37,254 nt of DNA from Bacteroidota bacterium (GTDB lineage Bacteria; Bacteroidota; Bacteroidia; NS11-12g; UBA955). The stretch lies in contig JAIXYV010000013.1 in the NCBI GenBank assembly GCA_027490055.1, positions 1 through 37,254 of the forward strand. Reading direction: 5' to 3'. Shown here in pieces: positions 1-37,254 of this stretch. The position numbers were made by a program, and so were the translations under genes. The notes beneath the pieces are model-generated. The model was not told the origin of the DNA, made no database searches, and was given only the letters and a program-made list of their open reading frames with translations. Numbering within the stretch: position 1 is the first letter of the stretch; each line of letters starts with the position of its first letter.

Positions 1-282
1 ACCTCTTTCAACATGTCAATTGATGAAAGCAATACTGAAAAAGGCATGCAGATAGACATACTGCCAAATCCTGGCGTTCAAAGTGCCAATATCAGTATCG
101 AAACTGTCAACACTTTGCCATATCAGGTACAGGTATTTGACCCAACAGGAAAACTAATTTTCAGTAAAGATGGCAGCTTGCAGAACGAACAGTTCAGCGT
201 CAGCAATCTCGCAGCTGGTTTGTATTCTGTGACACTGACACAAGGCGATCAGATAATGACCAGAAAATTTGTTGTACAATAA
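1..282 (+). CDS. C-terminal part of a T9SS type A sorted protein (5' end outside window)
   Basis: The frame is open from the first base, so this is the end of a longer protein; the ATG at 13 is internal. The visible residues form a Por-secretion-system type A sorting domain: an 'ILPNPG' strand, then 'YQVQVFDPTGKLIF', a 'LAAGLYSVTLTQGD' segment and the basic terminal strand 'MTRKFVVQ'. In this family the domain directs the protein through the type IX secretion system after Sec export and is then usually removed. The passenger domain is not visible, so the function of the whole protein cannot be stated. The gene ends 51 bases before crtZ with no hairpin terminator between, so read-through is possible but not shown. 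Confidence 0.85.
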   Translation, partial: TSFNMSIDESNTEKGMQIDILPNPGVQSANISIETVNTLPYQVQVFDPTGKLIFSKDGSLQNEQFSVSNLAAGLYSVTLTQGDQIMTRKFVVQ

Positions 283-333
283 ACAGACATTACTTTTAAC
301 AAACTTTTTACCAATCAATTTGTTTTAAACAGC

Positions 334-795
334 ATGAGTATCTTTTGGAACATAATGATTGTTCTTGGCGGGTTCGTTTTCATGGAGGCTACCGCCTGGT
401 TTACACACAAGTATATTATGCATGGTTTTATGTGGAACTGGCATAAAAGTCACCACGAACCACGCAAGGGCCGTTTTGAAAAAAACGACTTATTTGGAAT
501 TGTCTTCGCTTTTGTCTCTGCTGGATTAATCATCACAGGCACTTTGGATGGCAGTCCCGATTGGAAGTTTTATCTGGGACTGGGTATCTTCTTTTACGGT
601 GTAGCGTATTTCCTGGTGCACGATGTTTTTGTACATCAGAGAATGCCATGGTTAAAGAACACCGATAGCACGTATTTCAAAGCCATGCGCTTTGCTCATA
701 AAATCCACCACAAAGTGAGTTCAAAACACGGTGCAGAAGCTTTTGGCTTTTTGTACGTCAGTAAAAAATATTTAGACAAATACCGTCAGAAATAA
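334..795 (+). CDS. crtZ: beta-carotene hydroxylase, sterol desaturase/fatty acid hydroxylase fold
   Basis: This is a membrane di-iron hydroxylase expected to add 3-hydroxyl groups to the beta rings of carotenoids. All histidine boxes of the CrtZ type are present: H25-x4-H30, H37-x2-H40-H41, H96-x4-H101 and H122-x2-H125-H126. Hydrophobic stretches lie at about residues 4-20, 54-70 and 79-95, fitting the usual multi-pass topology. The length of 153 residues is normal for bacterial CrtZ. It sits 3 bases upstream of crtI, which makes a shared transcript very likely. No lycopene cyclase is present in the window, so the cyclic substrate must be made by a gene elsewhere. Identity is strong from the motifs and from the crt context. 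Confidence 0.92.
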   Translation: MSIFWNIMIVLGGFVFMEATAWFTHKYIMHGFMWNWHKSHHEPRKGRFEKNDLFGIVFAFVSAGLIITGTLDGSPDWKFYLGLGIFFYGVAYFLVHDVFVHQRMPWLKNTDSTYFKAMRFAHKIHHKVSSKHGAEAFGFLYVSKKYLDKYRQK

Positions 796-798
796 TCC

Positions 799-2283
799 AT
801 GAAAAAAAGAATTGTAGTTATAGGCAGTGGATTTGCTGGCCTCACGGCTGCTTCATACCTGGCGAAAGCTGGCCATGATGTCACCCTATTAGAAAAAAAT
901 AAACAAACTGGTGGTCGTGCCGCCGTTTGGCAAGACCAAGGTTTTACCTTCGATATGGGTCCGAGCTGGTACTGGATGCCCGAAGTGTTCGAAGAATTTT
1001 TTGCCGATTTCGGTCAGAAAGTCTCCGACCATTACGAGTTAAAACGCCTCGACCCAGGATACAAAATCGAATTTAAAAACGATCAGTCAATCATCGTTCC
1101 TGCTCAGTTAGACGCCCTTAAAAAAGCCTTCGAAGAACGAGAAAAAGGCAGTGGAGCGCGACTGGAAGCTTTCCTTAAAGATGCAGAATATAAATACCAC
1201 ACAGCAATGGCAGATTATGTCAGCAGACTCTCTGATTCTTTTACAGAATTCTTAGAGCCAAAACTGATGATTAAAGCCCTGCAGTTAAATTTATTCTCTT
1301 CGTTAAGAAAGGCCGTAAGAAAAGAATTTAAAGATCCTCTGTTAGTTAGTCTGTTAGAATTCCCTGTTCTCTTTCTTGGTTCTACGCCTGATAAAACACC
1401 AGCCTTATACAGCATGATGAACTATGCCGATCTGGTGAAAGGCACCTGGTACCCGATGGGAGGCATGTACGAAATTGTCAAAGGATTTACTAAAGTAGCT
1501 GAAAGAGCTGGTGTAAAGATATTGTGCGATCACGAAGTGACTGCCATTAACACCAAAGACAATTTAATTGTATCCGTTAGCACTAAACACGGTGTTATTG
1601 AAACTGATGCCGTTATTTCTGGCGCCGACTACAGACATACCGAACAGGTATTGCTCAACAAAGAGGCTCGTGTTTACAGCAATGAGTACTGGGAAAAACG
1701 CACCATGTCTCCAAGTGCTTTGTTGTATTATGTTGGATTGAATAAAAAAGTAGATGGCTTACTGCATCACACCTTGTTCTTCGACGAAGACTTTGAAGAC
1801 CATGCCAAAGAGATATACGAAAATCCGCGCTGGCCAAAACGTCCTTTGTTTTATATGTCTGCAGCCTCTAAAACCGATCCAAGTGTGGCTCCAGAAGGTT
1901 CAGAAAATCTCGTATTCCTGATTCCATTGGCGCCGGGACTGACAGATAGCGACGAAGAGAGAGAAAAGTACTTTAACATAATGTTCGACCGTTTGGAAAA
2001 ACGCTTAGGTCAGACTCTCAGAGATAGTATAGTCGTGAAACGCTCTTATGCAATGCGCGATTTCGAAAGCGATTACCATTCATTTAAAGGCAATGCTTAC
2101 GGACTGGCTAACACGTTAATGCAGACCGCTTTCCTGAAACCTAAAATAAAAAGCAGTAAAATAAAAAATTTACTATACACCGGACAGTTAACAGTACCAG
2201 GGCCTGGCGTACCTCCTGCCATCATCAGTGGAAGAATTGCTGCCAACGAACTCGATAAACTGATTAAAAAAGGTTATCTTTAA
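799..2283 (+). CDS. crtI: phytoene desaturase
   Basis: This is an FAD-dependent desaturase expected to convert phytoene stepwise to lycopene. The N-terminus carries the dinucleotide-binding motif '[20 protein letters not shown]' (residues 5-24), followed by an acidic residue at the end of strand 2 and 'GGRA', as in CrtI and amine oxidases. The C-terminus has the second FAD segment, '[20 protein letters not shown]', typical of bacterial CrtI. The length of 494 residues matches the family. The ATG lies 3 bases after the crtZ stop. crtB follows after about 40-60 AT-rich bases that contain a weak hairpin (AACTTT/AAAGTT near 2306-2321) without an obvious terminator. Confidence 0.95.
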
Positions 2284-2342
2284 AAACTTAAAAAAAATAG
2301 CATTAAAACTTTTTTAAAGTTGAAGTGTTTACAAAAGAGACT

Positions 2343-3179
2343 ATGTTTGAATTATACGAAAAGACCTCAGAGAGTTGCAGTAAGATAACCACTAACACTT
2401 ACAGCACGTCGTTTTCTCTTGGCATCCGCATGATCGCCAAAGATTACCGCTGGGCCATTTATGGTATTTACGGATTTGTAAGATTGGCAGACGAAATCGT
2501 TGACACTTTTGACAGAAACGATAAGGCCGAGCTTTTGGAGAAATTTAAAAGAGATACTTACGAAGCGATAGAAAAAGGCATCAGCCTGAATCCTATTCTG
2601 CAGTCATTTCAAAAAGTTGTTAGACAATACCAGATTGGAAAAGATTTAATAGAGCCTTTTTTCAATAGCATGGAAGCTGATCTTAGCAAAACGGCTTACA
2701 ACGAATCTCAATACGGTGAATACATTTACGGCAGTGCCGAGGTTGTTGGTCTAATGTGCCTAAAAGTTTTCTGCGATGGCAGCGACGAGGCCTGTAATAA
2801 ATTAAGAGCTCCTGCACGCTCTCTTGGTGCGGCTTTCCAGAAAGTCAATTTCTTAAGAGACATGAAAAGCGATGTGGAAGACAGAGGTAGAGTTTACTTT
2901 CCTCAGTTAGATCTTTCTCAGTTTAACGAAGACATCAAACAAGCCATTATTGACGATGTAAAAAACGACTTCAAATCAGCATATGACGGCATTAAACAAT
3001 TGCCGATGAGTTGCAGATTTGGTGTATACACCAGCTACATCTATTACCTGAAATTGCTGGAAAAAATCGAAAGAAAAAATGCCAAAGAAATTCTTGAAAA
3101 AAGAATCAGAGTAGCCAATTCTGAAAAGATGGCATTACTGGCAAAGTCCTTCTTCAGATTTAAATTCAATGCGCTTTAA
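2343..3179 (+). CDS. crtB: phytoene synthase
   Basis: This enzyme joins two geranylgeranyl diphosphates to give phytoene, the first committed step to carotenoids. Both aspartate-rich motifs of trans-isoprenyl diphosphate synthases are present: D50-EIV-D54 and 'RDMKSDVEDRGRVYFP' starting at R172 (D173, D177, D180). The 'YSTSFSLGI' segment near residue 20 is also characteristic. I chose the ATG at 2343 because it gives the usual short N-terminus and has a purine-rich stretch before it; an in-frame GTG at 2325 would add six residues. The 3' end overlaps the next gene by 11 bases, so the two are probably translationally coupled. Confidence 0.95.
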   Translation: MFELYEKTSESCSKITTNTYSTSFSLGIRMIAKDYRWAIYGIYGFVRLADEIVDTFDRNDKAELLEKFKRDTYEAIEKGISLNPILQSFQKVVRQYQIGKDLIEPFFNSMEADLSKTAYNESQYGEYIYGSAEVVGLMCLKVFCDGSDEACNKLRAPARSLGAAFQKVNFLRDMKSDVEDRGRVYFPQLDLSQFNEDIKQAIIDDVKNDFKSAYDGIKQLPMSCRFGVYTSYIYYLKLLEKIERKNAKEILEKRIRVANSEKMALLAKSFFRFKFNAL

Positions 3180-3648
3180 GCTATTTTTCACGGCCTTCAT
3201 TCTGATGTCTATGGCATCTGATACTACTCTGGAAACGGCAAGAGCGTATTATTTAAAAGGAGGCACTGACAGCAAATCTGCCGAATCGTTAAAAACACTT
3301 ACTACCGGAAAGACAGAAGCTATCTACAAAGCCTACAACGGTGTTGCCTGGGGTTTCTTAGCTAAACACAACAGCAACCCTGTAAACAAACTCTCTTATG
3401 TCAAAAAATCATTAAGTCTGCTAAATGATGCTGTCCTTGCTGATGCTATAAATGTAGAAGTAAGGTTCCTCAGATTTTCTGTGGAAGAGAATATCCCTTC
3501 CATTGTATCTTTTACAAGTCATGTTAGCGGCGATAAGGCGATGATTCTAAACAATCTTCTTCCCTCTCATGCATTTTACAAAACCATGAAAGCCTACTTG
3601 CAACAGTCGAAGAGTCTGACTGAAGCAGAAAAAAAATCCATTAAATAA
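3169..3648 (+). CDS. small exported protein of unknown function, coupled to crtB
   Basis: I do not recognise a named family. The 159-residue product begins with a short basic start and a hydrophobic stretch (about residues 4-16), which looks like a signal peptide. The rest is helical and soluble-looking, with features that recall a single TPR-like unit ('ARAYYLKG' near 25, 'AYNGVAWGFLA' near 55), then 'VEVRFLRFS' near residue 100. It overlaps crtB by 11 bases in another frame, so it is the last gene of the crt operon. From memory, similar small proteins sit next to crtB in other Bacteroidota, but I cannot confirm this here. Its stop codon directly abuts the stop codon of the convergent dnaB. 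Confidence 0.75.
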   Translation: MRFKLFFTAFILMSMASDTTLETARAYYLKGGTDSKSAESLKTLTTGKTEAIYKAYNGVAWGFLAKHNSNPVNKLSYVKKSLSLLNDAVLADAINVEVRFLRFSVEENIPSIVSFTSHVSGDKAMILNNLLPSHAFYKTMKAYLQQSKSLTEAEKKSIK

Positions 3649-5262
3649 TTATTCCCAAGGATTAGAGCCATCTGTTGTGATGTTGGCTCCGGTATCATTT
3701 AACCAGTCGTCGTCAGGTGGTGGGGTATCGCGATTAATAACCGTTTTACCTAACTCATACATGTCCAGCTTCGACGATCCTGCGTCATCTCCATCGGTAT
3801 TGATTTTACTTGAATAGGTTACCACGTTAGAGTAATTCTCATCGTTACCACCCATATAACCTTCCTCATCCCAGTTTTCGAATTTGGCAAGGTGAGAGAT
3901 ATAGCGAACTTTTGCTTCGCCGGTCGGACCGTTTCTATGTTTCGCAATGATAACTTCGCCCTGATTCGGATCGCCATCAAAGCCTCCGCCTTCTCCCAGT
4001 TTATAGTATTCCGGACGCCAGATGAAACCTACCATATCCGCGTCTTGCTCGATACTACCAGATTCCCTCAAGTCACTTAACTGTGGCTTCTTATCACCAC
4101 CCCTCTTCTCAACATCACGACTCAACTGAGCCAGTGCAATGATGGGAATGTTAAGTTCTTTCGCAAGACCTTTTAAGGATCTTGAGATATAACCAATTTC
4201 CTGCTCACGGTTACCATTCTTGTTGCCGGTATCATCACCACGCATCAACTGCAGGTAATCTATCACAATCATTTCGATGTTGTGCTTACTGTGCAAACGA
4301 CGGCACTTAGCCTTTAGTTCGAATACAGGCAAAGATGGGGTATCATCAATAAATATTTTTGCCTTAGCCAGTTTCTGAATTTTAGAGTGAAGCTGTGCCC
4401 ACTCGTGTTCTTCGAGCTGACCTTTTTTAAGTTTTTCTGAAGACAATCCACTTTCAGAAGCAATCAACCTTGTTACCAGCTGAGTGGCGCTCATCTCCAA
4501 AGAGAAGATAGCTACAGGTTTCTGAAAATCGACAGCCGCATTTCTAAGCATTGTTAAAGCCAAAGCTGTTTTACCCATACCCGGACGGGCAGCAAGGATA
4601 ATCAAATCCGACTTCTGCCAGCCTGCTGTAATAAAATCGAGGTTGCGTATACCTGAAGGCACACCCGTTAAACCATCTTTCTTTGCAACGTTGGCTTCAA
4701 TTAAACTGATGGCTTCGTTAATGATATTAGAAATCTCTTTGTAAGAGCGTTTCATTCCATCATTCTTAACTTCATAAAGATCTTTCTCTGTCGCATCCAG
4801 CAATTTGAATGCATCTGCACCATCGTCGTAAGAATCTGAAATGGTTTTACCGGAAATACGAATTAATTCGCGCTGAATAAACTTCTGTATGACAATGTGC
4901 GCATGGTACTGCAGATTGGCTGCAGACGACACTTTACTGGTAAGTTTAGCTATAAAATACGGACCACCAACGATATCCAGGTAGCCTTTGGTTTTTAATT
5001 TTTCGGTCACCGTCAAAATGTCTACCGGCTGATTCTCGTTGTATAAATCGAGCATACATTCGTAAACATACTGGTGATTATCAAGATAGAAATGTTTGGC
5101 TTGTAAAGTCTCCATAGCATCCTTTAATGCTTCCTTTTCAAGCATGATGGCACCCAGGATTGCTTCTTCAAAGTCTGTGGCCTGCGGCGCCATTTTACCG
5201 CCCGCATCAAGTGTGGTGATATCTATTTTTCTGCTCTTCTTTACACTTGGTCTTTCTAACAT
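3649..5262 (-). CDS. dnaB: replicative DNA helicase DnaB
   Basis: This is the hexameric 5'-3' helicase that unwinds DNA at the replication fork. The N-terminal interaction domain spans about residues 28-135 ('EEAILGAIMLE'). A linker leads to the RecA-like ATPase, with Walker A 'ARPGMGKT' at 225-232 and Walker B 'MIVIDYLQLM' at 331-340. The motif 'SDLRESGSIEQDAD' near 396-409 and the arginine region 'AKHRNGPTG' are as expected. After the ATPase core, an acidic, low-complexity tail of about 60 residues ends in 'NPWE'; such tails are common in Bacteroidota DnaB. No intein is present. The gene is divergent from clpC and converges on the crt operon with no spacer. Confidence 0.97.
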   Translation of the reverse strand: MLERPSVKKSRKIDITTLDAGGKMAPQATDFEEAILGAIMLEKEALKDAMETLQAKHFYLDNHQYVYECMLDLYNENQPVDILTVTEKLKTKGYLDIVGGPYFIAKLTSKVSSAANLQYHAHIVIQKFIQRELIRISGKTISDSYDDGADAFKLLDATEKDLYEVKNDGMKRSYKEISNIINEAISLIEANVAKKDGLTGVPSGIRNLDFITAGWQKSDLIILAARPGMGKTALALTMLRNAAVDFQKPVAIFSLEMSATQLVTRLIASESGLSSEKLKKGQLEEHEWAQLHSKIQKLAKAKIFIDDTPSLPVFELKAKCRRLHSKHNIEMIVIDYLQLMRGDDTGNKNGNREQEIGYISRSLKGLAKELNIPIIALAQLSRDVEKRGGDKKPQLSDLRESGSIEQDADMVGFIWRPEYYKLGEGGGFDGDPNQGEVIIAKHRNGPTGEAKVRYISHLAKFENWDEEGYMGGNDENYSNVVTYSSKINTDGDDAGSSKLDMYELGKTVINRDTPPPDDDWLNDTGANITTDGSNPWE

Positions 5263-5505
5263 GATGCGAAACTACTTTCTTTAAAAGGAATCTACAATTT
5301 ATATTATGCAGATTATATTGTTTAAACATTGTTAATATCCTTTAGGGAAAAACTAAATTGGACAGTAGTCAATTAAAAAATAGGTTAGATTTGCCATAAT
5401 GACTTCTGTTAGACGAAATGTCATGAAGCACATTAAAAAAACAGATTGGCATTATTATAGCAACAAATAAAAAACAATCACAATAAAACAAGAGAGCGGA
5501 TAAAT

Positions 5506-5524
5506 GCGTTAAACGTTTAAACGC
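5506..5524. promoter_or_regulatory. palindromic candidate operator upstream of clpC
   Basis: The core TTAAACGTTTAA (5509-5520) is a perfect 12-base palindrome, extended by GCG on the left and CGC on the right with one unpaired A (5521). It lies about 30 bases upstream of the clpC -7 element, a position suited to a regulator. No known Bacteroidota heat-shock operator is recognised in it. Confidence 0.35.
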
Positions 5525-5550
5525 CTCAACTAATAATCACAAATAATCCT

Positions 5551-5558
5551 TAACTTTG
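5551..5558 (+). promoter_or_regulatory. -7 element of the clpC promoter (Bacteroidota type)
   Basis: TAACTTTG matches the Bacteroidota primary-sigma -7 consensus TAnnTTTG exactly and lies 14 bases before the clpC ATG. No TTG is seen at the usual -33 distance. The leader would be very short. Confidence 0.45.
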
Positions 5559-5572
5559 TTAAAGCAATAAAA

Positions 5573-8116
5573 ATGGAAGCAAAATTTTCTCCGAGAGTCA
5601 AAGAAGTCATACAATTCAGTCGCGAAGAAGCGATTCGTCTTGGACATGATTACATCGGCACCGAACACCTTCTTTTAGGTATCATCCGCGAGGGTGAAGG
5701 CACTGCGCTTACTACCCTTAAAAATCTTGAGATAGATGTTATTCGTCTTAAGAAAACCATAGAAGATACTATTAAAGGTACCGCAACCGGTGTCAGCAAT
5801 CTTGGCAATATCCCTCTCACCAAACAGGCAGAGAAGGCTTTAAAGATTACGTATCTGGAAGCTAAAATATTTAAAACCGAAACAATTGGCACCGAGCATT
5901 TGCTCTTGTCTATTTTAAGAGACGAAGACAATATCGCTTCTCAGGTGCTGGCTCAATACGGTATCAACTACGATTTTTTCAAGCAAACCTTGCTAGACGG
6001 CGGTAGTGGTTCTTACCGTCCGAAAGATACTCCCAGCAATGCGTTTGAAGACGAAGGTGGCGAAGCACCTGAGGACCGCAAAATAGAAGACATTAAAAAG
6101 AAGAATCCAAAATCCAATACCCCTGTTCTGGACAATTTCGGAAGAGATCTAACCAAACTGGGTGAAGAGGGTAAACTGGATCCAATCGTTGGTCGCGAAA
6201 AAGAAATAGAACGTGTGTCTCAAATTCTTTCTCGACGCAAGAAAAACAATCCAATCTTAATAGGTGAACCTGGTGTTGGTAAAACCGCCATTGCAGAAGG
6301 TTTAGCACTGCGCATCATCCAAAGAAAAGTATCAAGAGTATTGTTCAACAAACGTGTTGTTACTTTGGATCTGGCTTCTCTGGTTGCAGGCACCAAATAC
6401 CGCGGTCAGTTCGAAGAAAGAATGAAAGCCATTATGTCTGAACTTGAAAAAGCCAATGATGTTATTTTGTTCATCGACGAGATCCATACCATAGTTGGTG
6501 CCGGTGGCGCAAGCGGAAGCTTAGATGCCAGCAATATGTTTAAACCTGCCCTGGCAAGAGGCGAGGTGCAATGTATTGGTGCCACCACATTAGATGAATA
6601 CCGTCAGTTTATTGAGAAGGACGGCGCCCTTGAAAGACGTTTCCAGATGGTGATGATTGAACCGGCTTCTCCAGAAGAATCTATCGAGATTCTCAACAAC
6701 ATCAAAGAAAAATACGAAGACCACCATCACGTTACTTATACTTCTGAAGCTATTGAAGCTTGTGTGAAATTAAGTAACCGCTATATCACCGACAGAAATC
6801 TGCCAGATAAAGCCATTGATGTTCTGGATGAGGTAGGTGCCCGTGTGCACATCACCAATATCAATGTACCAGATGAAATAGTTGATCTTGAAGCGCAGAT
6901 TGAAGCCATTAAACTTGAAAAAATCGCGGTAGTGAAAAGTCAGAAATACGAAGAAGCTGCGCGATTGAGAGATAAGGAGAAAAACCTGATCAATATGCTG
7001 GATGCTGCCAAACTGAAATGGGAAGAAGAAACTGTCAGCAACCGTTTTGTGGTAACAGAAGAAAATGTGGCTGAAGTAGTTGCCATGATGACAGGTATTC
7101 CGGTTAAACGTATCGGTCAGAGCGAAGGCAAAAAATTACTGACCATGGAGAGCGACCTCAAGCAGCGCGTTATCGGTCAGGATAAAGCTATTGAAAAGTT
7201 AGCTAAAGCGATTCAGAGAACCAGAGCGGGACTGAAAGATCCGAATAAACCAATTGGATCATTTATCTTCCTGGGACCAACAGGCGTGGGTAAAACCGAA
7301 CTTGCTAAAGCCTTAAGCGAGTACATGTTCGACAACAACGATGCGCTTATAAGAATTGACATGAGTGAGTTCATGGAGAAATTTGCGGTAAGTCGTTTGG
7401 TTGGAGCGCCTCCAGGTTACGTTGGATACGAAGAAGGTGGATTGCTTACTGAAAAAGTAAGACGTAAACCATACGCCGTTGTTTTATTCGACGAGGTTGA
7501 AAAAGCCCACCCGGATGTTTTCAATATCATGTTACAGATTCTGGATGAAGGTCATATTACCGATAGCTTAGGCAGAAAGGTAGATTTCAGAAACACGGTC
7601 ATTATCATGACATCCAATATTGGTTCTCGTCAGTTAAAAGATTTCGGTACTGGTGTTGGTTTTGCTACCAGCAATAAAATTTCCAATTCTGATTCTGAAA
7701 GCAAACAGGTTATCGAAAGTGCTTTGAAGAAATTCTTCTCACCTGAGTTCTTAAACAGAGTAGATGATGTTATTGTCTTCAACAGCTTAGAGAAGCCAGA
7801 CATTATCAAAATTCTGGATATTCAGATTAAGAAAATGCTTAAGCGCATCGAAGATCTTGGCTACACTGTAAAGCTGAGTGACGAGGCGAAGGAGTTTATC
7901 GCCGACCATGGTTTCGACAGCAAGTTTGGCGCCCGTCCGCTATACAGAGCTATGCAGAAGTATCTCGAAGATCCACTGGCAGAAGAAATTCTGAAAGGAG
8001 AAATCATTGAGGGCACTTCAGTAACTGTAGAGCTAGACAAAGAAAATAACACTTTAAAAGTCATCAATGGCACGCCAAAGAAAGGCCGAAAGCCAAAGGT
8101 TGATAAGGGTGAATAA
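5573..8116 (+). CDS. clpC: ATP-dependent Clp protease ATP-binding subunit ClpC
   Basis: This is an AAA+ unfoldase that feeds proteins to ClpP. It has the double Clp N-domain (residues 1-145, with the paired '[12 protein letters not shown]' and '[12 protein letters not shown]' repeats). AAA module 1 has Walker A 'GEPGVGKT' with K237. A middle region contains a UVR-like segment '[13 protein letters not shown]', typical of ClpC rather than ClpB. AAA module 2 has Walker A 'GPTGVGKT' with K574, followed by the D2-small C-terminal domain. The length of 847 residues fits ClpC. The tail after the ATPase is basic ('[13 protein letters not shown]'). It has its own promoter-like element upstream and a strong terminator downstream, so it is probably monocistronic. 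A partner clpP, mcsA or mcsB is not in the window. Confidence 0.96.
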
Positions 8117-8136
8117 TATTTATAAATTTTACAATT

Positions 8137-8165
8137 AAACCCGGTCTATCAGATCGGGTTTTTTT
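8137..8165 (+). terminator. rho-independent terminator of clpC
   Basis: An 11-pair stem (8137-8147 with 8151-8161, one G-T pair) with loop ATC, containing AAACCCG / CGGGTTT, is followed by T residues to 8165. It lies 20 bases after the clpC stop. Confidence 0.9.
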
Positions 8166-8169
8166 ATTT

Positions 8170-8241
8170 ATTTTGACATATAGACTTTATCTGATTCGAT
8201 GCATTATTTTGACACATAGACTTTATCTAATTCGCCGCATT
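8170..8241 (+). repeat. tandem duplication of the left terminal motif (2 x 36 bases)
   Basis: Bases 8170-8205 and 8206-8241 are two adjacent 36-base copies with four mismatches, each starting ATTTTGACA and ending GCATT. The inner copy (8206-8241) matches the inverted right end at 9876-9905 better than the outer one does. Confidence 0.85.
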
Positions 8242-8250
8242 AACAAGTAG

Positions 8251-8442
8251 ACATAGAACACATTAAGTTTACCTATCCAAATATGTTTCCGTTAGCCTCA
8301 CTTTGTTCGGTGTTTATACTGCTATCAAGTTTTGTACTTTAACATATAGTATTCGTAGCTGATTCATGTTTGTGTTGGTTTTGTAAAACATCACATATAA
8401 ATAATTAATTAAATTTTTTGTAGCCTTCGGACCAGCGGTCCA
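8251..8442 (+). repeat. left repeat unit L1
   Basis: This 192-base unit starts ACATAGAACACATTAAG, has CCTCACTTTGTTCGG in the middle and ends with the hairpin GGACC-AGC-GGTCC (8429-8441). It is nearly identical to the unit that starts exactly 200 bases later. Confidence 0.9.
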
Positions 8443-8450
8443 AGGTAAGG

Positions 8451-8642
8451 ACATAGAACACATTAAGTACATAAATCCAAATATGTTTCCGTTAGCCTCA
8501 CTTTGTTCGGTATTTATACTGCTATCAAGTTTTGTACTTTAACATATAGTATTCGTAGCTTATTCATGTTTGTGTTGGTTTTGTAAAACATCACATATAA
8601 ATAATTAATTAAAATTTTTGTAGCCTTCGGACCAGCGGTCCA
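8451..8642 (+). repeat. left repeat unit L2
   Basis: This is a 192-base direct copy of L1 with only a handful of differences, including the same terminal hairpin at 8629-8641. It is followed by an extra spacer hairpin (8650-8679) that is missing after L1. Confidence 0.9.
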
Positions 8643-8649
8643 TAGCCTG

Positions 8650-8679
8650 CCCCGTATAGAACTTTGTTCTTATACGGGG
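8650..8679. repeat. spacer hairpin between L2 and L3
   Basis: CCCCGTATA (8650-8658) pairs with TATACGGGG (8671-8679), and GAAC (8659-8662) pairs with GTTC (8666-8669) around a TTT loop, leaving one bulged T at 8670. It has no T-tract on either side, so it is not a normal terminator. A related spacer with the same flanks (TACCCC and GGGCAGGCT) lies between the right units at about 9611-9650. Confidence 0.75.
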
Positions 8680-8687
8680 GTAAAAGG

Positions 8688-8830
8688 ACATAGAACACAT
8701 TAAGTAAACATATCCAAACATGTTTCCGTTAGCCTCACTTTGTTCGGTGTTTATACTGCTAACAAGTTTTGTACTTAACATATAGTATTCGTTGCTGATT
8801 CATGTTTGTGCTAGTTTTTATAATACATCA
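8688..8830 (+). repeat. left repeat unit L3, 3' end decayed
   Basis: This copy starts with the same ACATAGAACACATTAAG and keeps close similarity to L1/L2 up to about 8830. It then drifts, and the GGACC hairpin end is missing before the GxxExxY gene. Confidence 0.85.
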
Positions 8831-9018
8831 AGTTTATAACTTTTAATATATAGTAAAGCTCCTGAGAACTCTCTTCTTTTTAGTTGATTTGTTTCTTGAC
8901 AAATTTTATCAGCCCACTAGTGCCAATTCCCTAACAATATTGAATTATAATTTTTAGAAATTGTATTATTTCTTACAGAATGGGGCCAAACGAAATAAAT
9001 TATGTCGCAATTTTGAGT

Positions 9019-9456
9019 ATGACAACCAAAGAAGGACTTGACAAGCTAACTTATCAAATTATTGGAGCAGCCATTGAAGTTCATAAAATCCTGGGAGCTG
9101 GCCTGAATGAAAGCATCTATCATAAATTTTTGATCTTAGAATTCCATAAACGGGGGATTCAAATTGAATCAGAAAAACCAATCTATATCGAAGCTTATGA
9201 AAGACAAAACAAGATTGATTTTAAGGCAGATTTTATTGTTGAAAATTCGATCATCGTGGAGATTAAATCAGTTGAATATTTTACCCAGCTTCATGAAGCA
9301 CAAATACTGAATTACATGAAATTGCTAAAATTACCAAAAGGTATTTTGATCAATTTCAGATGTGCGAATATTTTCTATAGTGGTCAAAAGACATTCGTTA
9401 ATGAACATTACGCCTTGCTACCACAATCTGAATACAATAAACACCACAAATTATAG
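9019..9456 (+). CDS. GxxExxY protein, PD-(D/E)XK-like fold
   Basis: The family name comes from the motif G28-L-N-E31-S-I-Y34, seen here. Family knowledge places GxxExxY proteins in the PDDEXK_3 group, and a matching pattern is visible: D71, then E81-I-K83 on the next strand and Q95 on the following helix. This resembles the nuclease core D...ExK...Q, but activity in this family is not established as far as I know. I chose the ATG at 9019 because the family normally begins with a few residues before 'LTYQIIGAAIEVHK'; an upstream in-frame ATG at 8980 adds 13 unlikely residues. The gene is the only one between inverted repeat arrays. The C-terminal tail after 'GILINF' departs from what I remember as the usual ending. 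Confidence 0.85.
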   Translation: MTTKEGLDKLTYQIIGAAIEVHKILGAGLNESIYHKFLILEFHKRGIQIESEKPIYIEAYERQNKIDFKADFIVENSIIVEIKSVEYFTQLHEAQILNYMKLLKLPKGILINFRCANIFYSGQKTFVNEHYALLPQSEYNKHHKL

Positions 9457-9494
9457 CAGTAAAATATCTAAACCATTTTTTACGAGGGCTTTGG

Positions 9495-9607
9495 AAATCA
9501 CCTGTATACTTTATGTTAAAAAAGGAAACATACAAATAACCAAAAATGTCCGAACAAAGTGAGGCGAACAAATTCATCAAAGAAACACGAGCTTATTGTG
9601 CTCTATA
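9495..9607 (-). repeat. right repeat unit R1 (inverted, partial)
   Basis: About 110 bases are repeated 254 bases further on as R2 with roughly seven differences. In reverse complement it shares CCTCACTTTGTTCGG and the ACATAGAACACA-like end (here slightly altered) with the left units. The part that would carry the GGACC hairpin is absent on the side facing the gene. Confidence 0.8.
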
Positions 9608-9650
9608 TCCTTACCCCAGCAAAAGAGCATAGCACTATGCAGGGCAGGCT

Positions 9651-9863
9651 TGGACCGCGGGTCCGAAGACTACAATTATAGAGTCAAATAATTGTATTGT
9701 GTCGCAATAAACAAGCAATATCAATTTCCTATAAATCCCATACTTAGGAAAACACCTGTATACTTTATGTTAAAAAAGAAAACATTCAAATAACCGAAGA
9801 TGTCCGAACAAAGTGAGGCGAACAAATTCATCAAGGAAACACGAGCTTATTGTGTTCTATGTC
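9651..9863 (-). repeat. right repeat unit R2 (inverted, complete)
   Basis: This runs from the hairpin GGACC-GCG-GGTCC (9652-9664) through TATACTTTATGTTAAA and CCGAACAAAGTGAGGC to TGTGTTCTATGTC. These blocks occur in the same order as in the reverse complement of L1/L2, but the stretches between them have diverged and the unit is about 20 bases longer. Confidence 0.8.
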
Positions 9864-9875
9864 TACTCACTATAT

Positions 9876-9905
9876 GGTCGATTAGGTAATTTCTATGTGT
9901 CAAAA
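9876..9905 (-). repeat. right terminal inverted repeat of the cassette
   Basis: Read on the minus strand this gives TTTTGACACATAGA followed by a diverged TTACCTAATCG, matching 8207-8232 on the plus strand. It ends 22 bases before the stop codon of the cytochrome gene. Confidence 0.7.
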
Positions 9906-9927
9906 ATGCCCCTTAATCCAATTATAA

Positions 9928-10581
9928 TCAATTATTCTGTGCTCCCGCATTCACCCATTTAACAATGGCATTGAGATCGCAGTCAGAAAGTTTGGAAGCA
10001 CTTTTAGGCATTTGAGAAAAACCAGAAGTGTGCTGGATAGAACCAAGGAAACGACCAGTCGCTAAACTGGTTTTGATGCCAGCATAAGTGCTTAAATCGT
10101 GGTTGCCACCAGCGTTACCTGTATTGTGACATCCCACACACCATTTATCCATTAACGGCTTTACACGCGCTGCAAAAGTGTAAACAGATGTGTCGCAGGT
10201 ATTGCAATTAGAACTGTTAGGCGCTCCGCTTTTGATCCAGTTCTTGATGATGGTTTTTTCGAGCTTGGTGAGCTGAGTATGGGATGACGGTGGCATAGAA
10301 CCAGAAGATATTTCTGTATAGGCTTCACTGCTAAAGGGTTTCCCAGCCTCTACTTCTTTCATGATACCATCGTAATTGGTAAAATCAAGTTTCTCTTTAA
10401 AATCAATTGGATTATGACAACCGGCATTGGCACATTTACTGACAAAGATCGGCAGTACATCCTGCTGAAAACAAACATTGGGTGTGGCGACATCGTAGGT
10501 GCAGGAAGACATATAGATGGCTGAGCCTAATAACAGCGACAACACTATGGTATAATACCTTGCAGTTTGATTACTTTTCAT
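9928..10581 (-). CDS. di-heme c-type cytochrome lipoprotein
   Basis: This is a predicted periplasm-facing or surface lipoprotein with two c-type heme domains. The N-terminus is basic, then hydrophobic, ending in a lipobox 'YMSSC' with C27. The first heme motif is the expanded form C50-ANAG-C55-H56 (CX4CH), with 'SGSMPP' (M96) as a likely axial ligand. The second is standard C148-VG-C151-H152 with 'SQMPK' (M191). Domains of this kind in Bacteroidota are usually annotated as planctomycete-type or class I cytochrome c. I chose the ATG at 10581; the in-frame ATG at 10626 would begin 6 bases after the carB terminator hairpin and puts 15 unlikely residues before the signal. Electron-transfer partners are not evident. 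Confidence 0.85.
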   Translation of the reverse strand: MKSNQTARYYTIVLSLLLGSAIYMSSCTYDVATPNVCFQQDVLPIFVSKCANAGCHNPIDFKEKLDFTNYDGIMKEVEAGKPFSSEAYTEISSGSMPPSSHTQLTKLEKTIIKNWIKSGAPNSSNCNTCDTSVYTFAARVKPLMDKWCVGCHNTGNAGGNHDLSTYAGIKTSLATGRFLGSIQHTSGFSQMPKSASKLSDCDLNAIVKWVNAGAQNN

Positions 10582-10631
10582 CGTTTTATACCATGCAAAT
10601 TGTATTCCAAATACCTTATGTTTCAAACAAT

Positions 10632-10662
10632 AAAAAAACCCGGAGAACTGGTCCTCCGGGTT
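10632..10662 (-). terminator. rho-independent terminator of carB
   Basis: The 9-pair stem AACCCGGAG (10637-10645) / CTCCGGGTT (10654-10662) is followed on the minus strand by a run of seven T (10632-10638 as A on the plus strand, overlapping the stem foot). It lies about 22 bases after the carB stop. Confidence 0.9.
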
Positions 10663-10683
10663 GACTATTTTTATTAGCGCTTA

Positions 10684-13500
10684 TTAGCGACTTAAGTACA
10701 TGCTTTTCTTGCTGTAAATTTCTCTGAATTCAGGATCTTTGGTGTCTTTCACAAACAAGATGGCCTCGCCTGTGCTCTTCATCTCTGGTCCGAGTTCTCT
10801 GTTGACATTCGGGAACTTATTGAATGAGAAGACTGGTATTTTAATTGCAAAGCCTTTCAATTTTCTTTCGATGGTAAAGTCTTTCAACTTATTGACGCCT
10901 AACATCACTTTAGTGGCGATGTTGATGTATGGCACATCGTAAGCTTTACAGATAAATGGCACTGTTCTACTCGCTCTTGGATTCGCTTCGATCACATATA
11001 CCTCTTCATTCTTGATGGCAAACTGTATATTTAACAAACCTCTGATGCCCATAGAGAAGGCTAGTTGCTTGCTGTACTCTTCCATTTTGTCCATCACATT
11101 CTGACTTAAACTAAATGGTGGTAAAACTGCACTACTGTCGCCACTGTGAATACCAGCAGGCTCGATATGCTCCATCATTCCTATCACGTGATAATCTTCG
11201 CCATCGCAAATCACATCACACTCAGCCTCTTCAGCTCTGTCAAGGAAATGGTCGATTAACACCCTGTTACCCGGCAAATCGCCCAACAAGCCAATTACTG
11301 CAGCTTCCAGATCCTCGTCGTTGATGACAATCTTCATACCTTGTCCGCCCAATACATAACTCGGACGAACCAATACCGGGTATCCAACTTCGTGAGCAAT
11401 CTTAACCGCTTCGTCTGCTGTTTCAGCAACACCATATTTAGGATATGGAATATCCAGTTTCTTTAACAAATCCGAGAACAAACCACGGTCTTCGCTCATA
11501 TCCATGTTCGGGAATGAAGTACCGATGATTTTGATACCGCGTTCGTGTAATTTTTCGGCGAGTTTCAGGGCAGTCTGACCGCCTAACTGAACGATAACAC
11601 CCTCAGGCTTCTCTAACTCTATAATCTCCCATAAATGCTCCCAGTATACCGGCTCGAAGTATAACTTGTTAGCCATATCGAAATCGGTACTCACCGTCTC
11701 AGGATTACAGTTCACCATGATGGCTTCGTAACCTGATTCTTTGGCAGCTAATAAGCCGTGTACACAACTGTAATCGAATTCGATACCTTGTCCGATACGG
11801 TTAGGACCGCTACCCAATACGATTACTTTTTTCTTGTCTGAAACAACACTCTCGTTCTCGCCTTCGAAACACGAGTAGAAGTAGTTAGTTGGTGAAGGGA
11901 ATTCAGCCGCACAGGTGTCTACCATTTTATAGGTACGGGTGATGCCCATTTTCTTACGCTTCTCGTATACATCGTCTTCTGTACAATTCTTAATCAGATA
12001 AGCAATCTGATAATCAGAGTAACCTTTCTGTTTCGCTTTGCGAATCAGATCCTCAGGCAATGTATCCAGTGTATGACGTTTTATTTCTTTTTCGGTATTA
12101 ACCAAATCCAGTATCTGCTCCAGATACCAGCGGTCGATACGCGTTAATTTCTGAATGGTTGTTAGTGGCACACCCAGTTCAACCGCATCTTTTAAGTGGA
12201 ACAATCTATCCCAGCTCGGATTTTCCAAACTGTGCACGATTTCCTCCAGATTGCGAGAACCTGTTCCATCAGCACCAAGTCCGAATTTACGAATCTCTAG
12301 CGACTGACAAGCCTTTTGCAAAGCTTCCTGGAAACTTCTGCCGATAGCCATTACCTCTCCTACTGCCTTCATCTGCAAGCCAAGGTATTTGTTAGCGCCT
12401 TTGAACTTATCGAAGTTCCAACGCGGAATCTTGATGATCACATAATCGATGGCTGGCTCGAAGTAAGCTGAAGTAGTTTTAGTTACCGGATTCTTTAATT
12501 CATCTAAGTTATAACCAATGGCCAGTTTAGCCGCAATCTTAGCGATTGGGTAACCTGTAGCTTTAGATGCCAGCGCTGATGAACGAGATACACGCGGATT
12601 GATTTCAATCGCGATGATTTCTTCGTTTTCAGGATTCACGGCAAACTGCACGTTACAACCACCAGAGAAATTACCGATACTGCGCATCATTCTGAATGAC
12701 AGATCGCGCATCTCCTGGAAACACGTATCACTAAGGGTCATTGCCGGAGCGATCGTGATGCTATCGCCTGTATGCACACCCATTGGATCGAGGTTTTCAA
12801 TGGTACAGATAACCGCAATATTATTGTTGTTATCGCGGAGTACTTCTAATTCGTATTCTTTCCATCCCAATACAGCCTGTTCTACCAACACTTCGTGTGT
12901 AGGAGAAGCCTCTAAACCTATGCGAAGGGCTTCGTCTAAATCAGCTTTGGTTTTCACAAATCCTCCACCTGTACCACCTAAGGTAAATGAAGGACGAATA
13001 ACCAGAGGGTAACCGATTTCCTGAGCGATTTCTTTTCCTTCCAAGAAAGAATTCGCGGTACGACTCTTGGCCACACCCACGCCGATATCAATCATTAACT
13101 GACGGAATAATTCTCTGTTTTCTGTTTTCTGAATAGCCGCAGTATCAACACCAATGATGCGTACATTGTACTTTTCCCAGATACCGAGATCTTCGGCTTC
13201 AATTGCCAGATTCAAAGCGGTTTGTCCGCCCATGGTTGGCAATACAGCATCAATCTGACGCTCCTGTAAAATCTTCTCGATAGATTGAACTGTCAGAGGC
13301 CACAAATAGACGTGGTCTGCAGTCACATTATCGGTCATGATAGTGGCAGGATTGCTGTTAATAAGTGATACTTCGATCCCTTCTTCGCGAAGAGAACGGG
13401 CAGCCTGACTGCCAGAATAATCGAATTCGCAGGCTTGTCCAATAATGATGGGGCCGCTACCGATGATTAAAACTGATTTGATGGAAGGATCTTTTGGCAT
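10684..13500 (-). CDS. carB: carbamoyl-phosphate synthase large subunit, without C-terminal allosteric domain
   Basis: This subunit makes carbamoyl phosphate from bicarbonate, ammonia (from CarA) and two ATP, for arginine and pyrimidine synthesis. The two homologous halves are complete: '[20 protein letters not shown]' opens the first and '[20 protein letters not shown]' the second (about residue 560), each with an ATP-grasp domain and '[10 protein letters not shown]' or '[10 protein letters not shown]' type metal-site segments. The protein stops at 938 residues just after '[14 protein letters not shown]', whereas enterobacterial CarB has about 1070 because of an MGS-like regulatory domain that binds UMP and ornithine. 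I recall similarly short CarB in flavobacteria, so this may be lineage-typical. carA is not adjacent. Confidence 0.96.
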
Positions 13501-13658
13501 AGAATAAAATCCCGCAAAATTAGGATATTACCCTTGTATTTTTATGGTATGTGGATAAATGAAATCAATAAAATTTCTGCTATGGTTACTATCTAAAGTT
13601 TTGCTAGTCTGCCACTAATACTTACACATTTTGCCGTCGAGCCATAAATGTGAATAAT

Positions 13659-13690
13659 AAAAAAAGTGCCACTTTGTGGGTGGCACTTTT
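13659..13690 (-). terminator. rho-independent terminator of gcvP
   Basis: The 11-pair stem AAAAGTGCCAC (13662-13672) / GTGGCACTTTT (13680-13690) has a 7-base loop, and on the minus strand it runs into a stretch of T (A residues at 13659-13665). It lies 20 bases after the gcvP stop. Confidence 0.9.
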
Positions 13691-13709
13691 ACAGTATTAT
13701 AAACTAAAA

Positions 13710-16607
13710 TTAGTTATTAGCAGTTGCTTCAGCGTATGCCTCAATTGGCAAACAAGAACAAATCAAGTTTCTGTCTCCATGTGTATTGTTTACTCTCGCA
13801 ACACTTGGCCAGAATTTCTTAGCCACTACAAACGGCAGTGGGAAAGCTGCTTTGTCTCTTGAGTATTTATGGTTCCAGTTGTCTGAACTGATTTCCATCG
13901 CTGTGTGAGGTGCATTCTTCAATACGTTGTCTTCTCTGTCTACCACACCGTTTTCAATCTCTGCAACTTCAGCTCTGATCGCCAATAAAGTATCGCAGAA
14001 TCTGTCTAACTCGTTGATGCTTTCGCTTTCTGTTGGCTCGATCATCAAAGTACCTGCAACAGGGAATGACAAAGTTGGTGCGTGATAACCATAGTCCATC
14101 ATACGTTTTGCCAAGTCCTCAGCTTCGATACCGGCAGTTTGTTTCAATGAACGGGTATCTAAAATCATCTCGTGAGCACAGAAACCATTCTCGCCTGTAA
14201 ACAGGATTGGGAAATCTTTCTCTAAACGCGACTTGATATAGTTAGCATTTAAGATTGCAGCTTCTGTTGCTTTTCTTAATCCAACGCCACCCATTAATTT
14301 GATGTAGACATAAGAGATTAACAAAATACTTGCACTGCCATAAGGCGCAGCTGAAATCGCATGAATCGCTTTGTCGCCACCAGTTTTAATCACTGGGTGA
14401 CCAGGCAGGTATGGCACTAAGTGTTTGGCAACACCGATTGGACCCATGCCAGGACCGCCACCACCGTGTGGAATACAGAATGTTTTATGTAAGTTAAGGT
14501 GACACACGTCGGCGCCAATTAAACCCGGACTGGTTAAACCAACCTGAGCGTTCATGTTCGCACCGTCCATGTATACCTGTCCGCCATGCTGGTGAACGAT
14601 ATCAGTGATTTCTTTAATACCTGACTCATACACACCATATGTAGATGGGTAAGTTACCATAAACACCGCTAAGTCGTTTGCATGCTGAGCAGCTTTAACT
14701 TTTAAATCCTCGATGTCGATATTACCGTTTTGCAGGTTTTTAACAATAACGATTTTCATACCAGCCATCGCCGCACTGGCAGGATTAGTACCGTGTGCAG
14801 ATTCTGGAATCAAAGCGATGTTTCTGTGAGACTGTCCGATGTCATTTAAGTATGCTCTGATAACCATCAAACCAGCATACTCACCCTGAGCCCCCGCGTT
14901 TGGCTGTAAGCTCATGCCATCAAAACCTGTGATCTCCATCAAGTCTTTAGATAACTCGTCGATGATGGCTTTGTAACCTGTTGCCTGATCTACCGGAACA
15001 AATGGGTGAATCTGGTTGAATTCAGGCCATGTTACCGGAATCATTTCAGTTGTAGCGTTAAGCTTCATGGTACAAGATCCCAAAGAGATCATGCTATGGC
15101 AAAGCGATAAATCTTTGCTCTCCAGTTGCTTAATATATCTTAACATTTCATGCTCACTGTGGTAGTTGTGGAACACAGGGTGAGACATGAAGTTACTTGT
15201 TCTTACGAATTGAGAAGGCCAGGTAAGTTCTTGTGCATTGGCTAAACTTGCAACAGAAGAAGCCTCCATTGAAGCACCAGCTACTTTAGCGAATACCGCT
15301 ACGATATCAGCGATATCAGACACTTCGCAGGTTTCGTCGATAGAGATACCGATATTGCCATTGTCAAAATATCTGAAATTGATACCTGCAGCTTCTGAAG
15401 CTGTTTTGATAGCGGCAGCATGACCGTTACCATTGATTAAGAGAGTATCAAAATAGTTAGCGTTAAGCTGATTGAAACCGATTTGTTTTAAAGCCGCTTC
15501 AAGGGTTTTAGCTAAACCGTGAGTTTTAGCAGCGATGGCTTTAACACCTTCCGGACCGTGGTAAGTTCCGAACATACCAGCCATGATAGACAACAATACC
15601 TGAGCAGTACAGATATTAGAAGTAGCATTCTGACGACGGATGTGTTGCTCTCTGGTTTGAAGCGCCATACGAAGCGCTCTGTTGCCGTGTCTGTCGATAC
15701 TAACACCGATGATACGACCAGGAATCTGGCGTTTGTAATCGTCTTTAGTAGCGAAGAAACCAGCATGCGGACCGCCATAACCTAGCGGCACACCAAAACG
15801 TTGTGAAGTACCTACAACACAATCAGCACCCCATTCACCCGGAGGAGTTAAGAGTGATAATGCCAAAAGATCAGAACCTGCGCATACCAAAGCACCAACA
15901 GCGTGGGCTTTTTCTGTAAAGTTTTTATAATCTTCTATGCTACCTTCGTTGTTAGGGTATTGGATATAAGCACCGAATACATCATCGGTAAATTCGAATG
16001 TTTTGTAATCGCCCATTACCAACTCAATGCCCATTGGCACAGAACGGGTAATTAAGATATCGATGGTTTGAGGGAAAGTGCTGTTGTCTACAAAGAATTT
16101 AGTAGCATGATCGCTTTTGTGTAAGCTTCTGAACATGGCCATAGCCTCTGCAGCAGCAGTACCTTCGTCCAATAAACTTGCATTGGCAATTGGCAAACCA
16201 GTCAGGTCGATGACCATGGTCTGGTAATTCAACAAAGCTTCTAAACGACCTTGAGCAATCTCAGCCTGGTAAGGCGTATACTGAGTATACCATCCTGGAT
16301 TCTCCATGATGTTTCTAAGGATTACACCTGGGGTGTGGCAATTGTAATAACCCATACCGATGTAGCTCTTGTAAATCTTATTTTGTGAAGCCACAACTTT
16401 AAGATCCTTTAACAATTGCTGTTCAGACGTACCACCACTTACCTGCAGTTCACCCTTCATGCGGATGCCCTGTGGGACTGTTTTGTTAATCAATTCCTCT
16501 ACTGATCCGACACCAATAACTTTAAGCATTTTATTGATATCATCCTGAGCAACTGGACCGTTATGACGGTTAACGAAATGGTCGGTCTGACCGGTATGTA
16601 ATTTCAT
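13710..16607 (-). CDS. gcvP: glycine dehydrogenase (decarboxylating), P protein
   Basis: This PLP enzyme decarboxylates glycine and passes the aminomethyl group to lipoyl-H protein in the glycine cleavage system. It is the single-chain form (965 residues from the chosen start), with both P1-like and P2-like halves. The PLP lysine lies in '[19 protein letters not shown]' (K708), and the glycine-rich loop after it is intact. I chose the ATG at 16607 ('[17 protein letters not shown]') because it matches the family start; an upstream ATG at 16637 adds 10 residues with no family resemblance. gcvT and gcvH are not in the window; the L component may be the LpdA at 21.9 kb. A terminator follows it. 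Confidence 0.96.
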
Positions 16608-16750
16608 TGAGAATAGGTTGTTTAAAATGTGGTGCAAATGTAATTTTTTTTAATCAATTTTCAATGAAACTCAAGCCTCCTGATGCCTATCAGTTTATAA
16701 ACAAATTTTATCACCTTTTCTAATGGCGTATTTTCAAAAAAAAGACACAT

Positions 16751-16783
16751 AAAAAAAGCCTGACATTCAATCTGTCAGGCTTT
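16751..16783 (-). terminator. rho-independent terminator of the sigma factor gene
   Basis: The 11-pair stem AAAGCCTGACA (16755-16765) / TGTCAGGCTTT (16773-16783) is followed on the minus strand by a T-run (A at 16751-16757). It lies 19 bases after the sigma gene stop. Confidence 0.9.
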
Positions 16784-16802
16784 AAAGTATAATTAAAACT
16801 GA

Positions 16803-17666
16803 TTACCCTAAATAGGTTTTCAGGATTTTGCTTTTTGATGATTTTCTCAATCTGCGAAGTGCTTTCTCTTTAATCTGACGAACACGTTCGCGGGTTAAAC
16901 CAACTTTTTCAGAGATATCTTCCAGGGTGTGAGCAGGACCGCCATCAAGACCGTAGTAGTATCTCAACACATCGCGTTCTTTTTCGCTTAAGGTAGAGAT
17001 GACACGGTTGATTTCTTTTTGCAAAGATTCGTTCATCAGAGGCACATCCGGATTAGGCTCGTCGTTGTTATCAAGAACACCTAATAAGGTATTATCTTCA
17101 CCTTCTGTTAGTGGCGCATCAATAGACAAGTGTCTACCACTTGATTTCAATGCATTCTCTACCTCGATGATTGGAATTTCTAATACTGTGGCAATTTCTT
17201 CTGCAGTTGGTTCGCGCTCGAACTCCTGCTCTAACTTAGCTGCTGCTGCGCTGATACGACCGATTGAACCAACTTTGTTAAGCGGCAAACGAACGATACG
17301 CGACTGATCAGCCAAAGCCTGTAGGATCGACTGACGAATCCACCATACTGCGTATGAGATAAATTTAAAACCACGGGTCTCATCAAAACGTTTAGCCGCT
17401 TTAATTAATCCCAGATTACCTTCGTTAATTAAGTCGCCCAAAGTTAAACCCTGGTTCTGGTATTGCTTACTTACCGATACCACGAATCTTAAGTTGGCAT
17501 TTACTAGTCTCTCAAGAGCAGCCTGATCGCCTTCGCGAATTCTTCTTGCCAGTTCAACTTCCTCCTGTGCATCAATCATCTGCACTTTGGAAATTTCATT
17601 TAAATATTTATCAAGTGATTTGTTTTCACGATTGGTAAACTGTTTTGATATTTTAAGCTGTCTCAT
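16803..17666 (-). CDS. rpoD: primary RNA polymerase sigma factor (short Bacteroidota form)
   Basis: This is a sigma-70 family protein of 287 residues. It starts almost directly with region 1.2 ('[15 protein letters not shown]') and lacks region 1.1 and the long non-conserved insert of proteobacterial RpoD, as is usual for the housekeeping sigma of Bacteroidota. Region 2 is complete ('[17 protein letters not shown]', then '[14 protein letters not shown]'), region 3 follows, and region 4 has the helix-turn-helix '[20 protein letters not shown]'. This sigma class recognises the -33 TTG / -7 TAnnTTTG promoters proposed elsewhere in the window. It is flanked by a terminator and a 275-base gap, so it is probably a single-gene unit. 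Confidence 0.94.
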
Positions 17667-17941
17667 TTATTTATTGAAAAGATCTCTGATTTTAACAAGT
17701 TGGCAAAAATACAAATTTTATGGCATAAAACCACGAAAAATCAGCATTTTTGATGCTTCCTATCTACAGCAAAAACCGAGCCAAATTGTCTGTTTCTGCC
17801 AATTTTTACTGGATTATTTTTAATCTTCTGACAGGAAATTGAATTAAAACTCTGCTCAGATTTTAAATAGTCATATCAATCAAATTTATTTTTATACTCG
17901 GCTCCCTTAGTTTAATATTGCAACATAAAATTGATACAATC

Positions 17942-18550
17942 ATGGCATTCACATTACCTGAACTAAATTATGCGTACGATGCACTCGAATCGTATATCGA
18001 CGCAAGAACTATGGAAATCCACCATACGAAACACCACAACGCTTATGTTACTAACCTCAATGCCGCTATCGCTGGTACTGACGCCGAAAACCTAAGCATC
18101 GAAGAGATCTGCAAAAACATCAGTAAATACCCTATGCCGGTTAGAAATAACGGCGGCGGTCATTTTAACCATAGCCTGTTCTGGACCATCATGAAGAAAA
18201 ATGATGGCGCTCTTCCAGGTGGCAAACTGGCTGATGCTATTAACAACGACTTAGGTGGATTTGAAAAATTCAAAGAAGAATTCAGCAAAGCCGCAACCAC
18301 CCGTTTCGGAAGTGGCTGGGCTTGGTTAAGCGTAGCAGATGGCAAATTGGTCATCAGCAGCACCGCTAACCAGGACAATCCTTTAATGGATATCGATGGC
18401 AATACCAAAGGTACACCAATCTTAGGTCTGGATGTTTGGGAACATGCTTACTACCTGCATTACCAAAACCGTCGTCCAGATTACATCGCTTCTTTCTTTA
18501 ATGTTATTAACTGGGAAGAAGTGAGCAGACGCTACGAAGCGGCCCTGTAA
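17942..18550 (+). CDS. sodA: superoxide dismutase, Mn/cambialistic type
   Basis: This enzyme dismutates superoxide in the cytoplasm. The four metal ligands are visible: H27, H77 ('NHSLFW'), D164 and H168 ('[18 protein letters not shown]'). The active-site glutamine is at Q144 in '[10 protein letters not shown]', and G73 is in the 'GGGHFNHS' segment; that arrangement is the one seen in Mn enzymes, as Fe enzymes carry the glutamine near the second histidine. The length of 202 residues and the absence of a signal peptide fit the cytosolic form. I chose the ATG at 17942; an in-frame upstream start at 17918 adds eight residues with no family match. A weak -7-like TAATATTG lies at 17913-17920. Confidence 0.95.
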
Positions 18551-18574
18551 TTAACTGATTAAATTTATTGTTAT

Positions 18575-18602
18575 AAAAGGAGTGCGAAAGCGCTCCTTTT
18601 TT
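18575..18602 (+). terminator. terminator of sodA, possibly bidirectional
   Basis: An 11-pair stem (18575-18585 with 18590-18600, one G-T pair) carries a GAAA tetraloop and is followed by T residues to 18602. The minus-strand gene ends at 18605, and the A-run on the left side (18575-18578) could serve it in the other direction. Confidence 0.88.
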
Positions 18603-18604
18603 GT

Positions 18605-19219
18605 TTACGCGAATACCATCAATATGAGCATCACGACCGCTAAACCCAGCGAGAAGCCACTATATACCTGCTTCTCTGTGTGAGCATTCAGGGTTAAGCG
18701 CGACCAGGAGCTGATGCCCGCGACTAAAACCGAACCCATTAACCACCAATTAAAAACGGCAATGTGTTCTATGAGTGTCAGGAAAAGAAACAAAGCCACT
18801 AAACCGCCCGCAGCAATAGCATGCGAACTGATGGTAAACTTAATATTGATGAGTATATTAGCAATGACACAGACAATAGTGGCTATTAAAAACACCAAAG
18901 GCAGTCCGTAAAACTCGTTGTTGTATAATTGATACGTGGTAAAGGCCAGCAACATGGCGATAATAGCATATGGCATCAATCGCTGTTTGGGATTACTAAT
19001 CCTAAAATCGTCGATAAATTTAAAACGCTTTAATAAATAAACAGACAAAAGCGGCATCACCAGGGTATTAACCGCAATGAACATCGACAAGGTGTAAAAC
19101 TGCTCGTCGTAAAACTTACTGACAAAATAGGGATGGAAACGCAGAATGGCAAAGAGGCCTGCATTCAGCAAAAACAAAGGATGCAGGATGACAGAACAAA
19201 AATTGGCCAGGTGCCTCAT
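18605..19219 (-). CDS. PAP2-superfamily-like membrane protein with altered catalytic motifs
   Basis: This is a polytopic membrane protein of 204 residues with about six hydrophobic segments. Three motifs follow the order of the PAP2 phosphatase superfamily but with changes: motif 1 as R73-x6-R80-L instead of K-x6-R-P, motif 2 as S131-S132-H133 (usually SGH), and motif 3 as S173-R174-x5-H180-x3-Q184, where the last residue is normally D. The nucleophile-type histidine H180 is kept. Such proteins could dephosphorylate lipid phosphates such as undecaprenyl diphosphate, but with these substitutions the activity is uncertain. The gene starts 1 base after the stop of the homocysteine methyltransferase gene, so they share a transcript. 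Confidence 0.7.
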   Translation of the reverse strand: MRHLANFCSVILHPLFLLNAGLFAILRFHPYFVSKFYDEQFYTLSMFIAVNTLVMPLLSVYLLKRFKFIDDFRISNPKQRLMPYAIIAMLLAFTTYQLYNNEFYGLPLVFLIATIVCVIANILINIKFTISSHAIAAGGLVALFLFLTLIEHIAVFNWWLMGSVLVAGISSWSRLTLNAHTEKQVYSGFSLGLAVVMLILMVFA

Positions 19220-19220
19220 A

Positions 19221-20234
19221 CTATTCAGCTAAAACCGGCAATTGGCGTGGCGCGTAATGCTTGGCTGTTTCTGCAATGGCTCTGATATGGTCTGGTGTTG
19301 TGCCGCAGCAGCCTCCAATAACATTTACCCAGCCTTCTTTCATGAACTCTTCCACTACTTTGGCCATGGCTTCCGGCGATTCGTCATACTGACCGAACTC
19401 GTTGGGCAAACCTGCATTCGGATACGCCGTGGTATACACCCAGGCGACATTGCTAATTTCACTGATATGCGGAATCATGTCTTTTGCACCAAGGGCGCAA
19501 TTCAATCCGATACTTAATATTTCGCCATGCGACATAGAGTTCCAGAAAGCTTCAGGCGTCTGACCGCTTAATGTTCTTCCACTGGCATCGGTTATCGTAC
19601 CACTGATCATTACCGGAATATCATTACCAGTCTCTTCTTTAATGGTATTGATAGCAAACAATGCGGCTTTGGCATTGAGTGTATCGAAAATTGTTTCAAT
19701 TAAAATCAAATCTACGCCTCCTTTTATTAAGGCTTTCATTTGCTGAGAATAGGCATCTACTAAATCCTGAAATGTAACAGCTCTGTAGCCTGGATTGTTG
19801 ACATCCGGACTTAATGAGGCAGTCCTGTTGGTTGGTCCCACAGCGCCTGCCACAAATCTTGGCTTCGAAGGATCTTTAGCTGTATACTCGTCTGCCGCCT
19901 GTCTGGCTAGCTTAGCCGCTTCAATATTGATTTCATCTACCAGGTCGGTCATTTTATAATCCTCCATAGAAATCACCTGAGCGTTGAAGGTATTGGTTTC
20001 TAAAATATCTGCACCGGCATCTAAAAACTGTTTATGAATAGCCAATATAATATCTGGTTGAGTGATGCAAAGCAAATCGTTGTTACCTTTAACATGCTGT
20101 TGAATCGATTTGAATCGCTCGCCACGGTATTGTTCTTCGTCTAACTGATAAGTCTGAATCATGGTGCCCATCGCTCCGTCGATGATCATGATGCGCTGAT
20201 TAAGAATTTCTCTGATACGGGTATTTACTGACAT
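19221..20234 (-). CDS. homocysteine S-methyltransferase module (MetH N-terminal domain as a separate protein)
   Basis: This has the TIM-barrel fold of the homocysteine-binding module of cobalamin-dependent methionine synthase. The zinc-binding cysteines are present: C246 ('GLNCALGA') and C309-C310 ('[12 protein letters not shown]'). The start '[14 protein letters not shown]' and '[14 protein letters not shown]' are typical of MetH rather than BHMT. At 337 residues it contains only this module; pterin, cobalamin and activation domains are missing, and no metH2 is next to it. Split MetH is known in Bacteroidota, so the remaining part should be elsewhere in the genome. I chose the ATG at 20234; a TTG four codons upstream is unlikely. 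It lies between the MBL gene (41 bases) and the PAP2-like gene (1 base). Confidence 0.9.
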
Positions 20235-20275
20235 AGTAGATGGCAAAGGTAATATGGATTTAGCAAAATATGATT

Positions 20276-21121
20276 TTAAAACAATTCATTTAAGCGGAAT
20301 GTTTTATCGACCACAAAACCACCTCTTTCATTTTTCTTCACAGTGCAACATTCTACCACCGGATCGTGTTCGAAAAATAGAATATAGTTATTGGCAACCG
20401 CTTCATCTAAAAACAATTGTCTGTCGCGCATGCTCTCTAATGGTTTGATGTCATAAGCCATAACATAGTTAACCGGCAAATGTCCAACCGAAGGAATTAA
20501 GTCGGCGCAAAACACCAGCGTCTGTCCCTTGATTGTAATCTGAGGAAGCATCATGGCTTCTGTATGACCATATACGGTGCGCATCGATATAAAATCAGCC
20601 ACATCATTGGCTTCTTTAACAAATTTTAACTGACCGCATTCCTGAATCGGCACAATGTTCTCTGTCAGGAAAGAGGCTTTCTCTCTTGGATTGCTATTAA
20701 GCGCATGATTGAAATGGGTTTCGTTGCTCCAGAAATGCGCATTCTTAAAGGCAGGCTGATAGGCGGTGTGATCCTTATTCCACTCGATACTGCCGCCGCA
20801 ATGGTCGAAGTGCAGGTGGGTGAGCACCACATCGGTAATGTCATCGCAACTGTAGCCCAGGGCATTCAAAGAACCATCCAGGGTAGCTTCGCCATTGAGG
20901 TAATAATACCCAAAGAATTTTTCGGATTGTTTATTGCCTATACCATTATCTACCAAAATCAGGCGATTGCCATCTTCTACCAGCAGACAACGCATGGCCC
21001 AGTTACACATATTGTTCTCATCGGCTGGATTAAGATTTTTCCATATACTCTTAGGCACCACACCAAACATAGCGCCACCATCGAGTTTAAAAAAGCCTGT
21101 GTCTATTGTATACAAATGCAT
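20276..21121 (-). CDS. MBL-fold metallo-hydrolase
   Basis: This is a metallo-beta-lactamase-fold hydrolase with two expected zinc ions. The ligands are H102-x-H104-x-D106-H107 ('[10 protein letters not shown]'), H186 ('VYGHTEAM'), D207 ('FCADLIP') and H252 ('FEHD'). The overall pattern resembles the lactonase/phosphotriesterase-like subgroup more than glyoxalase II, but the substrate cannot be read from the sequence. It has 281 residues, no signal peptide, and two adjacent cysteines near the C-terminus ('VECCTV'). It is the first gene of a probable three-gene minus-strand unit with the homocysteine methyltransferase and the PAP2-like gene. Its upstream side is the repeat-rich gap. Confidence 0.88.
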
Positions 21122-21183
21122 GTGGCAAATATACGAAATCGGATCAAGGAATTAGGAAACAGGAAATAGGAAACAGGGGGGCT

Positions 21184-21198
21184 GGCGCCAGAGGTGCC
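21184..21198 (+). repeat. short hairpin GGCGCC-AGA-GGTGCC
   Basis: A six-pair stem (one G-T pair) closes a three-base loop. It is the first of three similar hairpins in 165 bases; the loop here is AGA rather than AGC. Confidence 0.6.
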
Positions 21199-21201
21199 GG
21201 G

Positions 21202-21250
21202 TTATTGGTTATTGGTTATTGGTTATTGGTTATTGGTTATTGGTTATTAG
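21202..21250 (+). repeat. heptamer tandem repeat TTATTGG x6, plus one variant
   Basis: Six perfect TTATTGG units (21202-21243) are followed by TTATTAG (21244-21250). The pattern is prone to slippage and copy number may vary between strains. Confidence 0.95.
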
Positions 21251-21279
21251 GGGACTGGCGCATGAGAATAATCTCAGTG

Positions 21280-21292
21280 GTGCCAGCGGCAC
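21280..21292 (+). repeat. short hairpin GTGCC-AGC-GGCAC
   Basis: A five-pair perfect stem closes an AGC triloop. It has the same layout as the hairpins at 8429, 8629 and 28155 but a different stem. Confidence 0.7.
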
Positions 21293-21334
21293 TGTCGAAT
21301 CATCAATGTGAGAAAGAGGGATTTCTGGTAGACC

Positions 21335-21349
21335 GGCGCCAGCGGTGCC
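21335..21349 (+). repeat. short hairpin GGCGCC-AGC-GGTGCC
   Basis: A six-pair stem with one G-T pair closes an AGC triloop. It lies at the left edge of the first duplicated block. Confidence 0.7.
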
Positions 21350-21482
21350 AAATCCTATGCATCCATTTTGTGGTTGTTCAAATCCGACCCAATTGTAATA
21401 ATCTTTTGTCTCACTTTGTTACGCTCTCACTCTTATATCCCGTGGGCATAACATGAATGGTAAAATTTCTCCATTCAATGTT
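21346..21482 (+). repeat. duplicated block, copy A
   Basis: This starts TGCCAAATCCTATGCATCCA and ends near TGAATGGTAAAATTTCTCC. The first 58 bases match copy B, 225 bases downstream, with about eight differences; the middle has diverged and the end (GGGCATA...TGAATGG) matches again. Confidence 0.75.
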
Positions 21483-21525
21483 CTATCTTTAATTTAATGT
21501 TTTCGCCTCATGCCGGCGAAGGGCA

Positions 21526-21556
21526 CTTACTTTTCTTTACTGCAAAGAAAAGTAAG
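21526..21556. repeat. perfect 13-pair hairpin
   Basis: CTTACTTTTCTTT (21526-21538) pairs with AAAGAAAAGTAAG (21544-21556) around the loop ACTGC. I recall almost the same inverted repeat as a widespread intergenic motif in many bacteria, so it is probably a known dispersed repeat; it has no adjoining T-tract. Confidence 0.8.
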
Positions 21557-21570
21557 CAAAAGAAATCTTG

Positions 21571-21731
21571 TGCCACATCCTATGCATCCATGTTGCGGCT
21601 GTTCAAACACGACCCTATTGTAATGATCTCTTCGTGCCTCAGAGCTATTACAATGGGTGCCCCGGTTTGAATGCATCCGCTGCCATGGGCATAGTATGAA
21701 TGGCACATACTTCTCCGGTTAATGATTGTGC
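21571..21731 (+). repeat. duplicated block, copy B
   Basis: This is the second copy of the block at 21346. It contains an extra inverted repeat, CCCTATTGTAAT with ATTACAATGGG (one bulged base), absent from copy A, which may explain its greater length. Confidence 0.7.
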
Positions 21732-21857
21732 TAATATTTCAATAATTGTATTTTTATGACGGCGATGTTCTTGCGTCGAAATCTGCGAAATCTGCGTCAA
21801 CCTCCCGGAGGGTCAAAACTTGCGTAAGACCTATTTCAGTCACCCCAACAATAAAAA

Positions 21858-21888
21858 TTGCTCAGTTTCCCGATTTCCTTTAATTTCG
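21858..21888 (+). promoter_or_regulatory. promoter of lpdA (-33 TTG, -7 TAATTTCG)
   Basis: TTG at 21858-21860 and TAATTTCG at 21881-21888 are 20 bases apart; the -7 differs from TAnnTTTG at one base. The lpdA ATG is 25 bases downstream. Confidence 0.55.
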
Positions 21889-21913
21889 CAGCAAAATTAA
21901 TTTTTAATCAGTC

Positions 21914-23299
21914 ATGAAATTTGATATTATCGTAATAGGCAGTGGACCTGGTGGCTATGTAGCCGCAATCCGCGCATCTCAATTGGGTAAAAAAGTAGCT
22001 GTAGTTGAGAAAGCTGAATTGGGCGGTATTTGCCTTAACTGGGGCTGTATTCCAACCAAAGCCTTGCTTAAATCTGCTCAGGTATTCGAATATTTAAAAC
22101 ACAGTGCCGATTATGGTATCAATGCCAAAGACGCCAGCGTCGACTTTGAAGCTATCGTTAAACGTAGCCGTGGTGTGGCAGGTAACATGAGCAAAGGTAT
22201 CGAGTTCCTGATGAAGAAAAACAAAATTACCGTTATCAAAGGTGCTGCGCTATTAGTAGGCAACAAAAAAGTGGAAGTTAGCAGCGAAGGTAAAAAAGAC
22301 ATTTACGAAGCTGACCATATCATTTTAGCAACAGGTGCCAGAAGCAGAGACCTGCCTGGTGTTGCTAAAGACGGTGTTAAAGTGATTGGATACCGCGAAG
22401 CAATGGTATTACCTAAACAACCAAAAACATTAATCGTTATCGGTTCTGGTGCTATCGGAATGGAGTTCGCTTATTTCTACAATACATTAGGAACAAAAGT
22501 TACTGTCATCGAATTCATGCCACGCATCCTGCCAGTTGAAGACGAAGAAGTGTCTAAACTGATGGAGAAAATCTACAAAAAGAACGGTGTGGAAATCATG
22601 ACCAATAGCGCTGTTGAAAGCGTTGACACCAAAGGTGCTGGTTGCAAAGTGTCTGTTAAAACGCCTACTGGTAATGTAGTGCTTGAGGCAGACATCGTAT
22701 TATCTGCTGCTGGTATTGTTTCTAACTTAGAAAACTTAGGCTTAGAAGCTGTTGGTGTTAAAACCGAAAAAGGAAAAGTATTAGTTGACGACAACTACAA
22801 AACCAATATTGATGGTGTTTACGCTATCGGCGACATCGTTCACGGCCCAGCCCTTGCACACGTTGCCAGTGCAGAAGGTATTATCTGCGTTGAAGCTATC
22901 GCAGGTTTACATCCACATGCTCTTAACTACAACAATATCCCAGGTTGTACTTACACGCACCCAGAAGTGGCGTCAGTAGGTTATACCGAAGCTCAGGCTA
23001 AAGAAAAAGGCTACGAAATCAAAGTAGGTACTTTCCCATTCTCTGCCAGCGGAAAAGCTTCTGCCAGCGGCCATAAAGATGGTTTCGTAAAAGTAATTTT
23101 CGATGCCAAATATGGCGAATGGTTAGGTTGTCACATGGTAGGCGAAGGCGTTACCGATATGATTGCTGAAGCAGTTGTAGCCAGAAACTTAGAAACTACC
23201 GGTCACGAAATCATCAAGTCTGTACACCCACACCCAACCATGAGCGAAGCTATCATGGAAGCTGTGGCGAAAGCCTACGATGAGTGCATTCACTTGTAA
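21914..23299 (+). CDS. lpdA: dihydrolipoyl dehydrogenase (E3 / L protein)
   Basis: This flavoenzyme reoxidises dihydrolipoyl groups with NAD+ in 2-oxo acid dehydrogenases and in glycine cleavage. It has the FAD motif 'IIVIGSGPGGYVAA' (residues 5-18), the redox disulfide C40-LNWG-C45 ('GGICLNWGCIPTKA'), the NAD motif 'VIGSGAIGMEFA' in the middle, and the catalytic H440 and E445 in 'HPHPTMSEAIME' near the C-terminus. The length of 461 residues is standard and no lipoyl domain is fused. It has its own promoter-like sequence and a terminator, so it appears to be single-gene. No E1 or E2 genes are adjacent. Confidence 0.96.
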   Translation: MKFDIIVIGSGPGGYVAAIRASQLGKKVAVVEKAELGGICLNWGCIPTKALLKSAQVFEYLKHSADYGINAKDASVDFEAIVKRSRGVAGNMSKGIEFLMKKNKITVIKGAALLVGNKKVEVSSEGKKDIYEADHIILATGARSRDLPGVAKDGVKVIGYREAMVLPKQPKTLIVIGSGAIGMEFAYFYNTLGTKVTVIEFMPRILPVEDEEVSKLMEKIYKKNGVEIMTNSAVESVDTKGAGCKVSVKTPTGNVVLEADIVLSAAGIVSNLENLGLEAVGVKTEKGKVLVDDNYKTNIDGVYAIGDIVHGPALAHVASAEGIICVEAIAGLHPHALNYNNIPGCTYTHPEVASVGYTEAQAKEKGYEIKVGTFPFSASGKASASGHKDGFVKVIFDAKYGEWLGCHMVGEGVTDMIAEAVVARNLETTGHEIIKSVHPHPTMSEAIMEAVAKAYDECIHL

Positions 23300-23321
23300 T
23301 CACAAACTCTTTATAATCAGG

Positions 23322-23349
23322 AAGCGAGGTAGTTATACCTCGCTTTTTT
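23322..23349 (+). terminator. rho-independent terminator of lpdA
   Basis: The 10-pair stem AAGCGAGGTA (23322-23331) / TACCTCGCTT (23336-23345) has loop GTTA and is followed by T residues to 23349. Confidence 0.92.
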
Positions 23350-23399
23350 TATGCACAACACTTTGTGTGCATTAACACAATCATAACACGCAGTAAGTA

Positions 23400-23427
23400 T
23401 TGCGTTGATTTAACCATCGTAGATTTG
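23400..23427 (+). promoter_or_regulatory. promoter of the phosphoesterase / GH1 unit
   Basis: TTG at 23400-23402 and TAGATTTG at 23420-23427, spaced by 17 bases, fit the -33/-7 pattern of Bacteroidota. The expected start of transcription lies only a few bases before the ATG of the 26-residue frame at 23437 and about 80 bases before the phosphoesterase. Confidence 0.55.
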
Positions 23428-23436
23428 TATAAAAAA

Positions 23437-23517
23437 ATGAAAAGATTTATTCATCAGGCAGCTTTGTTTCTATTTGCCTTAGTTTTCAATCCTTTTAGTC
23501 AGACTTTTAAGAAATGA
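23437..23517 (+). CDS. possible 26-residue membrane or leader peptide
   Basis: ATG at 23437 opens a frame encoding a basic start 'MKRFIHQ', a hydrophobic core of about 14 residues and 'NPFSQTFKK'. Its TGA overlaps the ATG of the phosphoesterase as ATGA. It could be a small membrane peptide, a translated leader that couples initiation of the next gene, or chance. The candidate promoter leaves almost no leader before this ATG, so translation would have to be near-leaderless. I do not recognise any homologue. Support is limited to position and composition. Confidence 0.3.
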   Translation: MKRFIHQAALFLFALVFNPFSQTFKK

Positions 23518-24329
23518 ATAAAAGACAAGTTGAACTGGCAGTTATCTCGGATGTGCATCTAGGCACCTTCGGATGTCGCGCCAAAGAACTGCTGTCCTAT
23601 CTTAAAAGTATTTCACCACAAACGCTGGTGCTGAATGGCGACATTATCGACATCTGGCAGTTCTCTAAATCCTACTTCCCTAAATCGCACATGAAAGTGG
23701 TGCGATACATCATGAAAATGGCCATGAACGGCACGAAAGTGTATTACATCACCGGAAACCATGATGAGATGCTGCGCAAATTCACTGGCATGCACTTCGG
23801 TTCTATCGAATTGCTCAATAAACTCGAGTTGAATTTAAATGGTAAAAAGACTTTATTCTTCCACGGTGATGTGTTCGACTTCTCGGTACAACACGCCAAA
23901 TGGCTGGCCAAGCTCGGAGGCAAATGTTACGATTACCTCATTCACTTAAATACCTTCATCAATTATGTCTCCGAAAAGTTTGGAGGCAAACGGGTATCCC
24001 TTTCAAAGGCTATTAAATACAGCGTTAAACAAGCTGTCTCCTTTGTCCAAAACTTCGAAGAATCTGCAGTCAACTACGCCCATCAGGAAAACTGTTCAAC
24101 CGTTGTTTGCGGTCATATCCACCAGCAAGCCCTCAAATCTATTCAGGTGAAAGAAGATCATATACTTTACCTCAATAGTGGCGACTGGATAGAGAATCTC
24201 ACCGCGCTCGAATATCAGGACGCTCAATGGACGATCTATCAATACCAGGAACAACTTATAGAGGAACATTCACCTGAGTTTGAAGAATCTGCTTTAACCG
24301 AATTTCTTAAAGATTTTAAACTGGCTTAA
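23514..24329 (+). CDS. LpxH-like metallophosphoesterase (UDP-2,3-diacylglucosamine diphosphatase family)
   Basis: This calcineurin-like phosphoesterase has the complete metal-site motifs in order: D13-V-H15, G42-D43 ('NGDIID'), G81-N82-H83-D84, H117-G-D ('FFHGDVFD') and G200-H201-I-H203. The arrangement and the 'SDVHLG' start are those of the LpxH/YbbF-like group that cleaves UDP-2,3-diacylglucosamine in lipid A synthesis. At 271 residues it is longer than enterobacterial LpxH (about 240), so it may instead act on another pyrophosphate. The stop lies 6 bases before the GH1 gene, which points to co-transcription. Confidence 0.85.
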   Translation: MNKRQVELAVISDVHLGTFGCRAKELLSYLKSISPQTLVLNGDIIDIWQFSKSYFPKSHMKVVRYIMKMAMNGTKVYYITGNHDEMLRKFTGMHFGSIELLNKLELNLNGKKTLFFHGDVFDFSVQHAKWLAKLGGKCYDYLIHLNTFINYVSEKFGGKRVSLSKAIKYSVKQAVSFVQNFEESAVNYAHQENCSTVVCGHIHQQALKSIQVKEDHILYLNSGDWIENLTALEYQDAQWTIYQYQEQLIEEHSPEFEESALTEFLKDFKLA

Positions 24330-24335
24330 GTATCC

Positions 24336-25679
24336 ATGCACCAGTCGATGATATGGGGCGTAGCCATCTCTGCTGCGCAAACAGAATCTGCTCACGATAG
24401 CTACGGCAAAGGGCCCTCTATCTGGGATGAATTCTGCAATAAAAAACCCTTTCGATTCTTCGGCAAAAGCAAAGTTAAAAACAGCCACCATCTTAAAGAC
24501 AGTGCCGACTTCTATCACCAGTATAAAACCGATATCGACCATATTAAATATATTGGTTTTAAACATTTCAGATTCAGCATCGCCTGGTCACGAGTTATGC
24601 CTGATGGTGTTAACATCAATCCCGAAGGTGTTGAATTTTACAAGAGCCTAATCGACTATTGTCTTGAACAAGACATAACGCCCTGGATAACACTTTACCA
24701 TTGGGATCTTCCGGCGGCATTAGAAAAGAAAGGGGGCTGGACCAACAGAGACATCCTCACCTACTTTAATGATTATGCCATGTTCTGCGTAAGAAGCTTT
24801 CCTCAGGTGAACCATTGGGTGATTCTTAATGAACCATCGGTTTTTCTTGGAGCAGGCTATTTGTTTGGCATACACGCGCCAGGCAGAAAAAGCTTCGATG
24901 CGTTTTTGAAAGCGACACATCACGCTATGTTGTGTATTGGAATGACTTACCGATCGATTAAAAAAGAGTTCCCGCAGCACAGTGTTGGTTCATCTTTTTC
25001 GATGACGCAAATTGATCCACACAGCAACAAATCCAGAGACATAAAAGCAGCAAGAATAGCCGACTTACTGATTAACCGATTCTTCTTTGAACCCTTGCTG
25101 GGACACGGCTACCCAACGGCAGAAGTAAAAAGAATGGAAGCCATTAAAGACTGTATGTTACCTGGTGATGAAGTCTTACTACCTACTCCGCTCGACTTCA
25201 TCGGTATACAAACCTATACCCGCGAAGTTTTTAAATACCATCCACTAAATCCCTTTCTAAAAATTAAACACATACCGGCGCATAAACGCACCATCGACCT
25301 GACAGCAATGAACTGGGAAATTCACGCGAAAAGCATCTACGCTAACATCATGAAAATTGAGGCCTATCAGCTGAACATCCCAATCATTGTGACAGAAAAT
25401 GGCGTGGCATTCGAAGACGAAGTGGTGCTTGGCAGGGTAAATGATTTTAAGCGCATCCATTATTTCCAGACCCATATCAACGAAGTAATCAAAGCCAAAA
25501 ACGAAGGCGCCAATGTTCAAGGGTATTTTGCCTGGAGCTTAATAGATAATTTCGAATGGGCCGAAGGCTATCAACCAAGATTCGGATTGATCTATGTAGA
25601 TTTTATCACTAAAAAAAGAATTCTGAAAGAAAGCGCTTACTGGTTCAGAAGACACCTCAATTCGAGTTTGTACGCTTAG
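24336..25679 (+). CDS. glycoside hydrolase family 1 (beta-glucosidase-like)
   Basis: This is a retaining beta-glycosidase with a TIM barrel of 447 residues. The acid/base E166 is in 'WVILNEPSVF' and the nucleophile E354 is in 'IIVTENGVAFED'. The substrate-side motifs 'TLYHWDLPAALEKKGGW' and 'GYFAWSLIDNFEWAEGY' are intact. There is no signal peptide, so it should act in the cytoplasm or on an imported sugar; the natural substrate is not readable. It follows the LpxH-like gene by 6 bases, so a role in lipid or glycolipid metabolism is possible but unproven. Its stop codon overlaps that of the convergent DUF421 gene by two bases. Confidence 0.92.
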   Translation: MHQSMIWGVAISAAQTESAHDSYGKGPSIWDEFCNKKPFRFFGKSKVKNSHHLKDSADFYHQYKTDIDHIKYIGFKHFRFSIAWSRVMPDGVNINPEGVEFYKSLIDYCLEQDITPWITLYHWDLPAALEKKGGWTNRDILTYFNDYAMFCVRSFPQVNHWVILNEPSVFLGAGYLFGIHAPGRKSFDAFLKATHHAMLCIGMTYRSIKKEFPQHSVGSSFSMTQIDPHSNKSRDIKAARIADLLINRFFFEPLLGHGYPTAEVKRMEAIKDCMLPGDEVLLPTPLDFIGIQTYTREVFKYHPLNPFLKIKHIPAHKRTIDLTAMNWEIHAKSIYANIMKIEAYQLNIPIIVTENGVAFEDEVVLGRVNDFKRIHYFQTHINEVIKAKNEGANVQGYFAWSLIDNFEWAEGYQPRFGLIYVDFITKKRILKESAYWFRRHLNSSLYA

Positions 25680-26191
25680 TTTTTGAACAAGCCTTTCACT
25701 TGCTTTTTGTGCTTGGTGCGGTTCACAAAATCTTTGCTCACCACACTGATATTACCATCAATTTCTAACATGGCCAGTTTTACTTCTTCTATCCTGTCGA
25801 CACCATGCTCTCGCAAGGCCGCCATCAATTCTTCTTCAGTAATACTCTCTTTCTTAAGATTGCGTTCATTCAAATTGCCTTCATAAATCAATAATACTGG
25901 TTCACCCTGAATTACTTTTCGCAATGTTTTTGACGAGTAATTGAGTCGGCGGAACGTAAAATTCAATAAGAACAAAACACCCGCTGCTACCAAACCTCCA
26001 CCTAGTGTGGTATTATCGCCCACCATGGCATTCTGCACGGCATTACTGATGAGCAAGATAAACACCAGGTCGGTGACACTAATTTGAGACAGCTCTTTCT
26101 TACCCAGCAACAACAATCCGAAAACAATGACCAGATACACGGTCGCTGTTCGCAACACCACATCGAGTATATCTGATCCTAGCTGTATCAT
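25676..26191 (-). CDS. DUF421 (YetF/YcaP-like) membrane protein
   Basis: This 171-residue protein has an N-terminal membrane part (hydrophobic segments at about 12-30, 38-55 and 60-80) followed by a small soluble domain. The family signature is visible in 'FGLLLLGKKELSQISVTDLV', 'NAVQNAMVGDN' and 'GEPVLLIYEG', and the tail contains 'EEELMAALREHGV'. The biochemical role of DUF421 proteins is not well established; YetF has been discussed in stress or envelope contexts. It starts on the last base of the miaE stop (TAATG), so it is the third gene of a tightly coupled unit. Confidence 0.88.
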   Translation of the reverse strand: MIQLGSDILDVVLRTATVYLVIVFGLLLLGKKELSQISVTDLVFILLISNAVQNAMVGDNTTLGGGLVAAGVLFLLNFTFRRLNYSSKTLRKVIQGEPVLLIYEGNLNERNLKKESITEEELMAALREHGVDRIEEVKLAMLEIDGNISVVSKDFVNRTKHKKQVKGLFKN

Positions 26192-26793
26192 TAGTGCATT
26201 CTATCGCCTCTTAACTCCATCGATTTCATGATCTCTGCTTCTGCAATTAAGAACTCCTTCCAGCGCTGCTGAACATACTCGGCAGGCATTATGGTTTTTG
26301 CCAGGTGAATGAAGGTGTGGTAGTGACCAGCTTCGCTCTCCATAAACTCGCGGTAAAACGATTTGAGTTCATCATCCTGAATATACAAACTCAGGAGTCT
26401 GAAACGCTCGCAGCTTCTGGCTTCAATCATGGCGCTTATCAGTAATTTTTCTACCGCAACCTGCTCCGGTTTTAAGCCTCTTTTTTCTATAGCAAATAAT
26501 TTATTGACGTATTCGTCTTTGCGCGGAAGTTCGAATTTCAAACCGCGTTTCTTCAATTCTTTCAGCACCCTTCTGAAGTGCCCCCATTCTTCGGCAACAA
26601 TTGGTGTTACCTCTTCCACAATATTTTCGTAATGGGCATATTTTACAATTAAAGAGATACAAGTGGTGGCAGCTTTCTGCTCGCACCAGGCATGGTCGCT
26701 CAATATTTCCCCTATCTGCATCTCTGCAATGTTTACCCATCTTGGGTCGGTGGCCATAACAAGGCCCAGTTTTGTTTTTTGTACTTCTGACAT
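26191..26793 (-). CDS. miaE: tRNA-(ms2io6A) hydroxylase
   Basis: This ferritin-like di-iron enzyme hydroxylates the isopentenyl side chain of ms2i6A37 in tRNAs reading UNN codons. The iron ligands are spread over a four-helix bundle in the expected segments: 'HAWCEQKAA', 'EEWGHFRRV', 'EARSCERFRL' and 'ESEAGHYHTF'. The length of 200 residues is normal. It requires MiaA and MiaB, whose genes are not in the window. The start overlaps the stop of the MFS gene by one base (TGATG), and its own stop overlaps the DUF421 start by one base. Confidence 0.93.
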   Translation of the reverse strand: MSEVQKTKLGLVMATDPRWVNIAEMQIGEILSDHAWCEQKAATTCISLIVKYAHYENIVEEVTPIVAEEWGHFRRVLKELKKRGLKFELPRKDEYVNKLFAIEKRGLKPEQVAVEKLLISAMIEARSCERFRLLSLYIQDDELKSFYREFMESEAGHYHTFIHLAKTIMPAEYVQQRWKEFLIAEAEIMKSMELRGDRMH

Positions 26794-28013
26794 CAGTCTA
26801 TCTCGTGGTAATTGAGATCCTTGCTAAAGGTCTCTTTCATAAATGTTAGTGCAAAAATAGCGAGAGAAAAGCAAACAGCACCAACAATTATTGCAGCATT
26901 CTGCACATCGGTTTTTTCGGCCAGATATTTAAAACTAAGTGTAATTGGCACTACGGCACCTCTCACGAAATTAGGAACAGTATTCGTTACGGTACTTCTG
27001 ATATTGGTGCCAAAATTTTCTGCGGCTACCTGAACAAACAAAGCCCAGTATCCTGTGGCCATACCCAGAAGCAGACAATTAAATCTGAATTCATTAAGTG
27101 TAGGATGAGCATCTGTCAAAAAATAGGCTACTAAAACGACGGACAAGAACAAATAAATCAATATTACCTTCTTCCTGCTTTTTAGCCACTGACTTAGTAA
27201 GCCACTCACAACATCTCCTACACATAAACCTATGTAAGTAAACATGACGGCCTGACCCATCATTTGCTTATCAGCAACTCCTTCTATTTTAATAAACCTG
27301 GGTGAAAGATTGATCAATACGCCTATCATGTACCAGATAGGTACACCTATTAGTATACACTGTAAATAGAGAAATGCGCGATTCTTATTTTTAAACAGCA
27401 TAAGAAAATTTCCTTTGCTGACAGAATGTGATTCTTTGAGCGCATTGTACATACCAGACTCTAATGCTCCGGCTCTTAAAGCCAGTAATGCCAGTCCCAA
27501 ACCACCTCCAATAAAATACGAGATATTCCAGTCGAATAATTTACCTACAAATGCGGCAGCCACAGCACCAAGTGCGCCGAAAGACACAATGATCATGGTA
27601 CCGATACCGCGCTTGTCTTTATGTAAAGTTTCGCTCACTAGCGTAATACCTGCACCGAGTTCACCAGCCAAACCTATTCCTGCCACAAAGCGACAGGCAA
27701 TGTACTGATCGATATTAACCACCAAACCATTAAGGATATTGGCGACAGAATACATAAGGATAGATCCGAAGAGTACAGAGATACGACCTTTCTTATCGCC
27801 GAGTATTCCCCATATCAAACCACCGATCAACATACCCATCATTTGCCAGTTAAACAGCGATATTTCGTAAGTTTTATAGGCTTCGCCACTTATTCCGATT
27901 GCAGTCAGACTGGCCTCTTTCACAACATTAAAGAGTATTAAATCGTAGATATCAACGAAATACCCCAAAGCAGCGATAATTACTATCCAATAGGCTTGTT
28001 TATTTTTTGTCAT
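26793..28013 (-). CDS. MFS transporter, metabolite:H+ symporter-like
   Basis: This 406-residue protein has about 12 hydrophobic segments. The motif-A loop 'GILGDKKGRISVLFGS' lies between segments 2 and 3, and 'RFVAGIGLAGELGAG' matches segment 4 of the sugar/metabolite symporter branch. The N-terminal 'YFVDIYDLILFNVV' is typical of the same branch, in which substrates are often organic acids. The actual substrate cannot be assigned. It is the first gene of the MFS-miaE-DUF421 unit, and a -7-like TATACTTG lies about 14 bases upstream on the minus strand (28027-28034). Confidence 0.88.
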   Translation of the reverse strand: MTKNKQAYWIVIIAALGYFVDIYDLILFNVVKEASLTAIGISGEAYKTYEISLFNWQMMGMLIGGLIWGILGDKKGRISVLFGSILMYSVANILNGLVVNIDQYIACRFVAGIGLAGELGAGITLVSETLHKDKRGIGTMIIVSFGALGAVAAAFVGKLFDWNISYFIGGGLGLALLALRAGALESGMYNALKESHSVSKGNFLMLFKNKNRAFLYLQCILIGVPIWYMIGVLINLSPRFIKIEGVADKQMMGQAVMFTYIGLCVGDVVSGLLSQWLKSRKKVILIYLFLSVVLVAYFLTDAHPTLNEFRFNCLLLGMATGYWALFVQVAAENFGTNIRSTVTNTVPNFVRGAVVPITLSFKYLAEKTDVQNAAIIVGAVCFSLAIFALTFMKETFSKDLNYHEID

Positions 28014-28154
28014 AACTTATGTGATGCAAGTATAAGGATAAAGATTAAGGGGAGCAAACAAGGGGAAGGATAAAGGATATGGGATATAGGGTTGCTGACG
28101 CGCGTCGGGATGGGAATGAGAACACACATTCATCTTCTGAATAATAACATGGAT

Positions 28155-28167
28155 GCGTCAGCGACGC
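28155..28167 (+). repeat. short hairpin GCGTC-AGC-GACGC
   Basis: A five-pair perfect stem closes an AGC triloop, with the same layout as the hairpins in the 8.4 kb and 21.3 kb gaps. Confidence 0.7.
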
Positions 28168-28209
28168 TGAACAATCATTAATTATGAAGGATCTGATTTA
28201 ATTGGGTAG

Positions 28210-28230
28210 GTCGGTGGCCGCGACGCCGAC
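28210..28230 (+). repeat. hairpin with CGC loop and nine-base arms
   Basis: GTCGGTGGC and GACGCCGAC pair around CGC with one G-T pair and one mismatch. Confidence 0.6.
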
Positions 28231-28269
28231 ATTAAGAACAGGCCTGGAATAGACCAACGTATAACCGTC

Positions 28270-28282
28270 GGACCCGCGGTCC
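28270..28282 (+). repeat. short hairpin GGACC-CGC-GGTCC
   Basis: The stem is identical to that in the repeat units at 8429, 8629 and 9652, and the loop CGC equals that of the right-hand unit read on its other strand. It ends 4 bases from the DUF6029 stop codon. Confidence 0.7.
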
Positions 28283-28285
28283 ACG

Positions 28286-29965
28286 TTAGAAAGACGTACT
28301 CAAACTCAACCTCACGCCACTAAACGCTGGCTCTACTCTGCAAATACCACCTGTGCAGTTAACCCCTTGCACCTGCTTGATATACGCTAAGGACACTACT
28401 GTTGGTCCGGAAGTATACCCAACATAACCGCTGTAGTAGTGAATGATCTCATCTGAAATAACGCCCTGAGTGAAAGAAGGACGGTAAGGCACTGTGTTTA
28501 CCATATCACCTATAGAGATACTCCAGTGTGGCGAGTAATTTAATTCTGCTACCACATTCATGAAACTTCCTAAATCTTCTTTGGTTTCCAGGTACTGTGA
28601 CTCAAATCTTAAAGAGGTCTTTTTATTTAATTTGTAGACAATTTCTAAAAATGGGGTCAATGCTTTTACATCGTGGTATGTACTGTCACGAACTTTTTGT
28701 TCAAAGCGACTTTGATCGTAGAAGATACTTTGAATACCCAATTTTACTTTGAGGTTCTTATTCACTTTATGCTGCACCTCGGCATAGTACTCGCTGAATA
28801 AATGCTTGGCATTACCCAGACTATCGCCATTGGATTTTAGTGAATTAACATTCGACACATTGAAAGTAAATGTCGTTCCGCGCTTCGGAGTAACCATTAC
28901 CTCTGCCTGCATAGACTCTTCGCCTAAGAACTGCGTTACCGCATTGTATCTGGCCAGCAATCTGTAGGTATTCTGACGGGTAATAGATGGGATATAACCA
29001 ATCAGTCCGTTGTTTAACTGCTCGTTCGGACTGGTACGCATAACAAAATGGTCGATGCGTTTGTACTGTAAATTTACACCGTAAGAAGTTTGTTTCTTTT
29101 TGCCTAATCCCGCCTGTGAATACGATAAAGTATTAAAAATAATATTGCCATCGCTGTTGATTAAGGCACTACCATCCTGATTGCGGATGGCTTCTGATGT
29201 TTTATAGTTGTACTCGCCGTAGTAGCTTAAGTTTTTATAACCAACACGAACGTATCCGTTAAAGGCATAGGTATTGTACTTTGGAACAAAACGCGTTGAG
29301 CGAGGCTGACCATTGATCTCGTCTGCAATAGAATTCATATTAGCCTGATCGAGTGCACGGTTAACTGTAGAAGCACCAAACATGGTATTTAGTCCTTTGC
29401 CAAACACTTTATTGTATTCGACATTCAAGCCTTTGATGGCTTCAGGATATACGCCAAATTTATCGCTGGGGTAATTGCCTTTCTGCTGACCAGCGAAGGC
29501 TTTCAATGCTAAGTTCTTATAGTTGTACTTAACACGAACCCCTTGCATGGCATAATCCAATCCGAGTAAACGCTCTTCATAGGCTCTGAAAATCATACCA
29601 GAACCAAACTGATCATAGAAATATCCTGCAGTCAGGTTGAGGTTACCAATATCTTTAGAAGCCTGCCAGAAACCCAGTCCCTGTTTGTTATAAACAGTCT
29701 GAGGATTCAGCAAAGGCGAGTTATTAAACATGTCATATCTCAGAGAGAAACTGTAACCTTTGATGTTGTAATTTAAGAACAACCAGGCATCGGTACTGCT
29801 CTTATATTTGTTGTACACTTCGGTGGTAGCGCCAATCTTTGCATCCCTGTCATACAACTGGGTATTGCTCATAAAATTACCAGAAAAAGTACCTTTCTCG
29901 TTGTCCTGTGCCTGAAGCGCCAGTGTTGAAAGACCCAAAGTTAATACGGTTAAAATTTTTCTCAT
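28286..29965 (-). CDS. DUF6029 family outer-membrane protein
   Basis: The 559-residue protein begins with a signal peptide ending near 'ALQAQD' (residues 1-20). The rest is rich in alternating aromatic and polar residues as in a beta-barrel, ending with 'VRLSLSTSF', whose terminal F is typical for outer-membrane insertion. The segment 'AGYFYDQFGSGMIFRAYEER', followed by 'LGLDYAMQGVRV', is the part I recognise as DUF6029, a Bacteroidota-restricted family of unknown function. No TonB box or plug domain is visible. It is separated from the MFS unit by a hairpin-rich gap and from the GT2 gene by 43 bases. Confidence 0.82.
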   Translation of the reverse strand: MRKILTVLTLGLSTLALQAQDNEKGTFSGNFMSNTQLYDRDAKIGATTEVYNKYKSSTDAWLFLNYNIKGYSFSLRYDMFNNSPLLNPQTVYNKQGLGFWQASKDIGNLNLTAGYFYDQFGSGMIFRAYEERLLGLDYAMQGVRVKYNYKNLALKAFAGQQKGNYPSDKFGVYPEAIKGLNVEYNKVFGKGLNTMFGASTVNRALDQANMNSIADEINGQPRSTRFVPKYNTYAFNGYVRVGYKNLSYYGEYNYKTSEAIRNQDGSALINSDGNIIFNTLSYSQAGLGKKKQTSYGVNLQYKRIDHFVMRTSPNEQLNNGLIGYIPSITRQNTYRLLARYNAVTQFLGEESMQAEVMVTPKRGTTFTFNVSNVNSLKSNGDSLGNAKHLFSEYYAEVQHKVNKNLKVKLGIQSIFYDQSRFEQKVRDSTYHDVKALTPFLEIVYKLNKKTSLRFESQYLETKEDLGSFMNVVAELNYSPHWSISIGDMVNTVPYRPSFTQGVISDEIIHYYSGYVGYTSGPTVVSLAYIKQVQGVNCTGGICRVEPAFSGVRLSLSTSF

Positions 29966-30008
29966 GAGGGTTCGAAATTACTATAAATATTCAAATTAAT
30001 AAACTGAT

Positions 30009-30752
30009 TCAGAGCTTCCCTTTGGAGAAGTACTTGCGCAGTATGATTTTAAAATGGTTCCAGAAATTAGGCAGAGCGCCATAGTGGTTTTTCAAAACCT
30101 GAAAACGCTCCTTATTACTGGCTTTGCGGTGCTTAGATGAAAAACCATCCAGGGTAAAACAAGCAAGGATGCCTTCCATCTTAACAACGGTCTTGCAATT
30201 TTTAAGGGTACTGATCATCCAGTCGATGTCAGCCACATAACGGTAAGACTCATTGTAATCTGCCGCAAGACTGCGCTTAACAACAAAGCTCTGATGCCCT
30301 ACATTCATTCCCATTTGAAATGATTGCCAGTTCAATCGCTCTGGCAATTGTCTTGTGCTCATCTCTGAGCGTGTACCCAGTGGTTTCCAGTGTTCGTCTA
30401 CCATCATGGTCTCGGCATAGATGACGTCAGGACCAGACTGCAGGTGTTTCAGCAATCGCTCAATTGTCGCGGCATCTTTTGCGAAATCGCCCGAATTAAG
30501 AAACCAGACATACTCGCCTTTGGCCATTTTGAGGCCCTTGTTCATGGCATTGTAAATGCCTTTATCAGGCTCTGATACCCAGTTGTTGCAAATACTTTGC
30601 GAAGCCAGAAAATCTTTGGTGCCGTCAGTTGAATTGCCATCCACAATCACCAGTTCTATGGCCTCATTAAAGGAATGGTCTGAAAAAACCTCCAGGGTTT
30701 TTTTCAGACCATTAATATTGTTATAAGCGATAGAGATGACCGAAAGGATCAT
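30009..30752 (-). CDS. family 2 glycosyltransferase
   Basis: This is a GT-A fold glycosyltransferase of 247 residues. The N-terminus 'ILSVISIAYNNINGLKKTLE' and 'VIVDGNSTDGT' bind the nucleotide sugar, and the metal-binding 'FLNSGD' takes the place of the DxD motif. The pattern 'GIYNAMNKGLKMAKGEYVWF' is typical of WcaA/colanic-acid-like enzymes. No transmembrane segment is seen. Its ATG overlaps the stop of the upstream YfhO-like gene by four bases (ATGA), so it is probably co-translated with it, and a role in surface glycan or lipid-linked sugar assembly is likely. Confidence 0.92.
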   Translation of the reverse strand: MILSVISIAYNNINGLKKTLEVFSDHSFNEAIELVIVDGNSTDGTKDFLASQSICNNWVSEPDKGIYNAMNKGLKMAKGEYVWFLNSGDFAKDAATIERLLKHLQSGPDVIYAETMMVDEHWKPLGTRSEMSTRQLPERLNWQSFQMGMNVGHQSFVVKRSLAADYNESYRYVADIDWMISTLKNCKTVVKMEGILACFTLDGFSSKHRKASNKERFQVLKNHYGALPNFWNHFKIILRKYFSKGKL

Positions 30753-33244
30753 GCTTTCTTGAAGTAGCTACTGATCCACAATCCGATTAATACCAGCATA
30801 CCTAAAAGGATGGCCATAGAAATATACTTCTCGATATTATCGGTTGTTACTTTACCCTTATCAAAATACAATTTTATCTTGTGAGAGCCTGCTGGCACTG
30901 CCATACCACGCAAGGTATAATCTACTTTATTTAAAGTTACTGGCTTGCCATCTAACTCTGCTTTCCAGTCTTCGTAATATATTTCTGAGAAAACCAGGTA
31001 GCCATCATTAGCATTGTTGACTACATAATTCATGGTGTCCGGATGGTAACTTACCAACTCGGCTCTGGCATTGCTGTCTTTGGTAAATGTTTGTGCGTTT
31101 AAACCTTTATTGGCAGGGAAATCAGCCACGAAACTGGCCATTTCTCTCAAATCATTATTGGCTTTTACCATCGCCATATCTTCGCTGGCATTGGCGGCCG
31201 ATTTCAGACTTCCTACAAACCAGGCATTGCCCAAAGCAGTTTGACGAGGGAATGCGCCTCTGGGACCGTCTTTTTGTTTATAGATGATGTATTTACAATT
31301 CATCATATCCAATGCTTTTTCTTGCTGTGCCTGATTAGTATCGGCAATTAATTGAGAAATCACATTTTGATAGCGACTTAATTTAGCTGGATCATAGCCT
31401 CCTACCATTTTATGGAAAGCTGCACCGGTATTGGAGTTGAAAGGATCATTTCCTGAATAATCGATGATACGGTAATGCAATTGTTTGTCCTGAAGAATGG
31501 CTTTGTCGGCATCATCCATTTCAACATCTGTCACTGTTCCTTTTTCAAAAGTAAAATCTTCCCAGCTTAAATATCTCCAGTCGACACCTATCAAGTCTAC
31601 CACTGCAAACAATCCAATCAATGCCATGGCAATATGTTTCTGAATGCGTTTGTTATACCATGCCCATAATAAACCAAAAGCTATAGAGATAAACACCAGG
31701 GATCTTAGTGCGTCTTTCTGCAACAAACTTGCTCTGTCTTCTTTCAGAACAGGAATCAAATTAGAGTACCCTTGTTTTTTCAGTTCCTCATCTCCTGCTC
31801 CGCCCAGCTCCATAATGCTTGAACCCATTAACGCTATCAATAAACAGAAACCGGCAACACCATAGAACGTGTATAATACTTTCTTCCATACTTTAGCCAT
31901 TTCAACAGCTGATACAGTTACCGCAGAAGCATCCGCAGATTTCTTAGCAACTTTATCGGTTTGCCAGGTATCGTATAGTTTTTTCAATCCGAGGAAACCA
32001 AGTAATGGCATTGTTACCTGTGCAATACAGAAGGCCATCATTGGCGTACGGAATTTATTGAAGTATGGCAGATGGTCGAATAACAAATCGTTGATTACTG
32101 AAAAGTGTTTTCCCCATCCTAAAATGAAAGACACTAACGTTAATAATAACAAAGGCCATTTGATAGATTCTGTAACAATGACAGCACCTAGTATAAACAA
32201 GAAAACAATGATGGCGCCGATATAAACCGGACCAGAAGTAGAACTTAAATCACCAAAATACAATGGTGCTCTGTCGCCTCCGCCAGTTGCCTCAAAAAAC
32301 TTAGAAGACTCGCTTACAGGCTCTGCACTACTACCGCCGTAGAAACCTGGAATTAACAAGGTGAATGTTTCACCCATGCTATAACTCCACGCAAATGCAT
32401 AGTCGCGTTCCAAACCACTTGCCCCAGTACCTGTTTTACTTTTGGTGCCACTGCTTACTAAATCATTACCGCCACGCATGGTATTATCGGCAAACTTAGA
32501 AGTAGAGGAGATTTTAGTCATGTTAGCTGCCACACCCGCTCCCACTGCAACAATAGAAATCAGTGCCGCAATAGACAGCTGTTTAAGCTGACCAGCCTTT
32601 ATCATCGTTACCAGATAGTATATACCCATCACCAGTAAACATACGATGGTATAGAAGGTTATCTGATAGTGGAAGTAATACACCTGTAAAGCCATATTGA
32701 AGGCCAATGTGATACCTCCTAATAAATATCTGCCATTGAACAACCAGTGCAATGAAGCAAGTATTGCCGGCATCAATGCCATTGCTAATACCTTGGTATA
32801 GTGGGCCGCTTCGACACTACTGATGCTGTATGTGGCAAATCCATATGCAATGGCCGCCAGCATCCCGAAGAGGGGTTTGACCTTAAAAGCATTCATCAGC
32901 ATATAGAACCCAATAAAGGATAGGAATAAAATCTGGAACGGATAGGCCGTTGAACTGAACGGCGTCAGATAATTATAAGATTTTACAATGTTGCCACTCG
33001 GCTTTCCTTTGATAAGGGTAGATGGCATCCCAGAGAAAATACTGTTGGTCCAGCCCGGAAATTCGCCATCGGCATCGGTATACTTCTTAATCTCGCTGCC
33101 TTTCAGCAAGCCCTGAGTAACGTCATCTTCTTTATGAATGTAGCCGTTAAAGGTTTTCACATAATACACATAGCCTACCAGGAAAAACGCGAAGATTGCA
33201 ATCGCATGAGGTTTGATGTCCTGTATGAGTTTATTGAGGTTCAT
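30749..33244 (-). CDS. YfhO-family polytopic membrane protein
   Basis: This large membrane protein of 831 residues has about a dozen hydrophobic segments in its N-terminal half and near the end, and a long periplasmic-type region between about 560 and 800. The start of the lumenal loop, 'YIHKEDDVTQGLLKGSEIKK', and 'AIAYGFATYSISSVEAAHYT' resemble the Bacteroidota YfhO group, a GT-C-like family linked to glycosylation of envelope polymers such as teichoic acid in Firmicutes. Substrates here are unknown. I chose the ATG at 33244 ('MNLNKLIQDIKPH'); a more upstream ATG (33337) would overlap the divergent FkbM gene and its promoter. It overlaps the GT2 gene by 4 bases. Confidence 0.85.
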   Translation of the reverse strand: MNLNKLIQDIKPHAIAIFAFFLVGYVYYVKTFNGYIHKEDDVTQGLLKGSEIKKYTDADGEFPGWTNSIFSGMPSTLIKGKPSGNIVKSYNYLTPFSSTAYPFQILFLSFIGFYMLMNAFKVKPLFGMLAAIAYGFATYSISSVEAAHYTKVLAMALMPAILASLHWLFNGRYLLGGITLAFNMALQVYYFHYQITFYTIVCLLVMGIYYLVTMIKAGQLKQLSIAALISIVAVGAGVAANMTKISSTSKFADNTMRGGNDLVSSGTKSKTGTGASGLERDYAFAWSYSMGETFTLLIPGFYGGSSAEPVSESSKFFEATGGGDRAPLYFGDLSSTSGPVYIGAIIVFLFILGAVIVTESIKWPLLLLTLVSFILGWGKHFSVINDLLFDHLPYFNKFRTPMMAFCIAQVTMPLLGFLGLKKLYDTWQTDKVAKKSADASAVTVSAVEMAKVWKKVLYTFYGVAGFCLLIALMGSSIMELGGAGDEELKKQGYSNLIPVLKEDRASLLQKDALRSLVFISIAFGLLWAWYNKRIQKHIAMALIGLFAVVDLIGVDWRYLSWEDFTFEKGTVTDVEMDDADKAILQDKQLHYRIIDYSGNDPFNSNTGAAFHKMVGGYDPAKLSRYQNVISQLIADTNQAQQEKALDMMNCKYIIYKQKDGPRGAFPRQTALGNAWFVGSLKSAANASEDMAMVKANNDLREMASFVADFPANKGLNAQTFTKDSNARAELVSYHPDTMNYVVNNANDGYLVFSEIYYEDWKAELDGKPVTLNKVDYTLRGMAVPAGSHKIKLYFDKGKVTTDNIEKYISMAILLGMLVLIGLWISSYFKKA

Positions 33245-33249
33245 ATCTG

Positions 33250-33257
33250 CAAATATA
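33250..33257 (-). promoter_or_regulatory. -7-like element of the YfhO-GT2 unit
   Basis: On the minus strand this reads TATATTTG, an exact TAnnTTTG match 5 bases before the YfhO ATG. The nearest TTG lies about 24 bases further upstream, longer than usual. Confidence 0.35.
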
Positions 33258-33298
33258 TGGTCAAACTCCTGAGAATTTACCCAAAAAATACAGACAAA

Positions 33299-33330
33299 TT
33301 GCAAATCTTTGCTGTAATGCGGTATTTTTG
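33299..33330 (+). promoter_or_regulatory. promoter of the FkbM-GT4 unit
   Basis: TTG at 33299-33301 and TATTTTTG at 33323-33330 are 21 bases apart and match the -33/-7 pattern exactly. The FkbM ATG begins only 5 bases after the -7 element. Confidence 0.5.
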
Positions 33331-33335
33331 CGTGC

Positions 33336-34142
33336 ATGAAGTTTATCCTGCAAACGTTTTTTAAAGGTCTGTACTACTTTCTGAGCGATGCCTCATTCAG
33401 AACTTTCGTCAGATTGTCTGTTCTTTACGGATCATCAAAACGCTATGTCAGGAGAAGCATTTCTATCAAAGGCGCTAAAATGGAAGTGGCAGATGCTAAA
33501 TCTTTCATTTGGCAGTATTATGAAATCTATTTTAAGTCGTACTACGATTTTAAAGCCAACAAGAAAAATCCACTCATTATCGATTGTGGCTCTAATATCG
33601 GATTAGGTTTACTGCGCTTCAAACAACAATACCCTGAAGCTGAAATCCATGCTTTTGAAGCCGACGATTTGATTTGCAATATCCTAAATAAAAACATCGC
33701 AGCGAATCAATTAAAAGGTATTCATGTTCACAACGAGGCTGTGTGGATCAAAGATGAAACCTTGCAGTTCGCTTCAGAAGGTGCCGATGGCGGACAGATT
33801 TCTGAAAACAACGAAGGCACTAAATCAGTTAATGGCATCGACTTCGCCAGATTTTTACAAAGGTTTGAACAGATTGATTTTTTAAAGATTGATATCGAAG
33901 GTGCTGAAACACAATTATTGCCACACATCGCTTCTCAATTGCACAAAGTAGACAACTTGTTTGTCGAATTTCATTCGTATAACGGACAGACTCAGCACTT
34001 AAACGAAGTAATAGCGGCAATGACCTCGGCAGGGCATCGCATCTATATAGACAATGTGGCCTTTAAAAACAGTCCCTTTATTAACAAGACCGGTAAATAC
34101 GGCATGGACTTACAATTAAATATTTTCGCGTACAAACAGTGA
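33336..34142 (+). CDS. FkbM family SAM-dependent methyltransferase
   Basis: This 268-residue methyltransferase has the SAM-binding motif 'LIIDCGSNIGLG' (80-91), the acidic residue 'HAFEADD' after strand 2 and the family hallmark 'IDFLKIDIEGAETQLL'. FkbM proteins methylate hydroxyl groups of sugars or polyketides; in this context O-methylation of a surface glycan is the best guess. It is divergent from the YfhO-like gene with 91 bases between starts, and overlaps the following glycosyltransferase by four bases (GTGA). Confidence 0.92.
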   Translation: MKFILQTFFKGLYYFLSDASFRTFVRLSVLYGSSKRYVRRSISIKGAKMEVADAKSFIWQYYEIYFKSYYDFKANKKNPLIIDCGSNIGLGLLRFKQQYPEAEIHAFEADDLICNILNKNIAANQLKGIHVHNEAVWIKDETLQFASEGADGGQISENNEGTKSVNGIDFARFLQRFEQIDFLKIDIEGAETQLLPHIASQLHKVDNLFVEFHSYNGQTQHLNEVIAAMTSAGHRIYIDNVAFKNSPFINKTGKYGMDLQLNIFAYKQ

Positions 34143-35305
34143 AGATACTGCATGTCAATACCAACGATACGGGAGGAGCAGCCATAGCGGCTAAGCGACT
34201 TCATCTGCTATTGCTGAAGCACGGTATAGAATCCAGAATGTTATTTCTGAAGCGCAGTGGAAAGGTAAAGATTCCGGAAGTATATTACATGGAAGACCTG
34301 TATGGCAAAATACCTTTTAAACTATTTGATAAACTCAACACCCTCTATAACCGAAGATTCAGCTTCACAAAAGCATCGGTATACTTTAACGGACCAGACA
34401 GTTTGTTTGATATCAGCAAACACCCGGCATTTGCATGGGCAGATGTGGTACATTTGCATTGGGTGGTAAAGCTGCTCGACTGGCAATCGGTGTTTAAGCA
34501 CAAAGATAAAAAGTTTGTGTGGACCCTTCACGACATGAATCCATTTACGGGAGGCGAGCACTACAAAACAGGCTATAAGGGCGAATTTGGGTATGCTTCC
34601 AAACGCAATATTGCAGTAAAAAAAGCGGCCATTCAACAAGACCAGATACAAGTTATTTGTCCCAGCGAATGGTTAAGTGACATAGCCAGACAATCAGAAG
34701 TATTCAGCAATCAGGAAGTACGCACCCTGCGCAATCCTATTGACAATAGTGTTTTCAAAGTGATGGATAAAGTGGCTATGAAAACCAAACACGGTTTAGA
34801 TCCGGACAAGAAAAACATTTTGTTTGTAGCTGAAAATCCGCATGATGAACGCAAAGGCTTTGGCTTATTAATGGAGGCTTTAAGCCATCTAAACATGAGT
34901 GATTTTGAAGTAAGTGTGATAGGCAAAGAAACATATGTTCAAAACGCCATCATCGATGCGCATTTCTTTGGCACTGTCAACGACGAGCAGAAAATGGCGG
35001 AGTTATACAATGCCGCGGATGTGTTTGTGATTCCATCCTTAGAAGACAATTTGCCCAATACTGTTTCAGAAGCTTTGTTATGTGGCACTGCTGTCTCGGG
35101 CATGCGCATAGGCGGCATCAAAGAAATGGTTACAGACGGTGTCAATGGCTATTTAAGTGCCAGTCCGGAAGGCCTGGGCGACGCCATCTTCAAAACCTTA
35201 TCATTAAACCTCAGTGCCTCAGACATCCGACAAATCGCTTTGAAAGAATTGGAAGAAAAGCAATTGATAGGAAGATTTGAAAAACTCTATTCAAGTTTTA
35301 CCTAA
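34139..35305 (+). CDS. family 4 glycosyltransferase
   Basis: This GT-B fold enzyme has 388 residues. The N-terminal domain starts 'KILHVNTNDTGGAAIAAKRL', which contains the acceptor-side glycine loop. The C-terminal domain has the nucleotide-sugar pattern 'VIPSLEDNLPNTVSEALLCG' (E-x7-E type), followed by 'GGIKEMVTDGVNGYL'. The start is GTG at 34139, inside a GTGA overlap with FkbM; it gives the canonical N-terminus of the family and no nearby ATG does. The 3' end overlaps the convergent T9SS gene by eight bases. The donor and acceptor sugars are unknown. Confidence 0.92.
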   Translation: MKILHVNTNDTGGAAIAAKRLHLLLLKHGIESRMLFLKRSGKVKIPEVYYMEDLYGKIPFKLFDKLNTLYNRRFSFTKASVYFNGPDSLFDISKHPAFAWADVVHLHWVVKLLDWQSVFKHKDKKFVWTLHDMNPFTGGEHYKTGYKGEFGYASKRNIAVKKAAIQQDQIQVICPSEWLSDIARQSEVFSNQEVRTLRNPIDNSVFKVMDKVAMKTKHGLDPDKKNILFVAENPHDERKGFGLLMEALSHLNMSDFEVSVIGKETYVQNAIIDAHFFGTVNDEQKMAELYNAADVFVIPSLEDNLPNTVSEALLCGTAVSGMRIGGIKEMVTDGVNGYLSASPEGLGDAIFKTLSLNLSASDIRQIALKELEEKQLIGRFEKLYSSFT

Positions 35306-37254
35306 TCAAATGCACAAGCCCATTCACAACAATGCGCTTGCCTCTGATATCGTCATAACTTAGAATGTAAAGGTATAAGCCATCGGGACAGAATTTCGAA
35401 TAATAGGTACCGTCCCAAAATTCACCCTGTACGTGCGTCTCAAATAATTGCTCGCCCCAGCGGTTATAGATTACTAATTCCGGATTGTCTAAAAGACATT
35501 TAGTCTGATACAAAAACACATCATTTAATAAATCATCGTTTGGTGTAAACACATTCGGAATCTTAATATCGCAACTGCTGCCACAGTCTAATAAAGTTAC
35601 GACTTGCTCCAAAGTGTCGTCGAATCCAATTAATCTTACTTTCACACTCACCGCCGAATCAAACCGCAGTTTGTCTGCCGATAATCGCGATACTGTCGAA
35701 TACCCACTCCCCTTATCCAGCTGCCATAAAATGGAATCTTGTCCGTATTGGAGGTTCGACCAGAGTGAGAGGCCGTCGTTATAACACTTCCCACTTAAGC
35801 GCCATTGCAATGTATCGCAATTTTGAAGTTGTATAGTTCGCTCCAGCGTATCATTCAAGCCGATTAACCGAACCTTAAACTGTGTTAGAGTATTGAAATA
35901 TTTTGAGAATGCTATTTTTTTAGATGCTTCATAATAGCCCGCTCCTTCATCTATCTGCCAGATGCTAGAATCTTTGCCCGCTTTTAGATTCGAACTGAAA
36001 TAGACTGAATCGCGCAAGCAATTGCCTGTTATTGTCCACTTAAGTGTATCGGTCAGACAAGACACCACCGTAATAGTATCCCTAATGGTATCTGGTGCAT
36101 TGATGATGCGCATATAATACGTTCCAGGTGAGCTGAATCTATATTTGTAGAAAGAATTATTAGAAACCGTTTTAAATCCAGAGCCGGTATTGAGCTCCCA
36201 GGTAAAGACATCCTGACCAGGTACCAGATTCGTCGTAAACTCGAAGGTATCTTCCAGGCATTTCCCTTTCACATCCAAGCTTGCTGTGGGCTGAGAATAG
36301 ATGTAAAACAAGGGCAAACCATACACTACCACTTTGCCTCCGGTTGACACGACATCATAAGTAAAATTACAAGCTGCTCCTGATGCATTGGGATTTGCTA
36401 TTTCTGACAAAGCAGTTTTTAGCAACACTGCTTCGTAATACTTCCCATCGTAGGCTTTATTAATCTGTCCGAATGCAAAATCTGTAGCCACAGTATACTT
36501 TGTGGCTAAAATAGCTGAAGCATTATACGTGCTTAAATCATACTGATATAATGCCCTTGTCTGCAAATGCCCAACATAGAGCTTGCTGCCATCAGGAGAA
36601 AAATTGACCCCATATGGATCATACAAATCATTTAATAGCAATGGATTTGAAATGACACCTGTCGTTGTATTGAAATCACATATTTCTACATATCCTGTAT
36701 AATCGTAACAGGTATAGGCAAAACGACTGTAGTCGCTGTTGAAACGCATAACCCCAATGGTATTCGTTATGCCTTTCCCAAATTTGAATCTGTGCTTAAG
36801 ATGCACACCTGAACTATCAATCAAATAAGAAAACAAACTATCGTTGCCATAACCTTTAAGGACTACCCAATAATCGACCCCATTGCTGTGCATAGCAGGT
36901 TGCATTTGCTCAGAAACCGGACCAGGATACAAGGGCACATTTTTCTGAACCACATCTCCCAGGCCACCATCTTTGGTCATGTCAACGATCGAATAACAAA
37001 AGCCTGGCCAGCCTGCATATTCAGGCACTGTTAACACATAAAACTGCCTGGCATTTCTTTGTGAAGGATGCTGAAGGACAATGGCTGCCTGCGAGGAACT
37101 CGGACTGCCGGTTAGACCAAATCCGTTAGGCATCATTTGATGATTGCGGTTGTATACTTTGTTGCCATCGGTATACATCCAGATATTGCCTTTCTCGTCG
37201 GGGGCACCAGCCGATCCTTCTCCGGTGTTGACTGAGGAAGTAAATGTATCAGGA
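35298..37254 (-). CDS. T9SS type B sorted surface protein with tandem repeats (5' end outside window)
   Basis: The frame stays open to the right edge of the window, so the N-terminus is missing; the ATG at 37178 is internal, within 'GNIWMYTDGNKVYNRNHQMM'. The first visible half has a propeller-like pattern ('NFSPDGSKLYVGHL'). It is followed by three tandem units of about 78 residues (roughly 36295-35575), each with a 'GxCxxD...L..G.D...WxL..GxGY' layout and a closing cysteine, similar to PKD-like adhesin repeats. The last 90 residues are a gliding-motility-associated type B sorting domain: 'IPNVFTPNDDLLNDVF', 'LVIYNRWGEQLFE', 'FWDGTYYSKFCPDGLYLYIL'. The product should be exported by the type IX system and attached to or released from the surface. 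Confidence 0.9.
   Translation of the reverse strand, partial: PDTFTSSVNTGEGSAGAPDEKGNIWMYTDGNKVYNRNHQMMPNGFGLTGSPSSSQAAIVLQHPSQRNARQFYVLTVPEYAGWPGFCYSIVDMTKDGGLGDVVQKNVPLYPGPVSEQMQPAMHSNGVDYWVVLKGYGNDSLFSYLIDSSGVHLKHRFKFGKGITNTIGVMRFNSDYSRFAYTCYDYTGYVEICDFNTTTGVISNPLLLNDLYDPYGVNFSPDGSKLYVGHLQTRALYQYDLSTYNASAILATKYTVATDFAFGQINKAYDGKYYEAVLLKTALSEIANPNASGAACNFTYDVVSTGGKVVVYGLPLFYIYSQPTASLDVKGKCLEDTFEFTTNLVPGQDVFTWELNTGSGFKTVSNNSFYKYRFSSPGTYYMRIINAPDTIRDTITVVSCLTDTLKWTITGNCLRDSVYFSSNLKAGKDSSIWQIDEGAGYYEASKKIAFSKYFNTLTQFKVRLIGLNDTLERTIQLQNCDTLQWRLSGKCYNDGLSLWSNLQYGQDSILWQLDKGSGYSTVSRLSADKLRFDSAVSVKVRLIGFDDTLEQVVTLLDCGSSCDIKIPNVFTPNDDLLNDVFLYQTKCLLDNPELVIYNRWGEQLFETHVQGEFWDGTYYSKFCPDGLYLYILSYDDIRGKRIVVNGLVHLIR

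Follow-up and report, generated by a model that had tools for sequence, protein, structure and literature searches.

A probable gene-bearing copy of a mobile repeat-element family with a predicted RecB/Cas4-like GxxExxY nuclease in a Bacteroidota genome

Background

REPtrons and TIRtrons, as presented in PMC3733652, are RAYT genes accompanied by REP or TIR repeats, and going by that description a RAYT/REP or RAYT/TIR pair appears to be the closest working analogue of the locus considered here (PMC3733652). The GxxExxY elements described below resemble these systems in having one small gene between inverted copies of a short repeat, in the dispersal of that repeat through intergenic DNA, often downstream of genes, and in being without clear target-site duplication. 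They differ in that the gene encodes a predicted RecB/Cas4-like PD-(D/E)XK nuclease instead of an HUH/Y1 transposase, and in having ends made of tandem 9-11-nt words in place of GTAG-tagged hairpins. Further parallels are offered by IS elements with MITE derivatives, which likewise combine a gene-bearing copy with terminal inverted repeats and short gene-less copies with the same ends, and which, like the GxxExxY elements, are absent from syntenic sites in relatives; unlike IS elements, the GxxExxY elements have no known transposase, their ends are word arrays and no target-site duplication was resolved. With Cas4 and the RecB-family nucleases the GxxExxY proteins share the motifs E, D, ExK and QxxxY and, judging from a structure model, probably the fold, but the protein studied here is only 158 aa long, has no helicase or CRISPR partner in its cassette and comes with flanking repeats of its own. 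Finally, BrickBuilt of Porphyromonas gingivalis is a MITE-like element with a 23-nt tandem unit in its middle (PMC4596501). It is comparable in lying between genes of a Bacteroidota genome and in containing tandem repeats, but the GxxExxY elements carry 9-11-nt words at their ends instead of a 23-nt unit in the middle, and the abstract on BrickBuilt names no nuclease gene (PMC4596501).

In the open-access literature searched, where the name GxxExxY turned up in two papers, we found neither a description of GxxExxY genes with flanking repeats nor a function for GxxExxY proteins. We also know of no transposition enzyme of the RecB/Cas4-like nuclease kind.

Organization of the cassette

The window, that is the whole stretch of DNA analysed, comprises 37,254 nt from a Bacteroidota bacterium (GCA_027490055.1, contig JAIXYV010000013.1, positions 1 to 37,254 forward). 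Within it a 1.7-kb cassette lies between clpC, which ends at 8116, and a cytochrome c-type gene on the minus strand (9928-10626). From left to right it is made up of two tandem 36-nt left ends, three direct units, the gene for a 158-aa protein, two inverted diverged units and an inverted right end:

8168..8239 (8168-8203, 8204-8239), plus strand: left end, two 36-nt tandem copies (TTTTGACA[T/C]ATAGACTTTATCT...); repeat family D3, 14-mer matches
8246..8442, plus strand: repeat unit 1, from the repeat comparison; words GACATAG-AACACATTAAG, middle GTTAGCCTCAC segment, word TTTAACATATAG
8429-8441, plus strand: hairpin GGACCAGCGGTCC at the 3' end of unit 1, from the hairpin scan
8450..8642, plus strand: repeat unit 2, 96% to unit 1; hairpin GGACCAGCGGTCC at 8629-8641
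8644..8679, plus strand: hairpin AGCCTGCCCCGTATAGAAC-TTT-GTTCTTATACGGGG between units 2 and 3; inverted-repeat pair I1
8687..8830, plus strand: repeat unit 3, matched part; 92% over the first 144 nt
8980..9456, plus strand: GxxExxY / PDDEXK_3 gene, 158 aa, from the ORF list, profile matches, motifs and model
9489..9613, minus strand: inverted repeat unit 4, from the repeat comparison
9652..9664, minus strand: hairpin GGACCCGCGGTCC between the two inverted units, from the hairpin scan
9743..9867, minus strand: inverted repeat unit 5, 93% to unit 4, from the repeat comparison
9892..9905, minus strand: right end TTTTGACACATAGA; exact 14-mer, inverted pair I4

The inverted 14-base ends that had been predicted for this segment were recovered exactly, at 8207-8220 (+) and 9892-9905 (-), along with a one-mismatch copy at 8171-8184. 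Taken alone, the 14-mer is only moderately unexpected in the window (three matches at up to 2 mismatches versus 0.59 expected, with three being reached by one of 100 shuffles). The inverted ends are nevertheless firm, because the 14-mer is part of a longer inverted pair, I4 (8207-8231 / 9881-9905, 25 nt, 88%), and because it has 20 genome-wide matches at up to 1 mismatch versus 6 for a reversed control. Inverted repeats at the cassette ends also emerged from the repeat comparison and from the flank test described below. Both inverted diverged copies on the far side of the gene proved to be present as predicted, the 93% identity between them being that of 9489-9609 and 9743-9863. The three direct 190-base copies held up for units 1 and 2, where 8250-8442 and 8450-8642 are the segments with 96% identity, but unit 3 matches over its first 144 nt only, its full-length identity falling to 65%, and hence diverges early. 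The hairpin at 8644-8679 has a diverged inverted counterpart at 9611-9650. The doubling of the left end is a feature that the original prediction did not contain.

The 8980-9456 gene is the sole ORF of at least 90 aa from clpC to the cytochrome gene, in agreement with the predicted single central PD-(D/E)XK-like gene without a recombinase. The list of ORFs of at least 90 aa and the profile matches yielded no recombinase inside the cassette and no recognised transposase gene, and among the ORFs of this size in the cassette there is no cas1 or other cas gene accompanying the repeats.

To place the cassette among its relatives we turned to 13 searched members of the genus, 10 of which have a clpC match. 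Four of these (G008, G010, G011 and G013) have the cytochrome gene no more than about 4 kb after clpC, and in none of the four does a GxxExxY gene lie between the two genes; the cassette is therefore missing from those syntenic intervals. The direct junction of clpC with the cytochrome gene that had been envisaged as the empty site was not seen: one to four other small ORFs separate the two genes in these four relatives, among which no clean empty site for the cassette was found.

Copies of the unit elsewhere in the genome

An 18-base core of the repeat unit has 20 matches at up to 1 mismatch in the same genome, whereas the reversed control pattern has none. Four of the 20 belong to the cassette; the remaining 16 are spread over 11 further contigs. 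In the 58 other genomes of the relatives set this core gave a single one-mismatch match, in one genome. The segment is more than a local repeat array, the reading set against a mobile cassette in the original prediction: unit copies lie at 16 further genomic places, and four relatives have no cassette in the syntenic interval. In an alignment of the unit copies, two words (GACATAG-AACACATTAAG) stand at one side and a third, TTTAACATATAG, is shared as well; the hairpin in the middle reads CTCGC-TCT-GCGAG but is degenerate in all five copies in the window. At the 11 other unit places with ORFs listed, the unit lies within or adjoins intergenic DNA, and no shared partner gene was noticed in the ORF listing. 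The genome is a MAG (96.8% complete) with 2.4% contamination, and therefore one or another contig could be foreign; several unit copies are situated at contig ends. The hairpin GGACCNGCGGTCC from the unit ends represents a wider family, with 18 copies versus none for its control; four of these are in the window, including one distant from the cassette at 28270. A search of the plasmid collection with the end unit of the window returned no match.

The GxxExxY protein

The 158-aa protein is a clear member of the GxxExxY family (TIGR04256: 122.6 bits, cut-off 35, E 9.9e-36) and of PDDEXK_3 (PF13366: 117 bits, cut-off 22, E 7.4e-34), and it additionally gives a sub-threshold match to Pfam Cas_Cas4 (E 6.6e-4, 20.2 bits, cut-off 22.7). 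The residues E44, D84, E94-x-K96 and Q108xxxY112 are invariant in all nine aligned GxxExxY proteins. This active-site signature is kept by 111 of 118 GxxExxY proteins, the remaining seven deviating, by inspection, in nothing but the final motif, at its Q or its Y. In the AlphaFold2 model of the protein (mean pLDDT 84.3) the best VIA match is Cas4 SSO0001 (4ic1; Z 9.1, rmsd 4.1 over 101 residues), the sole chain with a Z of at least 8; a Foldseek search with the model gave no match at E <= 0.001, and a sequence search of the PDB with the protein gave none. The best fold match together with the conserved motifs makes an active RecB/Cas4-type DNA nuclease the natural reading. Enzymes of the RecB/Cas4-type PD-(D/E)XK class act on DNA.

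The gene is single-copy in its own genome. In a sample of 118 genomes of the same phylum GxxExxY genes are found in 59, with up to 12 per genome, and the relatives set, which includes the present genome, has matches in 37 of its 59 genomes. Viral contigs scanned with two short peptide patterns from the protein alignment yielded no relative, which is weak evidence.

Inverted word arrays at other GxxExxY loci

The original prediction proposed checking whether other GxxExxY genes are flanked by similar units. The flank test took 43 of the 75 GxxExxY matches from the relatives set. Its 239 control ORFs come from that set too and so represent only some of the genomes examined; eight loci from the genome_contigs collection and 30 phylum loci extended the set of GxxExxY loci to 81, and a further 37 to 118. 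Inverted repeats across the gene were detected at 19 of the 43 loci versus none of the 239 controls. Flanking repeats of any kind occur at 30 of 43 loci versus 14 of 239 controls, and, where at least 150 nt of non-coding DNA is available on each side, at 19 of 24 versus 7 of 62. When the upstream flank was compared with the reverse-complemented downstream flank, 38 of 81 same-gene pairs reached at least 30 bits versus 1.6% of cross pairs.

These flanking repeats differ between species but share a common build, namely imperfect short words that recur every 9-11 nt and face inward on either side of the gene (for example ACCACAGAG-GACACAGAG, with imperfect 9-11-nt words). Comparable arrays are seen in a Chloroflexi MAG (TTTAACCACGGATTTCACGGATTACACGGAT; L102), in Phycisphaerales (GCCCACGAATCTTCACCAATGAAACACGAATG; L107), in Methylacidiphilum (AACCGCTGATCTTCGCTAATTTTCACTAAT; L103) and at L201 (TTTTAACACAGAGGCCGCAAAGGAGGCACAAAGGTCA), where both ends are 97% identical. 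The original prediction spoke of hairpin-bearing repeats; across species it is the inverted short tandem words that are conserved, and the hairpins vary.

To capture this build we looked within 300 nt for chains in which the pattern C[AG]CNNA[GT] recurs every 8-12 nt. Inward chains on both sides were found at 28 of 81 GxxExxY loci versus 0 of 239 controls. On single sides inward chains are present at 41 and 36 of the 81 loci (controls: 0 and 2 of 239) and outward chains at 17 and 14 (controls: 3 and 2 of 239). Among 67 further GxxExxY loci, 35 have chains upstream, 34 downstream and 26 on both sides, as against 1.0%, 1.1% and 0.07% in shuffles of the same flanks; these loci, from which L365 is excluded as a repeat of L208, partly precede the fixing of the motif, as the stem C[AG]CNNAG came first and the A[GT] form was fixed after the alignments of L184-L213 had been seen. 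The strictly held-out set comes from the 39 loci L326-L364, of which L345 and L350 were dropped for want of an ORF; in the 37 that remain, chains were recovered on both sides at nine loci, upstream at 12 and downstream at 12. Control regions hold one array of at least three words in 397.6 kb. The pattern detects both-sided arrays in only 37 of the 118 elements, and many loci, such as L332, L333, L348, L360, L361 and the plasmid loci L368, L371 and L373, have no arrays. The window cassette itself scores 0 and 0: the C that opens the pattern is missing from its words, GACATAG and AACACATTAAG, which fit by eye only; its membership of the class accordingly rests on the flank test (75.2 bits inverted), the dispersed units and the common layout.

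Records of the plasmid collection present a similar range of arrangements. In Bernardetia 28-nt arrays stand on both sides of the GxxExxY gene, in Gemmatirosa whole units flank it on both sides, and in Treponema a short ACACGGATTCG does so. In Sphingomonas the gene lies between fabD and fabG with words upstream only, and there are no callable arrays at the gene in the records of Persicobacter, a Fusobacteria isolate and Prevotella.

Word class and protein phylogeny

The last base of the word, G or T, divides the arrays into two classes (AG and AT). In 35 of the 37 loci with chains on both sides the left and right arrays belong to the same class, and their consensus 7-mers differ by 0.57 positions, versus 1.90 +- 0.16 for permuted partners. 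A tree was built from those 64 of the 118 proteins that carry a word class, the window protein not being among them. It implies four changes of word class versus a mean of 15.0 in shuffles, with none of 500 shuffles as low; given the few columns behind the tree and its many open forks, this comparison measures the clustering and not the number of class changes. The words thus seem to go with the clade of the element and its protein rather than with the genome. An array that merely belongs to its host genome does not account for this match between words and proteins. Linked inheritance of the gene and its ends does so without recognition of one by the other, and such co-inheritance is expected for any element travelling as a unit, so that recognition is not proved by it alone.

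Gene-less copies and presence/absence in relatives

The pattern ACCACATAGNNNCATAG has 19 matches in the Flavobacterium MAG of L100 (control 0) and eight in that of L101 (control 1). The Flavobacterium regions read contain five complete inverted pairs, all in one MAG and 125-143 bp long, whose ends are of the AACCACATAGAAACATAG type and whose middle part carries words; of the other matches read, one is the gene-bearing element and the rest are half or tandem units. In Bacteroides finegoldii the order is radA, array, GxxExxY gene, array and a gene for an FAD-dependent protein. The array of this element matches 37 records of the plasmid collection, 16 of them Bacteroides, and all 11 Bacteroides loci that were read (10 of B. 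finegoldii and one of B. ovatus) are inverted pairs enclosing no annotated gene. In 40 kb of a Gemmatirosa replicon there are eight gene-less inverted pairs. The gene-less copies of Flavobacterium have all the hallmarks of MITEs, being short, dispersed and devoid of genes, with inverted ends, and absent in some relatives; those of Bacteroides and Gemmatirosa have the same hallmarks apart from absence in relatives, which was shown for Flavobacterium only.

The gene-bearing element of both Flavobacterium MAGs separates the threonine leader from the aspartokinase gene. When its two flanks are joined without the element, they align with several other genomes of the genus, among them G195 (1-650 at 85%), G322 (68-650 at 80%) and G250 (1-650 at 76%). 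Extra segments of 76-105 nt at this site in G222, G230 and G337 were considered as a possible MITE and set aside, as by eye they contain no word array. Six of the eight repeat sites have contiguous empty matches in at least one of six Flavobacterium genomes, at about 70-87% identity; for the other two, L234 and L243, no contiguous empty match was found in these six. Loss from the genomes without the element may instead underlie presence and absence at these sites. No target-site duplication was resolved at the Flavobacterium empty sites, because their borders are too diverged for exact reading. At the L237 and L249 sites there are possible short direct repeats, which are inconsistent.

Origin and possible mode of movement

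The gene, the ends and the dispersed copies are one family travelling together. The explanation that we favour as probable is that the cassette is a gene-bearing copy of a mobile repeat-element family whose recurrent gene encodes a RecB/Cas4-like nuclease. Of the label "non-autonomous mobile element" given to it originally, the mobility is retained; non-autonomous better describes the gene-less copies, the gene-bearing copy being the candidate autonomous one. The suggested repeat-protein system gains indirect support from the finding that GxxExxY genes elsewhere have flanking repeats of their own, whose word class follows the protein.

An unlikely alternative to this mobile family is that the gene is cargo, captured between two word-bounded MITE- or REP-like repeats whose movement depends on some other enzyme, such as a trans-acting Y1 (RAYT-type) transposase. 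REP/RAYT and TIR/RAYT systems do exist (PMC3733652), the GGACC hairpins of the units resemble REPs and the genome has one Y1_Tnp gene. However, that gene is on another contig than the cassette and has a different hairpin, GACACCTTCCAGGTCTTAGACCTGGAAGGTGTC, on both flanks, with no unit or GGACC hairpin detected within 4 kb of it by the hairpin scan; since it is the only Y1_Tnp gene of the genome and the cassette contains no Y1 transposase, we place the cassette outside the RAYT family. Capture is also at odds with the 11 Bacteroides pairs, which enclose no gene, and with the recurrence of GxxExxY between arrays across phyla, with a word class tied to the protein, when compared with the 239 control ORFs. 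Less probable still is an ordinary local array, in which a gene acquired horizontally into intergenic DNA rich in repeats gathered small repeats around it without functional link. Tandem units are indeed frequent, and flanking repeats occur at some control genes too (14 of 239), but no control has inverted repeats across the gene, word arrays are as rare in the control genomes as stated above, and the word type tracks the protein and not the genome.

Improbable, if somewhat less so than a local array, is that the repeats are RNA or regulatory DNA parts, such as processing hairpins or terminators (compare intervening sequences with an ORF), served by an RNA- or DNA-processing nuclease, with the dispersed copies as by-products. 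The units do bear hairpins, GxxExxY genes are often co-directional between two operon genes, and the copies are intergenic and often placed 0-12 nt past stop codons, the array starting at -2 to 12 nt from an annotated stop in seven of the 11 Bacteroides loci, B. ovatus included. Against this, syntenic presence/absence and gene-less pairs require mobility anyway, Rfam at the gathering threshold returned no family for 12 sources except tmRNA in L013, and the RecB/Cas4-type class, as noted, works on DNA.

If the cassette is such a gene-bearing mobile copy, we infer that its nuclease reads the words and brings about the movement. The enzyme, perhaps as a dimer, would bind the tandem words at both ends, their spacing being about one helical turn, bring the two inverted ends together and then nick or cut there. 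Host replication or repair would copy the element into new intergenic sites, often right after a stop codon. The gene-less copies would depend on the enzyme in trans, much as MITEs depend on a transposase and REPINs on a RAYT. More tentatively, GxxExxY proteins could be unrecognised mobilising enzymes of single-gene elements in several phyla, in which the nuclease alone reads phased words and moves both itself and MITE-like satellites, with matched word-enzyme pairs diversifying within one genome.

Should the gene and its word arrays be one element, a large uncharacterised protein family would gain a function that can be tested, and an origin would be at hand for intergenic repeats of the CACAGAG, CACGGATT and CGCAAAG type, many of which lack an explanation. 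Movement by the nuclease itself would make this a new kind of system; otherwise it would be an IS/MITE-like or REPtron-like one with an unexpected enzyme. Matched enzyme-word pairs in one genome would make recognition directly testable. Both word classes coexist in seven genomes: in five of these (G093, G062, G089, G113 and G028) the copies of the AT class group with the AT clade, and the AT copies of G138 and G002 are in a mixed group on the AG side of the tree.

A REP-like hairpin family and the Y1_Tnp gene of the window's genome

A pattern scan of the genome from which the window derives recovered 18 copies of the GGACCNGCGGTCC hairpin, as against none for the control pattern. The 3' ends of the cassette units belong to this same hairpin family, of which a further copy lies in the window outside the cassette, while the other contigs carry the hairpin at 14 places:

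28270-28282 (window), GGACCNGCGGTCC hairpin outside the cassette

The sequence context of the family is TATAACCGTC-GGACC..GGTCC-ACGG, and with a CGTC motif adjoining the hairpin it looks like a REP family. The genome has a single gene for a RAYT-like Y1 transposase, the type associated with REP repeats:

4075-4776 (locus L064, contig C67), Y1_Tnp gene

This gene is flanked on either side by a distinct hairpin, GACACCTTCCAGGTCTTAGACCTGGAAGGTGTC, which bears no relation to the cassette units.

Word arrays and GxxExxY genes in other genomes

Differing word classes coexist within single genomes of Flavobacterium (loci L234-L245) and Gemmatirosa (L386); in the latter CGCAGAG-type and CGCGGAT-type pairs both lie inside 40 kb, and in Flavobacterium L243 a CACATAG unit is adjoined by CGCAAAG and CGCGGAT words. 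The interval between the gmd and GDP-L-fucose synthase genes holds the same gene-less pair in Bacteroides ovatus (L376) and B. finegoldii (L378), indicating that certain copies date back far enough for species to have them in common. In Sphingomonas parapaucimobilis the words are found only upstream of the GxxExxY gene, which begins 33 nt past fabD and ends 2 nt ahead of fabG:

1492-1920 (locus L372), GxxExxY gene, co-directional with fabD and fabG and between them

In three genomes of one genus (G084, contig C9; G112, C1; G096, C22) a GxxExxY match is contained in an 883-aa open frame, a possible fusion.
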